Below, piece after piece: positions 1 to 64,000 of a DNA stretch of 64,000 nt. The notes beneath the pieces were generated by a model. The model made no database searches, was not told the origin of the DNA, and saw only the letters and a list, made by a program, of their open reading frames with translations. Both the position numbers and the translations under genes were made by a program. Every line of letters begins with the position of its first letter. Positions within the stretch are counted from its first letter, which is position 1. This DNA is from Litchfieldia alkalitelluris (lineage in GTDB: Bacteria > Bacillota > Bacilli > Bacillales > Salisediminibacteriaceae): NCBI RefSeq assembly GCF_002153425.1, contig NZ_KZ119600.1:4014095-4078094 (forward strand). Reading direction: 5' to 3'.

Positions 1-1041
1 CACCATTGGACCAAGACGCTCTCCGTCCCACTCATTGCCTGGAATGGGTTCAATATTCAAGACTAATCCGTTCTCCCTCGACTCTAAGACTTGGATTTTA
101 TCTCCGGTAAACTTCAAGGATTTCGATTTATATCCACTCCGAATTTCTGGATCATAGGCACTTCGAATTCGATCTTTTGGTTTTTCTTTTTTTGATAATT
201 CTTGGTACTGGGGTTGTCCCTGTTCGGCCCCTTCGTGCTTATCCTGATCAATTGATTTAGTGTTTTCCTGTAAAATTTGATAGAGAATGGCTTGAAGTTC
301 CAAACAACGAAGTTGTTGTTTTGATTTCTTCCATGTCCAGAATATAGGTTTTACTTTTTCATTTTCTAGCCAATGTAACAGGCTATAGGCTTCCACCACC
401 AGGCGACTAAATAATACCAATCGTCGCTTTTCAGGTATTTGATCCGAGAGTGGCTTCATAAAGCTTTTGAGTGCACAATCCTTTTGAAGATAGGTATACA
501 GCTTTGGATATGTACGTTCGATGTGATGAATAATTTGAAGGATTCCTTGTTGGATTAAGCGATACGACCCTACTTTGGCAATGTTAGCATACGTATGAAA
601 GGAATCAATAAGCCAACGATCATCTTCTTTCCCCCACAGCCCTTTGTCTAAAGCTTGGGAAAGAATGTGGTGGTGACACGCATCAAATAGGGCAGAACCC
701 ATGCGATCTCGATCGAGCCCTAAGGTACTATGGTCGAAACCGTTAAAAGCAACGGGCACTCCCAAAAAACGTTTTATATGTAGATGATAAAGAATGGCCA
801 CTTCCATTTCACGATCAGAGTAATTGTGATAGCGTTGAGCAAAATGAATCTTTAATTTAAGAGAAGGAGCATAAGGACGTTGTCCTTTAGAGGAATACAA
901 GGATGCACAGAGTTCATCTGCAAAGGAAAAGTCAATCACTTGTTCTACTCGGCTCCAGAAAGGATGGGAAGGGACTGAAGAGAAAACTTCATAATCTGCG
1001 AAAGACAACTGACCAAATGTTTTATATTGAATATGAGCCAT
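1..1041 (-). CDS. IS1182-type transposase, 3' part beyond window edge
   Basis: Reading the minus strand from an ATG at 1041 gives an open frame of about 347 codons that leaves the window still open. The N-terminus (MAHIQYKTFGQLSFADYEVF, then a region with APSLKLKIHFAQRYHNYSDREME) is the DUF772-type N-terminal domain of IS1182/IS5-like transposases. The stretch DDRWLIDSFHTYANIA matches the position of the first catalytic Asp of the DDE domain. The rest of the DDE domain and the other IS end lie off the left edge, so whether the element is intact is unknown. No convincing terminal repeat was found to the right of the gene. Family assignment is good; activity is not assessable. Confidence 0.8.
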   Translation of the reverse strand, partial: MAHIQYKTFGQLSFADYEVFSSVPSHPFWSRVEQVIDFSFADELCASLYSSKGQRPYAPSLKLKIHFAQRYHNYSDREMEVAILYHLHIKRFLGVPVAFNGFDHSTLGLDRDRMGSALFDACHHHILSQALDKGLWGKEDDRWLIDSFHTYANIAKVGSYRLIQQGILQIIHHIERTYPKLYTYLQKDCALKSFMKPLSDQIPEKRRLVLFSRLVVEAYSLLHWLENEKVKPIFWTWKKSKQQLRCLELQAILYQILQENTKSIDQDKHEGAEQGQPQYQELSKKEKPKDRIRSAYDPEIRSGYKSKSLKFTGDKIQVLESRENGLVLNIEPIPGNEWDGERLGPMV

Positions 1042-1386
1042 CACGATCACTCCATATATAAGATTTGTCTTAATTTTACCTTAGATATGGAGGAAAGTGA
1101 TGAGTTAATGAAAAAAGTATGTGAAATAGGAGATTATTATGAGTTAATCGACAGTCTCTATTCTCCAAGTAATTAAATAACCTATCCAGTTCTTTGCACC
1201 TAAAATCCATCTTATTCATTTGATAACCTCCATCTGAATGTATGATTTGCGACGACGAATAGTTCATATCAAAATTTTTTAAGGAGGTCCCCTAATATAA
1301 GTGGTATACGGTTATATAAAGCTAAAAATATGAAACATTTGATTTCAATCTCCCTTTTTAAATACTCAAAATAATTATAACAGAAA
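1042..1386. other. Intergenic, IS outer flank
   Basis: AT-rich sequence between the transposase start and the first palindromic repeat. It presumably contains the outer end of the IS, but I could not fix an inverted repeat because the partner end is outside the window. Short frames here have no ribosome site and no recognisable product. Confidence 0.4.
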
Positions 1387-1436
1387 AGAACGGTACTTGC
1401 GTTTTCGTAAACGCAAGTACCGTCCCTCTGTTCACC
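1387..1436. repeat. Palindromic element, short-loop form
   Basis: Arms ACGGTACTTGCGTTT and AAACGCAAGTACCGT around a tiny loop, with the family tail TCTGTTCACC. It differs from the family core (TTCTTGCG) by TACTTGCG, and the opposite arm carries the matching change (CGCAAGTA), so pairing is kept. Confidence 0.85.
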
Positions 1437-1530
1437 TCTTTTTGCACCCTCTGTCGAGTAGCCAGTTTCCAATTGGGGTTTTGGAGGTTGGCTTTGGGAG
1501 AGTGATGTAGTGGAAGTTCCCACCTTCCAG

Positions 1531-1776
1531 CTACGGTTGTAAATATAAGTCTGATTTATTTATAGGAGAAAATCCTTTGATAGATGATCCATCAAACATA
1601 ATCTTCCCCTCCTTAATGTCTTTTAGTTGTTCTGCTGTAACTGTTACACTCTTAATCATGCCTTCAATATCAACAAACTGTAGGTGTATCAACTCTACGC
1701 TTTTAGCCTTTATGACTTCTTCATCTGTCACCATTTTACTTGTGGATTTCACAGGACTTTGGGTTGCAGTTATCAT
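1531..1776 (-). pseudogene. glnA: Glutamine synthetase N-terminal fragment
   Basis: The 81-residue frame matches the beta-grasp N-terminal domain of type I glutamine synthetase: VELIHLQFVDIEGMIKSVTV, then IMFDGSSIKGF and SDLYLQP, as in GlnA where this motif continues into the catalytic domain of a roughly 445-residue enzyme. Here it stops directly after DLYLQP, so all catalytic residues are missing. A better start with a GGAGGTAAC site exists upstream (ATG at 1801) but is out of frame by one base across an A7 run, which suggests a further indel. It is a relic, possibly moved here with the neighbouring IS. Confidence 0.75.
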
Positions 1777-1875
1777 TTTTTTCCATTTCCCCTTCCCACA
1801 TATAAGTTACCTCCATGTTACTGCAGTCGAAAGCACCTGTGGGAAATCATGTGAGAAAATCTGCTACAGAAAATG

Positions 1876-1950
1876 AAGGGACGGTTCTTGCGTTTACAAT
1901 TGTCTGACAATTGTAAACGTAAGAACCGTCCCCTTGTTCACTGGCCCATG
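1876..1950. repeat. Palindromic element, perfect-palindrome form
   Basis: GGGACGGTTCTTGCGTTTAC, a short centre AATTGTCTGACAATT that is itself palindromic, then the reverse complement ending CCGTCCC (core 1878-1932), followed by the tail TTGTTCACTGGCCCATG. It lies just after the stop codon of the DUF523/DUF1722 gene. Confidence 0.9.
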
Positions 1951-1966
1951 CCCACACACGTCACTT

Positions 1967-2938
1967 TCAAGCAAAGTTCCGTCCTTTTCCTGAATCCGTT
2001 ATTTCGATTAGCTCCTCTGGATATGGATTAAAAATCGTCTGCGAAGCAAGATACGCATTGTTAAAACGGATCACCCACGACTGCAAAACACCCATAGGAC
2101 TACTTAACGGAACTGTATGATGGCGGTACTGCTCGATCAATCCTATGAAATACTTTTTTTCACCATCGCTCAAATATGAGGAGAAATACCCCATCACATG
2201 ATAAAGGACGTTAATATATGCCGTAAACGCAGTTGGTTCAGCCAATATATCGTAAAGCTTCTCCCCATACAGAGCAAAAAGCTCTTTGCTTCCTCGCCTC
2301 TCATGATTAGCAACAATTCGGCCCAATTCCTTTAGCTTTAATTGATCATATGCCATGAACAAATATTTATTTTTTGTATGGAACATTAATAGATCATTGT
2401 AGTTGTGTTGCTCTTTAAGATGTCGAAACCGTGCTATTGTAAATAGTTTGGTCAAGAAATGCTCTCTGATGGAAAAATTCTTTAACCGACCTTCGTCTTC
2501 AACAGCAAGATGGGAAAACCTTTCTTTGACTTTATCTCCAAATATGCCACCTTGTTTTCTCACTGTATGAGGTTTATCTACACCTGCCATTAGTTTTGCA
2601 TCATTAATGGCACAGCTCGGAGACCGATTTTTTAAGATAAAGCCGTCTACATTTTGTAATCCAGCCAGAAATACGTCAGAAAAGGCTGCCATTTTATCCG
2701 TTAGATCAGCTCCTGTTTCAGGTTGAATAAGCTTGAACCCCCTCCCTTCCTTAACTAGCCTAATCGGTTTTCGTGGCGTTCCGAGACCTATTTCCACCTC
2801 AGGACAAACAGGAATAAAAGTGACTAACTGGGCAAGCTTCTCAATAAATTTATCAGCAATCACATCTCCATTGAAGCGACAAGCATCGAATCCTAAACAT
2901 TTACTAACAACGACAACAGGTTTTTCCCATTCATTCAT
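1967..2938 (-). CDS. DUF523/DUF1722 (YbgA-type) protein
   Basis: A 323-residue protein with two domains of unknown function in the usual order. DUF523 (about residues 5-150) has SKCLGFDACRFNG and a Cys-containing CPEVEIGLGTPRKPIRL segment. DUF1722 (about 190-305) has the helical region around FLMAYDQLKLKELGRIVAN. Length is normal for the fused family. The family is often linked to DNA photolyase or thiouridine/Fe-S chemistry by gene neighbourhood in other bacteria, but nothing nearby supports a specific role here. Start ATG at 2938 follows AGAGGTG in the minus strand. Domain identity is secure, function is not. Confidence 0.85.
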   Translation of the reverse strand: MNEWEKPVVVVSKCLGFDACRFNGDVIADKFIEKLAQLVTFIPVCPEVEIGLGTPRKPIRLVKEGRGFKLIQPETGADLTDKMAAFSDVFLAGLQNVDGFILKNRSPSCAINDAKLMAGVDKPHTVRKQGGIFGDKVKERFSHLAVEDEGRLKNFSIREHFLTKLFTIARFRHLKEQHNYNDLLMFHTKNKYLFMAYDQLKLKELGRIVANHERRGSKELFALYGEKLYDILAEPTAFTAYINVLYHVMGYFSSYLSDGEKKYFIGLIEQYRHHTVPLSSPMGVLQSWVIRFNNAYLASQTIFNPYPEELIEITDSGKGRNFA

Positions 2939-3022
2939 GACAGCACCTCTTCTGTAGCTTTTACCTTTGCCAATATTAAAACAATTGAACGTTTATATTA
3001 TTGCGTTTAACTTCATTTTTTA

Positions 3023-4122
3023 TCAAAAACCTGCACGTCGTCTCCCTGCTGTTGCAGGAAACAAGCTCGCGCTGCTTCTCCTCCTTAACTCCCGATTGCC
3101 CTCATGATAATGCCCTTCCTTTCGATGTTTTGCCATAATCAAATTGGACGTGATCCTTGCTGATTCAAATATAGTAGGTAATCCGCTGCCTGGATGTGTC
3201 CCTCCACCTACTAGAAATAGACCGTTTATTTCCTTCCACTGATTATGTGGCCTTAAATACATCATTTGTTTTAAGTTATGGGCTAGATTGAAAGTAGCAC
3301 CTTTATAAATGGATTTATTCGCTTCCCAGTCATGAGGCGTTACCACTTTTTCCACTTCAACGGATTTCCGTAAATCAGTGACTCCAGTTTTCTTCTCTAA
3401 CTGCGACCAAACTAAATCGCGAAAACTATCTTTTTCCTTCTCCCAATCAATCTCACTACCATTATTAGGAACTGGTGCAAGGATATAAAGGGGACTTTTC
3501 CCTTGTGGTGCCAATGTGGGGTCCGAAACAGCGCATTCTGAACATAAATAGAAGGGTCATCTGACAGTGTCTTCGTTTCGGTAATCTCCGCCACATTTCT
3601 TTTATAGTTTCAGCAAACAAAATCGTATGGTGACCCATCGGCACTTCCTTGTCTACCCCTGCATAAATCATAAAGGTAGAACAAGAGTAATCTTTTTCCT
3701 CCAGTTTCACATTCGTATATTTTTTCCTATGCTTCTCGCCCACAAGTCTAGAGATACCATAAGCAAAGTCTGCATTCATAACCACTTCGTCTGCCATCAC
3801 CTTATCGCCACTTTCCAACTCCACTCCACGAACCTCTTTCCCTTCAAGGATTAACTTACTAATAACCCCCGTATTAAGATGAATTTCTCCACCGTTATCA
3901 ATGACTGCTTTCCCTAACGCTTCTGTAAGCTTATTCAAGCCACCTATTGGGTGAAAAATTCCATACTCATATTCCATAAAGGATAGAATGCTAAAAGCAC
4001 CTGGACATTTCCAAGGAGACATCCCTAAATACTTTGATTGAAACGTAAAGGACAGGAGAAGTCGATCGTCGTGAAAGTAGTTAGACAAGACATCGTACAA
4101 GGTTTTTCCTATATCTAAAACA
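3023..4122 (-). pseudogene. crtN: Carotenoid desaturase (CrtI/CrtN type) remnant
   Basis: Three overlapping minus-strand frames together rebuild the C-terminal two thirds of a phytoene/diapophytoene desaturase: the substrate region YGIFHPIGGLNKLTEALG, then LSDDPSIYVQNA, then LAPQGKSPLYILAPVPNN, and the FAD-binding C-terminal motif FLVGGGTHPGSGLPTIFESA. The frame changes twice, near 3590 (after FAETIK) and near 3520 (after YVQNA). The N-terminal Rossmann GxGxxG part is missing: homology stops at about 4120, exactly where a palindromic repeat begins. Two frameshifts plus truncation make this a dead gene. Partner carotenoid genes are not present in the window. Confidence 0.85.
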
Positions 4123-4198
4123 AAGGGACGGTTCTCGCGTTTACAATTATCAGACAATTGTAAACGCGAGAACCGTCCCCATGTTCACTGGCCGATGT
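4121..4198. repeat. Palindromic element, perfect form with compensated arms
   Basis: Core 4125-4179. Both arms carry the same paired change (TTCTCGCG on the left and CGCGAGAA on the right) compared with the family TTCTTGCG/CGCAAGAA. The tail contains GTTCACTGGCCGATGTTCAC. It caps the truncated desaturase on one side and touches the lipoprotein stop codon on the other. Confidence 0.9.
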
Positions 4199-4417
4199 TC
4201 ACTGTCTTAAATCAAGTTCTTTATTTAAGCGATCGTTCTCTATTTTAAGCTTTCCATTTTCCACCTTCAGTTCCCTAATCACCGCTTCTAACTGATCTAT
4301 TTCCTTTAATAGTGTCGCAGCTCCTTGTTCACTCTCACCACTCTCATTTTCATTGCTGCATGCTCCTAAAAAGACTAGAGCAAAGATTATAATTATTATA
4401 ATAATTCCTCGTTTCAT
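4199..4417 (-). CDS. Small coiled-coil lipoprotein
   Basis: A 72-residue protein with an unusual hydrophobic run of isoleucines (MKRGIIIIIIIFALVFLGAC) ending in a lipobox LGAC, so it should be lipidated at Cys20. A short acidic linker (SNENESGESEQG) follows, then a heptad-rich coiled coil (about 36-70, LEAVIRELKVENGKLKIEN). The stop codon TGA lies in the GTGAAC end of the adjacent palindromic repeat, so the original C-terminus may have been longer. ATG at 4417 is preceded by a good GGAGG site. No family was recognised. Confidence 0.65.
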   Translation of the reverse strand: MKRGIIIIIIIFALVFLGACSNENESGESEQGAATLLKEIDQLEAVIRELKVENGKLKIENDRLNKELDLRQ

Positions 4418-4475
4418 TTTTAACCTCCAACGATACTTTTCCTATTTAACTATTGATATATAAGCAACTTTACTG

Positions 4476-4514
4476 AAAAAGGGACTCTCCCCAATTATAG
4501 TTTCGGAGAGAGTC
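4476..4514 (-). terminator. Rho-independent terminator of the giant LPxTG gene
   Basis: In the minus strand GACTCTCTCC and GGGGAGAGTC pair around a short AT loop and are followed by CCTTTTTC. It sits about 60 bases after the stop codon of the giant surface-protein gene. Confidence 0.75.
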
Positions 4515-4574
4515 TATTAATTAATTTAGAAAAAAATCTATTGACTTAAAGAAGCTTAGTCTATACTTATAAAC

Positions 4575-7500
4575 TTATGAAATGACAACACGTCGTCTTG
4601 TTGCATAAATTACTATACCTACAGCTAATAAGAATATACCTATTAATAAAATATTGTAGTTATATGTTGCTGTATCTGGTAGCTTTTCTTCTGTGTTTTT
4701 AGAACTTTTATCCTCAGAAACCTTAGTCCCTTCAACCTCTTTTTGTTGCTCTGGTTCTTGAACTGAATCTTCTTCTCCCGGCTCTTGACCTGGATCTTCT
4801 TCTCCTGGTTCTTGACCCGGATCTTCTTCTCCTGGTTCTTGACCCGGATCTTCTTCTCCCGGTTCTTGACCTGGATCTTCTTCTCGCGGTTCTTGACCTG
4901 GATCTTCTTCTCGCGGTTCTTGACCTGGATCTTCTTCTCGCGGTTCTTGACCTGGATCTTCTTCTCGCGGTTCTTGACCTGGATCTTCTTCTCGCGGTTC
5001 TTGACCTGGATCTTCTTCTCGCGGTTCTTGACCTGGATCTTCTTCTCGCGGTTCTTGACCTGGATCTTCTTCTCGCGGTTCTTGACCTGGATCTTCTTCT
5101 CGCGGTTCTTGACCTGGATCTTCTTCTCGCGGTTCTTGACCTGGATCTTCTTCTCGCGGTTCTTGACCTGGATCTTCTTCTCGCGGTTCTTGACCTGGAT
5201 CTTCTTCTCGCGGTTCTTGACCTGGATCTTCTTCTCGCGGTTCTTGACCTGGATCTTCTTCTCGCGGTTCTTGACCTGGATCTTCTTCTCGCGGTTCTTG
5301 ACCTGGATCTTCTTCTCGCGGTTCTTGACCTGGATCTTCTTCTCGCGGTTCTTGACCTGGATCTTCTTCTCGCGGTTCTTGACCTGGATCTTCTTCTCGC
5401 GGTTCTTGACCTGGATCTTCTTCTCGCGGTTCTTGACCTGGATCTTCTTCTCGCGGTTCTTGACCTGGATCTTCTTCTCGCGGTTCTTGACCTGGATCTT
5501 CTTCTCGCGGTTCTTGACCTGGATCTTCTTCTCGCGGTTCTTGACCTGGATCTTCTTCTCGCGGTTCTTGACCTGGATCTTCTTCTCGCGGTTCTTGACC
5601 TGGATCTTCTTCTCGCGGTTCTTGACCTGGATCTTCTTCTCGCGGTTCTTGACCTGGATCTTCTTCTCGCGGTTCTTGACCTGGATCTTCTTCTCGCGGT
5701 TCTTGACCTGGATCTTCTTCTCCCGGTTCTTGACCTGGATCTTCTTCTCCCGGTTCTTGACCTGGATCTTCTTCTCCTTCTCCTGGCTCTGGTTCTTCAT
5801 CTCCTGGTAATGGAGCTTCAAAATGAGACTGGAATAGCAATGTAACTTCATCGTTCAAGCTTTTTCCGTCATAATCTCTTAATGTTTCTTCAATAACAAA
5901 TGTATAATCTACATCCGATTCTAGAGTTATACTCGGTTTCCAAATCACATACTGCGAAAGACTTACAGTTGTGTCTGGTTCGTAATACCCTGGTTCACCA
6001 CGGACTTGACGGTAACCTTCGTATCCTTCAAATATGAAGCTGCCATCCACGACTTCTCCTGATTCATTTTGCACATACATACCTTTATTCATATAACTCT
6101 CGTTCATTAAACGATCAAATTCTACAATAATATATTCATAATTTTCTTCCGTATTTAGTTTATGCTTCACACCTACCACCTCTGGATTGGAGGTTCGAAC
6201 TAAAGGAATATTTAACTCAGTTTCTTCAGGTGGTGTTACGACAATTCTACTTACGTATTCACCGTAGCCCTCTTTATTAAAGATAACACGCCATGAACCT
6301 TGTGTTACATCCCAACCATAACGACCATCTACGTCCGTAATCTGAGGATTCACTTGTCCAAAGAATTCGGCATTCCAAGGAATCCAGCGTCCATCAACAT
6401 CTTCTTCAACAATTGCCTGTACACCTGATAAGCGATTGTCCATACTACCTTCAAATACATATCCTGAAGGATCGATAAGGACGATTACTTCCATTAAAGG
6501 TAATTTAATTTCACGTTCCCCTATAAAATAGCTCATTTCAAACATCTGCTCACCGTATGAGCTCCAGCCTGGAGGGAACTGACCTACAAAACGATTGCCA
6601 TACTTTTCTAAATCATATGTTTCACCGATAAAGTGCATTTCAACTTTATCCACTTCATCACCAAAGGTTACTTCTACATCAATCGGTGTAAATTCTACAA
6701 TGGCAAATGTAGCAACACCTGTATTTGGATTTAAGGTTACAGCGTCATTCCAGCCTGCATGGATTTCCACGTTATCAATAGAAGGAATAGTAGGCTCATA
6801 GCTTACATTTACTACTTTAGAAGAATGAGTGACAGCTTCCCCTCCTTCACTATCTATAACTCTGGCTCTCAATGAATGTTCACTTTCAATCCCCTCACGT
6901 ACAGGTAATTCAACATCCATATACCACCAGCGCGATTGGCCTAAAGTTGTTGTACCAATGAGTGTCGTTCCATCAAATACTTCTATTGTCGCCCCTGGTT
7001 TTGCACGTCCATATAACTTCAAGTCTTTACTTGCAGTCACTTCAGGTGCATTTAAGGTAACTGATAAAACATTTGTAGTAGCAGATAAAGTAACAGTTTC
7101 ATCTTTAGATACTAAGCGGGATAGTACTGTAAATGATGCTAAGTCTGATACATTACTGTCTAATCTTGCTTGGAATCGTATCACACCAGTTTCGTCTGGA
7201 TCAAGGTCACCTAACTGAATTTTTCCATTAACAAAGACTGCATCTCTTCCATTTAATGTTAATGATTCCTCTACAACTGCTAGTTCTTCTGGTAAAACTA
7301 GTTCAGCGTAAGCATCATCTAATGTACCCGAACCGTTATTTTTATAGTCCAAACGATAGTTAACACTGTTCCCTGGTGTTACTACTTGTATATTAGAAGA
7401 CAGCCTTGTCCCATCTCCACTAAAGCTTCCAGTCTGATGTACAAGTGTATACGTGTAATTTGAATCATGTACAGTAACATCTTCAATCTCAATATTCGGG

Positions 7501-10500
7501 TAGTTAAAGCTCTCTGTTGTTAAACGATACGTTTCATCTCGAATCGCAGAGAAGCGGAAATTACCGTTATTATCTGTACGTGTTCCGTAGCTGCTCCAAC
7601 GTTGCCCTTCCTCATACAAGTATACAAACACGTTTGATGCACCGTTACCGTATTCGTCCAACAGGCGCCCTTCAATAAACTTCTCCTGAATTAGTTCGAT
7701 TGGCTCTTCAATCACTGTCAAACCATTTTGGTTTAAGTCATCTCTTGAAACTGAATAATACTGTGTTTCATAACCCTGTAAATACACTTCAATCGAATAA
7801 TCTTTATCATTCGATAGACCATCAACGATAAATTCTCCACCATTCCCAGTCGTTGTGTACGCCCAAAAGCTATGATCATTACTAGTGACATAAACATTCG
7901 CATTAATGACAGCATTCCTTAATTCATTCAAAACAGTTCCTTGAACAGATAACCCCGCTTTTAGCGATATCTTGAACGTCCCATCTTTTTCAAGGAATAC
8001 ACTATTGCTTGAGAAGGATTCATATCCATCCGCTCGAACATTGACTGTATATTGCCCTTCAATCCAATCGTCTAATTCGATTACGCCGTCTTTATACTCT
8101 TCATCAAAACGTTCATATCGACCATACTCATTTTTGGTATCATTAGCGATTGCTCGATTAAAGATATTCACATACGATAAGGATTCTATTGGATTCCCAT
8201 TCTTATCCTCAACAGTAATTTTTGTTGCACCCACACGATACTCTTCCATTTCAACTTCAAGTTCAAAGAGGTTGGTATCTTTTCCAACAGTAACATTAAA
8301 GAAAGAATCTTCATATCTTCCTTCTCCAAAAACAATTATTTCGTATTCACCAACAGGAAGATTGATTTCTGTCGAAGAATTGTTCCATGTTCTGTATTGA
8401 CCTTGGTTATTGATATATCCGTATTGGAAAATGTCCCAATTGCGGGATTTTTCATCTATTCCTTCAATCAATACTTCTAGTGGACGATTAATAATTTGTC
8501 CATCACTACCTGTAAATTGGAATGTTACCTGTTCGTAGTCTTCTTGCGGTCGCAATGTTCGAATATAGGTAAAGTAAAAATCACTTCGCCTCTCCTCTTC
8601 TTCAAAAACTACTTCTACAACTACTTCATACCAACTGTTAGAAGCTAAGTCATCAAGTTTATACTCAGTAGCATCATTAGACAGTTCTGCAACGAGCTCA
8701 TAATCTGAATAGACATTAATATTTTTTACAAGGTCTAAATTCCCATCAGTCTCCCAACGAATAAGTGCATGACTATCACTTATGTCATGTTGAAGGTAGT
8801 AAAGAGAAACTCTCTCTTCTACAAAAACATCGTAATATATATCAATGTCAGTGCCTTGGTTATGCAAGTTTCTAAGAATTGCAAGAGTCGATTCATCCTC
8901 GTAATCTAAATTAGTTCCATGTAAATATAGATCCGACAGCTGATCATACTCAGCAATTGCATCGATACTAGTTATTGGATTGTGTGATAACCATAAAACT
9001 TCTACATTTGGTAGTTCACTTAATATATCTATATTAGATATATAGTTACTATCGAGATCTAAATAGTTTAAGTTTATTAAATTTTTTAATGCACTAATAT
9101 CTTGAATATTATTTCCATAAAGGTTCAAATCATTTAAATTTGTCAAATCTTTGATTGGAGATAGTTCCGTTATATTATTCCAACCAGCAAATAACGAGCG
9201 CAAATTAATCGCGTGCTCTAGGCCATTTAAGTTTTCAATTTCATATCCAGTTAGGTGCAAATACTCAACTTTTTGCAAATCACCAACCATAAGTGGGCGT
9301 TCCTTTATCCACAGATACTCCTTTATTGCTGCTTCTAAATTAGCATCTGGGAAATCAATAGATACCGCTGCCCCTTCTTCATATGTCCAAACGTCGGCAT
9401 GTCCATAATATAGTGTTTTTGAACGAGAATCATAAGCCTCTACGTATACATCATAATATGTTCCTGGATTTAAGTCTGAGAAAGTATAACTAGTGTCCGT
9501 CGTCGTATCTAGCAATTCACCATTTAAGCGAATTTCAAATGGAAGTTCACTAGGAACTATATTATCCCAGATTAGAGTGAACGATGTTTCGTTAATGTCC
9601 GTATTATAAACATCAAAATACGCATATTCATCAACAAAGCGTTCTATAAAAACTTCGACTCCATTCTGCTTTAATTCCTCTAAAACTCTGGCGACTTGCG
9701 CATCTCCTCTTGTATCAAGTCCTGGTTCCCCCAAACTGACATAATAGAGATTACTTAGTGATAGTAGGACTTCGATTTCAGTGATTTCGTTGTTATACAA
9801 ATATAAATAACTAATGCTAGGATGGTTTTCAATGAGCATAAGATCTTCATTTGTCAATCCACTATTACTAATTTCTAAATCATAAAGGGAGGTTAAATCT
9901 TCTAGAAAACTCCAATCATCAATATTTGCATTACCAATGTATAGTCCTTCTAGATTCTTAAATAATCTTAAATCATGTAAGGAATGAGGTTGTCTATCCT
10001 CAGAAATATTCAACCACCAGACACGCTCAAGATCACTCTCATATAGTTCGCGATGAGTGATGTTTACTCTATCTTTTATATAATCATTAAAGTTATCATT
10101 ATTAAAATCTACTACATCACCTGTTGGTTCAGGCCTTGTTCTAAACCAGTCATAAGTTTCCGCTACTATTGAGTTTGTTTCAACATCTATTAATTGAATT
10201 TCTACCTCATATTCTGTGTTCGGAGTCAATCCTGTAAAATAATAGTAATCGTCATCTACGTTAGTAGGGTTAATTATTTCTCCATTAAAAACAAAGGAAA
10301 GACCATTAAATGAAGTTGATTCATCAATGTAAACCTCTAATTCTACAGTACTTTCAGACGCATTAAATAAGTATGCGTAAACTAAGTCAGTCGTATAAAT
10401 GGTTCTAATATATCCATCGACTAAATTACCTTGGTTATCCTTAAATAGTACAGACACAAAATAAGCTGTATTTGGTGTTAAATTTTCAATTTGATATCTT

Positions 10501-12872
10501 TCACTATTATAAGGAACCTCTTTAACTTTTCCATCAAAATGAATTTCAACTATTTCTACATCAAATAAGTCAGAGTAGCTCCAATCAATGTTTACTCTTG
10601 TCGCTTCTTTATATATGTCTACATCACTATCAGAGTACATAGATATTTGGATTTCTACTCCATTGTTTCTTAATTCATTAATAACATTTAATGAGTTCTC
10701 CAAATCTGTAAATCTAATCCATTCAAAGCGAACACTTTCTAATAAAGGTAACTCAAGTAATACAGAAATGTCATCAAATGTATTGGAGGATAGATTTAAT
10801 GTCTCCAACTGTTTTAAAACACTTAGTGGTGATAAATCTGTAAAATTGTTACCTGCAAGTTCAAGGTGCATTAAATTTGGAAGCCACTTCAAATCTTCTA
10901 AACTTTGAATATCAGCATAATTACCATATAGAAAAGTAAGGTCTTCAACATCACCATCATACAAATCACGGTCAATATTTATCTCCTGTCGAATAGCTTC
11001 TTCTATATTTATATCAACGAAGTCTATTTTTTCTCCAACAGGTTCAGTAGCAGTTCGAACCTCATATTTAACTGAAAATTCCTGTTCTAAAAATCTATCG
11101 GTGTATCTCAGTTCAATGTCATAATAATTCTCTGGTTCAAGTTCATAAATGATGTATTCACCATTACTTGTTCCTACATATTTTTCATTTAAATACACAT
11201 CAAACTCTGGGTAGTAATATTCACTATCGTTCATTGTTATAATAATCGATTCCTCAGTTACTCTGAAATCAGGATAAATTCGATCAAACAATATTACCGA
11301 TGTACCATTTACAACAAATTGTTTTAATACATCGATTGTCTCTTCTGAAAAATGGTCTAAGTTTATATCTTGGTATCGAAAATCAAGGTATTCCAAATTC
11401 AGTTGAAGTATTGGTTCGATACTAGATAATCCATTATTTCTAAGAGTAAGTCGTACTAAATTATCAAGATTTTCAATACCTTCAATAGTTGATATTTGTG
11501 AATGGTTTATTTGAAGTACTGATAAGCTTGTCATTTTAAAAATATTTTCAACATCAACAACATCAGATCTCCATATGTTTAGATAATTAATAGATGTTCC
11601 TTCAAGTCCTGCAAAGGATACTGGGACATTGTTTTCTTCAACATTAAGATATATTAAATCCCCTAACTCTGATAATACTGATAAGTCAGAAATATTTGAT
11701 TCATATATAAAAATCTCATAGACATTTAAAGCATATTCAATTCCTTCTAAGCTTTCCACATCACCATATATATCTAACCATTCTAATTTAGCTAAACCCT
11801 CTTTAGTTATAGGGTCATCTTCTGATAACCTTAAATGATTACGTAAGATATTTTCTAATTGCCTATCAGGAATTGTGATTTCCTCATCGGTGGTAGTATC
11901 ATGTGCCACATTTAAAGTTTCTACATTTTTTATGTGTGGATTTAGCGCATCATCCTCAACGCTTTCATTATTGACATCTGAAGGGTAAGTCCTAACAATT
12001 ATGTTTTTCTCTCTAAGTTCGTCGAGAAGATGTATACTTTCCAAATCATTTATATTTGATTCTGAAATATACACAGCAGATAAAGATGGTAGTTCCAATA
12101 TTATGGTAAGATCCAAAATTGGATTATCTGCTACATTAAGCAGTTTTAGGTTTTTTTGCGTAGTCAAAGGGGTTAGTTTAGTAATAAGGTTGCTAGACAA
12201 TTCTATCTCTTCTAGGTCAAGACCTCGCAATGGGTTTATATCAGTAATATAATTATTATTCATATAAATATTTTTTAAATTTACTGCGTGTTCCAGACCA
12301 GCAAGACTTTTAATATTCTTACCAGAAATATCAAGAGTTTCTAACCCAGATAGATCCTCTTCTGTAATTATAGAATCATAAGTAATCGCTAACTTTTCTT
12401 TAATAACATTCTCTAAGTTACTATCAGCGAAGTTCACTTTATTTGTTTCGAGTTCACTATCGTTTTTCACTTCAATAGTTTCTGTTGCCAATAATGATTC
12501 TCCATAAAATAAATTAAAGGTATTAATGCTGTTCACTTGATCAGGCTCCACTCTGTATGTGAAATGAGTGACCCCTTCTAGGTCTGAGTTAGAATCTACA
12601 ATTACATTTTCAAGGCCACTTACCTGCCCACCATTATTGGTTAATGTAAAAATGTTAGGGTTTATTTCATCCCCGCCCCAACTCCAATTAACTTCAACTG
12701 TGTTTTCATGTGAGGCAACTGTGAAGTCAATTAGATGATTGGAAGCATCAAATTCTGCTCTCTTTTCATCAGTACCACTCTCCGCTGTTACTGTTGCAGG
12801 TATTAGTGGGATAAAAAATTGAAAAACTAGTAAAAAAATCATAAATTGCGCAAACCATTTTTTCCTGTTCAA
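4575..12872 (-). CDS. Giant LRR/Ig-like LPxTG cell-wall protein
   Basis: A 2765-residue exported, sortase-anchored protein. It has a signal peptide (MNRKKWFAQFMIFLLVFQFF, cleaved near TVTAES), then five internalin-like leucine-rich repeat blocks (about 147-307, 331-524, 617-740, 920-1070, 1172-1337; units like LTNLNDLNLYGNNIQDIS) separated by fibronectin-III-like modules. Carboxypeptidase-regulatory/Cna-B-like modules follow (about 1450-1740), a DUF11-like domain (about 1820-1925), Ig-like domains and an SbsA-like Ig domain (about 2230-2350). A stalk of 37 EEDPGQEP(R/G) units plus one variant spans about 2362-2704. It ends LPDTATYN, a membrane helix and RRRVVIS. Start is TTG at 12872 behind AAAGGAGGG. 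A ligand-binding or adhesion role is inferred from architecture; no sortase gene is present here. Confidence 0.92.
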   Translation of the reverse strand: MNRKKWFAQFMIFLLVFQFFIPLIPATVTAESGTDEKRAEFDASNHLIDFTVASHENTVEVNWSWGGDEINPNIFTLTNNGGQVSGLENVIVDSNSDLEGVTHFTYRVEPDQVNSINTFNLFYGESLLATETIEVKNDSELETNKVNFADSNLENVIKEKLAITYDSIITEEDLSGLETLDISGKNIKSLAGLEHAVNLKNIYMNNNYITDINPLRGLDLEEIELSSNLITKLTPLTTQKNLKLLNVADNPILDLTIILELPSLSAVYISESNINDLESIHLLDELREKNIIVRTYPSDVNNESVEDDALNPHIKNVETLNVAHDTTTDEEITIPDRQLENILRNHLRLSEDDPITKEGLAKLEWLDIYGDVESLEGIEYALNVYEIFIYESNISDLSVLSELGDLIYLNVEENNVPVSFAGLEGTSINYLNIWRSDVVDVENIFKMTSLSVLQINHSQISTIEGIENLDNLVRLTLRNNGLSSIEPILQLNLEYLDFRYQDINLDHFSEETIDVLKQFVVNGTSVILFDRIYPDFRVTEESIIITMNDSEYYYPEFDVYLNEKYVGTSNGEYIIYELEPENYYDIELRYTDRFLEQEFSVKYEVRTATEPVGEKIDFVDINIEEAIRQEINIDRDLYDGDVEDLTFLYGNYADIQSLEDLKWLPNLMHLELAGNNFTDLSPLSVLKQLETLNLSSNTFDDISVLLELPLLESVRFEWIRFTDLENSLNVINELRNNGVEIQISMYSDSDVDIYKEATRVNIDWSYSDLFDVEIVEIHFDGKVKEVPYNSERYQIENLTPNTAYFVSVLFKDNQGNLVDGYIRTIYTTDLVYAYLFNASESTVELEVYIDESTSFNGLSFVFNGEIINPTNVDDDYYYFTGLTPNTEYEVEIQLIDVETNSIVAETYDWFRTRPEPTGDVVDFNNDNFNDYIKDRVNITHRELYESDLERVWWLNISEDRQPHSLHDLRLFKNLEGLYIGNANIDDWSFLEDLTSLYDLEISNSGLTNEDLMLIENHPSISYLYLYNNEITEIEVLLSLSNLYYVSLGEPGLDTRGDAQVARVLEELKQNGVEVFIERFVDEYAYFDVYNTDINETSFTLIWDNIVPSELPFEIRLNGELLDTTTDTSYTFSDLNPGTYYDVYVEAYDSRSKTLYYGHADVWTYEEGAAVSIDFPDANLEAAIKEYLWIKERPLMVGDLQKVEYLHLTGYEIENLNGLEHAINLRSLFAGWNNITELSPIKDLTNLNDLNLYGNNIQDISALKNLINLNYLDLDSNYISNIDILSELPNVEVLWLSHNPITSIDAIAEYDQLSDLYLHGTNLDYEDESTLAILRNLHNQGTDIDIYYDVFVEERVSLYYLQHDISDSHALIRWETDGNLDLVKNINVYSDYELVAELSNDATEYKLDDLASNSWYEVVVEVVFEEEERRSDFYFTYIRTLRPQEDYEQVTFQFTGSDGQIINRPLEVLIEGIDEKSRNWDIFQYGYINNQGQYRTWNNSSTEINLPVGEYEIIVFGEGRYEDSFFNVTVGKDTNLFELEVEMEEYRVGATKITVEDKNGNPIESLSYVNIFNRAIANDTKNEYGRYERFDEEYKDGVIELDDWIEGQYTVNVRADGYESFSSNSVFLEKDGTFKISLKAGLSVQGTVLNELRNAVINANVYVTSNDHSFWAYTTTGNGGEFIVDGLSNDKDYSIEVYLQGYETQYYSVSRDDLNQNGLTVIEEPIELIQEKFIEGRLLDEYGNGASNVFVYLYEEGQRWSSYGTRTDNNGNFRFSAIRDETYRLTTESFNYPNIEIEDVTVHDSNYTYTLVHQTGSFSGDGTRLSSNIQVVTPGNSVNYRLDYKNNGSGTLDDAYAELVLPEELAVVEESLTLNGRDAVFVNGKIQLGDLDPDETGVIRFQARLDSNVSDLASFTVLSRLVSKDETVTLSATTNVLSVTLNAPEVTASKDLKLYGRAKPGATIEVFDGTTLIGTTTLGQSRWWYMDVELPVREGIESEHSLRARVIDSEGGEAVTHSSKVVNVSYEPTIPSIDNVEIHAGWNDAVTLNPNTGVATFAIVEFTPIDVEVTFGDEVDKVEMHFIGETYDLEKYGNRFVGQFPPGWSSYGEQMFEMSYFIGEREIKLPLMEVIVLIDPSGYVFEGSMDNRLSGVQAIVEEDVDGRWIPWNAEFFGQVNPQITDVDGRYGWDVTQGSWRVIFNKEGYGEYVSRIVVTPPEETELNIPLVRTSNPEVVGVKHKLNTEENYEYIIVEFDRLMNESYMNKGMYVQNESGEVVDGSFIFEGYEGYRQVRGEPGYYEPDTTVSLSQYVIWKPSITLESDVDYTFVIEETLRDYDGKSLNDEVTLLFQSHFEAPLPGDEEPEPGEGEEDPGQEPGEEDPGQEPGEEDPGQEPREEDPGQEPREEDPGQEPREEDPGQEPREEDPGQEPREEDPGQEPREEDPGQEPREEDPGQEPREEDPGQEPREEDPGQEPREEDPGQEPREEDPGQEPREEDPGQEPREEDPGQEPREEDPGQEPREEDPGQEPREEDPGQEPREEDPGQEPREEDPGQEPREEDPGQEPREEDPGQEPREEDPGQEPREEDPGQEPREEDPGQEPREEDPGQEPREEDPGQEPREEDPGQEPREEDPGQEPREEDPGQEPREEDPGQEPREEDPGQEPREEDPGQEPGEEDPGQEPGEEDPGQEPGEEDPGQEPGEEDSVQEPEQQKEVEGTKVSEDKSSKNTEEKLPDTATYNYNILLIGIFLLAVGIVIYATRRRVVIS
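4760..5790 (-). repeat. 27-bp tandem repeat array, 37 units plus one variant
   Basis: The unit GACCTGGATCTTCTTCTCGC (+ 7 more bases) recurs every 27 bases from 4787 to 5759, with no indels. It encodes EEDPGQEPR in the minus-strand surface protein. The terminal units have CCCGG/CCTGG in place of CGCGG (Gly instead of Arg), while the central ~31 units are essentially identical. All three of the frames I could compare stay open because the unit has no stop in them. Confidence 0.97.
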
Positions 12873-12919
12873 ATCAAAACCCTCCTTTAGTTTTAGTTCT
12901 TTTTACACACTCATTTTTT

Positions 12920-12945
12920 ATTATATACATATCTTTACAGTAAAG
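12920..12945 (-). promoter_or_regulatory. Putative promoter region of the giant surface-protein gene
   Basis: Minus strand TATAAT (12920-12925) lies about 50 bases upstream of the TTG start. Directly upstream is the perfect palindrome CTTTACTGTAAAG (12933-12945), in the -35 area, a possible operator. A good -35 hexamer was not found, so an activator or the palindrome-binding protein may matter. Confidence 0.4.
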
Positions 12946-13006
12946 GTAAGATTTTAATGAAAAAATAGTTGAATTATGTAGAAAATACCTATTTTTAGGA
13001 AAGAAA

Positions 13007-13088
13007 ACAAAGGGACGGTTCTCGCGTTTACAATTGTCTGACAATTGCAAACGCGAGAACCGTCCCCATGTTCACTGGCCCATGTTCA
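13007..13088. repeat. Palindromic element, compensated-arm form
   Basis: Core 13012-13066 with TTCTCGCG and CGCGAGAA arms like the copy at 4125, and the tail GTTCACTGGCCCATGTTCAC. It lies between the promoter of the giant gene and the stop codon of the next gene, whose TGA directly adjoins the GTGAAC tail. Confidence 0.9.
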
Positions 13089-13089
13089 C

Positions 13090-14493
13090 TCACTCAAATT
13101 CATACACCGATTGTTCTTCTTCATTCGGAAATACAATAACAGCCTTTTCCGGGTTATAAAGCTCTTCCCATTCGTCATTATCATTGAAATATATCTCGAT
13201 AGCAAAATCAGTAGACTCATAGTATCCGTATGTTTCCTGAATCAAATCATCAATAAACGCCCCCTCCTGCTCCTCACCAATAAGTCCAGCTCCTTCCACA
13301 AACAAGGTTACGGTTTTGGCCAACGTACTTTTTTCCTCAGAATGGCCCAATCGTGAACCTTGACCATAAATACCATCATTACTCGTGCCATTGTGTATCC
13401 CCTGGGCCTGAATAAATGTAAAGCTATCATCAGGATAACCTCGGAGCGATTCTCCATACTTGTCTCTAAGGCGTGTCACAAGATGACCTGCTAGATCAGT
13501 AACAAGCCCCCGAGCCAGACCGTCCAAATACTGAACCTGCCCCCCTTCATGATAGTACCCTATGGCATGCTCAGTTAAATAACGCCCTTCCTCAACCGTT
13601 GTGAATAGCACCGTTACTGGCGTGTCAGGCAACTCCCCTCGAATGGCCTCCACTACTTGCTCCAGAAACTCCTCCTCATTATTATTACTATGGATAAGAA
13701 AGGAGGCTTGCAAGAGCTCGCCCTCGTAGAACTTGCCAGCTGGAAAAATAAAGTCGAGTTCCTCGAAAAACTGGTTTTTCAACTGCACCACTTGTTCAAC
13801 TGTAAATGCATCCTCCACCTTGATAGCATCATAGGGATAAGTAGGACTCGGCAAACGGGTTCTGACGAAACTATCACTTACTGGTAGCAACGGCTCAAAT
13901 CCCGTCTCAAAATTAGAACCAATGCGATGTGCATCAATCCCATCAATCAAAAAATTGTTCACATGAATGAAATCCAAATAATTATAATCATCGTCATGGG
14001 AAACATCACCCATTCCCTCATCATCAAAACTTGAGTCCTGCCCCTCTTCCTCAAGATAAGGAACTTCCCCAATCATATTCCGTATCAACTCTTCCTTGTT
14101 TTCATCAGTAGCCTGCTCCTCCACAGCTTCATCTGTTCCATCTCCAATTCCAGCCTCCATGTCGCCTGCATCTCCAGTATCATCACCCTCTCCTACTAAA
14201 GGAGATGATCCTCCCTGCTCTGGACCCGTAGACTGACCTTGTTCAAGAACGGTTTGTATGGAAGGTAGCACTAACAGTAAAATGATAGCTGCTGCAAGGG
14301 TGATTGGCACGATCGGCGTTAGGCGCCCCCACCTCTTGTTGGCAAGAACATCTTTGTCCGAACCCCAGCCTCTCCTGTCACTCCTGTCTTTGATATTCGC
14401 CATAACCTTCTTTTTATCTACATCGTCGTAAGGATTGTTGGAAAAAATCGTGGAATCTAGTGACCTCTGTAAATCCTTTTTAAAGTGAGTCAT
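13090..14493 (-). CDS. Putative anti-sigma factor, membrane protein
   Basis: A 467-residue protein with a short cytoplasmic N-terminus (about 1-63), one membrane helix (about 65-83, IVPITLAAAIILLLVLPSI), and a large extracytoplasmic part that begins with a low-complexity acidic linker and ends in an alpha/beta domain (about 190-467). Its start overlaps the end of the ECF sigma gene by 14 bases, the usual arrangement of a sigma/anti-sigma pair. The extracytoplasmic part would be the sensor. No enzyme motif was recognised. The role is inferred from position and topology, not from a named domain. Confidence 0.7.
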   Translation of the reverse strand: MTHFKKDLQRSLDSTIFSNNPYDDVDKKKVMANIKDRSDRRGWGSDKDVLANKRWGRLTPIVPITLAAAIILLLVLPSIQTVLEQGQSTGPEQGGSSPLVGEGDDTGDAGDMEAGIGDGTDEAVEEQATDENKEELIRNMIGEVPYLEEEGQDSSFDDEGMGDVSHDDDYNYLDFIHVNNFLIDGIDAHRIGSNFETGFEPLLPVSDSFVRTRLPSPTYPYDAIKVEDAFTVEQVVQLKNQFFEELDFIFPAGKFYEGELLQASFLIHSNNNEEEFLEQVVEAIRGELPDTPVTVLFTTVEEGRYLTEHAIGYYHEGGQVQYLDGLARGLVTDLAGHLVTRLRDKYGESLRGYPDDSFTFIQAQGIHNGTSNDGIYGQGSRLGHSEEKSTLAKTVTLFVEGAGLIGEEQEGAFIDDLIQETYGYYESTDFAIEIYFNDNDEWEELYNPEKAVIVFPNEEEQSVYEFE

Positions 14494-15055
14494 ACGAAAT
14501 CCCCCTTTTTTCTAATAAAACTTTCAATTTTTTACGCCCACGCTGCAAGCGACTTTTTATCGTGGAAACATTTAGATTCAATACTTCACTCATTTCCACC
14601 ATGGATAATTCCTCATAATAATAGAGAATAATCGCTTCACTGTATTTTGTCGGTAACTCCAAAACAGCCTCTGCCATCTCCTTGTTTCTTGAACCTTTCA
14701 CAAATGTAGCTTCAGGCGTATCTTCCTTTGAAGGTGGACTGAACTTCTCCATCATTCCCGTGATGAACACTCGCTTTACATATGTTTTCCGCAAATAATC
14801 TTTGCATTGATTCATCGTTATTCGATAAATCCATGTTTTAATGGAAGCTTTCCCCTCAAACGAATCTATTTGGCGAAAAACTTTGATCATTACTTCTTGA
14901 ACAATGTCCTCTGCCGTACTCCAGTCCTTCACATAAGTAAAAGCTAGATTCATCAGGGGTTTATAATACGCATCTATGAGTTCTTCAAGCACATGATCAG
15001 CGCCCTTGTCTTCAAATTTGAAATCTCCATCTCTATCCACTTTGTCCATCAGCAA
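14480..15055 (-). CDS. ECF RNA polymerase sigma factor
   Basis: 191 residues with sigma region 2 (about 30-95: YYKPLMNLAFTYVKDWSTAE, DIVQEVMIKVFRQ, WIYRITMNQCKDYLRK) and region 4 (about 130-185: LPTKYSEAIILYYYEELSM, then the HTH VSTIKSRLQRGRKKLK). It would direct polymerase to a stress or envelope regulon and be held inactive by the membrane protein encoded immediately downstream. Start TTG at 15055 sits 8 bases after GGAAGGGGG, a better fit than the ATG six bases further in. No conventional autoregulatory ECF promoter was identified. Confidence 0.92.
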   Translation of the reverse strand: MLMDKVDRDGDFKFEDKGADHVLEELIDAYYKPLMNLAFTYVKDWSTAEDIVQEVMIKVFRQIDSFEGKASIKTWIYRITMNQCKDYLRKTYVKRVFITGMMEKFSPPSKEDTPEATFVKGSRNKEMAEAVLELPTKYSEAIILYYYEELSMVEMSEVLNLNVSTIKSRLQRGRKKLKVLLEKRGISYDSL

Positions 15056-15151
15056 TTATAGTGCCCCCTTCCAAAAATTGATCACTGTTTTCCTGACTGT
15101 TTGCTGCTAACTACATTTTAGACGAAACACTTCCAAAAATGGATGCAAAAC

Positions 15152-15240
15152 GAAGGGACGGTTCTTGCGTTTACAATTGTCTGACAATTGTAAACGCAAG
15201 AACCGTCCCCATGTTCACACTGGCCCATGTTCACTGGCCC
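15152..15240. repeat. Palindromic element, perfect-palindrome form
   Basis: Core 15155-15209, identical in centre to the copies at 1878 and 25318, with a doubled GTTCAC tail that reaches the stop codon of the DUF4179 gene. Confidence 0.9.
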
Positions 15241-15241
15241 A

Positions 15242-16525
15242 CTACTTCACTTCAATCACTTTCCCGTACTCCTTTTCGTAATGGATTCCTCCGATGATCA
15301 GCGTATCGACCTTATCTGTAGTAGGGAAAATCATCGTTCTCACCCTTATATATGTTCCATCTTCTAGCTTGCGATGAGTATGACCTTTCGTGGTCTTTAG
15401 CTCTGTTCGCTCACCACTCTCACTAGCAGCAACAAATACACGATCAAGTAAAAACGTTTCTTCTGAGGCGATGGTGATCTCCACTTGCTCTGGCCCTATT
15501 GCAACGTATTCCACCCAAAGCTCTTCTCCCCCTACATCAACGACCACGTTTTCATCAACCAACCGCAAATCTATCTCCTGATTCAATTCTTTATACCCAA
15601 CAAAGCTATCAACATGCAGTTCAATGGAAGAAAACTCATCCGGCAAACCTTCATAATTAATCTCAAAATTTGTTTTTCCAGTCCAGGAAGAACGTTCGCT
15701 TCCTCCAGTTTGAGGAATGGTTTCCCCATCCACAACCAGTTTCACACCACTTAACCTAAGAGGAATGCGGCTAAAATTGCTTACATCAAGAGTACCAGTT
15801 ACGGTGGTAGACATTGGTGAAGCAGTAATGCTTTTAAATTTGACCTCCCCTTTATCCATCGCTACCGTCTGATTAATTCGTTGCTTCACGACAGATTGAA
15901 TTGCTTCATTTGGTCGGTAACGGAAGGTCAAATCCCCCGTGATGCGTTCTTCCGACTCGATTGCATAATGCAGCGTCAATTTTTTCGCAAAAGGGCTTGG
16001 AGGATCGAAGGAAACGATACCTTTCTTCTCCGTATTGTCCTTATTCACAATGCCCCTAGACCATGTGGCATGATTATTCGTCATCCAACCAGTCAGTTTG
16101 TCAGGGTAAAAAAACTCGAATGCCCTGTCCAAACCGCCAGTTGGGTCTGTCAATGTATAGTAAACAATCGCTTGATTATCGTCAGTCATCATACCATCAA
16201 TGACCAACGTCGTCGTATCATTGAGCATGACCGATTCCCCGATGATTTGACCCATTCCGAGCTCATTCACTTCCTGCAATGAACCTTCCGTAATGTCATC
16301 AAAACCAATCATTTTTTTCCCATAATAAGCAAAGGCGTTGTAGTTCATGCCAACCCCAACGGCAAGTACAAGAAAAATAGAAGCTGCGATGGACAGCCAT
16401 TTGAATGGCGTTGGTCTCCTTTTTTGATCCAAAGCAGAACGTAACCTCTCTTCCAACTGAGGCGGGGCCTGCAAATCGCCAATATTCTTCCGTGTTTTCT
16501 TCAGTTCGTCCTTAATATTTCTCAT
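15242..16525 (-). CDS. DUF4179-domain anti-sigma protein
   Basis: 427 residues: cytoplasmic N-terminus (about 1-42), one membrane helix (about 43-62, WLSIAASIFLVLAVGVGMNY), then the DUF4179 region (FAYYGKKMIGFDDITEGSLQ, NELGMGQIIGESVMLNDTT) and C-terminal beta-rich DUF5643-like domains. This architecture is common in Bacillaceae immediately after an ECF sigma gene. It overlaps its sigma gene by 14 bases, the same overlap as in the pair 1.5 kb away. It should tether the sigma factor at the membrane and release it on a signal sensed outside. Confidence 0.85.
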   Translation of the reverse strand: MRNIKDELKKTRKNIGDLQAPPQLEERLRSALDQKRRPTPFKWLSIAASIFLVLAVGVGMNYNAFAYYGKKMIGFDDITEGSLQEVNELGMGQIIGESVMLNDTTTLVIDGMMTDDNQAIVYYTLTDPTGGLDRAFEFFYPDKLTGWMTNNHATWSRGIVNKDNTEKKGIVSFDPPSPFAKKLTLHYAIESEERITGDLTFRYRPNEAIQSVVKQRINQTVAMDKGEVKFKSITASPMSTTVTGTLDVSNFSRIPLRLSGVKLVVDGETIPQTGGSERSSWTGKTNFEINYEGLPDEFSSIELHVDSFVGYKELNQEIDLRLVDENVVVDVGGEELWVEYVAIGPEQVEITIASEETFLLDRVFVAASESGERTELKTTKGHTHRKLEDGTYIRVRTMIFPTTDKVDTLIIGGIHYEKEYGKVIEVK

Positions 16526-17063
16526 TTACTTCCCCTCCCATCTGAACCTTCAGCTTTTTCAACCCTTGGAAAACTCGAGACTTAACGGTGCCAATCGGGA
16601 CACTTTTCAACTCTGCGATAGACTCGTAATCCATATCCAATAAATATTTCAAGCGGATCGCGTCTGCCTGATCCTCACTTAAGGTAGCAAGCATTTGCTG
16701 GATGTCCAACTGCTGCTCCCGCTGTTGAAAAAAATTGTCCGTGGACTTTTCCGCGGTTTTCATCTTTTCTACGTTCTCCATGTCCTCAACAAAGCCCCAT
16801 CTTTTCCGCTTCCGTAAAATATCTTTGCAGCAGTTCACTAATATTGTTTTACTCCATGAATAAAAGGCATCTTCCTTTTTTAAACGACCAATTTTTTCAT
16901 ATAAGATGACGATCGTATCCTCCATGGCATCTAGTGCGTCATGCTCGTTGCCCAAATATGTATACGCCAGCCGATAATAATCGTCTTTCTGATGCATGAT
17001 GAGTTGAAGCAGCGCCTCTTTGTTGCCCTTCTTCGCCTTCTTCACTAACTTCGTAACATCCAT
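16512..17063 (-). CDS. ECF RNA polymerase sigma factor
   Basis: 183 residues with region 2 (about 25-90: YYRLAYTYLGNEHDALDAME, WSKTILVNCCKDILRKRKR) and region 4 (about 125-175: EDQADAIRLKYLLDMDYESI, HTH IGTVKSRVFQGLKKLKVQ). It belongs to the SigV/SigI-like ECF group typically paired with DUF4179 anti-sigma proteins, and its partner follows with a 14-base overlap. ATG at 17063 is preceded by GAAGGGGTGAAGG. The upstream region has TGAAAC and CGTA but with a 13-base gap rather than the usual 16, so autoregulation is unproven. Confidence 0.92.
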   Translation of the reverse strand: MDVTKLVKKAKKGNKEALLQLIMHQKDDYYRLAYTYLGNEHDALDAMEDTIVILYEKIGRLKKEDAFYSWSKTILVNCCKDILRKRKRWGFVEDMENVEKMKTAEKSTDNFFQQREQQLDIQQMLATLSEDQADAIRLKYLLDMDYESIAELKSVPIGTVKSRVFQGLKKLKVQMGGEVNEKY

Positions 17064-17209
17064 ACCTTCACCCCTTCCACTAAGGCAAACGAAAAATTCA
17101 TTTATTATTTTGATTGATTGTTATGAAACTCTTTTAGTACGCGATAATTTCAGCGTTTCATGTTCTCTTACCTATATGAGTATTTCATCGGCAAAAAAGT
17201 TCATTTTTA

Positions 17210-17272
17210 AAGGGACGGTTCTTGCGTTTACAATTGTCTGACAATTGTAAACGTGAGAACCGTCCCCATGTT
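17210..17272. repeat. Palindromic element, wobble-arm variant
   Basis: Core 17212-17266. The right arm has CGTGAGAA opposite TTCTTGCG, so two positions pair only as G-T in one strand. It lies between the sigma promoter region and the stop codon of the zinc-binding lipoprotein. Confidence 0.88.
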
Positions 17273-17273
17273 T

Positions 17274-18452
17274 TTATTGTAATGCTGTTCTTAAAGTTTC
17301 AATGTTTTTCCTCATTAGACTAAAGTAATCTTCCCCAGCTTCCACTTCTTCTTTTGTGAGAGACTCTAGGTTATGAAGCCATAATGCCTCGGCCCCAACT
17401 TCTTCACGAACTGTTTCTGCAATGTTTGCAGGAATATTTTGTTCAAACATAATATGTGAAATTCCGTTGTCCTCAATGTAATCTATCAACTCTCGAAGTT
17501 GAGCAATGGAAGGTTCATTAGTAGGTGAGATACCTGTAATACCAACTTGATGTATGTCGTATCGGTCTTCCCAGTATCCATACCCAGCATGAGATACAAC
17601 TATTGTATCCTTTGTAATTGATTGACTCATGTCAAGAAACTCTTGATCCAACTCTTCTAACTGCGCCTTTAACTCTTCAAAATTCTCATTAAACACACTT
17701 TCACCATCTGGTTGTAACTCAACAAGTGTCTTCTTAATATTTTCTGCAATTTGAATTGCACGGATTGGATCTAACCATACATGAGGGTCTTCTTCGCCGT
17801 GCGAATGTCCTTGATCGTGCCCGTGGTCATGATCCCCATCATCTTCATGGCCGTGATCATCGTCATGCCCATGATCGTGATCGTCGTCATGACTGTGGCC
17901 GTGGTCATCTTCATGCCCGTGACCGTGATCGTCGTCATGTCCGTGGCCATGATCATCTTCATGCCCGTGAGCGTGATCGTCGTCATGTCCGTGTCCATGA
18001 TCGTGGTCATGATCGTATCCAATTAGTTCAATGCCATCAGCAGCAGTCAAAACATATACATCATGAGATTCTACTGAATCCTTTATTCTTTCAGCGAAAA
18101 CTTCAAATCCTGCACCGTTATAGATAAATATATCCCCCATAGCAATATCCATCATTTGGTTAGCTGTAGGTTCAAAAGAGTGTGCATCTACCCCAGCAGG
18201 AATTATATTTTCCACTTCAACGTATTCCCCACCAATTTTATTTGTGAAATCTTCTAGTGGAAAAAGAGTTGTATACACCTTCAAAGGATCAATAGGATCT
18301 TCCTCCGCAGCAACAGGCTCTTCTGTTTCAAGATCTTGGCCAGCCTCGTTTTCTTCAGCCTCTGAAACATTTTCTTCTTGCCCCGTATCTTGCCCACAAG
18401 CAGTAAGTATAAAAGCAAATAAAACAATAAATAAAACTAGTATTCTCTTCAT
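17274..18452 (-). CDS. znuA: Zinc ABC transporter substrate-binding lipoprotein
   Basis: 392 residues of the cluster A-I metal-binding family. Signal peptide with lipobox (FAFILTACGQD), an acidic linker, then the ZnuA fold with metal ligands at VDAHSFEPT, EDPHVWLDP and VSHAGYGYW, and the C-terminal helix FEQNIPANIAETV. Between the first and second ligands is a long His/Asp-rich loop (about residues 150-222, units like HGHDDDHGHGHEDDH), typical of Zn carriers. It captures Zn2+ outside the membrane for an ABC importer; permease and ATPase genes are not adjacent. Zur-box-like sites lie in its upstream region, so repression by zinc is likely. Confidence 0.93.
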   Translation of the reverse strand: MKRILVLFIVLFAFILTACGQDTGQEENVSEAEENEAGQDLETEEPVAAEEDPIDPLKVYTTLFPLEDFTNKIGGEYVEVENIIPAGVDAHSFEPTANQMMDIAMGDIFIYNGAGFEVFAERIKDSVESHDVYVLTAADGIELIGYDHDHDHGHGHDDDHAHGHEDDHGHGHDDDHGHGHEDDHGHSHDDDHDHGHDDDHGHEDDGDHDHGHDQGHSHGEEDPHVWLDPIRAIQIAENIKKTLVELQPDGESVFNENFEELKAQLEELDQEFLDMSQSITKDTIVVSHAGYGYWEDRYDIHQVGITGISPTNEPSIAQLRELIDYIEDNGISHIMFEQNIPANIAETVREEVGAEALWLHNLESLTKEEVEAGEDYFSLMRKNIETLRTALQ

Positions 18453-18470
18453 GTTTTTCCCCTCTCTTTT

Positions 18471-18552
18471 TCCGTAATCATTCCGTTTTACAACGTCTAC
18501 GGAATACTATATCGTAATCTTTACGTTTTGTAAACAGTAATCGTTACGTTTT
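18471..18552 (-). promoter_or_regulatory. Three Zur-box-like operators
   Basis: Three partial palindromes resembling the Bacillus Zur box (TCGTAATNATTACGA) lie upstream of the zinc lipoprotein: TCCGTAATCATTCCG (18471-18485), ATCGTAATCTTTACG (18511-18525) and AGTAATCGTTACGT (18536-18549). The first is only about 20 bases from the start codon. Their clustering upstream of a zinc-uptake gene supports the call; no binding data are available. Confidence 0.75.
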
Positions 18553-18554
18553 AT

Positions 18555-18914
18555 AATTTTTTTTCGTTCATTTATGTCCTACATTAAACAGGTACAAGAA
18601 GAAACTGTATTGACGTGCAAAAAGACTTCTTGATATATTTATTCCATTATTAGATAGACTCCTATGCAATAATTTATTGTTCCTTAAAGGGTAATTTCCC
18701 ACAGGAGACTATTCTGCCACCCACGGCAAAGGAGACACTGCGAAGAATGAATAGATGTCGCACTTGTACCTTGCGTGAAAGCGAGTAGCCTGCAGCAGCG
18801 AACCAATTACATAGTGTCTAATTTCACTGTAGACTCTAAAAATTGTATGGCGAACCTTACCTAACTAGTACAATAAGTTATAAGCATTAAAGACATGTAT
18901 CGGGAGGGCTTTGT
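18555..18914. other. Intergenic region with a dispersed repeat
   Basis: A gap of about 360 bases between divergent genes. The left part presumably holds the -35 side of the zinc promoter. 18700-18806 carries a repeat with a second copy at 63.4 kb (see repeat entry). No further gene was seen. Confidence 0.5.
18715..18800 (+). repeat. Dispersed repeat with GCGTGAAAGCGA motif
   Basis: GCAAAGGAGACACTGCGAAG, then AATGAATAGATGT, then TTGTACCTTGCGTGAAAGCGA. The same order of motifs occurs on the minus strand at 63.43-63.50 kb. Similar ACTTGT...GTGAAAGCGAG repeats are frequent in Bacillaceae genomes; their function is unknown to me. Confidence 0.65.
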
Positions 18915-20057
18915 TTGAATCCGATTCCCATAATGAAAAAACTGAAAAACTTATCCAGCATCCACTACATTTATGTAATAGTAGCCATTCTTTTTGGTGC
19001 TTCCTTTCTATTTGTTAACAACAACTACTTTTTATATGAAGATCCCATCGCAAAGGTTATTGAAACTAGTCATGTAGATACAACTGAGGCGATTGATAGT
19101 TTTGGAAATGAGGATCAATTGTACACGCAACATATAACTGGCCTAATAAAAAATGGAGATCACCAAGGGAATTTGATCCATTTAACGAATCAGTATTCCA
19201 TGTCTGGGGCCTATGATCATAAATTTAATGTTGGAAATGATTTATTTGTATCTATTCATTCAGACAACTTGGAGAATGGAGAATTTACAGGAAGCATCAG
19301 GGAAGTGAAACGGGACAAATACGTGCTTGTAGTAGCATGGATTTTCATCTTTGCATTATTGCTTGTTGGGAAAAAACAAGGTTTATTCTCTTTAATTAGT
19401 TTGCTTGTCAACGCGATTATCTTATCTTTTATATTGGATATTTACATTGGAACCACAGGGTTAAGCTTGGTATTTCTATGCATACTCAGCGCCGTTTTTT
19501 TTACAATAACCTCTCTATTATTTGTGAACGGATTTAATGAGAAAACTTATTCGGCTATCATCGCTACATTGCTGGCAACTTTAATAACAATGATCATTAC
19601 ATACCTCACCTTGTGGGTCACATCCAGTAATGGCCTTTATTATGAAGCAATGCAATTCCTAACTCGACCACCTCAAACGGTATTTTTGGCAGGCATATTA
19701 ATTGGATCTTTAGGTGCAGTGATGGATGTAGCCATCACCATTTCCTCTTCATTATTCAATTTATATGAGAAAAATACTAATATATCTACAAAGGCACTTC
19801 TTTCATCAGGAATGGAGATCGGAAAAGATATTATGGGTACCATGACAAACATATTATTTTTCGTATATGTTAGTGGCACTATCCCAGTAATCATTCTATA
19901 TTTCAAAAATCATTCCATGTTAGGGTATACGTTATCCATCAATCTATCACTAGAGTTAGCAAGGGCAATTGCAGGTGGCATTGGTATCGTACTTACCATC
20001 CCCATCGGTTTATATATCACTGTGGGCTTCATTAACCGAAAGAGGGTGAGGTCATGA
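18915..20057 (+). CDS. YibE/F family membrane protein
   Basis: 380 residues. Membrane helix 1 (about 17-36), an extracytoplasmic domain (about 40-140), then six or seven hydrophobic helices with the conserved family segments LLVGKKQGLFSLISLLVNAI, GAVMDVAITISSSLF and SGMEIGKDIMGTMTNILFF. Start is TTG at 18915 after CGGGAGGGC; an ATG eleven codons in lacks such a site. It overlaps the next YibE/F gene by 4 bases (ATGA), so the two are translationally coupled and probably form one complex. The family has no firmly established substrate. Confidence 0.85.
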   Translation: MNPIPIMKKLKNLSSIHYIYVIVAILFGASFLFVNNNYFLYEDPIAKVIETSHVDTTEAIDSFGNEDQLYTQHITGLIKNGDHQGNLIHLTNQYSMSGAYDHKFNVGNDLFVSIHSDNLENGEFTGSIREVKRDKYVLVVAWIFIFALLLVGKKQGLFSLISLLVNAIILSFILDIYIGTTGLSLVFLCILSAVFFTITSLLFVNGFNEKTYSAIIATLLATLITMIITYLTLWVTSSNGLYYEAMQFLTRPPQTVFLAGILIGSLGAVMDVAITISSSLFNLYEKNTNISTKALLSSGMEIGKDIMGTMTNILFFVYVSGTIPVIILYFKNHSMLGYTLSINLSLELARAIAGGIGIVLTIPIGLYITVGFINRKRVRS

Positions 20058-20815
20058 ATACATTATTATTAATGACCATCATTTTATTTATCCTCATGAG
20101 ATTAGTTGGGGGAAAAAAAGGAACCAAGTCTTTTATCGCATTGTTTTTAAACTTCGGTGTCCTACTCGTTACTATTATCTTAATGAGTAACCCTTCATTC
20201 AACTTGATCATTTTAACATTCATTGCATGTTTGATTATAAGTATTATCAATCTTTTTTATGTAAATGACATAAACACGAAAACAAAAACTGCATTTATTT
20301 CCACCCTCATTACGATCACGACCTTATTTATTTTTATTCTTATCATAACGGAAAAGGCAATGATTCAAGGCTTCGGGGGAGAAGAAATACATGAAATCAG
20401 TATTTTCTCCCTTTATATTGGCATTGATTTTGTCAAACTTGCCAGCTCAGTTATTGTGATGAGTACGATCGGTGCAATCATTGATATAGCCATTTCCATC
20501 TCTTCACCGATGCGAGAGCTATCCATTCACCAGCCTACTATTAGTAGAAGCGATCTATTCAAGTCAGGATTAAGTATCGGACGGGATATTTTAGGTACCA
20601 GCGTTAACACTCTATTCTTTGCTTTTTTCGGAAGCTATTTGGCTTTATTAATCTGGTTTAAAGATCTTTCCTATAGTTTAAGTGCGGTTATAAATTCAAA
20701 GATTATGAGTGCAGAAATGATAACCATATTATTTGCGGGCATTGGGGTAACACTCGTTATACCAATTACCTCCTTCATCACTGCCTACTTTTTAGTAAAA
20801 AAAGAAAGGGGCTAG
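20054..20815 (+). CDS. YibE/F family membrane protein, short partner
   Basis: 253 residues, about seven membrane helices and no large outer domain. It repeats the family core of its upstream neighbour: RLVGGKKGTKSFIALFLNFG, GAIIDIAISISSPMRE and SGLSIGRDILGTSVNTLFF. The 4-base overlap with the upstream gene and a terminator just after its stop define a two-gene operon. A heteromeric membrane transporter or channel is a reasonable guess from the paired arrangement; direct function is unknown. Confidence 0.85.
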   Translation: MNTLLLMTIILFILMRLVGGKKGTKSFIALFLNFGVLLVTIILMSNPSFNLIILTFIACLIISIINLFYVNDINTKTKTAFISTLITITTLFIFILIITEKAMIQGFGGEEIHEISIFSLYIGIDFVKLASSVIVMSTIGAIIDIAISISSPMRELSIHQPTISRSDLFKSGLSIGRDILGTSVNTLFFAFFGSYLALLIWFKDLSYSLSAVINSKIMSAEMITILFAGIGVTLVIPITSFITAYFLVKKERG

Positions 20816-20834
20816 GACAGCCTCTTTCTTTTTT
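20801..20834 (+). terminator. Rho-independent terminator of the yibE/F operon
   Basis: AAAGAAAGGGGCT, loop AGGAC, AGCCTCTTTCTTT then TTTT. The 5' arm overlaps the last codons and stop of the gene. Confidence 0.85.
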
Positions 20835-20841
20835 ATAAACG

Positions 20842-20972
20842 TAGGGACGGTTCTTGCGTTTACACGGTCAAGTATCCTAACTTGGTCATGTGGCATGGTA
20901 TGGTGTGCATAACACTCCCACCTCTTCGTTTCATAGCTATTCGTGAACGCAAGAACCGTCCCTCTGTTTCCC
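20842..20972. repeat. Palindromic element, long-loop form
   Basis: Standard arms (left from 20844, right ending 20962) enclosing about 85 bases that begin ACGGTCAAGTATCCTAACTT and end CATAGCTATTCGTGAACG. The copy at 23173 is the same element with only a few substitutions. The tail TCTGTTTCC runs up to the mgtE stop codon. Confidence 0.9.
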
Positions 20973-20980
20973 TCTGTTTT

Positions 20981-22348
20981 TTATAAAAATTGCAGCAACA
21001 TGCTCGCAATAGTAAAGTAAATAAATAATCCGACAATATCATTTATCGTTGTAATAAATGGACCTGAAGCAATAGCAGGATCGATTTTCAATTTATTTAT
21101 GATAAGTGGTATCACTGTTCCAGTTAATGTTGATATAACAACAGTTGCAAAAAGGGATACTCCGATAATTAGCCCGAATATCATATTTCCTTGTGGAATA
21201 AATGTGGCGATCATCGAAACTAAGACCCCACATACAATACCCATTATTAATCCAGTTGCGGCTTCCCTTTTCAATAACCTCACAATTTCTGTTCGTTGAA
21301 ACTTTTCCAGGGCGAGGCCTCGTACAACGATAGCTAACGATTGAGTCCCTGTGTTTCCAGCCATATCTGCAATTAGGGGGATAAAAATAGCTAGGATTGC
21401 TACCTCAGCTAACATCCCTTCAAAGCTTCCTATGAGGCCTGCCGTTAACATTCCAATGAACAACAATAAAATTAGCCAAGGTAATCGCTTTTTTGTAGCT
21501 GTCCACGCTCCGACATTTAAATCTAGCGCTCCCTTAACTGCAGCAAATTGTCCAATATCTTCCGTATTTTCTTCCTCAATAACATCGATAACATCATCGA
21601 CAGTCACAATTCCAATGATTTTTTCCTCACTCGTCACGACAGGCACAGCTAATAAATCATATTTCTTGATAATGGTAGATACCTCTTCTTGATCAGCAAA
21701 CGCCGAAACGGAGATAACTTGCTCTTTCATAATATCCCCAATCATCACTTCTTTGGCCGATGTAATTAATTCACGAAGAGATAAAATTCCGATTAGCGTT
21801 TCTTCCTCATTCGTAACATAAAGGTAGTAGATCGTTTCTGCCCCAAGTCCTTCTTCTCTTAAACGGTCCATCACTTCAGCTGCAGTTTCCTTTGGTGACA
21901 AAGTAATAAATTCAGTTGTCATAATGGAACCTGCTGTATTTTCTTTATAAGACAGTAGCAGTTTAATCGTATTGGCTTCTTTTTTGTCCATTTTTTCAAG
22001 TAAATATGAGGCAACACTATCTGGAATATTTCCAAAGAAGTCTGTAACATCATCGGCTGGAAGCTCGTTTAACATGCTTAATGCAAATTCATCTTCCAGT
22101 TCTGAAAAAACAGTTTTTTGACCCTGCAACTCTATCCCCTGAAAGATCTCTGCGAATTCAGGTGGCTTTAAATAGCGGTATACTTTTTTCCTCTTTTCTT
22201 TACTCATGAGTTTAAAGATCTCCACTTGATCTGTTGGATGAAGTTCTAAAAACTCTTCGCGGAAATTTTCAGCATCATTATTTTTTAAATATAAAAAAAG
22301 GTAGTAGGTAAACTCTTCACGATTCTTAAAATTCAATCTTTTCTTCAT
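20981..22348 (-). CDS. mgtE: Magnesium transporter MgtE
   Basis: 455 residues with the full MgtE plan: N-domain (about 20-130), tandem CBS domains (about 135-260, ITLSPKETAAEVMDRLREE and VISVSAFADQEEVSTIIKKY), a plug helix and a five-helix pore domain (about 280-455) with signature ADMAGNTGTQSLAIVVRGLA and DPAIASGPFITTINDIVGLF. It is a Mg2+-gated Mg2+ channel in the cytoplasmic membrane. It follows the mgtC-like gene by 24 bases and likely shares its transcript. It is a clear paralogue of the second mgtE 950 bases upstream. Confidence 0.95.
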   Translation of the reverse strand: MKKRLNFKNREEFTYYLFLYLKNNDAENFREEFLELHPTDQVEIFKLMSKEKRKKVYRYLKPPEFAEIFQGIELQGQKTVFSELEDEFALSMLNELPADDVTDFFGNIPDSVASYLLEKMDKKEANTIKLLLSYKENTAGSIMTTEFITLSPKETAAEVMDRLREEGLGAETIYYLYVTNEEETLIGILSLRELITSAKEVMIGDIMKEQVISVSAFADQEEVSTIIKKYDLLAVPVVTSEEKIIGIVTVDDVIDVIEEENTEDIGQFAAVKGALDLNVGAWTATKKRLPWLILLLFIGMLTAGLIGSFEGMLAEVAILAIFIPLIADMAGNTGTQSLAIVVRGLALEKFQRTEIVRLLKREAATGLIMGIVCGVLVSMIATFIPQGNMIFGLIIGVSLFATVVISTLTGTVIPLIINKLKIDPAIASGPFITTINDIVGLFIYFTIASMLLQFL

Positions 22349-22372
22349 GGTACCTCCTCCTTTCTCACTGTC

Positions 22373-23095
22373 TTATAGATGCTCCACATCTACGGTTAAT
22401 ACGTAATCAATTTTTTTAATGAGGTAGTAGATTTCTGTTGTATATTGCTTTTCAGGAGCAGAGATACGCAAATCAATCTGTTGATTTCCATTCTCTAAAT
22501 CCCTTAATTTAATATCTCGTATCGTAATATCACTTTTTTCGTTTTCATTTAGACCTTGCCCTTTTCTTTCAATCGTTTTGATTAACTCTGTCATTTTAAA
22601 ATTTGGCTCCATAACAATTTTTACAGAGACATCTCGTTCCCTTAACGTTGCTGGACCCACTGACTTAATTACTCCTGGTAAAAAGTTAACGGCAACTATT
22701 AGCAAAACTACGGCAACCAACGCTTCAAAATAAAAACCAGCACCTACAGCAATACCAAGACCTGAAGCAGCCCAAATCATCGCAGCACTAGTTAGCCCTG
22801 AAATAACATCATTGTTCCGCCTCAATATCACTCCTGCTCCAAGAAAACCAACGCCACTTACTATTTGTGCCGCTAACCTCATTGGGTCCATCGCATTGTA
22901 GGTTGGCGTTGCAAAAAGCTGGAACGATTGAATAGAAACAATAGTGACAAGACAGCTTGCGACACAAATCACCATACTCGTTTTTAAACCTAAAGGCTTG
23001 TGCTTTAGTTGTCGGTCAATACCAATGAACATGCCGAAAAACAAAGCAATAGATAACTTCATGAGAATTTCTAATTCAAATGCCATCTGGATCAC
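22373..23095 (-). CDS. MgtC/SapB family protein
   Basis: 240 residues: four or five membrane helices in the first ~135 residues with the MgtC/SapB signature (GMFIGIDRQLKHKPLGLKTS, VSGVGFLGAGVILRRN, LTSAAMIWAASGLGIAVGAG) and a C-terminal cytoplasmic ACT-like domain (about 150-238). The family is associated with survival at low Mg2+ and membrane ATPase control. It lies between two mgtE genes, which supports a magnesium role. ATG at 23095 follows GAGGGGTGATCC. Confidence 0.9.
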   Translation of the reverse strand: MIQMAFELEILMKLSIALFFGMFIGIDRQLKHKPLGLKTSMVICVASCLVTIVSIQSFQLFATPTYNAMDPMRLAAQIVSGVGFLGAGVILRRNNDVISGLTSAAMIWAASGLGIAVGAGFYFEALVAVVLLIVAVNFLPGVIKSVGPATLRERDVSVKIVMEPNFKMTELIKTIERKGQGLNENEKSDITIRDIKLRDLENGNQQIDLRISAPEKQYTTEIYYLIKKIDYVLTVDVEHL

Positions 23096-23130
23096 CCCTC
23101 ACTGCTAGTATTAACTTAAGTCTTTGCTCT

Positions 23131-23160
23131 AAAAAAGACACCCTCAATAAAGAAGGTGCC
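23131..23160 (-). terminator. Terminator or attenuator ahead of the mgtC-like gene
   Basis: Minus strand GGCACCTTC, loop TTTATT, GAGGGTGTC, then TTTTTT. It is only about 35 bases before the mgtC start and follows the upstream mgtE and its palindromic repeat, so it either ends the mgtE transcript or attenuates read-through. Confidence 0.75.
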
Positions 23161-23164
23161 ATTG

Positions 23165-23299
23165 TAAACGTGGGGACGGTTCTTGCGTTTACACGGTCAA
23201 GTAACCTAACTTGGTCATGTGCCATGGTATGGTGTGCATAACACTCCCACCTCTTCGTTTCATAGCTATTCGTGAACGCAAGAACCGTCCCTCTGTTTC
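23165..23299. repeat. Palindromic element, long-loop form
   Basis: Near-identical partner of the element at 20844. Arms start at 23173 and end at 23291. The tail abuts the stop codon of mgtE directly. Confidence 0.9.
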
Positions 23300-24667
23300 C
23301 TACTTTGGTAAATAATCCAGTAAAGCTGTTGCTATGGAGAAGTAAATAATTAAACCTAAAATATCGTTAACGGTTGTGATAAATGGTCCAGATGCAATGG
23401 CTGGGTCTAGCTTTAATTTAGTAATCGCAACAGGAACAACTGCCCCAATAATTGTTGCAACGCTTAGTGTTAAAAATAAAGATGCACCTACGATAAAGGC
23501 AAGAATGTAGCTTCCATATAAGAACGGAATAAGAATCATTAACACGATTGCACAAATAATCCCTAACATAACTCCTGTTCCAAATTCCCTTTTGATCGTA
23601 TGAATCAGACCTTTTTTTTCAAAAGATCCTGTTGCAAGGGAACGTACCATTACAGCAAGAGACTGTGTACCTGTATTCCCAGCTGAGTCCATAATGAGAG
23701 GGATAAAGACAGCTAATAACACGATTTCTTCCAATGTTTCTTCAAATGTTCCGATCACACCTGCAGTAATGAGTCCGAAAAACATGAGCATGATAATCCA
23801 AGGCGAACGCTTTCTAGCTGCTGAGAAGGAGGTAATGTTAACATCTGTTGCCCCTTTGGCCGCTGTAAAGTCATCAAAATCCTCTGTTGCTTCTTCCTCT
23901 AAAACGTCCATAATATCATCAACTGTGACGATACCGATTAATTCGTTTGTAGTAGTCACAACTGGAGCAGCTAGTAAATCATAGTCTTTAATTAGCTGTG
24001 CGACCTCTTCTTGGTCCGTGTGAGATTCAACGGAAACCACTTGTTTACTCATTAAGTTTTCCACAGTCTCATTTAGCGGTGCGACAATTAAGTCCCTAAG
24101 GGAAACAACGCCCACTAGCTTGTCTTTCGGGTCCACAACGTAAAGGTAGTATACGGTTTCTGCTTCAGGGCCTTCCTTTCGAAGTAGCTCCATCACTTGG
24201 GCAGCGGTTGCCTTCGCATTAATGGAAATAAACTCTTTAGTCATGAGCGCCCCAGCTGATTCTTCAGGATAGGACATGAGCTCAATAACTTCATCTGCTT
24301 CTACTTTTTCCATCGCATTTAAGATGTCTTTCGCGTGAGGCTCGTTAATTTCTCCTAAAAAGTCAGCTGCATCGTCCGAAGGCATATAGTTAAACATTTT
24401 TGCGGCATAAGCTTTATCTAGTTCTTTCACTACTTCCTTTTGCTCTTCCACTTCTAGGCCTTGGAAGATTTCAGAAAACTCTTCTGCTGATAAATACTCA
24501 TAAAACATTGGCCGTTTATCTTTATATAAGTCTTGGAACAACTCCACCTGATCCGTTGGATGTAGCTCTAAAAAATGCTTTAAAAATTGATCTTTATCTT
24601 GATTTTTCAGCGACTTAAAAATTGTATCAAAGTAATTTTCGCGGTATTCTTCATTTAATCTGTTCAT
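23300..24667 (-). CDS. mgtE: Magnesium transporter MgtE, riboswitch-controlled
   Basis: 455 residues, same length and plan as the neighbouring paralogue: N-domain, CBS pair (ISINAKATAAQVMELLRKEG, VVSVESHTDQEEVAQLIKDY) and the pore domain with MDSAGNTGTQSLAVMVRSLA and DPAIASGPFITTVNDILGLI. It imports Mg2+ and closes when cytoplasmic Mg2+ binds the N/CBS domains. Its 5' leader contains an M-box riboswitch and a terminator, so expression rises when Mg2+ is low. ATG at 24667 is preceded by AAAAAGGAGGCAG. Confidence 0.96.
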   Translation of the reverse strand: MNRLNEEYRENYFDTIFKSLKNQDKDQFLKHFLELHPTDQVELFQDLYKDKRPMFYEYLSAEEFSEIFQGLEVEEQKEVVKELDKAYAAKMFNYMPSDDAADFLGEINEPHAKDILNAMEKVEADEVIELMSYPEESAGALMTKEFISINAKATAAQVMELLRKEGPEAETVYYLYVVDPKDKLVGVVSLRDLIVAPLNETVENLMSKQVVSVESHTDQEEVAQLIKDYDLLAAPVVTTTNELIGIVTVDDIMDVLEEEATEDFDDFTAAKGATDVNITSFSAARKRSPWIIMLMFFGLITAGVIGTFEETLEEIVLLAVFIPLIMDSAGNTGTQSLAVMVRSLATGSFEKKGLIHTIKREFGTGVMLGIICAIVLMILIPFLYGSYILAFIVGASLFLTLSVATIIGAVVPVAITKLKLDPAIASGPFITTVNDILGLIIYFSIATALLDYLPK

Positions 24668-24820
24668 CCAAACTGCCTCCTTTTTAACCTGCGTATACGA
24701 ATGGAGTTACTATAAAAGATTCCTCAATATATTAAGGTTATACTTATTATTTTCATATACCCCACTCACTTACAGGCAAACAATATAACAAGGATTAGAT
24801 TTGGCCGATACCAGTTAAGT

Positions 24821-24961
24821 GGTGGTAATGGCTATTCTTGTTCTTATTGTTTTTGGTTCTTTGCTTATTGTTTTTTGTTCTTTGCTCATTGTTTTTAGTT
24901 ACGAACACCATTTTTTGTAAAAAACTAGAATAGGGGTCACTATCCATTTTCCATTACCACC
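24821..24961. repeat. Inverted-repeat-bounded insert with 21-base tandem units
   Basis: GGTGGTAATGG (24821-24831) and its exact reverse complement CCATTACCACC (24951-24961) bound about 140 bases. Inside, CTTATTGTTTTTGGTTCTTTG-like units repeat about 2.5 times with a 21-base period (about 24840-24900). It lies in the mgtE leader between the M-box terminator and the gene. Confidence 0.6.
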
Positions 24962-24972
24962 TCCGTTTTAAA

Positions 24973-25004
24973 ATATAAAAAACCCACCTCGAATGAAGGT
25001 GGGT
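24973..25004 (-). terminator. M-box expression-platform terminator
   Basis: Minus strand ACCCACCT, loop, AGGTGGGT then a T-rich tract. It lies about 70 bases after the M-box core, as expected for transcription attenuation. Confidence 0.85.
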
Positions 25005-25071
25005 ATATATATATCCAAATTAACAGCACCACAAATACAAATACACAAAAATGCATAGAGATGCCATTCAA

Positions 25072-25230
25072 TTACCTCCATTCGTAGAGCTTTAGCACTG
25101 TGCGGCATAGGTTTATAACCAGCTACGTTAAAAACCACCTTATGTCGATGGTTTCTGTTGACCCATTGGCGTCTTTGGACGTTTTTGGGCAGCAGCGTAT
25201 CTCCTGCACAGGAGCCTCACCTAACGAGGT
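25072..25230 (-). ncRNA. M-box (ykoK) Mg2+ riboswitch
   Basis: The minus strand shows the conserved M-box elements in order: GTTAGGTGAGGCTCCTG, ACGCTGCTGCCC, AAACGTCCAAAGACGCCAAT, GGGTCAACAGAAACC, then the paired element around GCACAGTGCTAAAGC and CTACGAATGGAGGTAA. It is followed by a terminator and then mgtE. Known function of the class: Mg2+ binding favours the terminator, so the transporter is made when Mg2+ is scarce. Confidence 0.96.
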
Positions 25231-25295
25231 TTATATTTAATTTATTTACATTGAACACAATACAGGAGCAAAAAAATAATGTCAACACTTTTTTG

Positions 25296-25377
25296 GTGAA
25301 CATGGGGGATAAACATGGGGACGGTTCTTGCGTTTACAATTGTCTGACAATTGTAAACGCAAGAACCGTCCCTTCGC
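25296..25377. repeat. Palindromic element, perfect-palindrome form
   Basis: Core 25318-25372. The left side also has GTGAACATGGGG and AAACATGGGG, so both tails resemble the family ends. The right end supplies the TGA stop codon (in GTGAGC) of the adjacent minus-strand gene. Confidence 0.9.
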
Positions 25378-25893
25378 TCACAAGCTTCTCAAGAAGTCCT
25401 CTGCTTCTCTAGATGATTTGAGAATGATAACGTTCTTTTTTGTAGAAATACCTTCCAGTTTTCTCATTACTTCCGGTCGTTTTGCAATTGGATAATTCCA
25501 CACCCACTTAAGGAAAAGGGGATCAAGTTTTTCTGGACAATTAGCACCCATATCTGGTCTTGTTTTCTTTCGATACATGATTTGCCTCTTCAACACCCGA
25601 TATGTACAGACCCACTTTGAATAGTCTAGAAAAATTATCGTGTCTGCAGCTTCTATCCGCAAATCCATGGTGCTTCCGAAATTTCCATCTACAATCCACT
25701 CTTCTTTTTTCAGCAACTCCTGCTGGATTTCTACCCACTTATCTCTTGGCGTTTCCACCCAACCTGGTTTCCAATACAAGGCATCTAGATGTACCACTTC
25801 AATTCCGAGATGCTGCCCAATTTGTTTAGCCAAAGTAGACTTTCCAGCCCCACCTGATCCGATTATCGCTATTCTCTTCACGTTACACCTCAC
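25378..25893 (-). CDS. FlaR-like P-loop kinase-type protein
   Basis: 171 residues of the adenylate-kinase-like P-loop group often annotated as DNA topology modulation protein FlaR. Walker A is GSGGAGKSTLAKQIG (about 12-26). Conserved family motifs HLDALYWKPGWVETPRDKW and EEWIVDGNFGSTMDLR follow, then the Walker B-like DTIIFLDYSKW and the lid-type RQIMYRKKTRPDMG. It probably phosphorylates a small substrate; the true substrate is unknown. The stop codon comes from the end of a palindromic repeat, so the original C-terminus may differ. Confidence 0.8.
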   Translation of the reverse strand: MRCNVKRIAIIGSGGAGKSTLAKQIGQHLGIEVVHLDALYWKPGWVETPRDKWVEIQQELLKKEEWIVDGNFGSTMDLRIEAADTIIFLDYSKWVCTYRVLKRQIMYRKKTRPDMGANCPEKLDPLFLKWVWNYPIAKRPEVMRKLEGISTKKNVIILKSSREAEDFLRSL

Positions 25894-25914
25894 ATTTATA
25901 GTCCTCCATGAAAA

Positions 25915-26040
25915 ACAAAGGGACGGTTCTTGCGTTCACACTGTCACTGATTCCTAATATGACTCCTGTTGAACCACAAGAACCTTTTATTAGGTTCATA
26001 GTCAATTCGTAAACGCAAGAACCGTCCCGCTGTTCACCTT
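25915..26040. repeat. Palindromic element, long-loop form (second loop type)
   Basis: Arms 25920 to 26028 around a loop starting ACTGTCACTGATTCCTAATA and ending CATAGTCAATTCGTAAACG. The interrupted copy at 26734 has the same loop. Confidence 0.9.
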
Positions 26041-26043
26041 TCA

Positions 26044-26583
26044 CTATTTCTGGCGTTCAAAAACATACAGTTTCCCATTCTCAGGACGAGAAATTTTCGG
26101 TCCTTTGAAACCTCTCCTCAGAAGCTCTCTTCGTAAAAAAATAATGATTCCACCATGACTAACGACAAGGGTGTTATCCCCGTTTTCTATCACTCGATCA
26201 AGAAACTGGTTAAGTCTTTTTATGACACTCGTTCTCGTTTCAGGCTGTGACTTATGATTTACATACCAAGCAATTCTACCTGCAACAAGATGAAATGAAA
26301 GAGGGAGTTTCCACTTACTAGGAAGGCATGGGGCAACTGGGATCTCCCTTAAATCCTCTAAATAAGTAATCTCCCGTTGATAGATGGATTCAGCTGTGAC
26401 TTGCGCCCTATAAAGATCACTAGAAAAACAATTTCCCCACTCCCCATCACTTATTTGAACATCTCTAGTAATGACCTCTGATACATCATATTCACTTGCC
26501 CAATTTCTCAAGCCTTCAGCATTAACCCTCCCTTTTGGATATCCTAATTGAACCTCAAAATGCCGTACTAATCCAATTTTCAT
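26044..26583 (-). CDS. Histidine phosphatase (phosphoglycerate mutase-like) family protein
   Basis: 179 residues. The phosphohistidine motif is RHFEV near the N-terminus (the family usually has RHG, so the Gly is replaced). A CFSSDLYRAQVTAESI helix matches the second Arg-containing motif, EITYLEDLREIP the acid, and VVSHGGIIIFLRREL the second catalytic His. Probably a small phosphatase acting on an unknown phosphorylated substrate. No operon partner. ATG at 26583 is preceded by TTAAGGAGATAG. Confidence 0.8.
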   Translation of the reverse strand: MKIGLVRHFEVQLGYPKGRVNAEGLRNWASEYDVSEVITRDVQISDGEWGNCFSSDLYRAQVTAESIYQREITYLEDLREIPVAPCLPSKWKLPLSFHLVAGRIAWYVNHKSQPETRTSVIKRLNQFLDRVIENGDNTLVVSHGGIIIFLRRELLRRGFKGPKISRPENGKLYVFERQK

Positions 26584-26726
26584 ATCTATCTCCTTAAATT
26601 TATAGATAACCTATTTTTTGTAAAAATGGTGATACAGAATCGAATCTAGGGAACGAATATGTAGTTTTACTATATTTCATCAATAGTAATTGCACCGTCT
26701 TGTCCCCGTTCATTTATGTAATGCAA

Positions 26727-26833
26727 AAACAGCGGGACGGTTCTTGCGTTCATACTGTCACTGAATCCTAATATGACTCCTGTTGAACCACAAGAACCTT
26801 TTATTAGGTTCATAGTCAATTCGTAAACGCAAG
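26727..26833. repeat. Palindromic element, left portion, split by the IS91-type element
   Basis: Left arm from 26734 with the same loop as the copy at 25920, running to CGTAAACGCAAG at 26833. The rest of its right arm (AACCGTCCCGCTGTTCAC) resumes at about 29412. Confidence 0.9.
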
Positions 26834-26891
26834 AAGAACGAAATCGCTCCGCGATGGCTAACCCATATCTAAAATTGTTCAATAAAAATAC

Positions 26892-26972
26892 AAAAAAAGT
26901 ATGCTCCTTTTGTGGTATTGTTTTAATCGCCAAACCAAAACAATAATCCCAAAAGAAAGGCATACTTTTTCT
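26892..26972. repeat. Large imperfect hairpin at the upstream end of the IS91-type element
   Basis: AAAAAGTATGCTCCTTTTGT... on the left pairs imperfectly with AAAAGAAAGGCATACTTTTT on the right over about 32 bases with a short centre. It could block outside transcription from entering the element. Confidence 0.65.
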
Positions 26973-27087
26973 AATGAAGATTATAACATGGACTATTAAG
27001 AAAAAACATCTACATATTTTTGACAAATCAAGAGCACCTCCCTTGATATGAGTTTCTTTAAATTACTCATTTTAAGGAGGTAATCTA

Positions 27088-27951
27088 ATGAACAATTATA
27101 AAGAAGTTGTAGATTTATACTTTGAATTAAAAGATTCGCCAGAATCTACCCGAGAATCCTATTGGAGACGGATGAAGTTATTTTTAGATTTTATCGAGAA
27201 GCGTGGTTTCTCTATTGAACAAATTACTTTAGAACATATCCAACAATTTATTCTATATCTAAAAAAAGAACGCCACCTTAAGCCTGGGACTATTAATAAT
27301 TATATTTCGGCTATTAGGTTTTTCTATACTTATGTATTAGAGAAAGAATGGAATTCACGAAAAGTACCTAGAATGAAACGTATAAACCGTCTCCCTATCA
27401 TTCTGTCAAAAGAAGAAGTCATGACCCTTATTCATTCAACTACTAATTTAAAACATAAAGCGATGTTAGTTTTAATTTATGGAAGCGGATTACGAGTAAG
27501 TGAAGTGGTCAAACTTAAAATTGGAGATATATCTAGTAAAAAAATGTGGATACGAGTGGAAGGTGCTAAACACGGTACGGATCGATACACTATCCTATCG
27601 GACTTTGCACTTCAAACTTTGAGAGAATACTTCAAAAGCTACTTCTCACGTAAATCTTACTCAAGAGAAGACTGGCTGTTTCCTGGTTCAAATAAAGATT
27701 GTCATATCCATGTTAAAACAATAAAAAACACAATGATTAAATTAAGAGATAATTTAGGAATGGATTCAAGAATTTCAGCTCACACCTTAAGGCATTGTTT
27801 TTCCACACATTCATTAGAAGATGGGGTTGAACTAGTTTATATCCAACAGATGTTAGGTCACAAAAACCTTGAGACAACGTCTAAATATCTTCACATGACA
27901 TCTAAAGGGTTGATGGGGATTAAGAGTCCATTGGATCCAGGTGACTCCTAA
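27088..27951 (+). CDS. Tyrosine recombinase of the IS91-type element
   Basis: 287 residues. N-terminal SAM-like core-binding domain (about 5-90, SIEQITLEHIQQFILYLKKE) and catalytic domain (about 105-280) with all active residues visible: Arg in GSGLRVSEVVKLKIGD, Lys in RVEGAKHGTDR, HTLRHCFSTH, and LGHKNLETTSKYLHMT with the nucleophilic Tyr. Many IS91-group elements carry such a gene directly upstream of the transposase. The reading frame ends inside the start of the transposase (11-base overlap). ATG at 27088 follows AAGGAGGTAATCTA. It probably resolves or assists transposition. Confidence 0.93.
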   Translation: MNNYKEVVDLYFELKDSPESTRESYWRRMKLFLDFIEKRGFSIEQITLEHIQQFILYLKKERHLKPGTINNYISAIRFFYTYVLEKEWNSRKVPRMKRINRLPIILSKEEVMTLIHSTTNLKHKAMLVLIYGSGLRVSEVVKLKIGDISSKKMWIRVEGAKHGTDRYTILSDFALQTLREYFKSYFSRKSYSREDWLFPGSNKDCHIHVKTIKNTMIKLRDNLGMDSRISAHTLRHCFSTHSLEDGVELVYIQQMLGHKNLETTSKYLHMTSKGLMGIKSPLDPGDS

Positions 27952-29101
27952 TATGGCACTTACTGTTCAGAACTTATTCCAATCCACCTATCATAATTTT
28001 AAAGGACAATATAAACCGTCTTTTAACCAACTAAAAGTGGTAAAGAGCATTATAAATTGTAGAACCTCAGCTTTAGGTACCTATACTTTTTCATGTGAAT
28101 CTAATGGTTGTGACCATACGGTTGTTCGTAACTATTCCTGTAGGAATAGGCACTGTCCTATGTGCCAAGGAGTGAATAAAGAAATCTGGGTAGACCAAAG
28201 GAAAAAGGACATATTAAATGCCCCATACTTTCATGTGGTTTTTACCATGCCTGAACAATTGAAGAGGATAATCTATCATAACCAACAACTACTCTATGAT
28301 CTTATGTTTAAATGTGTAGCTGAAACTTTAATGGAATTATCGGAAGATGAAAAATATTTAGGCGCGCAGATTGGTTTTCTTTCTGTGTTGCATACATGGG
28401 GGCAAAACTTACATTATCACCCCCATATCCATTCCGTTGTATTAGCTGGTGGACTAAACAAACTGAATCAATGGAAACAAGCTAGTAAAAAATTCTTTAT
28501 TCCTGTTAAGGTACTGTCTAAAAAATTCAGAGGGAAATTTCTTTATTACTTAAAACTTTACTATCAGAAGGAAGTTTTAAGCTTCTTTGGAGAGTCTGCA
28601 CAATATAAAGATCCAAAACAATTTCAGAAACTAATAGATTCGTGTTATGCATTAGATTGGTACAGTTATACGAAAAAACCCTTTGCAGGACCGCTGGAGG
28701 TAATGGAATATCTAGCTCGTTACACACATCGTATTGCCATTTCCAATAAAAGACTAATATCGGCAGACAAGGCTAATGTGACATTTCGTGTCAGAGATTA
28801 TAAGGGTAATAAGAAGAAACAAGTTACTATGACTTCCGTTGAATTTATGCGAAGGTTTTTAATGCATGTGCTCCCGAAGGGATTTGTGAAACTCAGGTAC
28901 TATGGATTATTAGCTAATAGAATAAAAACAGAAAAACTAACACTTTGTAGATCATTAACAAACAGTCCGATTTATAAATCTATATTTGAAGGTTTAAGTT
29001 ATATTGAGGTATTATCGATTATTTTTAGAAAAGATCTCACTTTATGCCCAAAGTGCAAAAAGGCTCATTTAAAGTCCAGCTTATCAGGAGATACCTCATA
29101 A
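27941..29101 (+). CDS. tnpA: IS91-family transposase (Y2 HUH)
   Basis: 386 residues. N-terminal zinc-binding domain (about 30-80, CESNGCDHT and YSCRNRHCPMCQGVNKE). The HUH metal motif is in NLHYHPHIHSVVLAGG (about 155-170). The catalytic tyrosines lie in MEYLARYTHRIAISNKRL (Y-x3-Y). It appears full length and intact. Known mechanism: rolling-circle single-strand transposition with no target duplication. Coupled to the recombinase gene by an 11-base overlap. Confidence 0.95.
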   Translation: MTPNMALTVQNLFQSTYHNFKGQYKPSFNQLKVVKSIINCRTSALGTYTFSCESNGCDHTVVRNYSCRNRHCPMCQGVNKEIWVDQRKKDILNAPYFHVVFTMPEQLKRIIYHNQQLLYDLMFKCVAETLMELSEDEKYLGAQIGFLSVLHTWGQNLHYHPHIHSVVLAGGLNKLNQWKQASKKFFIPVKVLSKKFRGKFLYYLKLYYQKEVLSFFGESAQYKDPKQFQKLIDSCYALDWYSYTKKPFAGPLEVMEYLARYTHRIAISNKRLISADKANVTFRVRDYKGNKKKQVTMTSVEFMRRFLMHVLPKGFVKLRYYGLLANRIKTEKLTLCRSLTNSPIYKSIFEGLSYIEVLSIIFRKDLTLCPKCKKAHLKSSLSGDTS

Positions 29102-29138
29102 ACTGTCTGAATAGAATAGAATTTAAAAAGCCCCTTAA

Positions 29139-29360
29139 GTGGGGAGGGGGGAGTTATGTTCAAATTTAACAAAACACCATTCAAATTACCCAGCTATAGC
29201 TTTTATTAGGAAAAAAATCAAAAATCAAGGTCAAGTTCAAAAGATTGAATCCCCAAGGGAGCTGGTGCGGAGTATCGCGACTTCATTCTTCTGGGGCAAT
29301 CAAAAATTTTGCGGATATGATGATTTACATAAACAGATCAAAGCACAACTAGTAGTTTAA
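29139..29360 (+). CDS. Small hypothetical ORF in the distal end of the IS91-type element
   Basis: 73 codons from GTG, product unrecognised (contains SIATSFFWGNQKFCGYDDLH). The GGAGGGGGG run is inside the frame rather than ahead of it, and an ATG with proper spacing at 29155 opens a different, very short frame. A terminator overlaps the stop codon. It may be a decayed passenger gene. Confidence 0.25.
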   Translation: MGRGELCSNLTKHHSNYPAIAFIRKKIKNQGQVQKIESPRELVRSIATSFFWGNQKFCGYDDLHKQIKAQLVV

Positions 29361-29382
29361 ATTACTAGCTGTGCTTTCTTTC
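29340..29382 (+). terminator. Terminator-like hairpin near the distal IS91 end
   Basis: AAAGCACA(A)CTAGTA pairs with TTACTAG(C)TGTGCTTT, followed by CTTTC. It could end transcription of the element or be part of its oriIS region. Confidence 0.6.
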
Positions 29383-29411
29383 GCGCAAAACTTCCGATTG
29401 ACCCCTTTAAG

Positions 29412-29431
29412 AACCGTCCCGCTGTTCACAA
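29412..29431. repeat. Palindromic element, right-arm remainder after IS insertion
   Basis: AACCGTCCCGCTGTTCAC, the continuation of the element whose left part ends at 26833. Confidence 0.85.
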
Positions 29432-29450
29432 AAGTAGTAGCCTGTACTAG

Positions 29451-30008
29451 TTATTTATGTAAAGGTATGTCTAACAATTTTTCATAACCGTCCTTATCCA
29501 CATCGAGCTTGTATACTCTAAGAAAATCCACCACAAAACTGGGGTAAGGTGTTAAATCCTTCTTTGCTTTTTCTTCCATCATTTTAAGGGAAGTGGGCGT
29601 GAGTCCTCCCTGCATAGCTTTTCCGATTGTTAAATGTGGGACATACGCCTCCATTTCAAAATACTGTTTAATCAAGTTTCCCGATGGCGCGATGGTTTGG
29701 ACAATTTTGTGATGTAAATCATGTAGTAACCTAGAATCATTAATACTCAAATATAAAATATTATCACCAAAAAAACTTGGTTCACCTAGCGACACTTGAA
29801 AACTTTTGAAATTGCCGCATACCTCTTTAACTTTACTTATCCAAAACTTATCTGGTGTTAATCCCCCTTGCGCTTTCAATGTGATATGTGGTTCTACCTT
29901 TAACTCACTCACCCATCTTCTTTGAAACTGCTCAATACGAATCAACACTTCTTTTGGCGGTACAATTCCTATGAAATACTTTTCTATCAATTCATCAACC
30001 CCTATCAA
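29451..30008 (-). CDS. 2H phosphoesterase (2'-5' RNA ligase-like) family protein
   Basis: 185 residues with the two HxT motifs that define the 2H superfamily: EPHITLKAQGG (about 41-51) and VPHLTIGKAMQGG (about 128-140). Length is normal for LigT/YjcG-like proteins. The predicted activity is hydrolysis of a cyclic or 2'-5' phosphodiester, in the cytoplasm; the natural substrate is not known. It is a lone gene next to the IS91 insertion, intact. Confidence 0.85.
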   Translation of the reverse strand: MIGVDELIEKYFIGIVPPKEVLIRIEQFQRRWVSELKVEPHITLKAQGGLTPDKFWISKVKEVCGNFKSFQVSLGEPSFFGDNILYLSINDSRLLHDLHHKIVQTIAPSGNLIKQYFEMEAYVPHLTIGKAMQGGLTPTSLKMMEEKAKKDLTPYPSFVVDFLRVYKLDVDKDGYEKLLDIPLHK

Positions 30009-30040
30009 ACAGAGTACTGCTACTTATTTTAACAGAAAAT

Positions 30041-30070
30041 TCAATAAATACGAACGCAAGAACCGTCCCT
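30041..30070. repeat. Solo right arm of the palindromic element
   Basis: GAACGCAAGAACCGTCCCTT followed by CGTTTACG, with no left arm nearby. Confidence 0.8.
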
Positions 30071-30143
30071 TCGTTTACGACAACAAAATGGTATATTATT
30101 AGTAAAGAAACGAACGTGTGACATTAGCTGGGGAGTGGTTTTT

Positions 30144-30686
30144 ATGAAAAAGATTAAAGAACGATTGGGAGAGAAAGATATTCGCGTTTTAAAGGGGATC
30201 ATCGGGCTGGAGCTACATGGCGTATTAAGCCCCACACTATCAACGAAAATGGGTAGCCATACATATACACTCTATTGGTCTATTTCCTTTTCGTTTAATA
30301 GGTTATTGAAAAAATCGTTTGTTAACATTACCAATGATTATAGGGAAAGCGATGCAGATGAAGATTATTGGAGATTAGATGTAAAGGAAGCAGCTGAACC
30401 AGAAAATATCAGTTATCACTATGACGAAGAGTTAAGCGACAAAGCGTTGGCAGGGCCTTTTTCCACAATAAATATTTGGTCAGTAATAAAAAAAATCTCT
30501 GTTTATTCCAAAAAAATGGTCAATGATGAAGAACATCTGGAGTATGATGCCGTCCTAGTTTTTCATTTAGAAAATGGTCAACAATTAGGGTTGACACACG
30601 ACCTCATGTTTATAAAACTTACCTACGATTCAGAGCGAATCAAAGAAATGACAAAACATTGCTACGAAAGACTTTGCCTAGAGTAA
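30144..30686 (+). CDS. Hypothetical protein, 180 residues
   Basis: Not recognised. A cytoplasmic alpha/beta-looking protein with basic N-terminus (MKKIKERLGEKDIRVLKGII), a central region SYHYDEELSDKALAGPFSTI and a beta-rich part YDAVLVFHLENGQQLGLTHD. No signal peptide or membrane helix. ATG at 30144 is 8 bases after GGGGAG; the GTG nine bases earlier is too close to that site. Its stop codon TAA is the first part of the GTAAAC end of a palindromic repeat, so the coding sequence may have been altered by that insertion. Confidence 0.65.
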   Translation: MKKIKERLGEKDIRVLKGIIGLELHGVLSPTLSTKMGSHTYTLYWSISFSFNRLLKKSFVNITNDYRESDADEDYWRLDVKEAAEPENISYHYDEELSDKALAGPFSTINIWSVIKKISVYSKKMVNDEEHLEYDAVLVFHLENGQQLGLTHDLMFIKLTYDSERIKEMTKHCYERLCLE

Positions 30687-30816
30687 ACGCAGGGACGGTT
30701 CTTGCGTTCACACGGTCAGTGGTTCCTAACTTGACCCTTGACCACAAATTGAACCACATTAACCTTCATTCTTATAAATAACAATTCGTAAACGCAAGAA
30801 CCGTCCCCCTGTTCAC
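30684..30816. repeat. Palindromic element, long-loop form (third loop type)
   Basis: GTAAACGCAGGGACGG start, arms 30692 to 30807, loop beginning ACGGTCAGTGGTTCCTAACT, tail CTGTTCACTCCC. The left end provides a TAA stop on the plus strand and the right tail lies close to the TetR stop codon. Confidence 0.9.
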
Positions 30817-30832
30817 TCCCCCGGGCACACAC

Positions 30833-31393
30833 TCACTTGATAATTTTCAGGAGGAGATGATTCATTTCATCTACGGATTTTTCGAATCCACCCAAATACC
30901 ATTCATAAATAACACCTAATATGGCATTTGTGTGATATGCAACTACGAATTCAAAATCTCCACTATCATCTTTCCTACTCCCCTCTACCATCTCTATTGA
31001 ATTCTTAAACAAGGATTTAATTCTCTTGAAAAACATTTCATAGTACACAAAGTGCGAATTACTGTTAAATATAAATTGATAGACTTCTCTATTTTTATAG
31101 ACGTGCTCAAATACATAGATCATTTGCGGCTCTAATTGTTGATCAGATTGAAAGTGAAGGTTCGTCGTTTTTTGCAATGATTCCTCCAATTGATCTAGCA
31201 GCTGCGCAATGAACTCCTCAAAATAATTCGGCACATTTTCATAGTGCAAGTAAAACGTTTTTCGAGTGATTCCCGATTGTTCACAAAGCTCAGTTACCGT
31301 AATTTGTTCAAGAGGCTTATGTTTCAGTAAGTCAAACAATGCTTTTTCCAAACTTTGCTTTGTTTTGATAACTCGTAAATCCATCTCATTCAT
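30833..31393 (-). CDS. TetR/AcrR family transcriptional regulator
   Basis: 186 residues. N-terminal HTH (about 8-55: SLEKALFDLLKHKPLEQITV, TELCEQSGITRKTFYLHYEN) is canonical TetR. The C-terminal ligand domain (about 75-186) is of the variable type. It is divergent from a KstD-like flavoprotein gene, and the space between holds a perfect 30-base palindrome, so it most likely represses that gene and is released by a steroid-like or other small ligand. ATG at 31393 follows GGAGGCGGG. Confidence 0.9.
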   Translation of the reverse strand: MNEMDLRVIKTKQSLEKALFDLLKHKPLEQITVTELCEQSGITRKTFYLHYENVPNYFEEFIAQLLDQLEESLQKTTNLHFQSDQQLEPQMIYVFEHVYKNREVYQFIFNSNSHFVYYEMFFKRIKSLFKNSIEMVEGSRKDDSGDFEFVVAYHTNAILGVIYEWYLGGFEKSVDEMNHLLLKIIK

Positions 31394-31522
31394 TAACCCG
31401 CCTCCTCCTTATCAAACACGCCGAGCAGTATAACATAGCGTAGCACACAACTATGAATTAAACCCCTCGTGACACAGAAAAGTCATATATATAATTTTCA
31501 TCAAACAGTCATAGAAAAAACA

Positions 31523-31557
31523 CAGACAGTTTTATTATACATTTGTATAATAAAACT
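31523..31557 (+). promoter_or_regulatory. Promoter overlapped by a perfect 30-bp operator palindrome
   Basis: AGTTTTATTATACA (31528-31541), TT, TGTATAATAAAACT (31544-31557): a perfect inverted repeat. It overlaps a plus-strand promoter CAGACA-17-TATAAT (31523-31528 and 31546-31551) that points at the flavoprotein gene. It is placed as expected for a TetR operator. Confidence 0.85.
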
Positions 31558-31668
31558 AACTTATTACCCATATATTCTACCAAACTTAGTATTTTATACA
31601 ACAAGACTACTAGAATTCTGCATTTTTTCCCAGGAAATAAGTTGAAGATTGACTATTAGGAGGGATTA

Positions 31669-33321
31669 ATGATGAAATGGAACGAAGAATTTGATGTTGT
31701 AGTTGTTGGTAGTGGCGGTGGTGGACTTGTGGCAGCGATCACGGCCGCTCACCATGGATTAAAGCCTGTCATTATTGAGAAAACAAAGGAGTACGGAGGA
31801 GCCACAGCATTATCAGGAGGCGGCATTTGGGTGCCGAATAACCACGTGTCGAAAAAAGCAGGTGTTAAGGATAGTGAAGAAGAAGGCCTTACTTATATGG
31901 AAGCTGTCATTGAGGATAAAGGGCCAGCCTCCACGTACGAAAGAAAAGCTGCTTACGTGAAAAATGGGCATAAAATGGTGAAATTTCTAGAAGATTTAGG
32001 TATGAAATGGGTACCAGGAACGAAATATCCTGACTACTACCCTGAGGCACCTGGCGGAAAAGTTGGTCGCGTGGTAGAAGGAGAAATTTTTGATGCAAAG
32101 AAGTTAGAAGACTATGAAGAAAAATTGAGAACTGGTGATATGGAGGCACCAATGCCCCTATACTCTGGCAAGGTATCATCAGTTCCAGTTGCTTTTACAA
32201 ATATGAAGGACTTCTCGACACTTGTTGGAATGGCCTTGAATGGTATGAGACACAAAGTTCTTGGGCGCCACGCCATCTCCATTGGTGGTGGTCTCATTGC
32301 CCGATTCATGCGAATTGCCTTGGACTTAAACATACCAATTCAATTGGAAACTCCTTTAAAGGACTTAATGATGGACGATAATGGGGAAAAAATCGTTGGC
32401 GTTCAAGCTGAAAAGGACGGAAAACCTTATTACATCAAGTGTAAGGCCGTTGTTTTAGCCAGCGGTGGATTTGAAAGAAATCCAGAACTCCGCAAAAAAT
32501 ATCATAACATTAATGGGGATTGGTCCTCCTCTCGCACGGAAAATACAGGTGATATTCTCAAAATCGCAGAAAAGTACGAACTCGATACTGCATTGTTGGA
32601 CGACGCCTGGTGGGGGCCAGCAACAGTAGATGGGAATGGGCGACAGAAATTTTTAGTATATGAGCGCTCCATGCCCCACTCCATCATTGTTGATCAAGAT
32701 GGCGAACGATATTTCAATGAATCTGAATCCTATACTGATGCAGGTCACGCTATCTTGGAGCGTCAGGAAAAGACAGGTAAAGGTATTCACTCGTGGATGA
32801 TCATGGAAAGCAGGCATCGAAACAGGTATTTATTCGGTGATATGCTACCGAAACGAACGCCACAGGAAGCAATCGACAGTGGATTTTTAATTAAGGCCGA
32901 TACTATTGAGGAGCTTGCGGAAAAATGTGAGATTCCTGTTGAGCAATTAAAGGGAACGATTACTAGGTTTAACGGATTTGTGGAAGCCGGTGTAGATGAG
33001 GACTTTGGACGTGGGAAATCCGCATACGACCGATACTACGGGGATCCTACTTATGAATATCCGAATCTAGGAACCATTGAAAATGGACCTTTCTATGCGT
33101 GTAAAATTTACCCTGGTGACTTAGGAACAAAAGGCGGTATCGTTGCAAATGAAAATGGTCAGGCATTGAAGAATGGCCAACCAATTGAAGGACTATATGC
33201 AACTGGAAACTGCTCCGCCTCAGTGATGGGACGTGTTTATCCTGGTCCAGGATCAGCGATCGGTGGAACAACCGTATTCGGGTATATCTCAGCGAATCAT
33301 ATAAAAGAAGAGCTATTCTAG
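31669..33321 (+). CDS. FAD-dependent dehydrogenase, 3-ketosteroid-delta1-dehydrogenase/fumarate reductase superfamily
   Basis: 550 residues. The FAD-binding N-terminus is VVVVGSGGGGLVAAITAAHH, followed by EKTKEYGGATALSGGGIWVP. The catalytic/capping part is central, and the C-terminal FAD motif is GLYATGNCSASVMGRVYPGP with GSAIGGTTVFGYISANH, typical of KstD-like enzymes in motif and length. It could desaturate a ketosteroid or a related ring ketone; the substrate cannot be fixed from sequence. ATG at 31669 or 31672 follows AGGAGGGATT. Single-gene unit, probably controlled by the divergent TetR gene. Confidence 0.85.
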   Translation: MMKWNEEFDVVVVGSGGGGLVAAITAAHHGLKPVIIEKTKEYGGATALSGGGIWVPNNHVSKKAGVKDSEEEGLTYMEAVIEDKGPASTYERKAAYVKNGHKMVKFLEDLGMKWVPGTKYPDYYPEAPGGKVGRVVEGEIFDAKKLEDYEEKLRTGDMEAPMPLYSGKVSSVPVAFTNMKDFSTLVGMALNGMRHKVLGRHAISIGGGLIARFMRIALDLNIPIQLETPLKDLMMDDNGEKIVGVQAEKDGKPYYIKCKAVVLASGGFERNPELRKKYHNINGDWSSSRTENTGDILKIAEKYELDTALLDDAWWGPATVDGNGRQKFLVYERSMPHSIIVDQDGERYFNESESYTDAGHAILERQEKTGKGIHSWMIMESRHRNRYLFGDMLPKRTPQEAIDSGFLIKADTIEELAEKCEIPVEQLKGTITRFNGFVEAGVDEDFGRGKSAYDRYYGDPTYEYPNLGTIENGPFYACKIYPGDLGTKGGIVANENGQALKNGQPIEGLYATGNCSASVMGRVYPGPGSAIGGTTVFGYISANHIKEELF

Positions 33322-33419
33322 TAAAGTTCGGGGACCCAAGTTCGGGGACCAGGTCCCCGAACTTTTTGTGTCTGTTCATAAAATTGTGTGGGACCAGGTC
33401 CCCGAACTTTCTGTGAACT
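33321..33419. repeat. Second palindrome family (GGGACCAGGTCCC type)
   Basis: Two hairpins in tandem with core GGGGACCAGGTCCCCGAACTT, the first directly after the flavoprotein stop codon, separated by TTTGTGTCTGTTCAT. It has different arms but the same habit as the main family: placement after a stop codon and GTAAAG/GTGAAC-like ends. Confidence 0.8.
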
Positions 33420-33424
33420 CTTTC

Positions 33425-33622
33425 CTAACTATCTTTTCTACTCTTCAATTCCTCTATAATGTAGATCATTTCCATTTTAATATCTGAGGCTTTTTCAAAT
33501 TCAAAAGCATTTCTGGCGAATGATAAATCCTCAACTAATACTCCATAACGCTCTTTTAGTTCCTCAAATGACTGTTCTGATAAATTCAAGATATTTTTAA
33601 GGTTAGGACTACCTTTATACAT
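33425..33622 (-). CDS. Small UvrB/UvrC-motif-like protein under a c-di-GMP riboswitch
   Basis: 65 residues from the ATG at 33622, which has a perfectly spaced GGAAGGAGAG; a longer frame from 33643 would start inside that site. The core ELKERYGVLVEDLSFARNAF followed by EFEKASDIKMEMIYIIEELK resembles the UvrB/UvrC interaction motif (a helical hairpin with conserved FE.AA..R/K..I). No catalytic domain is present. It probably binds a partner through this hairpin. Its leader contains a c-di-GMP-I riboswitch and terminator, so its level should follow c-di-GMP. Confidence 0.75.
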   Translation of the reverse strand: MYKGSPNLKNILNLSEQSFEELKERYGVLVEDLSFARNAFEFEKASDIKMEMIYIIEELKSRKDS

Positions 33623-33759
33623 TTTATCTCTCCTTCCAATCATGAAGATAACTTACTTTTAAGCATTGATATCCCTTGATACCTATTAAACTCCTTTCTC
33701 TTTTTTATGATTTATTTGCTTTTATAATAGACTACTTATATAAATTTAAGGGCTATAGA

Positions 33760-33812
33760 TATTCATCCCATTAATAATAAAAGATGAATACCAAAAAAAC
33801 AGATATTCATCT
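33760..33812 (-). terminator. Riboswitch expression platform: terminator with competing repeat
   Basis: Minus strand GATGAATATC, loop TGTTTTTTTG, GTATTCATC, then TTTTATTATT. A second GATGAATATC copy follows about 25 bases later and could compete for the same pairing strand. Confidence 0.7.
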
Positions 33813-33825
33813 CATATCAGTTTTA

Positions 33826-33907
33826 TTCGGCAACCGGCTACCTTAGTATTACAACTTTAGGCCCCTGGCTTTGCGTCCTTATTTTTCAATAAGTTTGCTA
33901 TTATCAC
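33826..33907 (-). ncRNA. c-di-GMP-I (GEMM-I) riboswitch
   Basis: The minus strand has the class I hallmarks in order: AGCAAAC, the P2 hairpin CTTATT-GAAA-AATAAG with a GNRA loop, GGACGCAAAGCC, the receptor-side GGGGCCTAAAG, and the closing GGTAGCCGGTTGCC. Spacing matches known c-di-GMP-I aptamers. A terminator follows, then the small UvrB/UvrC-motif gene. Confidence 0.9.
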
Positions 33908-33923
33908 TAAAACATATGAATTT

Positions 33924-33952
33924 AGTATGGACTGTGCTTACTTCTCTATCAA
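33924..33952 (-). promoter_or_regulatory. Promoter of the c-di-GMP riboswitch transcript
   Basis: Minus strand TTGATA (33947-33952), 17 bases, CATACT (33924-33929), which places the transcript start about ten bases before the aptamer. Confidence 0.65.
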
Positions 33953-34081
33953 AATACATAAAACATATGTATATACATTTCGACACTTTTTGGCAATAAC
34001 CTTCCTATTATTGAAATATCAGTATAAAGGTAATAGTCGATTATACCCAGTGAACATCAGAGCCCCTTTTGCGCTCAAAAC

Positions 34082-34116
34082 GCCACGTAAACGCAAGAAC
34101 CGTCCCTGCGTTCACC
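34082..34116. repeat. Solo right arm of the palindromic element
   Basis: GTAAACGCAAGAACCGTCCC followed by TGCGTTCACC; no left arm within 100 bases. Confidence 0.8.
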
Positions 34117-34231
34117 CCGCCCCTCCCGTTCTCCGCCCCCTCTGCCACACCCCCACCATCATCAATTTTGGTACAATTAACCTAGTAGAGATCATTACCA
34201 ATATATAAAAATAAGAATATGGAGGACTAAC

Positions 34232-34978
34232 ATGGACAAGGTATTATATAGTGAGTTAAACCCTAGTGAGTTTAGAAAGCGCCTGAGTGAAGCACCAATT
34301 GCCTACCTACCACTTGGAACACTAGAGTGGCATGGAGAACATTTACCGTTGGGCTCTGATAGCATACAGTCACAAGGTTTCTTTGAACTGCTTGCCAAGG
34401 AAATCGGGGGAATTGTTTTACCACCATTGTTTTTAGGACCTGATAATAAAACCGAGATAGCTGGGAAAGAGCTTTACGGAATGGACTATTTTGAGATTGA
34501 TCCAGACAGGGAGAATAAACAACCTCACCTGAAGGAACAGTTAGACGGCAGCGCCTATTGGGTACCAGACGAGACCTTCACCCTCCTACTTGATGCAACG
34601 TTAAAGCAACTCAAACGGGCAGGGTTCAAAATTGTGGTTGCCCACGGGCATGGCCCATCTACACACCACTTTATAAAAACAATTCCTCAATGGAAGGAAA
34701 AATATGACTTAGAATGTTTCGCCTGTTGGGGAAGTGAGCAAGATGAGGAAGGGCTCGGTCTAATGGTGGATCACGCTGCCATGAATGAGACATCTATCTT
34801 GATGGCTCTGAGACCTGATTTAGTTCAGTTAGAAAAGCTCCCACAAGACCTACATGAGTGGCCGCTCGGCATTGCAGGTCAAGACCCACGCACTAATGCT
34901 AGTAAAGCGCTTGGTGAAAAAATCATTTCCCTCCAGCTAAAAAGAATGATACATATTTTGAAAGAAAGGTTAAAATAA
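34232..34978 (+). CDS. Creatininase family amidohydrolase
   Basis: 248 residues with the family metal-binding motifs: LPLGTLEWHGEHLPLGSDS (Glu/His/Asp ligands, about 25-45), VAHGHGPSTHH (about 147-157) and HAAMNETSILMALRPDLV (Glu ligand). Relatives hydrolyse creatinine or modified nucleoside/lactam rings, and the true substrate here is open. ATG at 34232 is preceded by ATGGAGGACTAAC. Single gene; the upstream solo palindrome arm lies about 120 bases away. Confidence 0.88.
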   Translation: MDKVLYSELNPSEFRKRLSEAPIAYLPLGTLEWHGEHLPLGSDSIQSQGFFELLAKEIGGIVLPPLFLGPDNKTEIAGKELYGMDYFEIDPDRENKQPHLKEQLDGSAYWVPDETFTLLLDATLKQLKRAGFKIVVAHGHGPSTHHFIKTIPQWKEKYDLECFACWGSEQDEEGLGLMVDHAAMNETSILMALRPDLVQLEKLPQDLHEWPLGIAGQDPRTNASKALGEKIISLQLKRMIHILKERLK

Positions 34979-35047
34979 ACACCGCTAAAGTTAGCTCTCC
35001 CCTCTTAATATTGAGGTGTGCACATTCTTGCTGCTTTCATAATCAAA

Positions 35048-35111
35048 CGAAAGGACGGTTCATACGTTCACGACTTAATCGTGAACGCAAGAACCGTCCC
35101 TCTGTTTCCCC
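35048..35111. repeat. Palindromic element, short-loop form
   Basis: AAGGACGGTTCATACGTTCACGACTTAATCGTGAACGCAAGAACCGTCCC-type structure (arms 35051-35100): left arm has CATACG where the right has CGCAAG, so the arms are imperfect. The tail adjoins the zinc-ribbon membrane gene. Confidence 0.85.
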
Positions 35112-35118
35112 CTCATTG

Positions 35119-35799
35119 TCATGCTGTGTTCAAAGCCGTACCACAGTATTCACATTCTCCACTGTCACCAACAACCATATTGTTAGCACCACAACCAGAA
35201 CATGATACGGACCTCGGCTTAGGTGCTGTAAATGCTGTTTCTGTAGTTGCTGCAACTTCATTTTGCACACTATTTTCTACACGATCCTGCTCATTATTGA
35301 TCTCTTCATCAATGATGAACTCCACTCGATCCGTTTCTTGATTTAATCTAGCATTTGGTAAAAAGTTTTTCTCCATCAATTGATGAATGTCAGTCCTAAC
35401 TTGCGCTGGATTCAACTGACCACGACGTGCAATTTCATCGACTGTCCGTAAATGTTCATTAATAATCCATTGGATATATTGTTTTGTCTTCTTACTTTCC
35501 AGACGCAGTTTTTTACCATAACGATATAAGATAAAACCTGGTAGGAAAAAGAATATGGTAGAAAAAATAAATACTTCAAAGCCCGCTTCCGGATCGGCTA
35601 CTGAAGCTATTGCTAATAATGCATAAAAAACGAGAATAATAATACCAACAATTCGAATTAAATTACCTGCTTTAAGCATGAGTTTTCTAGATTTTGCAAT
35701 TCGCCAGATTAATAATCCAATTCCAACTGGCCAAAACACGATAAATCCAATAATAATTGCCCACCATTGTAAATAAAATGGCACCTTCATCCTCCACAC
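35119..35799 (-). CDS. Membrane protein with C-terminal zinc ribbon (YdjG/H-like)
   Basis: 226 residues. About four membrane segments in the first 115 residues (WWAIIIGFIVFWPVGIGLLI, IVGIIILVFYALLAIAS, IFFFLPGFILYRY), then a winged-helix-like region (about 130-175, EHLRTVDEIARRGQLNPAQV, RTDIHQLMEKNFLPNARLN) and a zinc ribbon at the end (CSGCGANN, CEYCG). It is the last gene of a three-gene set with an SPFH protein, similar to the B. subtilis ydjGHI set that recruits PspA to stressed membrane. A role in membrane stress is inferred from this arrangement. Confidence 0.75.
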   Translation of the reverse strand: MWRMKVPFYLQWWAIIIGFIVFWPVGIGLLIWRIAKSRKLMLKAGNLIRIVGIIILVFYALLAIASVADPEAGFEVFIFSTIFFFLPGFILYRYGKKLRLESKKTKQYIQWIINEHLRTVDEIARRGQLNPAQVRTDIHQLMEKNFLPNARLNQETDRVEFIIDEEINNEQDRVENSVQNEVAATTETAFTAPKPRSVSCSGCGANNMVVGDSGECEYCGTALNTA

Positions 35800-35833
35800 C
35801 CCACTTCATTTTTATGAAAAACATGAATCAAGT

Positions 35834-36577
35834 CTACTTAATCAGTCGAAGCTCCTGATTTCGAAAGTTGATCGTATGTCGGATCCGATCTACATTCTTA
35901 GTTAATTCCTCAATTGCTTCTGCTTCGATACCTTCACTGATGATCCCGCGTACACGTTCCTTTAAATCCAAGAACATTTCCTCTATGGAATCCTCCACAG
36001 CAAGTACAGCTTCGTGAGAGATCGGGTCACTATATCGAACATCTTCCTCTAAAGAATTTAATTTATTCATTAGTACCTTTACTCCAGCTTCTCCTTCAAA
36101 CCCTTGAAGCTCCATTTTCACATATTGAATGTGGACTTGAAGTTGCTTCAGTCGGTCTACTTGCCTTCCTACACTGCGATCTCTTTTATTAACAAATTGA
36201 GAAAACCCTCCAACCACAGTTAATCCAAAGAAGAAAAATATAAGTGCAATGATGTGAAAGGAAACGTACACTGTCGTTGAAAGGAGTGAACCAATGACAA
36301 CAAGTCCTAAGACGACAAGGTCATAAAGAATGATTGTAGTGGAAGTGTTCATCATTACAGGATATTTGGCCTGTGAACCCACTTTTCTTTCCTTCATTTG
36401 CATCATAACGATACCGATTGTAAGAGCAATGGCAATGATTATTGCTAAAACAGAAGTCCAAAAGTATGTTCCACTAAAATCTACACCAATGAGATTAAAT
36501 AAAATGATTAGCGTTATAAGTGCAACGACATGAAATAAAGCAAAGGATATTGACGTAAAGAATCGAAATTGTCCCAT
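35834..36577 (-). CDS. Membrane protein of the SPFH module
   Basis: 247 residues with four membrane helices (about 8-28, 37-58, 80-100, 103-125) and a C-terminal cytoplasmic coiled-coil-like domain (about 135-245, VDRLKQLQVHIQYVKMELQG and IEELTKNVDRIRHTINFRNQ). No catalytic motif. It lies 4 bases after the SPFH gene and 34 before the zinc-ribbon gene, so it is translationally coupled and very likely a physical partner. I recognise the arrangement, not a named domain. Confidence 0.75.
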   Translation of the reverse strand: MGQFRFFTSISFALFHVVALITLIILFNLIGVDFSGTYFWTSVLAIIIAIALTIGIVMMQMKERKVGSQAKYPVMMNTSTTIILYDLVVLGLVVIGSLLSTTVYVSFHIIALIFFFFGLTVVGGFSQFVNKRDRSVGRQVDRLKQLQVHIQYVKMELQGFEGEAGVKVLMNKLNSLEEDVRYSDPISHEAVLAVEDSIEEMFLDLKERVRGIISEGIEAEAIEELTKNVDRIRHTINFRNQELRLIK

Positions 36578-36581
36578 TCTA

Positions 36582-37922
36582 TCACCCTCCTATTTGTGAA
36601 CTACCACATTCTGGGCAAAACTTTTGTCCCGGCTCAAGAACATGTTGACAACTTCCACACTTTAAAACCATGGAATTCCCGCATTCTGGGCAAAACTTCA
36701 TCCCATCATGAACGGAGGTCCCACATTGTGAGCAAGCCTTTGGAAACTTGATTCCACAACGCCTACAAGATGTACTATCCACTTCATTGTCTTCTCCACA
36801 ATTTTCACAAGGGTGATAAGGATCTCCACATTTCGAACAAAACTTAAAGCCTTTTTGAATAGTAGAATCACATTTCACACAGGTAGCTTCTTGAGGCACG
36901 TCCGCCACAGCTCCCTCTTCCTCTACTACTTTATTGTTTTCCACCTGCACCTGCTGATGAAAGTCGTTACCACAGGAACCACAAAATCTTACATTCTCAG
37001 GATTGGCAGCCTGGCACTTTGGACATGCCTTTTCATTCGAAGTCTGCATATTCCCTGTTATACCTGCCATGGAATTACCGAAGGCACCGCCGACTCCTAC
37101 TCCCATACCTAATCCAATTCCTGCCCCCATCATACCTGCTTGATTACCACCTTCATTTTTAGCAGCATGCTCAAGGGTATCAAAGGAACGTTCCTGCTGA
37201 TAGTTATAACCAACAATATCCATCTCTGCCCGCCTTGCTAATGCAGACTTTAATCGCCCAACTGCTTCGTCCTCTTCTGGAATATTAATAGAGTTTACAT
37301 AAAAATTAAGGACATCTATTCCATAAATCTCAAATTGCGGTTTCAGCTTTTCAGTGAGATGGTCTGAAATCTCAGAAATGTAGGCATTAATATCTAAAAT
37401 ACTTATGTTTTTATGTACTAGATAAGAGGAAATCAGATCCTTAATCTTTGTCATTAACAGACCCCTGAAATACTCCGTTAATGTTTTCCTATCTAACGTA
37501 TTCATCGTACCAACAAGTTTAATTAAAAACTTTCGTGAATCAACGATCTGTATCCCAAATTGTCCAAAGGAACGGACTGGGACAAATATTTTATATTTAG
37601 GGTCCTGTAACTGAATTGGTTGACTCGTTCCCCATTTAATATCTATCGAATGTTTCTTATTTACATACCACACCTCGGCAGCAAAAGGGGACCTACCTCC
37701 AAAAGGTAGATTAACTAGTTTGTTTAGTAGAGGTATATTCTCTGTACTAAGTGTATGACGACCTGCAGTAAATAAATCTAAAGCCTGCCCTCCACGGAAT
37801 AATATAGCTTCCTGTGATTCATTTACAATTAGTTGTGTCCAATTTCCGAGCTCTGAGGAAGGGTATTTCCATGCATAGACGTCGTCCCTACCATCGTATT
37901 TAATTACTTCAACAACTGCCAT
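36582..37922 (-). CDS. SPFH-domain protein with four zinc ribbons (YdjI-like)
   Basis: 446 residues. The SPFH/band-7 domain spans about 20-240 (ELGNWTQLIVNESQEAILFR near its start, INAYISEISDHLTEKLKPQF near its end), a Gly/Met-rich linker (about 260-295) and a zinc-ribbon tail (about 300-446) with repeated CxxC pairs (CPKCQAANPENVRFCGSCG and similar, four to five pairs). It is the same architecture as B. subtilis YdjI, which positions membrane partners. It is the first gene of a three-gene operon; no pspA gene accompanies it here. ATG at 37922 follows GAAAGGAGTGACTA. Confidence 0.85.
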   Translation of the reverse strand: MAVVEVIKYDGRDDVYAWKYPSSELGNWTQLIVNESQEAILFRGGQALDLFTAGRHTLSTENIPLLNKLVNLPFGGRSPFAAEVWYVNKKHSIDIKWGTSQPIQLQDPKYKIFVPVRSFGQFGIQIVDSRKFLIKLVGTMNTLDRKTLTEYFRGLLMTKIKDLISSYLVHKNISILDINAYISEISDHLTEKLKPQFEIYGIDVLNFYVNSINIPEEDEAVGRLKSALARRAEMDIVGYNYQQERSFDTLEHAAKNEGGNQAGMMGAGIGLGMGVGVGGAFGNSMAGITGNMQTSNEKACPKCQAANPENVRFCGSCGNDFHQQVQVENNKVVEEEGAVADVPQEATCVKCDSTIQKGFKFCSKCGDPYHPCENCGEDNEVDSTSCRRCGIKFPKACSQCGTSVHDGMKFCPECGNSMVLKCGSCQHVLEPGQKFCPECGSSQIGG

Positions 37923-38358
37923 ACCTATTAGTCACTCCTTTCTATCATTTTAACAATCTACATTGCTTCCTATTACTTGTGAAAAATAGAGTTTTGTTTC
38001 TATGTACCGCGGCATTCACAACCATTAAATATGAGTCTTTTTCACTATCACTAATTAACTATTTAATTTTAATTATAGCAATATATGGCTGCCCTAACAA
38101 TGATTACTTAACCAGACTTTTCTATCTATTTTAGTTGTTCAAAGTGCAGTATTTACAACGAATAGGTAAATAGCTTTGCTACATTTAATACCTTGCTTTT
38201 ATACTTGCTAGGATGATACTTGCTGTTTGGGGTTATACGGTCATAATGGCAGAATTTATCCTTTTTTGTAGGCTTATGTATAAAACTATCATATAATTAA
38301 AAAGCTATTACTTTTTACCTATACATATATTTATAAAACTTTCTTGGAGGTAAGCAAC
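37923..38358. other. Intergenic between divergent genes
   Basis: About 435 AT-rich bases holding the promoters of the SPFH operon (minus) and the MORN gene (plus). No palindromic element is present and no known RNA motif was seen. A sigma-W-type promoter was looked for upstream of the SPFH gene and not found. Confidence 0.4.
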
Positions 38359-39309
38359 ATGATCAACATTTTTATTATCTTAACTGTTTTATCAATCATT
38401 GCCCTTTTTATTTCACTCATTAAGCCAGCATTTATCATAAGATGGGGACCAGTAGAAAAGCGTGGTAGATTAAGAGCACTTTTATATTTTGGGGCACCAA
38501 TTTTACCACTATTATTTCTCATCTACGGCGCGTTCATCTCATGGATAATGATGTTGCAAATGCTAGGCATGCTTGTGGGGGCAATCGTCCTTATTGTTAT
38601 ACTAGCTGCATTGTTTCTCGCACCTGCTTTTTTCATACTAGGAATGGTTAAGCCAAAACTAAGCTTATGGTGGCAAAAATCCACACCAACACGTAAGCGA
38701 GTCAGTTTGTTATATGGTGGTGCATTTGCGGTCTCCCTTACAGCGATAATCGTGATTGGCCTAGTTGGTGATGATTTTGACATAGATGCAATCGGGGGTT
38801 CGTTCGAGTCAGATGAAGGAATCATTTACGGTGTCTATAGTGGAGATCGAAATGACAGTGGCGATAAACACGGTGTTGGTACATTAACCAACAACTCTGG
38901 ATTCTTTACAGGTCATTGGGATAACGACATTAAATCTGGTCCCGGGGAAGAAAGTATGAACTTAGGTGTATTTTTGCAAAGCCACTTCGAAGGATACTGG
39001 GAAAACAACGAAAGATCTGGATACGGTGTAGAAACGATAAAATTCTTATGGATGACCGTAACATATGAAGGGGATTATGTAGATGGACTCCGTCATGGCC
39101 ATGGCAAGTTAGTAGACCGCAAAGGAAACATTTACGAAGGGGAATGGGCTTATGACCAACCGAATGGGTATGGTGAGGCAATTCTATCTAATGGTGAATC
39201 CTACGTTGGGGAATGGAAAGATTGGGAAAGGCACGGTGAAGGAACGCTACTGAAAGATGGAGAAATCATTCATCAAGGAACTTTCATAGAAGATAGATTT
39301 CAAGATTAG
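38359..39309 (+). CDS. Membrane-anchored MORN-repeat protein
   Basis: 316 residues from the ATG at 38359, which is correctly spaced from GGAGGT; a TTG 15 bases earlier falls at the ribosome site. Four membrane segments (about 3-22, 38-60, 62-85, 103-125) are followed by an extended region with at least five MORN repeats (about 150-310: YEGDYVDGLRHGHGKLVD, YEGEWAYDQPNGYGEAIL, YVGEWKDWERHGEGTLL). MORN repeats form a beta-hairpin strip that binds lipids or proteins. The role is unknown; a strong hairpin terminator follows. Confidence 0.85.
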   Translation: MINIFIILTVLSIIALFISLIKPAFIIRWGPVEKRGRLRALLYFGAPILPLLFLIYGAFISWIMMLQMLGMLVGAIVLIVILAALFLAPAFFILGMVKPKLSLWWQKSTPTRKRVSLLYGGAFAVSLTAIIVIGLVGDDFDIDAIGGSFESDEGIIYGVYSGDRNDSGDKHGVGTLTNNSGFFTGHWDNDIKSGPGEESMNLGVFLQSHFEGYWENNERSGYGVETIKFLWMTVTYEGDYVDGLRHGHGKLVDRKGNIYEGEWAYDQPNGYGEAILSNGESYVGEWKDWERHGEGTLLKDGEIIHQGTFIEDRFQD

Positions 39310-39372
39310 TAAACTCAGGGACGGTTCTTGCGTTCACGATTCAACGTGAACACAAGAACCGTCTTTTTTTAA
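39309..39372 (+). repeat. Palindromic element acting as a terminator
   Basis: GTAAACTCAGGGACGG, short loop, then ACAAGAACCGTC followed by TTTTTTT. This copy ends in a T run, which makes it a rho-independent terminator for the MORN gene. Its right tail was lost or replaced by the T run. Confidence 0.85.
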
Positions 39373-39561
39373 AAGAAGCAATTTGAAAATTAACTATTCT
39401 AGCTCCGCATCAATCCGCATTGAATCAAACTCCCACCCAAAATATTATACTTTCGCATAATTTCCGTCCTACCAACTTCTTGATAAATTTAATATATCTA
39501 TGAATTTATTAACTTAAATACATAGGGAGAGCAAATAATTCAAAATACAGAAAGGAGTTGA

Positions 39562-41118
39562 GTGAAAGACATGTTTATGAGTATGAGAAAGCGAAAGCTC
39601 TGTGACCGCAATAAACACCCCTTCTTTTACATTCTTTTGTTGGCACTTGGGATTGGTTTATTTGGCATAGGAGTTAATGTTAATGCAAATGACTCAGGGA
39701 CTGCAGACGAGCCTATTCAAGTTAGCACACTAGAGAAGCTCGATGACATTCGCAATGACGAGCCAGGACTTCATTATGAGCTCACTAGGGACATTGATTT
39801 TTCTGAAAGCCCATGGAGTGAAGAGGAGAGCTGGGAGCCGATTGGAACCGATACTACGCCTTTCACTGGATTTTTCAACGGAAATGGTCATGCCATCCAA
39901 GGCATGACAACCGATTCAACACAAGCCGAGAAAGCACTGTTTGGAGTGACGGAAGGCGCTGAGGTAAAAGATGTCGTATTCACTGCTGATGAGGAAGAGG
40001 CTAATAATTTGAATGAAGAAGAAATTAGTGATTCCGAAATTGAACATATGGAGAGCACAAATGACGAAGATTCTGTAGGAGAAGAGGAAGAGCTTGATGC
40101 TAATGAACCTACTCTTGAAGTGACACCATTTTCCAAACGATACAACCACCCATATGCCCTTCCTGGTGAAATAATTAGTATCAATGTGGAACTTAATACA
40201 GACAACTCGTGGGAAAACGTCAGCGAAGATGCTATTTACACTGTCAATGACGATGAGATTGTGAGCTTTATAGATGTCACTCATGTATATGGGGATGTAT
40301 ATCATGCTAACTTTGAGGTAAACGGTTTTGGGGAAGCTGAAATTATCGTTGAGTATGGGAACCTTACAGAAACTGTTAATTTTATCGTGAGGGAATACCA
40401 CTTTGCCATTACCTCTGGTGAGGAGTTCGTCTTTCATGTATACGAAACGTTGTGGTTAGAAGATTCCTCAACCTTCTTAAAAACACCAGACGGTCATACA
40501 GAAGGGGGTTGGATCATTGCCACGTTGCTAGATGAAAGTAATATACCTGATTTTTCTGCAGATAAAAAAATAGTCGGTGACGTTGTCCATTTTGATGCCC
40601 ATATCTATACGTACGGAGACTTTGGTATAAGTGACTACGTCCTCAAAATGGGCTACGATTCTGAGTATGATGCAGATGATGTGGACATCTATTATTACAA
40701 TGAAGAAACAGAGGAATGGGTAGCCACAGGAGCTATAGTGGATGAATCGTCTAATCAATTGATACTAGAAGTTGATTCATTCTCTATTTACGGCGTCTTT
40801 GCAGAGGTGCAGGAGAAAGAGCCAGATCCGGAACCAGAGCCTGAACCTGATCCTGAGCCTGAACCAGACCCTAAGCCAGATCCAGATCCTGAACCAGATC
40901 CAAACGGCGATGATGAAGACGGAGAAGATCCTCCAAATACAACAGAGGATGATGAATCGGAGGAAGAAGCACCCTCATCAAGTGAAACAATAGAAGAAAA
41001 AGAGACGGAAGGCGATGCACTACCTAACACGGCTACCAATTTGTTCAATCTACTATTAGTAGGAGCACTACTGGTTTTATCAGGCTTCGGAATCTTTTTC
41101 TATACAAGAATGGGGTAA
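39562..41118 (+). CDS. LPxTG cell-wall surface protein with GLUG-like domain
   Basis: 518 residues. Signal peptide (about 15-40, FFYILLLALGIGLFGIGVNV then NAND). The N-terminal part matches a GLUG/pectate-lyase-like 'pseudo-beta-helix' start (WEPIGTDTTPFTGFFNGNGH, AEVKDVVFTADEE). An acidic linker follows, then an Ig-like region (about 200-420), a PEPEPDPEP stalk (about 425-455) and the sorting signal LPNTATN, membrane helix and a short charged end. GTG at 39562 is only 4 bases from GGAG; the ATG at 39571 is the other choice. Anchored by sortase; adhesion or structural role inferred. Confidence 0.85.
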   Translation: MKDMFMSMRKRKLCDRNKHPFFYILLLALGIGLFGIGVNVNANDSGTADEPIQVSTLEKLDDIRNDEPGLHYELTRDIDFSESPWSEEESWEPIGTDTTPFTGFFNGNGHAIQGMTTDSTQAEKALFGVTEGAEVKDVVFTADEEEANNLNEEEISDSEIEHMESTNDEDSVGEEEELDANEPTLEVTPFSKRYNHPYALPGEIISINVELNTDNSWENVSEDAIYTVNDDEIVSFIDVTHVYGDVYHANFEVNGFGEAEIIVEYGNLTETVNFIVREYHFAITSGEEFVFHVYETLWLEDSSTFLKTPDGHTEGGWIIATLLDESNIPDFSADKKIVGDVVHFDAHIYTYGDFGISDYVLKMGYDSEYDADDVDIYYYNEETEEWVATGAIVDESSNQLILEVDSFSIYGVFAEVQEKEPDPEPEPEPDPEPEPDPKPDPDPEPDPNGDDEDGEDPPNTTEDDESEEEAPSSSETIEEKETEGDALPNTATNLFNLLLVGALLVLSGFGIFFYTRMG

Positions 41119-41340
41119 AACTTAGGGACGGTTCTTGCGTTCACAGTGTGAGATAAACAGGCGGTTCTGCCGTTCACCAGATGTGGTATTTTGTCGAATT
41201 CCCTTTATTATGCTGATTTTTACCCGATTCACAATCTTTTTGCCCATACCACAAACATTTTTACCTGATTCACAATCTTTTTGCCCGTTTCACAAATTCA
41301 CAAACAAAGGGACAGACTTTATCCATAGCGAATAAACTCA
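41119..41340 (+). repeat. Composite palindrome-plus-array repeat, copy 1
   Basis: Starts with the family left arm (AGGGACGGTTCTTGCGTTCACA), then GTGAGATAAACAGGCGGTTC, CGAATTCCCTTTATTATGCTGAT, and four roughly 20-base units of the type TTTTTRCCCGATTCACAATC, ending ACAAATTCACAAACAAAGGGAC. Closely similar copies lie at 43.69 and 46.18 kb. Confidence 0.9.
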
Positions 41341-41341
41341 G

Positions 41342-41410
41342 CTAAACTCAGGGACGGTTCATACGTTCACGACTAAGTCGTGAACACAAGAACCGTCCCG
41401 CTGTTTACCT
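41342..41410. repeat. Palindromic element, short-loop form
   Basis: GGGACGGTTCATACGTTCAC, GACTAAGTC, GTGAACACAAGAACCGTCCC (41351-41399), tail GCTGTTTACC. The arms are imperfect at CATACG/ACACAAG, like the copy at 35051. Confidence 0.87.
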
Positions 41411-41418
41411 CAACTATT

Positions 41419-42744
41419 CTAGCGGATCTCCATATAATAGCGATGCTGGTTACCTTGATCAGTAAAATATATCAAGCCGTCTTCGATTAAAATTTCTCTA
41501 GAGTGAATCGTATTGAGATTCGTTAACTCGCTACCATCTTTTCTTATTTTATATAAATAACCCCCATTGGAATAATTACTAAAAAAGAGCCACTCGCCGT
41601 CAACTGCTATATCATATGCCCTCACATTAGCAATCTTTTGATTAAAACCACTGCTCAAATCCATACGGAGTAAACTTTCATCATCTGTATAATAGATGGT
41701 TGTCCCCACCCGCTCTCCACTTTCAATCTTATTAAAGTAAGAAAACCGATTACTATCCGCACGTGGAAGGTCACCAGTATCCCAAGAATGATCTTGCGCC
41801 AGAACATGATCGCTAACTAGGAAATATTTATATCGGACCTGCCCTGCTCGATCAGGTACAGGATCATTCCATGTCGCATCAATATGGAACCATTCTCCAT
41901 CCAATTGGACTAGACTCCATGCGTGTGGCTCCCCATTCCCCTTTCCAGTTACATATCTCGTTTCAATCCCTGCCTCACGCAGCAATAAATTCAACGCTTT
42001 CGTATAGCCATCACAAACAGCTGTACCAAGGATAAGCGCCCCATAAGAAGTGTATGACTCATCAGGGATTGTCCCATTCAAATAATTGTCATAATCATAT
42101 GTAGTATTCAAGACAATGTAATCATGCAACGCTAATATTTTTTCCAAATCAGACATCCCAGGTTTAATTGCCTGTTCAATAATTTGACTAACCTTGTTTT
42201 CTAATACGGTAACAGCCTCACTTATAGATTCTCTGGAATACTTGTAGTTAAACTCTAGCGTTCCATTCGTCCAAAAACTACTGTCTTGATGTTCAAAATA
42301 AAAGATTTCCGGATTGTCCTCTAACACTTGCATTCTCACTCCAAAGACCTCATCACTATCCAAACTATATGCTCCAACATTTATCTGCGTTTTCATCTCT
42401 AGCAGTGCCTCTAATATTGCTGCATATAGACCATCTTCTACTGTTGCCAAAACTTTAGTAGTATTCGTTGCATCAGTTGGACCGGCCGAACCAACTACAC
42501 CGGCCGTTTCTTCAACCAGATTATTTTCTGACTCCAACTCTGTGGTGGCCCCTATCCCTTCCAACAAAATAGCTTCTTCATCAACTGTAAGGTCCACCTC
42601 ACTCGTTGGCACAGTTTCTGGATAAGAAGAACTTATGAAAGATTTTTCGTCAAAAAATAGACTCGCAGCTTCTCCCATATAGTGTAAACCTACCAAAACA
42701 GTCCCTAGTAATATAAGAAGTACATAGTATTTACCCCGTCCCAT
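41419..42744 (-). CDS. Transglutaminase-like protein with C-terminal DUF5050-like domain
   Basis: 441 residues from the ATG at 42744, which follows AAGGAG; a longer frame from 42864 would begin inside a palindromic repeat and is rejected. Signal anchor (YYVLLILLGTVLVGLHYMGE), low-complexity linker, then the transglutaminase-like core (about 215-330) with catalytic Cys in LGTAVCDGYTKALNLLLREA, His in GEPHAWSLVQLDGEWFHIDA and Asp in the same segment. The end (about 350-441) is a beta-propeller-like DUF5050 unit (GTTIYYTDDESLLRMDLSSG). Extracellular, substrate unknown; a peptidase-like or crosslinking role is possible. Confidence 0.85.
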   Translation of the reverse strand: MGRGKYYVLLILLGTVLVGLHYMGEAASLFFDEKSFISSSYPETVPTSEVDLTVDEEAILLEGIGATTELESENNLVEETAGVVGSAGPTDATNTTKVLATVEDGLYAAILEALLEMKTQINVGAYSLDSDEVFGVRMQVLEDNPEIFYFEHQDSSFWTNGTLEFNYKYSRESISEAVTVLENKVSQIIEQAIKPGMSDLEKILALHDYIVLNTTYDYDNYLNGTIPDESYTSYGALILGTAVCDGYTKALNLLLREAGIETRYVTGKGNGEPHAWSLVQLDGEWFHIDATWNDPVPDRAGQVRYKYFLVSDHVLAQDHSWDTGDLPRADSNRFSYFNKIESGERVGTTIYYTDDESLLRMDLSSGFNQKIANVRAYDIAVDGEWLFFSNYSNGGYLYKIRKDGSELTNLNTIHSREILIEDGLIYFTDQGNQHRYYMEIR

Positions 42745-42805
42745 TTTCCCCTTCTCCTTTACAAAACAATAAAATGTATGCCCTACCATTATTTTACCAC
42801 TAATG

Positions 42806-42866
42806 AAGTAAACAAAGGGACGGTTCTTGCGTTCACGTAAACGCAAGAACCGTCCCTTTGTCACCT
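42806..42866. repeat. Palindromic element, minimal-loop form
   Basis: GTAAACAAAGGGACGG, TTCTTGCGTTCAC, directly GTAAACGCAAGAACCG, TCCCTTTGTCACC. Virtually no loop. A spurious extended start of the transglutaminase gene runs through it. Confidence 0.9.
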
Positions 42867-42907
42867 ATCTAGGGGTGGATTTTTATTCTAAATCGTTAAA
42901 CCTTGAT

Positions 42908-43243
42908 TTACACACTCTTTGAAAAGCTTGAAATCAGTCCCCACATACCGAATACAGCCTTTCTATTAGAAGGACGCTTAAGCTTTTTCAGTAGTTGAGG
43001 GGCTTTTGGCATTACAAAAAAACTGTACTGACTACCCTCATAATCATAGTTTAGTGTTATTAAATCAACTGATTCTAATTTCCTAATTTCACGGCTCACC
43101 TGAGGATATTCACAAATTTGGTTTTTGTCCGCCCCATCTATCAGCTTCAAAAGTACTCTTTTTTCTGACCTATTTAACTTATTCAAAGTATGATAAACTA
43201 TACGTTCTTCCTCAGGTAGTGTATTTAAGTCCATCTTTACCAT
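42908..43243 (-). CDS. Small winged-helix-like DNA-binding protein
   Basis: 111 residues: LDGADKNQICEYPQVSREIR followed by KLESVDLITLNYDYEGSQYS looks like a helix-turn-helix plus wing of MarR/ArsR type, but the family is not certain. No sensor domain follows; the end is basic and hydrophobic (MWGLISSFSKSV). Start ATG at 43243 (a second Met at codon 4 is possible). A regulator role is inferred only from the fold-like pattern. Confidence 0.55.
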   Translation of the reverse strand: MVKMDLNTLPEEERIVYHTLNKLNRSEKRVLLKLIDGADKNQICEYPQVSREIRKLESVDLITLNYDYEGSQYSFFVMPKAPQLLKKLKRPSNRKAVFGMWGLISSFSKSV

Positions 43244-43690
43244 AGAAATTCCCCCTAGTTTAGTAGATTAAATTAAAACTATAAAACATTATTCATAACA
43301 ATATATGTATAGACCGTTATTCGTTATATAGTACTTTTTACTAATTATACATGCCTACCAACACTAAAACAAGGAATAAATGGTATTAATTTAGGAATTT
43401 TATCATTTAGTAAATATTTCTACTTTTTATATAAATTAAATAAGAAAGTAAATGCCGAGAATTCAAAAGTAGTCTAAAAAACAGCGAATAAAATCAGTAA
43501 AATCATGTCTAGTTTTGTATTTGTTCAATATTTCCATTATTCACTTGTTATTAACTGATATTCTACTTATAGTAGTTTAATTCTATATATAGACAGCTAG
43601 TAAGCATCCATAATAAAATACTAGATCTATTTACATAGGTATTTTGTCTCCAAAAATAAATCGTTCCGTTCTTAATAATGAACTAGTTTT
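43244..43690. other. Long intergenic stretch
   Basis: About 450 very AT-rich bases between the winged-helix gene and the composite repeat. No gene, no riboswitch-like conserved block and no strong terminator were seen. Confidence 0.4.
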
Positions 43691-43691
43691 G

Positions 43692-43928
43692 TGAACGCGG
43701 GACCGGTTCTTGCGATCACAGTGTGAGATAAACAGGCAGTTCTACCATTCACGAGATGCGGCATTTTGTCGAATTCCCTTTATTATGCTGATTTTTACCC
43801 GATTCACAAACTTTTTGCCCGTACCACAAACATTTTTACCCGATTCACAATCTTTTTGCCCGTTTCACAAATTCACAAACAAATAAACAGACCTTATCCA
43901 TAGCGAATAAGGTCTCCCCCCTATTTTC
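43692..43928 (+). repeat. Composite palindrome-plus-array repeat, copy 2
   Basis: GTGAACGCGGGACCGGTTCT, then the shared CAGTGTGAGATAAACAGGCA, CGAATTCCCTTTATTATGCTGAT and the TTTTTRCCCG(A/T)TTCACAA array, ending ACAAACAAATAAACAGACC. About 85-90 % of positions appear shared with copy 1 by eye. Confidence 0.9.
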
Positions 43929-44141
43929 CCATCACCAAATTGACCAAAAATCCAGATTCCACACACCCACAATCCACAAAACCACCTACTTTTCATAGTT
44001 TTCCAGCCTAACTCGCACCAAAATGTAGAAAATTACCCTTGTTCACATTACTTTTACACTAAATAAGTAGTATTCTGAGTAGAGAGAGTTAAAATAAATT
44101 TTTTACATAACCGACGTTAAGTATTTAAGGAGGACTTGCAG

Positions 44142-46181
44142 ATGAAAAAGTTTGTGCAAAATGAGGAATTCCAATTAGGAGTCTGTTATTATCCCGAGCA
44201 TTGGCCTGAGGAACTTTGGGCTGACGATTACCGACGTATGAAGGAGATGCACTTCTCCACTGTGAGACTGGCGGAGTTTGCATGGGCCATTTTTGAGCCT
44301 TCAGAAGGGGAGTTTTCCTTTGAACTTTTTGATCGAGCGATCGATTTAGCCCATGAGCACGGACTAAAAGTAGTTTTAGGAACACCTACCGCTACCCCAC
44401 CTGCGTGGCTGACACATAAATATCCAGAAGTGTTAAATTCGACGCAAGAGGGGGTTCAATTTCAGCATGGGCTTAGAAGACATTACAATTATAATGCAGA
44501 AATCTATCATCAATTTTCTGCGAGAATCGTTCGGAAAATGGTCGAACATTACCGAAACCACCCTGCAGTCATTGGGTGGCAGCTTGATAATGAGTTTAAC
44601 TGTGAAGTCGATGTTTTTTACTCAGATGCAGACCACAAAGCATTTCAAAACTGGGTGAAGAAAAAATATGAGACGTTGGATAATGTGAATCAAGCGTGGG
44701 GAACAGTATTTTGGAGTCAAACATACACGAGTTGGGAGCAAATACATTTGCCGAGACCTAACCCATCTCAGTCCCAAAATCCCCACCTCGCGTTGGATGA
44801 AAAACGGTTTATTTCTGATAGCACAATTGCTTATGCGAAGCTTCAGGCCGACATCATTCGAGAGGTTGCACCCCATCAATGGATCACAACGAATGGGCTG
44901 TACGGTCACATAGATAACCACCAAATGACAGAGGATCTACTCGATTTTTTCGCGTATGACTCGTATCCAAACTTCAGCACGATTTTTCCAGACAAGGGAA
45001 AAAATCCGTTATTAGATCGAAAATGGGGCTGGAATTTGAGTAATGTGAGGAGTGTCTCCTCAACCTTTGGCGTGTTTGAGCAGCAATCGGGGCCAGGTGG
45101 ATGGGTGAATCGCATGCAACAGCCTTCCCCCAAGCCAGGCCAGATGAGGCTGTGGACGTACCAATCGATTGCCCATGGCGCGGATATGCTTCTTTATTTC
45201 CGTTGGAGGACGGCGACGATGGGCACGGAGACGTATTGGCATGGCATTAATGATTATCATAACCAGCCTAACCGCCGAGTGGACGAGGCAAAAACAATTG
45301 GGCGCGAGCTAAACCAGATTGGAAATGACCTGCTTGGGGCCGAGTATCAGGCAGAGGTGGCCATCGTCCGAGATTATGACAATGAATGGGATGGAGAATT
45401 GGATCTGTGGCACGGCCCCTTCTCCGACAGAAGTAACACGGCATGGTTCAAGGCCCTTCAGTACAGCCATGTCCCATCCGACGTAGCCTATATAAACGAC
45501 CACACGACGCTGGCGGATCTAAACCAATATACTACGTTGATTTATCCGCATCCCGCCATCATGACAGAGAGAACTTCCGAACTTTTGGAAGCGTTCGTGA
45601 AAGCTGGTGGAAATGTGATTTTCGGCTGCCGCACTGGCTATAAGGATAAGACCGGGCAATGTTACATGAAGCCATTCCCTGGTGTAGTGAGCGAGCTTTG
45701 CGGAGTGACGGTGGACGAGTTTTCTCTTCACAATGCAGAACACCCAGCACCTTCTGTTAAAACTAGAGTCGGAACGTTTCAATCAGACGGTTTCAGTGAG
45801 GTTTTGCAGGTTCAATCTGAGAATGCTGAAGTAATAGGAAGTTATTCTGAATCACATGTTGTTGGTAAACCAGCTTTGGTGAAAAATTCAGTTGGTAATG
45901 GAACAGTGTATTATTTTGGTGGTGTTTTCACAGAAGAATCCGCGAGTTTTCTACTAGAGGAATTACAAATTACATCTCCAGTAGAATCGTGGCTTGTCCT
46001 CCCTCAAAAAGTGGAGTTAGCCATCCGAAAAGACCAAAATGGAAAAGAATTTATTTTCCTATTAAACTATTCAGATTCAGAGCAAACAATTCAAGTGAAA
46101 AATATGCGGACGAACCTCTTAACAGGTGAAGCGTTGCAAGGTGAAGTTGTCATGGAACCATACGGAGTTGTAATCCTGTAA
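44142..46181 (+). CDS. Beta-galactosidase, glycoside hydrolase family 42
   Basis: 679 residues from the ATG at 44142 (TTAAGGAGGACTTGCAG; the TTG two codons earlier overlaps the spacer). Domain A, a TIM barrel (about 1-390), has the family start GVCYYPEHWPEELWADDYRR, the acid/base Glu in GWQLDNEFNCEVD (about 150) and the nucleophile Glu in FGVFEQQSGPGGWVN. Domain B (trimerisation, about 395-595) and a small C-terminal beta domain follow, as in full-length GH42 enzymes. Cytoplasmic (no signal peptide); it releases galactose from galactosides or galacto-oligosaccharides. No sugar transporter is adjacent. The stop codon TAA is the start of a composite repeat. Confidence 0.95.
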   Translation: MKKFVQNEEFQLGVCYYPEHWPEELWADDYRRMKEMHFSTVRLAEFAWAIFEPSEGEFSFELFDRAIDLAHEHGLKVVLGTPTATPPAWLTHKYPEVLNSTQEGVQFQHGLRRHYNYNAEIYHQFSARIVRKMVEHYRNHPAVIGWQLDNEFNCEVDVFYSDADHKAFQNWVKKKYETLDNVNQAWGTVFWSQTYTSWEQIHLPRPNPSQSQNPHLALDEKRFISDSTIAYAKLQADIIREVAPHQWITTNGLYGHIDNHQMTEDLLDFFAYDSYPNFSTIFPDKGKNPLLDRKWGWNLSNVRSVSSTFGVFEQQSGPGGWVNRMQQPSPKPGQMRLWTYQSIAHGADMLLYFRWRTATMGTETYWHGINDYHNQPNRRVDEAKTIGRELNQIGNDLLGAEYQAEVAIVRDYDNEWDGELDLWHGPFSDRSNTAWFKALQYSHVPSDVAYINDHTTLADLNQYTTLIYPHPAIMTERTSELLEAFVKAGGNVIFGCRTGYKDKTGQCYMKPFPGVVSELCGVTVDEFSLHNAEHPAPSVKTRVGTFQSDGFSEVLQVQSENAEVIGSYSESHVVGKPALVKNSVGNGTVYYFGGVFTEESASFLLEELQITSPVESWLVLPQKVELAIRKDQNGKEFIFLLNYSDSEQTIQVKNMRTNLLTGEALQGEVVMEPYGVVIL

Positions 46182-46395
46182 ACGCAGGGACGGTTCTTGC
46201 GTTCACAGGGTGGAGACATGTAAACGCAGGGTCGGTTCTCCCGTTCACGAGATGTGGTATTTTGTCGAATTCCCTTTATTATGCTGATTTTTGCCCGATT
46301 AACTAAACTTTTTGCCCATACTACAAACATTTTTGCCCGATTCACAATCTTTTTACCCGTTTCACAAATTCACAAACAAAGGGACGGATCTCTCC
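46179..46395 (+). repeat. Composite palindrome-plus-array repeat, copy 3
   Basis: Begins GTAAACGCAGGGACGG (providing the TAA stop of the galactosidase), repeats a second broken arm GTAAACGCAGGGTCGG, then CGAATTCCCTTTATTATGCTGAT and four TTTTTGCCCGATTCACAATC-like units, ending ACAAACAAAGGGACGG. The array has one degenerate unit (GATTAACTAAACT). Confidence 0.9.
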
Positions 46396-46451
46396 GTCTC
46401 CGTCCCAACCTCGCCAGCGCAACCCTCTACGTCCCACGTCCCGCGCTCGAC

Positions 46452-47294
46452 CTATCTCTTTTTCAACACCACTGAATTCTTAAAGGTGCCTATTTTTTCA
46501 ATATAGATCGTTACAATGTCACCATCTTTAAGTGGACCTACACCATCAGGAGTACCAGTAGCAACAACATCCCCAGGCTCCAACGTCATGATGTGGGAGA
46601 AAATCTCTAATTGTTCCGCAATACTTACTATCATATTTCTTGTATTTACTTTTTGTCGTTTTTCATCATTCACAAATAGAGACATCTCAAGATCTTGGGG
46701 GTCTCCAATTTCGTCGGAGGTAACGATCCATGGCCCCATTGGAGTAAAGGTATCAAAAGATTTTCTTAAACACCTTTCTTCTACCTTATCTTCCGTAGGC
46801 CTTAAACTAACATCATTTAGGCCAGTATAACCAAAAATATAGTCATGTGCGTCTTCCCTTTTTACATTTTTTGCTTTTTTACCAATAACAAAGGCCATTT
46901 CCAATTCGTGATCAATTCTTCGATCCTCATAAGGCAGCTCAATCACATCTGATGGTCCAATAATTGATGAGTTTGCTTTAAGGAAAAAACCAAGTCCCCT
47001 TGCTGTATGCTGAACATTCATCTCTTTTTTATGTGATAAATAATTTACAGGTGTGGCAACCACTTTACCAGGGCGTGAAACTGGTTGTCTTAATCTAACA
47101 TCACTTAATGGAATCACCCGAGCAGCGTCGCTGTATGCGTTTTCAATTTTCTTCTTGTATTTTTCATAGTTTTGTATAAGTTCAACCATTGGACAATAAG
47201 GCTTCATATCTCCAAAAAGCAAAGTTCCAATATCATAGATTTGGTCATCCTTTAATAACCCTAGTTGAAAATCATCAAATAATAGAAATTTCAT
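46452..47294 (-). CDS. Fumarylacetoacetate hydrolase family protein (FAH-2)
   Basis: 280 residues. FAH C-terminal fold (about 75-280) with metal-binding acids in the pattern RRIDHELEMAFVIGKKAKNV (Glu-x-Glu), GYTGLNDVSLRPTEDKVEE and the TTGTPDGVGPLKDGDIVTI end (family VxTGTPxGVG). Relatives hydrolyse fumarylpyruvate, acylpyruvates or 2-hydroxyhepta-dienedioates in ring-cleavage pathways. Here it closes the catabolic run. It shows moderate divergence from FAH-1, which suggests a distinct substrate. ATG at 47294 follows AAGGAGATAGC. Confidence 0.87.
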   Translation of the reverse strand: MKFLLFDDFQLGLLKDDQIYDIGTLLFGDMKPYCPMVELIQNYEKYKKKIENAYSDAARVIPLSDVRLRQPVSRPGKVVATPVNYLSHKKEMNVQHTARGLGFFLKANSSIIGPSDVIELPYEDRRIDHELEMAFVIGKKAKNVKREDAHDYIFGYTGLNDVSLRPTEDKVEERCLRKSFDTFTPMGPWIVTSDEIGDPQDLEMSLFVNDEKRQKVNTRNMIVSIAEQLEIFSHIMTLEPGDVVATGTPDGVGPLKDGDIVTIYIEKIGTFKNSVVLKKR

Positions 47295-47329
47295 ATGCTA
47301 TCTCCTTAATTTACGAATGACATATATAC

Positions 47330-47470
47330 TTTTTCATCAAGTCACTACGTCTTACCATATTCGCATCTTCGCTCAACGCATCTACCTATATTCGCATCAT
47401 CGCTCAACGCAACTTCACGTCACGAAGTCCTCACATCTTCAAATCTTCGCAGCGCGCTGTCCGGCCTCAA
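47330..47470. repeat. Degenerate tandem repeat downstream of a gene
   Basis: Units of the type TATTCGCATCTTCGCTCAACGC occur two to four times with substitutions (CGCATCATCGCTCAACGC, CAAATCTTCGCAGCGC, TTTCGCATCTCC). They fill the space after the dioxygenase gene. Confidence 0.55.
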
Positions 47471-47498
47471 AATTTCGCATCTCCACACCCTCACCTCA

Positions 47499-48644
47499 TC
47501 AAGGTGAAAACGTACTTGTAACAGTTTGATAACCATTGTCTTCTTTATACTCTTCTTCCATCTCTAAACCTAGCAAATCCATTACTGGACGATCATTGAT
47601 AGAAAATAGGTACGCGTTCTCCTCACCCGTATTATGATGCTCATGCCAGTTCCAAGGTGGGATAACAAAAAAGTCCCCTTTAGACCATTCAAATTTCTCT
47701 CCATTTATGACGGTGTATCCTGAGCCACTTTTCACATGATATATGACACTGTGTACATGTCTGTGTGCTTTCGTGTGCATATTTCCTGTTAATTTTTGCA
47801 TCGTACAACCGATTCTTTTATCTGCCGATTGACCATTGATTGGGTTTATATAGTCAACTGCATAACCATCGAAGGCATCTGATTCAAGCCGCGTTAATTC
47901 TTCTAATCCCTTTTCAATATTATTCCATTTGTAATTGATCAATGGTGAAGGATAACCACTTGTTCTATTACGCTCTGATACTGGACGGACTCCTGTTGCA
48001 GCAAACCTCGAGATCGTTCCATCTGGCACGCCTTTTACAGGATAAGTATCTTCATCAAATAATTCAAAGAAGGAACCACATAAATTTTTAACCATTCCCA
48101 CATCTAAGCCGTCCATCCACAGCATTGGTTCTGTTCCTTCGTGCCCATGATCATGCCATGTCCAAGCTGGCGTTAGGACAAGATCGCCTTCATTCATATA
48201 GGTTTTTTCCCCATTTACAGTCGTGAATGCTCCATCCCCTTCAATAACATAACGTATTGCTCCTTGAGAGTGGCGATGAGATGGCGCAACTTCTCCTGGA
48301 AGAAGTAATTGGATCCCGGCATATAGCGTTTCTGTTGCGAAACCTACTTTGTCACTTAATGAAGGGTTTTGTAAGTAGATGACTCTTCGTTCTGCAGCTC
48401 TCCCTACTTTTAATAGTTCACCAGATTTGATTAAATTTTCACGAATGACGTCCCACTTCCAAAGGTAAGGTTTAATCGTGTGTGTAGGCTCTTTTGTAAC
48501 CATTTCACCTAAGTTTTCCCACAAAGGTCCTAAGTTTGACTCTTCTAATGTTTGAGACAACATTTGCAACTCATCAATACCATTTTTTCCCGCTCCAGCT
48601 CCCGATTCCACTTGCACTCCTCCTATCATTACTTTTAAGTTCAT
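47499..48644 (-). CDS. Gentisate 1,2-dioxygenase-like bicupin (GDO-2)
   Basis: 381 residues. Two cupin domains. The first (about 110-190) has the metal-binding pattern PSHRHSQGAIRYVIEGDGAF and LTPAWTWHDHGHEG, the second (about 290-360) HRHVHSVIYHVKSGSGYTVI and IPPWNWHEHHNTG, as in gentisate/salicylate ring-cleaving dioxygenases. It would cleave a 2,5-dihydroxybenzoate-like ring with O2 and Fe(II), giving a maleylpyruvate. The first cupin retains the canonical WTWHDHG. ATG at 48644 is one choice; the first residues are variable in the family. Confidence 0.87.
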   Translation of the reverse strand: MNLKVMIGGVQVESGAGAGKNGIDELQMLSQTLEESNLGPLWENLGEMVTKEPTHTIKPYLWKWDVIRENLIKSGELLKVGRAAERRVIYLQNPSLSDKVGFATETLYAGIQLLLPGEVAPSHRHSQGAIRYVIEGDGAFTTVNGEKTYMNEGDLVLTPAWTWHDHGHEGTEPMLWMDGLDVGMVKNLCGSFFELFDEDTYPVKGVPDGTISRFAATGVRPVSERNRTSGYPSPLINYKWNNIEKGLEELTRLESDAFDGYAVDYINPINGQSADKRIGCTMQKLTGNMHTKAHRHVHSVIYHVKSGSGYTVINGEKFEWSKGDFFVIPPWNWHEHHNTGEENAYLFSINDRPVMDLLGLEMEEEYKEDNGYQTVTSTFSP

Positions 48645-48654
48645 TTCTTTTGAT

Positions 48655-48745
48655 AAAAAAATTGTTCAAACGCTTAACCATAGTAAAATCTATGCTTTTG
48701 TTGAAAAAAACTGTATAAGCTCTTAAACATAGTAAAATCTATTCT
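48655..48745. repeat. Partial duplication of the 3' end of the neighbouring gene
   Basis: CTTAAACATAGTAAAATCTATTC, which includes the end and stop of the 195-residue gene, is followed by a second copy (CTTAACCATAGTAAAATCTATGC) about 50 bases downstream. Confidence 0.6.
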
Positions 48746-49310
48746 CATACAACCCTAATGGTAAGTGACCCTTTTCAACAATTTCGATTAATGGGATAAA
48801 GTGATTCGATTGCCATTCCTCTAAATCACCAAGAATCTCCCAAGCACTAGCTAAAGTCGTAATGTACATTGCTGCACCAGTAAAGAAACTAATTGTTTCT
48901 TCACCATACTGTTCTAATTGCTCAAACGCACCATCGAATGCCCCATGAAAAACTTGCTCAGGAATTGTATCATTTATATAGTTTAGATGTTCATCACGCC
49001 CTGTTTCCCCCATAGCCTCTTTCATTTTAATAGGTATTTGATTCAAACTATTCCACAAAGGACTCGCTTCCAATTTCATTCCTTCTAAAAACTCTGGTAG
49101 TTGCTCTTTACTTAATCGTTTAATCCTATAGTCCTCTACGTCAAAATTACTAGTAAACTTATGGATTAAATCTCTTATTTCATTTTGGTCATTTTCCCCA
49201 CCTAAATTTTGATACCACTTTATTCGAGAATAGCGTTCAACTAAAGTCTCTAAATTGCTAGTATTAGGGCCAAAGAGATCTGTTTTTCTACTATCTGTAT
49301 CAATATTCAT
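48723..49310 (-). CDS. Unrecognised 195-residue protein in the gentisate-type cluster
   Basis: Helical, cytoplasmic, acidic. Visible patterns: YSRIKWYQNLGGENDQNEIR, PEFLEGMKLEASPLWNSLNQ, FHGAFDGAFEQLEQYGEETI, FFTGAAMYITTLASAWEILG. No metal-binding or nucleotide motif was recognised. It lies between the SDR and GDO-2 genes on the same strand, with a 78-base gap to GDO-2 and 187 to the SDR, so it probably belongs to the pathway. Possibilities include an accessory protein of ring cleavage or an isomerase; this is inference only. The 3' end is duplicated just downstream. Confidence 0.6.
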   Translation of the reverse strand: MNIDTDSRKTDLFGPNTSNLETLVERYSRIKWYQNLGGENDQNEIRDLIHKFTSNFDVEDYRIKRLSKEQLPEFLEGMKLEASPLWNSLNQIPIKMKEAMGETGRDEHLNYINDTIPEQVFHGAFDGAFEQLEQYGEETISFFTGAAMYITTLASAWEILGDLEEWQSNHFIPLIEIVEKGHLPLGLYENRFYYV

Positions 49311-49399
49311 TCACCCATCTCCTTTCCAAAGTATTTTCCCTAAAGAACATTCCCATCATGAACGATGAAATCTATTAGCTATTTTTGTTCCTCTATATT

Positions 49400-49512
49400 T
49401 ACCGCAACCTACAGAAACGCCGATCCAACAAAATCTAAATTTCCAGTAACCTACAGAAACGCCGCCCCAACAAAATCTATATTTTCAGTAACCTAACCTA
49501 TAAAAACGGCGA
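49400..49512. repeat. Short tandem repeat overlapping the SDR stop codon
   Basis: Units CCTACAGAAACGCCG(A/C)CCAACAAAATCTA repeat about 2.5 times with a 42-45-base period; the last partial unit runs into the final codons of the SDR gene. Confidence 0.6.
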
Positions 49513-50382
49513 AACAGGCTTCACTCTAAATTTTTCCTTATTCCCTTCCACTAATTGCGCAATCTCTTCAAACTCCCACCTGTCTTCCTCAGTAGAAAAT
49601 ACTTCGGCAGGTTTAGCATAATCCCAAACGGAAAGTTGTTTACCTGCAATCCCAAAGCACTGGCCCGTAACACCAACACCTTCGTCTGATAGTAAATATC
49701 CAATCAGTGGTGCTACTTGATTTGGAGTCCTACTTTTTAATTCATCAAGCTTCTCTTCTCCCATGACCTTCAACAAGACTTTTTCCGGAATTTCCTCAGA
49801 CATTTCTGTCCAAGCAGTCGGAATAACAGCGTTTACTTGAATATTTTTATTCCGTAACTCTTTGCTCCAAGTTAAGGTCATACTCAAGAGACCACCTTTG
49901 GAAGCTGCATAATTGGTTTGTCCAGGATTACCAGCAAGACCAGATGCTGCGATCATATTAATAATACGACCGTTTCCTTGCTGGACCATCGAAGGTAATA
50001 CTTCTTTTGTGCAAAAAAAGGGTCCCTTTAAATTCGTATCAATGACATTGTTAAACTCACTTTCTTCCATGTTTAGTAGCAAATTGTCCTCTGTTTTTGC
50101 AGCATTATTAATCAGTGCATCAATTTTTCCAAATCTATTAATTGTTTCAGATATTATTCGTTTAGCACCTTCCCTAGTCGCCACAGTCTCATGGATGCCT
50201 AAAATCCTACCACTATTGTCTTGGAGTCTACTCAAAGCTTTATCAACACGCTCCATAACTGAATCTACAATAACGACGGTTGCGCCTTCATCTAGGCAAT
50301 ACTTTGCTATTGCATACCCTATCCCTCGCCCACTACCTGTAACAATAATTACCTTCTCCTGTAAATAAGTAATAAAAATCAC
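49498..50382 (-). CDS. Short-chain dehydrogenase/reductase
   Basis: 294 residues. Rossmann motif TGSGRGIGYAIAKYCLDEGA, NNAAKTEDNL, catalytic Ser-Tyr-Lys region MIAASGLAGNPGQTNYAASK (Tyr-x3-Lys), an SDR of the FabG/hydroxyacyl dehydrogenase kind with a longer C-terminal extension (about 225-294). It would oxidise or reduce an NAD(P)-linked alcohol/ketone intermediate in the cluster's pathway. Start is GTG at 50382 after GGTAGGGG. It follows a terminator-bearing space from GDO-1. Confidence 0.85.
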   Translation of the reverse strand: MIFITYLQEKVIIVTGSGRGIGYAIAKYCLDEGATVVIVDSVMERVDKALSRLQDNSGRILGIHETVATREGAKRIISETINRFGKIDALINNAAKTEDNLLLNMEESEFNNVIDTNLKGPFFCTKEVLPSMVQQGNGRIINMIAASGLAGNPGQTNYAASKGGLLSMTLTWSKELRNKNIQVNAVIPTAWTEMSEEIPEKVLLKVMGEEKLDELKSRTPNQVAPLIGYLLSDEGVGVTGQCFGIAGKQLSVWDYAKPAEVFSTEEDRWEFEEIAQLVEGNKEKFRVKPVSPFL

Positions 50383-50399
50383 CCCTACCTACACCAGTT

Positions 50400-50533
50400 A
50401 GAAAAGCTCATTTGAAAAGGCTCAATTCCAAGTCTTATCAAAGCAACAAAGTTTACGAAACCCTCATTTGAAAAGGCTCTTTTCCATGTCCTTTATCAAA
50501 GCAACAAAGTTTTCGAAAAGCTCATTTGAAAAA
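50400..50533. repeat. 58-base tandem repeat, 2.3 units
   Basis: Units starting AAAGCTCATTTGAAAAGGCTC and ending ATCAAAGCAACAAAGTTT(A/T)CG at 50401-50458 and 50459-50516, with a third partial unit that reaches the GDO-1 terminator. Confidence 0.7.
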
Positions 50534-50573
50534 AATCCGCACCTTAAATTTCCTCAAAAATTCAGGTGCGGAT
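50529..50573 (-). terminator. Rho-independent terminator of the GDO-1 gene
   Basis: Minus strand ATCCGCACCT, loop, AGGTGCGGAT then TTTTTTTC. Located directly after the GDO-1 stop codon. Confidence 0.9.
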
Positions 50574-50578
50574 CTTCA

Positions 50579-51703
50579 TTATTTTGCTAGGACTGGAGAA
50601 AATTCACCTGTTATTTCTTGATATCCTTTATTTTTCGTATATGCCTCTTCCTTTTGAAGACCCAGCTTTTCCATAATAGGAATATCATTGGAACAAAATA
50701 AAATGGCTTCCTTAGTAGATGTATTAACATGCTCATGCCATGCCCAGTTAGGAATGACTAAATAATCACCTTTGGACCAATAGTACTGAATGCCGTTAAT
50801 AACGCTGTAACCTTCTCCTTCATAAACATGATAAATACTTGAACTAGTATGTCGATGCGCTTTTGAATGAAAGCCAACAGGTAGCTTTTGAATCCATGCA
50901 CCCATCGTTGGATTAGCCGTTGTCCCAGTTGATGGATTAATATACTCGACTGCAATTCCATCATAAGGGTCTGGTTCAAAATCACTTAATCCAGTAAGGG
51001 CTGCCTCCGTTTGCGCCCATTTATATGATCCAACTGGAGCAACTTGCGTTGTGCGATCTGAAATTGGACGGACCATTCCTCCTCGGTATCTACGTGCACC
51101 ATAGTTATCAGGTAATGAAGGTTTTTCCAAACCATCAGGATGACCTTCAAAGAACGTTCCAGCCGCTGAATAGATAATTGGAATATCTAATATATCCATC
51201 CAAATCATTGGTTTATCCCCTTCATGACCGTGCCCGTGCCATAATCCACCTGGCGTAATTAGAAAGTCTCCTTCTTCCATATAAATCTTTTGACCTTGCA
51301 CGATAGAGTAGGCGCCACTTCCATTTGTAATGAAGCGCATGGCATTTTGTGTATGGCGATGGGAAGGAGCTTCCTCCCCAGGTAAAATAAGCTGAACAGC
51401 AGCATAGAGCGTATTAGTTGTTGATGCCCAACCCCAAGGCTGCCTACCTTGAAATCCTGGATTCTGGAAAAATATCGCTCTTCTTTCCCCACCTCTTTCA
51501 GGTGTAAAAATTTGTGTTGCCTCTTCTAACTTCTTTTCTAGCACTTCCCATTTCCACAAGTATGGTACTGCCTCTGGTTTTGGCTGTTTATGCATTAAGT
51601 CTGGTATGGCATTCCATAGTGGTCCTAAGTGATATTTTTGAATTTCCTTATTAAAGTCTTGAACTTCCTTACTGTTAAAAAAAGGATTTGCTTCTGCCAT
51701 CAT
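50579..51703 (-). CDS. Gentisate 1,2-dioxygenase-like bicupin (GDO-1)
   Basis: 374 residues, same family as GDO-2 but clearly divergent. First cupin: PSHRHTQNAMRFITNGSGAY and ITPGGLWHGHGHEG, where the usual WTWHDHG is changed to GLWHGHG; second cupin: SKAHRHTSSSIYHVYEGEGY and IPNWAWHEHVN. Metal-binding His positions are kept. It is the first of two ring-cleavage enzymes in the cluster, so it may take a different substituted hydroxybenzoate. ATG at 51703 or 51700 follows GGAGGATGAC. Confidence 0.87.
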   Translation of the reverse strand: MMAEANPFFNSKEVQDFNKEIQKYHLGPLWNAIPDLMHKQPKPEAVPYLWKWEVLEKKLEEATQIFTPERGGERRAIFFQNPGFQGRQPWGWASTTNTLYAAVQLILPGEEAPSHRHTQNAMRFITNGSGAYSIVQGQKIYMEEGDFLITPGGLWHGHGHEGDKPMIWMDILDIPIIYSAAGTFFEGHPDGLEKPSLPDNYGARRYRGGMVRPISDRTTQVAPVGSYKWAQTEAALTGLSDFEPDPYDGIAVEYINPSTGTTANPTMGAWIQKLPVGFHSKAHRHTSSSIYHVYEGEGYSVINGIQYYWSKGDYLVIPNWAWHEHVNTSTKEAILFCSNDIPIMEKLGLQKEEAYTKNKGYQEITGEFSPVLAK

Positions 51704-51717
51704 GTCATCCTCCTTTA

Positions 51718-52209
51718 TTAATTACTTGATTTTAACTCCTTCAGATTTCGTTCAATTTGGCCTAAATGATTTTTTAAATGATCTGTAATAAAATGTTCTA
51801 CTAAAAAAGACATTGGTTTTACCCCGAATTTAGGATTTCGATGAGGAGCTTGCAACTCTAAATCCTTATCACTTACCTCACTCCAACGATCATTAGCATC
51901 ATTCCTTGCTTTTTCAATCCCTTCTAGAATGTCCGCCACCTGTCGTTTAGGGGCATTCGCCACTGCAGAAAGCCTTGCTTCGTCTTGAAGCCCCCTCCCC
52001 CATGAAGTATCAGGATCTTGAATGACACGAATTAATTCTTTCGTCCAATACGTGATAACCTCTTCCACATGACCAATAATTTCTATTACAGACCAAACGT
52101 CTTCAGCAGGTTTATAATGTATCTCATCATCACTTAATTGTTTAACTCTATTAACAATCCCATCGATATGATTATTCATTTCTTGTTGATAATTTTTTAC
52201 TGAGGGCAT
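51718..52209 (-). CDS. DinB-family protein, candidate thiol-dependent maleylpyruvate isomerase
   Basis: 163 residues, four-helix DinB/YfiT-type fold: an N-terminal helix with His in MNNHIDGIVNRVKQLSDDEI, a C-terminal metal-binding pair DHLKNHLGQIERNLK (His-x3-His), and the central YKPAEDVWSVIEIIGHVEEV. The DinB superfamily includes the mycothiol-dependent maleylpyruvate isomerase and bacillithiol S-transferases. It shares one base (TAATG) with the FAH-1 gene and precedes GDO-1, and maleylpyruvate isomerase is the one step of the gentisate route otherwise missing here. The fold call is good; isomerase activity is inference. Confidence 0.7.
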   Translation of the reverse strand: MPSVKNYQQEMNNHIDGIVNRVKQLSDDEIHYKPAEDVWSVIEIIGHVEEVITYWTKELIRVIQDPDTSWGRGLQDEARLSAVANAPKRQVADILEGIEKARNDANDRWSEVSDKDLELQAPHRNPKFGVKPMSFLVEHFITDHLKNHLGQIERNLKELKSSN

Positions 52210-53165
52210 TATACTCCCTCCTTCTTACGAGCATTCACTTCTGCTTTTACGGTATTTTCTAAGGCGCCAATTTTATCAATTTCGATTCGCACAACATCCC
52301 CATCTTTTAGGAACACTTGTGGATCTCTCGCAAATCCAACACCGCCTGGAGTACCTGTACAAATGACATCCCCAGGTTCTAGCGTCATAATCTCTGAAAA
52401 GAATGCTACTAAATGATTTACATTAAAAACGAGATTGGAAGTATTGGAGCGTTGTCTTTCTTCCCCATTAACCGTGAGTGAAATGTCTAAATCATGAGGG
52501 TTTGGTATTTCATCCTTCGTCACTAACCACGGCCCCATTGGCGCACTTCCATCTAGCGTTTTTCCTTGTAACCATTGAATAGTCCTCCGTTGTAAATCCC
52601 TCGCTGTAACATCGTTTACAATTGTATAACCTGCAACATAATCTAGAGCATCCTCTTTCGAAACATTTTTTGCAGTCTTACCAATGACAAAGGTAAACTC
52701 AGCCTCATAATCTAAATTTTCTGTGAATTCAGGGTGCGGAATATTATCTTCAGGACCAATAATTGCATTATTAAACTTGGCAAAAACTACTGGGAATTTT
52801 GGTAACTCACGCTTCATTTCTAAAATATGTTCTCTGTAGTTGTGACCTACACATATAATTTTATTAGGCTTAAGTACAGGTGCCTCTAGCTTTACATCTT
52901 TTCTATCAAAAACAATTTTAGGATTACTAACTTCATTTTCCAGAGCATAATCAATAGCTTTTGAGGCTTCTTCTAAACTTTTATCCCCTCCTTCTAACAG
53001 TTCAATCATATTAGAAGGTACAAATGCCTTACTCACTTCCTCAACCCTTGATACACCTTGTGATTTCAACATTGCGACATATGCATGATTTAAATCTATT
53101 ACTTTATCATTTACATAAGCCCCAGTCCGTACATTATCTTCTTTGCGGAAAGTTACTAACTTCAA
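52209..53165 (-). CDS. Fumarylacetoacetate hydrolase family protein (FAH-1)
   Basis: 318 residues, the longer of two FAH proteins. An N-terminal part (1-100) with DLNHAYVAMLKSQG, then the FAH fold with CVGHNYREHILEMKRELPKF, the metal pair YEAEFTFVIGKTAKNVSKED, DVTARDLQRRTIQWLQGKTL and CTGTPGGVGFARDPQVFLKD. This is the fumarylpyruvate/acylpyruvate hydrolase group. It would split fumarylpyruvate into fumarate and pyruvate. It is coupled to the DinB gene by a one-base overlap. ATG at 53165 follows AGGAGGGATTTTTC. Confidence 0.9.
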   Translation of the reverse strand: MKLVTFRKEDNVRTGAYVNDKVIDLNHAYVAMLKSQGVSRVEEVSKAFVPSNMIELLEGGDKSLEEASKAIDYALENEVSNPKIVFDRKDVKLEAPVLKPNKIICVGHNYREHILEMKRELPKFPVVFAKFNNAIIGPEDNIPHPEFTENLDYEAEFTFVIGKTAKNVSKEDALDYVAGYTIVNDVTARDLQRRTIQWLQGKTLDGSAPMGPWLVTKDEIPNPHDLDISLTVNGEERQRSNTSNLVFNVNHLVAFFSEIMTLEPGDVICTGTPGGVGFARDPQVFLKDGDVVRIEIDKIGALENTVKAEVNARKKEGV

Positions 53166-53205
53166 TGAAAAATCCCTCCTAATTATTAGTCAAAACCTAA
53201 AGCCT

Positions 53206-53640
53206 TTAAACGAGACTTTCAGTATGATTAATTGCATTTCGAATATCATTTGGAATTGTAACTGCTTTCATATTTTCACTGCTCATATCACACCAAACAC
53301 GAACTTCATATCCGCCAGCTACTTTTTTCCCATCTTTATAAAAATCGTGGTTAATTGTAAAAACTTTATTTTTCATTTCAATTATTGTTGAGTGGATGGT
53401 AACGATATCATCGAATAATAAAGGAGAATGAAATTGACATTTCGCTTCAACGATCGGCATTCCTATTTTTTCTTTCATAACTAAATGTGAGGTTGGATGC
53501 CCTAAAGCAGTAAAATAATGATGTGTTGATTGATCCATCCATCGGTAAAAGTTTGGATAAAAAACAATTCCAGCAGGATCACAATCTCCGAAGTTTACTT
53601 TAGTTTGATACTCATTTCCCCTGATACTAGATTTCCCCAT
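53206..53640 (-). CDS. Hotdog acyl-CoA thioesterase (4-hydroxybenzoyl-CoA type)
   Basis: 144 residues. VNFGDCDPAGIVFYPNFYRW carries the catalytic Asp (D-x-D-P-A-G-I-V) of the 4-hydroxybenzoyl-CoA thioesterase group, followed by the long helix and the beta sheet typical of the single hotdog fold. It would release a hydroxyaromatic acid from CoA or similar. In other bacteria such a thioesterase makes gentisate from gentisyl-CoA, which would fit; the CoA ligase that would be needed is not in the window. ATG at 53640 follows GGGAGAGTT. Confidence 0.85.
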   Translation of the reverse strand: MGKSSIRGNEYQTKVNFGDCDPAGIVFYPNFYRWMDQSTHHYFTALGHPTSHLVMKEKIGMPIVEAKCQFHSPLLFDDIVTIHSTIIEMKNKVFTINHDFYKDGKKVAGGYEVRVWCDMSSENMKAVTIPNDIRNAINHTESLV

Positions 53641-53779
53641 AACTCTCCCTCCATTAATTCAGTAAGATCTTCTCTATCTATTACAAAGGCTTTGGAAAAC
53701 ATTGATGCTTGATCTTCGTGCTAGATACTTTCGCTACAATCAACCTGCCCCTTTAACAGAGCTATTCCAATAATTTAGT

Positions 53780-55024
53780 TTAGTACTTCGTTGTTAATTC
53801 TGGTGGACCTGATTTGGGTCCATATGGTCCTTCATCTAACCATCGTCCTAATCGCGGAACGATCGGTGTCAAAGAAGCTGCTAATTCACGCTTCATATTC
53901 ATATAAGAGGAATTTCCTTGTAAATGGATTAACGCAGTTGTGGAACCGTTCCTATTCCATTCTGCTGCTATTCTTCTTTCCTTTGCCGCTAATTGTATCG
54001 CCTTATTTTTTTCCTCCTGATCATCCGTCAAAAGGGCTTTGTTAATTCCCTCCACTGCAATGATCGAATCTGGCACTCCAGAATTTAAACCACGGGCACC
54101 AAAAGGAGCAAATAAATGGGCTGCCTCACCTGCGAGAAGTACTTTACAGTTTTCATCTGTAAAAGAATTAGCAACAACTTGGTGGAATCGATAACTTGAT
54201 ACCCATGTAATCCTTTCTGCATATTTAGGATCCATCACATTAGGTAACCACTTCTTAACACCTTCCACCTCTGTAAAGTCATCAGGGTTATCACCTTCTA
54301 ATAACTGCAAGTCTACTCGCCAACCACCTTTAAATGGAACAAGCATCACATTTCTACCACCCATTGCTTGATGTTGATAATGAAAAACCCTTTCTAATGG
54401 TAACGGATTTTCTTCATCCTCCTTCACATCTACAACGAGAAATGTGTCTTCTGTACGAGGTCCCTCGAACTTCAACCCAACAGATTCACGTACTTTTGAA
54501 CGTGCACCGTCAGCTCCTATGACATATTCCGCTTCCCATCTATCACCAGATTCTGTAGTAATAACAGCTCCAGCGTTATTCGTACTTACATCAGCGACAG
54601 GAGAATCCCATACAAACTCAACGCCTTCCTTGATACAAGCTTGATACATAAAGTTCTCAATATTATCTTGATGCAAACTAGTGAATGGCGGCAGTTTTGT
54701 AGGGTGGTTCATATCTGTTACACCGTAATTTCTCATATAAACTTCTTTTCCCCTAAAAAAGGTTCGTTTTATTGGCCAAGAAACACCATTTCTTGAAAGG
54801 GTAAATCCTAGGCCAGGTGATATTTTTTCTAAGAGTGTTAATGTTGCTTTATGAATGTAAATTGCCCTACTTCCTGGACGTGGCCTATCTTTTGGTTCCG
54901 CTTCCAAAACTGTTGCGGGAATCCCTTTATTCCTTAAAGCAAGCGCTGCTGTAAGTCCAACAGGTCCAGCTCCAACGATGATTACTTGTCTTTTTTCTAC
55001 CTTACTCATTTCGTTCTCCCCCAA
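53780..55024 (-). CDS. FAD-dependent aromatic hydroxylase (group A)
   Basis: 414 residues: dinucleotide-binding VIIVGAGPVGLTAALALRNK, the second FAD motif DG(S) in YVIGADGARSKVRESVG, and the third FAD motif VLLAGEAAHLFAPFGARGLN. These are the three fingerprints of single-component PHBH/phenol/MhpA-type monooxygenases. It would hydroxylate an aromatic acid with NAD(P)H and O2, for example at the position that gives a para-diol for the ring-cleavage dioxygenases. Start ATG at 55024 follows TTGGGGGAG; MSKVEKRQ, five residues in, is the other choice. Confidence 0.87.
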   Translation of the reverse strand: MGENEMSKVEKRQVIIVGAGPVGLTAALALRNKGIPATVLEAEPKDRPRPGSRAIYIHKATLTLLEKISPGLGFTLSRNGVSWPIKRTFFRGKEVYMRNYGVTDMNHPTKLPPFTSLHQDNIENFMYQACIKEGVEFVWDSPVADVSTNNAGAVITTESGDRWEAEYVIGADGARSKVRESVGLKFEGPRTEDTFLVVDVKEDEENPLPLERVFHYQHQAMGGRNVMLVPFKGGWRVDLQLLEGDNPDDFTEVEGVKKWLPNVMDPKYAERITWVSSYRFHQVVANSFTDENCKVLLAGEAAHLFAPFGARGLNSGVPDSIIAVEGINKALLTDDQEEKNKAIQLAAKERRIAAEWNRNGSTTALIHLQGNSSYMNMKRELAASLTPIVPRLGRWLDEGPYGPKSGPPELTTKY

Positions 55025-55057
55025 ACTGAATAAACATGAATGACTAGTAAACTATTT

Positions 55058-55840
55058 TTACTTTCCTGTATAAACTGGCTTTCTTTTTTCAACAAATGCT
55101 TCAATTCCTTCTTTACGATCTGCTGTAGCAAAGGCATTTCCAAAGCACATGGCCTCAAGTACTAATCCTGAATCTAAATCCATATTCGCCCCTGAAGTTA
55201 CTGCCTGTTTCACCATTCTCAAAGCTACAGGAGGTTTTTGTGATAGTTTTTCTGCCCATTCTACCGAGGCCGAAATAACTTCATCCGCAGGTACTACTTT
55301 GTTAACTATTTGTAGCTCTAATGCTGTATGGGCATCGAACATTTCACCGAAATAAAGTAATTCTTTTGCTTTCCCTTGTCCAACCACCCGCTGCAATCTT
55401 TGAGTACCACCGCCGCCAGGAATAATCCCTAATCCAACCTCAGGGAATCCAAGTTTTGCTTTCTCAGAACAAATTCTTAAATCACAGGCTAACGCCAACT
55501 CCAACCCCCCGCCTAAAGCTAAACCGTTTAAAGCAGCGATCACCGGTTTTGAAAGATTTTCTATCTTTGAAAAAGTAGCTCGCGAAACTTCATTCATATT
55601 CATTATTCCAACAGTATCTAAGTCCTTCATTTCATTAAGATCCGCTCCCGCGACAAATGCCTTTTCTCCGCTTCCAGTAATGATGATGACATGGACATTA
55701 GAATTCTCTTCCAACTCCTCCATCATTTCATATAATTCTTTGAAAACTTGGGTATTTAATGGATTAACTGGTGGTCTATTAATCGTAACAGTAGCTACTT
55801 TTTCGTTTATTTCACAATCTAGTAATACATAACTCATCAT
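55058..55840 (-). CDS. Enoyl-CoA hydratase/isomerase
   Basis: 260 residues of the crotonase superfamily: oxyanion-hole segments AFVAGADLNEM and ALNGLALGGGLELALACDLR, and the catalytic Glu in FPEVGLGIIPGGGGTQRLQR, both Glu residues in place. Length is normal. It hydrates an enoyl-CoA in a beta-oxidation-like step, perhaps shortening a side chain before ring hydroxylation. It lies 33 bases before the hydroxylase and has the first good upstream gap (290 bases), where a near-perfect palindrome AGGAATAATTCCT (55947-55959) could be an operator. ATG at 55840 follows GGAGGGATAATG. Confidence 0.9.
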   Translation of the reverse strand: MMSYVLLDCEINEKVATVTINRPPVNPLNTQVFKELYEMMEELEENSNVHVIIITGSGEKAFVAGADLNEMKDLDTVGIMNMNEVSRATFSKIENLSKPVIAALNGLALGGGLELALACDLRICSEKAKLGFPEVGLGIIPGGGGTQRLQRVVGQGKAKELLYFGEMFDAHTALELQIVNKVVPADEVISASVEWAEKLSQKPPVALRMVKQAVTSGANMDLDSGLVLEAMCFGNAFATADRKEGIEAFVEKRKPVYTGK

Positions 55841-55946
55841 TATCCCTCCGTAATTAACTGAATTGAATTAAATAAAAGAGTGTAAAATTTCAAGTTTTAT
55901 ATGTGTTCTAAGACCTCCCTTACTGTTCTCTAACGTTGTTATGGTT

Positions 55947-55959
55947 AGGAATAATTCCT
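55947..55959. promoter_or_regulatory. Possible operator palindrome upstream of the catabolic operon
   Basis: AGGAAT-A-ATTCCT lies about 105 bases upstream of the enoyl-CoA hydratase start. Symmetric but short; no regulator gene is adjacent. Confidence 0.3.
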
Positions 55960-56131
55960 TATGTTTATTATAAAAAGAATCATTTTAGAAAAGTACCTAC
56001 ACTATGGAGGAAACTTTCTTTATTATTCCAACAAGATGATTGATGAAACGACTTTAATACTTTCGCTCATAAGCCGTTTTACAATTCAGTTCAGTAGGAT
56101 TTAGGTCATGAGGATTAATGTATCAGTTCAT

Positions 56132-56938
56132 TTACATTTTCTTTTGCTTCAAATAATGCAAAATATCTTCTGCAATCATTTCTTTTCCTTCCGTCGCCAA
56201 AGTGTGACTATGATCTTGGTAGAAAATTGCCTTTGCACCAGGGATAGCCTTTGCCGCTATCAAAGAAATTTCAGCTGAAATAACGTCATCATAGCAGCCA
56301 CAAAGTAACAGAATCGGGATATTAAACTGACTTAATTTCTGAGCAAGTTCCTCATTTGTTTTACATTCTGGGAATGGCTTCTTCACCTTTATTTGCTGCT
56401 CTTCTATTGTCATATTAGATTTACCCTGAGCAAGGTGCTTCTTTATTTGTGCCTGCCTTTCCAAGCGGACAGGATCATTTGTTGGTACCATATAAAAACG
56501 AGGACCTTCTCCACGTACAGTCTGCAATCTTTGTTTTGAAAACTCGCCTCCAGAACGATCATGTGGTACACCTACAACTGAAATAAATGCTTTCAGTACA
56601 TCTGGGTATAAATCACAAATATACCACCCTACTCCTGCACCATGGGAAACACCAGTGTAGATAAACTGATCAATTCCTTTCTGTTTTGCGAATTGAACAA
56701 TATCATCTGCCCATGTCGGAACCCATTTTTCACCTAAATCTTCAAAAACATGAGTTGACTTTCCATATCCTCGTAATTGAACTTTATAAACTTTATAACC
56801 AGCTTCTGCTAGGATCTCTTGGTACGATCCTTTGCCATGATAGGATTCTGCAGAAATAATCACTTGATCTCCATCACCGAATTCTTCATAAAACAATTCA
56901 ATACCATTTACGTTAGCTATAGGCATTCCGTATCCCAC
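56132..56938 (-). CDS. Alpha/beta hydrolase
   Basis: 268 residues: nucleophile elbow TGVSHGAGVGW (G-V-S-H-G), acid in CGCYDDVISA, and His in YQDHSHTLATEG, so the triad is complete. The cap region includes KQRLQTVRGEGPRFYMVPTN. No signal peptide, so it is cytoplasmic. In this cluster it may open an aromatic ester, amide or lactone taken up by the nearby transporter. Start ATG at 56938 follows GGGTGGG; the second Met a few codons in is the other choice. It stands 93 bases after the binding-protein gene. Confidence 0.88.
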   Translation of the reverse strand: MGYGMPIANVNGIELFYEEFGDGDQVIISAESYHGKGSYQEILAEAGYKVYKVQLRGYGKSTHVFEDLGEKWVPTWADDIVQFAKQKGIDQFIYTGVSHGAGVGWYICDLYPDVLKAFISVVGVPHDRSGGEFSKQRLQTVRGEGPRFYMVPTNDPVRLERQAQIKKHLAQGKSNMTIEEQQIKVKKPFPECKTNEELAQKLSQFNIPILLLCGCYDDVISAEISLIAAKAIPGAKAIFYQDHSHTLATEGKEMIAEDILHYLKQKKM

Positions 56939-57030
56939 CCTGTATTTGTTGTTGGATTTCCAATTAGAACCACCCCTTCACTATTGAAAAGAGGTGGTTA
57001 GTTTTAAACAATCTCTACAATGTATAGCTC

Positions 57031-58683
57031 TTATTCAAACCGTGCAGAATGAGGTGTCCATTCTGAAGCATGACCTTCGTTAATTCCCGTATCTACTACA
57101 GATACATGGAGTGGAGCAGGTTGACCAGTCACATAAACATATGTCCCCAATGCGTATTCATATACAGCTAGTCTCTGTAACTCCTTAGACAATTCTTCTA
57201 CCTCAGCAGCGTCCGTTGCACTCTTGATTTGGGCATATAATTCTTGCATATCATCATAGTGAGCAAGATTATGACCAAACGTTGTAGCTTGTGGTGAGAA
57301 GTTCCTTGGCATGTATGTCGCAAGATCATGGTCACCACGGGTATTATACTGAATCAGCCCTTCCCAAGGTTGTTCCATAGCAGCGATTGTTAATTCTCTA
57401 TACAATCCGTCCTCGATTGCATTAAGTTCAACTTCAATTCCTACCTCGCCTAAGTAGCCTTGAACCGCCGTTGCATATTGCATCATGGTAGGTGAATTGG
57501 AAACATTTAAAATCGTTTCAAATCCATCTCCGTAACCAGCCTCCGCTAAAAGTTCCTTAGATTTATCTGGATCATAAGTGATTTCAATAGATTCGTTATA
57601 ACTTGGTGCACCAGGAACCCCCCATTGGTTAGACGCAATTGCAAATCCATACTGAAGATTGTCGACGATCGCATCTCTGTCAATTGCATATGATACGGCT
57701 CTTCGAACTACAGGATCAGAGAAAGGCGAATCTGGATTTGCACTATCAGTCGTCAGACCAATTGCTAATCCACCCAATCCTGTTTCTAGTACTTTTACAT
57801 TGTAACCATCCATTTCCTCTATATTTCTAGCCATTAAAGCATCAGCAGAAATGTAGCCATCAACTTCACCCATTTGCAATGAAGCCTCTGCAGAAGTTGA
57901 ATCTGCATAAAAGTGAATTTCCACTCCGTCTAGGTAAGGTAAACCATCTTGCCAATAGTTCTCATTTTTTTCAAAAACAATTTTTTCATCCCTATCCCAA
58001 CTCACAAACTTATAAGGTCCCGTACCAATTGGATTCTCCATTAATCCCTCTTTCCCAAGCTCTTCATAAGCAGTTGGGGAAGAAATTGGTACAAAGTGAG
58101 CTATTGCTGACAAAATACTACTGTTCCATTCCTTCAAATTAACCTGTAATATATAATCATCTAATACCTCTACTGACTCAATATCATCAAGTTCATTACG
58201 TCCTGATTCCAAAAACTCGTCAATATTCCATTTAACAGCTTCTGCATTAAAAGCTGTTCCATCATGAAATTCTATTCCTTCGTTTAGTTGGAATGTAATG
58301 GTTGCATCTTCAGGGTTTTCTTCCCAACTTTGAGCTAGGAGAGGTTGCGTACCTCCATCAGCATCAAATGTACCCAATTGCTCTACCGCCATTCTACTTA
58401 TAAAAATATCATGAAAGGCTCTTAGTTCCGAAGCTACTGCCATCGCTTGAATATTAACATTTCCAGACCCGAGTTTTAGTACGCCCCCAGCACTTTCATC
58501 TATTGATCCATCACCCGTTTCATTTGATTCTGACTCCTCACCATTCTCAGAAGGTTCGTCATTATCACCTGTTGTGCCTGCATCATCATCGCCGCAAGCT
58601 GCAAGTGCAAAAACTAATCCTGCGACTAAAAATAGGAGCAATATCTTAAAATATTTATCTTGAATTTGTTTCATCATTTCCAT
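57031..58683 (-). CDS. ABC transporter substrate-binding lipoprotein, family 5 (peptide/nickel type)
   Basis: 550 residues. Signal with lipobox GLVFALAACGDD, acidic linker, then the family 5 solute-binding fold (about 60-550: LAQSWEENPEDATITFQLNE, GIEFHDGTAFNAEAVKWNID, VRRAVSYAIDRDAIVDNLQY). It binds an oligopeptide-like or other organic ligand outside the membrane. The matching permeases and fused ATPase lie 640 bases upstream in the same direction. The downstream enzymes are aromatic-catabolic, so the ligand may be an aromatic ester or conjugate, not a peptide. A cre-like site lies 235 bases upstream. Confidence 0.93.
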   Translation of the reverse strand: MEMMKQIQDKYFKILLLFLVAGLVFALAACGDDDAGTTGDNDEPSENGEESESNETGDGSIDESAGGVLKLGSGNVNIQAMAVASELRAFHDIFISRMAVEQLGTFDADGGTQPLLAQSWEENPEDATITFQLNEGIEFHDGTAFNAEAVKWNIDEFLESGRNELDDIESVEVLDDYILQVNLKEWNSSILSAIAHFVPISSPTAYEELGKEGLMENPIGTGPYKFVSWDRDEKIVFEKNENYWQDGLPYLDGVEIHFYADSTSAEASLQMGEVDGYISADALMARNIEEMDGYNVKVLETGLGGLAIGLTTDSANPDSPFSDPVVRRAVSYAIDRDAIVDNLQYGFAIASNQWGVPGAPSYNESIEITYDPDKSKELLAEAGYGDGFETILNVSNSPTMMQYATAVQGYLGEVGIEVELNAIEDGLYRELTIAAMEQPWEGLIQYNTRGDHDLATYMPRNFSPQATTFGHNLAHYDDMQELYAQIKSATDAAEVEELSKELQRLAVYEYALGTYVYVTGQPAPLHVSVVDTGINEGHASEWTPHSARFE

Positions 58684-59325
58684 ACACTCTCCTTATGTTT
58701 TTTCTTCATACTGTTCACATTACAAGCTACCAGAATGAGTAATTGAAAATACTAGTAAACCAACAATATAAGATTGAAAATTCAGAAATTTTAACAGCTA
58801 ATTTTATGTGATTTTACGTTTGTACGTTGTATTTTTCCATAATCATAGCTTTCCATTTATCTTCCACACTAGATTTCCATAGTTTGTGCAGAAGATATAG
58901 TAATCCCCTAACGTTTGATAGCGTTTTCAATTATTCATTGATTGTGTTATTTCATGCATACATTCCTCCATTCAAATGTTGAATTGCCCCATTTGGTTTG
59001 ACAATTAGTGCTACAGTTTAGTCAATTCTTACTCTATATTGTACATAAAGGTAGTAATACTTATTAAGCTACACAATGTATTAATTTCACAATTTATTTT
59101 CCTACATGAGTACTTAATTAGTTAGTTTCAACATTCAGATTTAGAGATTACAAAACTAGTTATTGCGTCAAAGAAGATAGACTGTCTTCTAAGCTGAGTA
59201 TGTAGTATACACTTTAAAATGATACAGGGGGACACACCATTTCCAGTGCTGTACATTACTTCAATTTTTTCGAAAACAGTCCATAAATATTGAAAAACAA
59301 TGCTTAAACTCTATTTATTTGCTAT
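58684..59325. other. Intergenic, cre-like site
   Basis: AT-rich 640 bases between the ATPase and the binding-protein gene. TGATAGCGTTTTCA (58916-58929) matches the CcpA cre consensus TGWAANCGNTNWCA with one mismatch. No other motif was seen. Confidence 0.5.
58916..58929. promoter_or_regulatory. Candidate cre (CcpA) site
   Basis: One mismatch to the consensus, half-way between two transporter genes. It would put transporter expression under carbon catabolite control; unverified. Confidence 0.4.
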
Positions 59326-61401
59326 TTAAATGTTAATACAAGCAACCTCATGTCCATCTTCAATCTCACTTAGTGATGGATCTATCGTTTTACACTCTGG
59401 CGTAGCTATCGGACAACGATTATGAAAACTACAGCCCGTAGGTCTATTCAATGGACTAGGAACTTCTCCTTTTAAAACGACATGTTCCCTTTCCTCTTCT
59501 ATAAATGGATCTGGAATTGGAACAGCACCTAACAATGCTTTTGTATAAGGGTGTTTTGGATTATCATATAGCGTTTCCCAATCTGCAGTCTCTACGATCC
59601 TGCCTAGGTACATGACAGCCACACGATCACTAATATGACGAACAACAGAAAGGTCATGTGCAATAAACAAATAACTAAGGTTTAATTGTTCCTTTAAACT
59701 TTCTAACAAATTAATTATTTGCGCCTGTATAGATACATCAAGGGCTGAAATAGCCTCATCACAAACTATTAATGAAGGTTCACTTGCTAAAGCACGTGCA
59801 ATTCCAATTCGTTGTCTTTGTCCACCACTGAATTCATGAGGCACTCTATTTTTTAAGGCAGGGTCAAGACCTACCATACGAAATAGCTCATCTACCCTCT
59901 GCGTATATTCATTTCGGTTATTGACAAGGTTATGAACAATCAACGGCTCTCCTACGACTGATTCTGCTGTTTGTCTAGGATCTAGTGAACTAAATGGATC
60001 TTGAAAAATCATTGATATATTCCTCCGAAGTGGTCGTAACACTTTCTTGCGCATTTTCGAAATGTCTTGACCTTGAAAATTAATTTCACCTTCAGAAGGG
60101 TTATATAAGCGTAAAATAGCTCTTGCAACAGTTGATTTTCCACAACCACTCTCGCCTACTAATCCCAGTGTTTCCCCTTGTTTTAAGTAGAAGCTTACAT
60201 CATCTACAGCTTTCACTTCTCCTACTTTCCGTTTAAATATACTTTTAGTAACTGGAAAGTACATTTTCAAATGATTAACCTCTAATAAATTCTCCTCTGG
60301 TAATGCCGGTTCATTGATGATTGGCTTTTCTTGCTCTCCGACTATCATACTAGAGGCCACTTCATCTTCTACGATATTATTATTCTGCACTTTACTTACA
60401 TCAACATAACATGCTGCTGCGTGCCCCTCCCTCACCTCATTTAATGAAGGGGCAGGTGATGAATGACATTCTTCCGTTCGAAAAACACACCTTGGTAAAA
60501 AAGGACACTGATCTTTCTTATTTGCTAGATTAGGTGGTAGCCCTTCCACTGGAACAAGTTTTTTATCTTTCGGATCATCAAGCCTTGGTACCGCATTCAT
60601 CAATCCTATCGTATAAGGGTGTCTCGGGTTATTAAATATCTCCTTTGTTGTTCCTGTTTCCACAACTGTACCAGCGTACATCACATAGATTCTTTCGGCG
60701 TACCTAGCGACAACTCCTAGATTATGCGTCACTAGAATCAAAGAGGTATCCATGCTTTTTACAATATCCCTCAACAACTCTAATATTTGAGCTTGCGTTG
60801 TTACATCTAGAGCTGTTGTTACCTCATCAGCTATAACTATTTTAGGGTTTACAGACAATACCATCGCTATCATTAGTCGTTGTCGCATCCCACCACTAAA
60901 CTGATGGGGATAGTCATCTATTCGTGATTCTGCATCTGGAATCCCAACCTTTTTCAACATATCAATTGTACGCCTACGCGCTTCTGCCCTTCCGACCTTG
61001 AGATGCAAGATTATGGATTCCATGATTTGTTCACCTATTGTCAAAACAGGGTTTAAAGAGGTCATGGGCTCCTGGAAGATAAAACCTATTTCCCCACCTC
61101 GGATCTTCCGAATTTCTTCTCCATCGGGTTTTAATTTAAGTAAATCAATCCCTTTATAGATTACCTCTCCTCCTGTTATTTTCCCAGGCGGCGTTGGAAT
61201 CAATTGTAAACCAGACATATGAGTAACAGATTTCCCACAACCACTTTCTCCAACAAAACTTACAATTTCACCTTTATCAATATGATAAGAAACGTCATCC
61301 ACAGCTTTAAGATGGGTTCCATCAATATTAAACTCTGTACTCAAATTCTTTACATCTAAGAGGTGCTCCATCTCCATATTGCCTCCCTTTTTTGAAATCA
61401 T
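59326..61401 (-). CDS. Fused double ATPase of an oligopeptide-type ABC importer
   Basis: 691 residues: two complete ATP-binding units joined by a linker (about 335-370). Unit 1 (about 10-335): [20 protein letters not shown], Walker [13 protein letters not shown], and a C-terminal peptide-transporter motif CPFLPRCVF. Unit 2 (about 375-690): [32 protein letters not shown], and [19 protein letters not shown]. Usually these are separate DppD and DppF-like genes, so this is a DppD-DppF fusion, as also seen in GsiA. It powers the permeases encoded directly upstream. ATG at 61401, with a second Met at codon 9 near GAGGCAATATG, could be the true start. Confidence 0.93.
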
Positions 61402-61470
61402 ATTCTCAGTATGATTAATTGAAAATGAAATCTAGATATTGATTGGCTCTATTAAACGAGAATGTCGATT

Positions 61471-62370
61471 TTATATAGAGCCTCTTAGACGAGGGTCTAA
61501 AGCATCTCTTAATCCATCTCCAACCATGTTAAAAGCTAAAACAATTAATAGTACACAGACACCAGGAGCAAATGAAAGATTTGGGTTACTTACTAGATAT
61601 CGTTGTCCTTCACTGACCATTGCCCCCCAAGCTGCTTGTGGAGCTGTAATTCCTACTCCTAGAAAACTTAGTGCAGCCTCTGCCAGAATAGCTACTCCTA
61701 GATTTAAGGTGATAAGGACTATAATAGGAGAAATACAGTTTGGAAAAACATGCTTAAACATAATTCGTATATTATTTGCACCTATTACCTCAGATGCCTT
61801 TATATATTCCTGTTCTTTCACAGTAAGCACTTGGCCTCTCATCACCCTAGCATAGGAGGGGGTAAGGCCAATTGTTAACGCAAGAATTACTGTCCACATT
61901 CCAGCTCCAATTACAGCTCCAATTGCCAATGCAAGAATGATTGCAGGAAAAGCAATAATTGCATCTATTAGTCTTGAAATAATAGAATCAATAATCCCAC
62001 CAAAATACCCTGCGATCAAGCCAATTACGACACCTATAGAAGCAGCTAAGGATACAGAAATAATACCAACTATTAAAGATGTCCTAGCTCCAAAGATTAC
62101 CCGACTTAAAACATCTCTACCGAGGGAATCTGTTCCTAAAAGGTTTTCTGCAGAAGGTGGTTGTAATGCATTTCCTAGATTTTGTGCGTAAGGATCATAT
62201 GGAGCTACTTGTTCAGCAAAGATCGCAGTGAAAATGACAGCAAGTAAAATGAGGCCAAAGAATATGACAATTTTTCTACCAAGGAACACTTTTAAGAATC
62301 GTTTAAGTTCTTTTCTTTGAGGCGGAGAATCAATTACCTCATTTTTGCCTAAAGACGTATCTGTCCTCAT
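61471..62370 (-). CDS. ABC transporter permease, DppC type
   Basis: 299 residues with an N-terminal membrane helix and the BPD_transp_1 domain (about 95-290): GTDSLGRDVLSRVIFGARTS near its start and the EAA-type loop in EASEVIGANNIRIMFKHVFP, end ...PQAAWGAMVSEGQRYL. Six membrane segments. The gene follows the DppB-type permease by 13 bases and precedes the fused ATPase. It forms half of the translocation pore. Confidence 0.93.
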   Translation of the reverse strand: MRTDTSLGKNEVIDSPPQRKELKRFLKVFLGRKIVIFFGLILLAVIFTAIFAEQVAPYDPYAQNLGNALQPPSAENLLGTDSLGRDVLSRVIFGARTSLIVGIISVSLAASIGVVIGLIAGYFGGIIDSIISRLIDAIIAFPAIILALAIGAVIGAGMWTVILALTIGLTPSYARVMRGQVLTVKEQEYIKASEVIGANNIRIMFKHVFPNCISPIIVLITLNLGVAILAEAALSFLGVGITAPQAAWGAMVSEGQRYLVSNPNLSFAPGVCVLLIVLAFNMVGDGLRDALDPRLRGSI

Positions 62371-62383
62371 AAGTTACACTCCT

Positions 62384-63328
62384 TTATTTATACCGGATCC
62401 TCGGATCAAAGTATCCATATGATAAGTCTACAAGCAGGTTGGCTGCGGCAACTGCTATCGCTAGTACAATTAAACAACCTTGAACAACAACAATATCTTG
62501 ATTAAAAACTGACTGTAGAACAAGGCGCCCAATCCCATTCACATTGAATACCTGTTCTATGATTACCGATCCTCCAACTATATTAGGTAACATTAAGCCT
62601 GCAATAGTAACAACTGGGATAATTGCATTTTTTAAAGCATGCTTTCTAATGACCACTCTTGTCTTTATTCCTTTAGATATTGCAGTTCGAATATAATCTT
62701 GACGAATCACTTCCAACATGGAAGATCTAGCCTGCCTTGCTAATATAGCCATGGTTGATAAACCTAACACTAGAGAAGGCATAATGACATACCTTTGGCT
62801 TGCCCAGAAATCCTCTGTCGGTGAAACATAGCCTTGTACTGGTAACCAACCTAAATTTAATGCGAACAAATAAATCCCTAGAATTCCTAGCCAAAAATTT
62901 GGTATTGCCATACTAAAGTTGGATGAAGTAGTAATAAAGCCATCTATCCACCCACCTCTTTTTACTGCAGCTATTACCCCTAAAGGAACACCTGCAACGA
63001 TGCTGATAATAAAAGACGTAATTCCAATATGAACGGTCGGAGGTAATCTCTTGAGAATCAGATCCTTAACATCCTCTCGATAAATAATCGATGTTCCAAG
63101 ATCCCCTTGAACGACGCCACCGAGCCAAGATAAATACTGCATAGGTAAAGGGCGATCAAGTCCTAACTCTTCCGTTAACATCCTAATTTCCTCGGGTGTA
63201 GCTTCGTCCCCCAGAATCGTTAACACGGGATTTCCGGGAATCATGTGTATTAGTAAGAAACAGAACAAACTCAAAATAAACAAGACGATAACTGTCTGAT
63301 AGATTCTTTGAATGATAAATTGAGTCAT
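62384..63328 (-). CDS. ABC transporter permease, DppB type
   Basis: 314 residues: N-terminal helix IVLFILSLFCFLLIHMIPGN, the TEELGLDRPLPMQYLSWLGG segment, and the BPD_transp_1 domain with MLEVIRQDYIRTAISKGIKT (EAA-like loop). Six helices, normal length. First gene of the permease-permease-ATPase run, so its upstream space (63329-63577) should carry the transporter promoter. Start ATG at 63328, with GGGGAATAATCTAT ahead. Confidence 0.93.
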   Translation of the reverse strand: MTQFIIQRIYQTVIVLFILSLFCFLLIHMIPGNPVLTILGDEATPEEIRMLTEELGLDRPLPMQYLSWLGGVVQGDLGTSIIYREDVKDLILKRLPPTVHIGITSFIISIVAGVPLGVIAAVKRGGWIDGFITTSSNFSMAIPNFWLGILGIYLFALNLGWLPVQGYVSPTEDFWASQRYVIMPSLVLGLSTMAILARQARSSMLEVIRQDYIRTAISKGIKTRVVIRKHALKNAIIPVVTIAGLMLPNIVGGSVIIEQVFNVNGIGRLVLQSVFNQDIVVVQGCLIVLAIAVAAANLLVDLSYGYFDPRIRYK

Positions 63329-63424
63329 ATAGATTATTCCCCTCTTTTCTTGCGACTTTACGACTTGCTTCAGTCATCCCAAGCTTTATAAAACTAAGCT
63401 TGTGTTTGTGTTCAGGTTCGTGTT

Positions 63425-63510
63425 CGATACGGTCAATTCGCTTTCACGCAAGGTACACGCTGTACATCTGTTCATTCTTCACAGTGTCTTCTTTGCTGTG
63501 GGAGGCTAGT
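63425..63510 (-). repeat. Dispersed repeat with GCGTGAAAGCGA motif, second copy
   Basis: Minus-strand CAGCAAAGAAGACACTGTGA, AGAATGAACAGATGT, GTACCTTGCGTGAAAGCGAA in the same order as at 18.7 kb. The copy lies in the space upstream of the permease operon. Confidence 0.65.
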
Positions 63511-63577
63511 AAACTTTGTTACCGCTTTCAAAATATCAGATATAATAATGGCACATACTCTCAATTATATTGACAAC

Positions 63578-64000
63578 CTACCTCATAATAATCTCATCAC
63601 CGGACCACTCATATTGTGTATCTAATCCTGCCAATTCCGTTATGTTACGCATGTACTCAAGGACTTCTAAACCACCACTCGATCGACCAACAACAACGGG
63701 TTTACCTTCCTTATCCACGATGCACGGAATAAAGCTAGTACTAGTTATTTTTCCATTTTCAATGTTACTCTTTGCCAACATTGTGTAGATAGCCTCTGGG
63801 TGAAATGGATAGGTAGGATATTCTGGATCAGGTGCAAAACCAAATAGTTCTATTCTCTTATTTGCCCATGCCTCCATGTCATCACCTTGTTTTGGAAATA
63901 AACTTGGGACATAAGCAATGAAATTACAAAGCCCGTGAAATATCGTTTTTCCCTTGTATATTTCCACCCCCTTTAATAAATGAGCGTGTTCACCTAGAAT
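63578..64000 (-). CDS. CapA-family protein, C-terminal part
   Basis: The frame is open to the right edge: ILGEHAHLLKGVEIYKGKTI is the GHPHxLxGIEIYxxKPI signature near the end of CapA/poly-gamma-glutamate-synthesis-type metallophosphatase proteins. It continues FHGLCNFIAYVPSLF and ends GGLEVLEYMRNITELAGLDT. The N-terminal metal-binding part is outside the window. The frame from GTG at 63967 is only an internal codon, not a start. Probably an enzyme acting at the cell surface or on capsule, unproven. Confidence 0.75.
   Translation of the reverse strand: MLGEHAHLLKGVEIYKGKTIFHGLCNFIAYVPSLFPKQGDDMEAWANKRIELFGFAPDPEYPTYPFHPEAIYTMLAKSNIENGKITSTSFIPCIVDKEGKPVVVGRSSGGLEVLEYMRNITELAGLDTQYEWSGDEIIMR

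Follow-up and report, generated by a model that had tools for sequence, protein, structure and literature searches.

The analysed stretch of DNA (hereafter the window) comprises 64,000 nt of contig NZ_KZ119600.1 from Litchfieldia alkalitelluris. On its minus strand, between positions 33425 and 33952, it carries a short unit made up of a promoter-like site, a riboswitch aptamer, an intrinsic terminator hairpin and one small gene. The aptamer (33909-33826, minus strand) is of the c-di-GMP-I (GEMM-I) type in its A20 variant: it matches the covariance model RF01051 at full length (model positions 1-87 of 87) with a score of 78.2 bits, the gathering score being 35, and E = 1.1e-13 over the whole window, which bears out an earlier sequence-only reading that had recognized a full c-di-GMP-I aptamer here. 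Two Rfam matches reach the gathering threshold in the 64 kb, and the aptamer is one of them. Judged by its sequence, the aptamer lies in the 5' leader of the gene together with an expression platform, and 203 nt separate its end from the start codon, with the terminator in between. The P1 helix pairs GUUUUA (33908-33913, minus strand; fold and sequence) with UAAAAC (33820-33825, minus strand; folds), and the latter arm is common to the 5' arm of a predicted antiterminator hairpin, AAAAC-U-GAUAU / AUAUC-U-GUUUU (33796-33824, minus strand; folds). The terminator hairpin GAUGAAUAUC / GGUAUUCAUC occupies 33811-33783 on the minus strand and is trailed by UUUUAUUAUU, its U-rich tail extending to 33773. 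It is absent from our hairpin scan because its 9-base loop exceeds the limit of 8 bases set for loops in that scan.

Downstream of the platform, a ribosome binding site GGAAGGAG (33630-33637, minus strand) precedes the ATG of a 65-codon open reading frame (33622-33425, minus strand) that encodes a UVR-like helical-hairpin protein, MYKGSPNLKNILNL.... The genes on either side, for a FAD_binding_2 protein and a member of the creatininase family, are read from the opposite strand, so the unit has one gene, and its earlier description as a self-contained one-gene unit with a good ribosome site holds. The promoter proposed for it, TTGATA-17-CATACT (33952-33924, minus strand), is present as a site with 9 of 12 consensus matches; it does not rise above chance, as the region 33000-34400 contains 2 promoter-like sites against 4.5 in shuffled sequences. 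The same consensus scan found no promoter-like site in the stretch from the terminator to the gene. The interval that separates the FAD-dependent gene from the small gene contains, at 33324-33409, the palindromic repeat AAGTTCGGGGACC / GGTCCCCGAACTT, which occurs twice in each orientation and could act as a terminator. Elsewhere in the window, an M-box magnesium riboswitch (RF00380, 142.3 bits; 25235-25069, minus strand) lies upstream of a 455-codon frame (24667-23300, minus strand) that resembles MgtE by eye, an ordinary pairing.

The small protein, its homologues and their riboswitches

The product of the 65-codon gene had been likened to the UvrB/UvrC motif, and the likeness stands as far as the fold and the profile are concerned. 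AlphaFold supplied with ten sequences predicts two long helices (19-38 and 42-64), the five models having a mean pLDDT of 81.5-85.2; one of the five models made without an alignment was confident (84.9), the others scoring 52-59. Structural comparison by Foldseek placed ClpC-containing entries at ranks 1-6, matched in what we take to be the ClpC M-domain, and, at rank 23, one chain of the McsA/McsB complex; every one of these matches has E >= 0.77. With the first, alignment-free model, ClpC entries held ranks 2-4 behind a ribosomal chain; these are weak matches, with E-values above 0.1 for both models. The comparison by hhalign took as its target the UVR regions of the four UVR proteins of the same genome, presumably UvrB, McsA, UvrC and ClpC, and gave a score of 27.7 (probability 68%) with the FE-x-A core in register, against 22.8 for the best of 200 column shuffles and 15.4 for the reversed alignment. 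The likeness fails at the Pfam cut-off: the UVR family model (PF02151) finds none of 14 members, even with E-values up to 5 admitted, and for this reason the protein is, on its profiles and predicted models, to be called UVR-like and not a UVR family member. In the same 14 members, the matches that Pfam and NCBIfam gave were scattered over unrelated families, with E no lower than 0.0035 and 0.022, and a PDB sequence search returned nothing below E = 0.29. YfhH / DUF1811 (PF08838) was tried as a relative and rejected, the profile comparison of the N-terminal hairpin giving a probability of 1.2%. Its structure 1sf9 tied at the top with ribosomal L29 chains in VIA-align (Z 8.0-8.8, best 50 listed), a range in which, by the tool's own note, values below about 13 are uninformative for helical shapes.

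Homologues of the protein occur in 14 of 35 genomes of its own family, L. alkalitelluris included. In a second family 5 of 41 genomes matched, and with the dropping of one of them (G082) 18 homologues over the two families remain. The dropped candidate (loci L060 and L128) matched at E of about 1e-4 over about 41 profile positions inside an unrelated frame of 357 codons. The order-wide sample of 397 genomes gave seven matches, which are six of the 18 homologues and the dropped candidate. No relative was found when a set of genome contigs was scanned with the window protein; scanning with the alignment instead of the single protein gave nine loci. Members include Evansella sp. AB-P1, E. clarkii, E. 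vedderi, Salipaludibacillus aurantiacus, Texcoconibacillus texcoconensis, Bacillus sp. JCM 19034 and Halalkalibacter hemicellulosilyticus JCM 9152.

An intact RF01051 aptamer lies directly upstream of six of the 18 homologues (G000, G004, G149, G422, G425 and G430), so that the pairing of riboswitch and gene, which the sequence-only reading had proposed to look for in other genomes, recurs in other Bacillales. Sequence comparison thus establishes the aptamer and its pairing with the gene. The genes adjoining the six intact pairs differ, and at least three different gene neighbourhoods are represented. The remaining homologues are more varied. The copy in E. vedderi follows a degenerate aptamer half and a terminator-like hairpin (by eye; L030, about 8800-8950, plus strand): the 5' half of the aptamer is apparently lost, and P3-like bases remain with the hairpin. 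Two homologues (G009 and G011) are separated from a G20 aptamer by a small Cys-rich frame (MKKIKVD..., with CxxC...CxxC; L028 5882-6088, plus strand, and L034 about 5885-5680, minus strand), whose Pfam matches are all below cut-off; the succession of a zinc-ribbon frame and a UVR-like gene is, in our estimation, reminiscent of a split McsA. In one genome the aptamer lies downstream of the UVR-like gene (L035 5579-5494, minus strand), before a Spo0E-like frame (PF09388, E = 8e-4, below cut-off). Eight homologues have no riboswitch at the gathering threshold within 1.5 to about 6 kb. With these exceptions among the 18 homologues, the job of the protein does not require control of this kind. In Bacillus sp. 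JCM 19034 (G430), locus L164 additionally shows two tandem A20 aptamers, 375 nt apart, upstream of another frame.

The eight homologues without a nearby riboswitch would fit an adjacency of aptamer and small gene that arose by chance. Six intact pairs in two families, with differing neighbours and with A20 and the platform in common, speak against this, and we consider a chance adjacency extremely improbable. A separate doubt concerns the window copy itself, whose aptamer might be decaying so that the gene is no longer controlled: following AGCC it lacks one base relative to the other five, and it reads AGGGG in place of their ACGGG or GCGGG, and the E. vedderi locus, with its degenerate 5' half and its retained hairpin, offers an example of such a fate. 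Against decay, the window aptamer is a full-length match of 78.2 bits, and its P2, P2 loop, junction bases and platform align with those of the other five; loss of control at this locus therefore appears quite improbable.

The sequence-only reading had held the target to be unusual because it is not a motility gene. This is weakened by one relative (G422), in which the UVR-like gene comes first in a cluster of genes for motility and cyclic dinucleotides: the A20 aptamer and the UVR-like gene are succeeded by a multi-HTH protein, an HD-domain protein, a YvyF-like frame (TIGR03826, 51.6 bits, below cut-off) and a FliL-like protein (PF03748, above cut-off), the HD protein having been scanned on the G431 copy and the HTH, YvyF-like and FliL-like proteins on the G422 copy. 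Upstream of the cluster, a GGDEF-containing and a chemotaxis-receptor-like protein are apparent by eye. The HTH gene of G429, G431 and G157 stands behind the same A20 platform (in the last the gene was recognized by eye), and in G424 the HTH gene lies behind an A20 aptamer with a different platform. A second A20 aptamer of G431 precedes a FliL-like frame. Gene contexts of this type point to a tie, within that group, between the switch and both motility and the turnover of cyclic dinucleotides. In the window genome the unit stands alone, with no such cluster.

Among the genes that follow the other aptamers of the window genome are, by eye, those for a PAS-type protein, a CheX-like and CheY-like pair, Flp-like pilins, a TPR-like protein and a SinI-like protein. 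The last of these c-di-GMP-I riboswitches (L008, 1501-1606 and 1639-1773) concerns a SinI-like anti-repressor (PF08671, E = 1e-11), and further on in the same locus a protein resembles TasA/camelysin by eye; a riboswitch on SinI is a possible form of biofilm control.

The expression platform

The platform aligns across all six intact loci. In minimum-energy folds of the full-length leaders the terminator forms in all six and P1 in two (G000 and G430). When leaders were cut inside the terminator loop, the antiterminator folded at the longest cut in five of them (G000, G004, G430, G149 and G422); in the whole leader of G425 none of three cuts produced it. Of the other A20 leaders sharing this platform, those of G431 and G429 fold it and that of G157 does not. 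When the platform is folded by itself, all nine sequences give the antiterminator, that of G004 its inner part only. The 5' arm of the antiterminator is the 3' strand of P1, and the loop strand GUUUU repeats the 5' strand of P1. The same arrangement is seen with altered sequence in G425 and G430, where the P1 3' strand is GGGAC and its partner GUUC occurs in both P1 and the terminator loop.

The terminator claimed for this locus is supported by comparison: in nine aligned relatives 98.9% of the cells pair, four of ten pairs show changes on both sides, and none of 500 shuffles reached its covariation score. In the same relatives 92.2% of the antiterminator cells pair and one pair is changed on both sides, with no covariation excess, as 338 of 500 shuffles reached the score. 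The antiterminator is thus supported by conservation and mutual exclusion, not by covariation. The P1 duplex is weak, at -0.9 to -4.9 kcal/mol in nine sequences. In all nine platforms the terminator exceeds the antiterminator in stability, so that the ON state would have to be kinetic. The antiterminator of the Cd1 riboswitch is likewise described as transiently stable (PMC9262584, excerpt).

A competing GATGAATATC repeat had also been proposed. A second copy of GATGAATATC does exist (33767-33758, minus strand), on the far side of the terminator; none of the other five loci has an equivalent copy within 140 nt, and the repeat was rejected as a conserved competing element. The element able to compete is ACTGATAT together with GTTTT in the terminator loop.

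Because the P1 3' strand doubles as the antiterminator 5' arm, as in Cd1, an OFF switch is predicted. We think it probable that the unit works as an OFF switch at the level of transcription, with GEMM-I architecture in the A20 form, and controls one small UVR-like hairpin protein, the mechanism being what we infer from the shared strands. Binding of the cyclic dinucleotide would allow P1 (GUUUUA/UAAAAC) to form and hold the AAAAC strand; the antiterminator AAAACUGAUAU/AUAUCUGUUUU would then be blocked, and the downstream hairpin would terminate transcription and leave the gene off. At low signal, AAAAC would pair with the GUUUU of the terminator loop during transcription, permitting the polymerase to read through, and the protein would be made in a low-signal, motile-like state. 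UVR hairpins act through protein-protein contact, and this is the most likely mode of action for the hairpin protein as well; a ClpC- or McsA-type partner may be guessed.

The opposite logic, an ON switch in which ligand binding prevents termination, is found in some GEMM aptamers: in the pilM riboswitch of Geobacter metallireducens ligand binding keeps the terminator from folding (PMC9262584, excerpt). Here, by contrast, the terminator stem (33811-33783) and P1 (33825-33820) share no bases, so that the ligand has no direct way to block the terminator, and the competitor of P1 is the predicted antiterminator. We regard an ON switch at this locus as distinctly unlikely and retain the OFF reading.

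The base at position 20 and the ligand

In the RF01051 alignment position 20 of the window aptamer, the selectivity position, is A (33899, minus strand) and position 19 is U (33900); the A lies opposite model position 11, by an equivalence taken from PMC9262584 and PMC6456294 (both in excerpt). The aptamer thus has the A20 of GEMM-Ib and not the G20 of c-di-GMP-selective members, and c-di-GMP, which the sequence-only reading had assumed to be the ligand, cannot be assumed for an aptamer of this variant group. The window genome contains nine c-di-GMP-I aptamers above the gathering score, of which only the window copy has A20, the other eight having G20. All six intact aptamers directly paired with a UVR-like gene have A20. 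An exact aptamer pattern, which is strict and recovers six of the nine aptamers of the window genome, found 139 aptamers in the two families, 123 with G20 and 16 with A20. A20 is therefore present in six of six paired aptamers against 10 of 133 other pattern matches (Fisher P = 8.9e-7), a figure to be read with the relatedness of the six aptamers in mind, because of which the association does not represent six independent events. Order-wide, counting A20 alone, 28 such aptamers occur in 27 of 397 genomes, and the genes behind them code, by eye, for PAS proteins, chemotaxis receptors, surface proteins, FolE and others.

The neighbouring base varies together with position 20. Among the loci examined, many of them chosen for being A20, U19 accompanies A20 in 31 of 41 cases and G20 in 9 of 33 (Fisher P = 5e-5, the cases not being independent). 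In the Geobacter cGAMP riboswitch U13 and A14 are among the bases contacting the ligand (PMC7288161, excerpt), and A14 is the last base before P2 (PMC6274999, excerpt), the same place that position 20 takes here. In Gmet_0970 the change of A20 to G switches selectivity from cGAMP to c-di-GMP (PMC6456294, excerpt). The association of A20 with the paired gene, the accompanying U19 that reproduces the U-A of Geobacter, and the effect of this substitution all favour a reading in which the A20 aptamer is a true GEMM-Ib member with 3',3'-cGAMP as its ligand, supplied by a pathway not known in Bacillales.

Several observations count against this reading. Hypr enzymes carry Ser at the position of D344 of PleD (PMC7288161, excerpt). 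Of 19 GGDEF matches in the window genome 18 are above cut-off, and none of these 18 has the Hypr signature (Ser/Thr) at the base-reading residue, which is D in 16 and N in two; a pattern search of the 19 GGDEF domains in the loci examined likewise found no Hypr member (17 D, 2 N). The two window-genome domains with N at this position read GHHSGN and GHLLGN (L071 and L074). No SMODS nucleotidyltransferase was found in the window genome. Many genes behind other A20 aptamers resemble, by eye, ordinary c-di-GMP targets, and the relatedness of the six paired aptamers counts here too. Moreover, the base is described as a selectivity factor and not a hard filter in the source that equates G11 of Cd1 with G20 of Vc2 (PMC9262584, excerpt). 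We hold the 3',3'-cGAMP reading to be a serious possibility, short of a probable one. A20 argues for a changed ligand preference, and the gene content checked (GGDEF and SMODS) gives cGAMP no support. The ligand would be a cyclic dinucleotide, with c-di-GMP recognized through a retuned pocket slightly more likely than 3',3'-cGAMP.

Significance and relation to known systems

The architecture of the aptamer and the OFF logic are already known. What appears to be new, as far as our literature search shows, is the pairing with this small protein family and the association of the pairing with A20-U19 in Bacillales; such aptamers may have been listed earlier in the primary cGAMP-riboswitch papers, which lay outside the search. 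The search met with no description of a cGAMP riboswitch for Bacillales, and among the papers listed for UVR or FliL combined with the riboswitch or the genera none was relevant. One paper places the cGAMP riboswitch class in several gram-negative bacteria (PMC9262584, excerpt). The substitution falls on the very base that discriminates c-di-GMP from 3',3'-cGAMP, and a second cyclic-dinucleotide pathway in Bacillales may be at stake in the ligand of this aptamer. On a bolder and rather unlikely proposal, the GEMM-I aptamers with A20-U19 in Evansella, Halalkalibacter and their relatives would form a Gram-positive group of OFF switches, responsive to 3',3'-cGAMP or promiscuous, that governs motility-linked genes including a ClpC/McsA-like UVR hairpin; if true, a cyclic-dinucleotide signal would be coupled to ClpC-dependent proteolysis via a free-standing UVR hairpin. 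The conserved pairing also provides a lead to function (low signal, motility, a hairpin acting by protein-protein contact) for a protein family that otherwise has only scattered, unrelated Pfam and NCBIfam matches.

Proteins with the UVR motif (PF02151) include UvrB, UvrC, McsA and, in its M-domain, ClpC. The small protein resembles them in its predicted two-helix hairpin and in the FE-x-A-like core, which falls in register. It differs in that the UVR proteins of the same genome have an R-D pair where the small family has K followed by M, T, L or S, and in that it is free-standing, with 65 residues and without other domains. With the GEMM-Ib, or 3',3'-cGAMP, riboswitches of Geobacter the window aptamer shares the architecture and, in the ligand pocket, an A20 that follows a U. 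It differs in that an OFF-type platform is predicted here, against the ON switch of pilM; the hosts are Gram-positive alkaliphiles, and neither a Hypr GGDEF nor SMODS was found in the window genome. The closest parallel in logic is Cd1 of C. difficile, situated upstream of flagellar genes (PMC9262584, excerpt), which has the same GEMM-I aptamer with a separate terminator, the same sharing of a strand between P1 and antiterminator, the OFF logic predicted here and a motility context. In Cd1, however, the selectivity base is G11, which corresponds to G20, and the target is a flagellar operon, whereas the window aptamer has A20 after U19 and its target is a small UVR-like gene.
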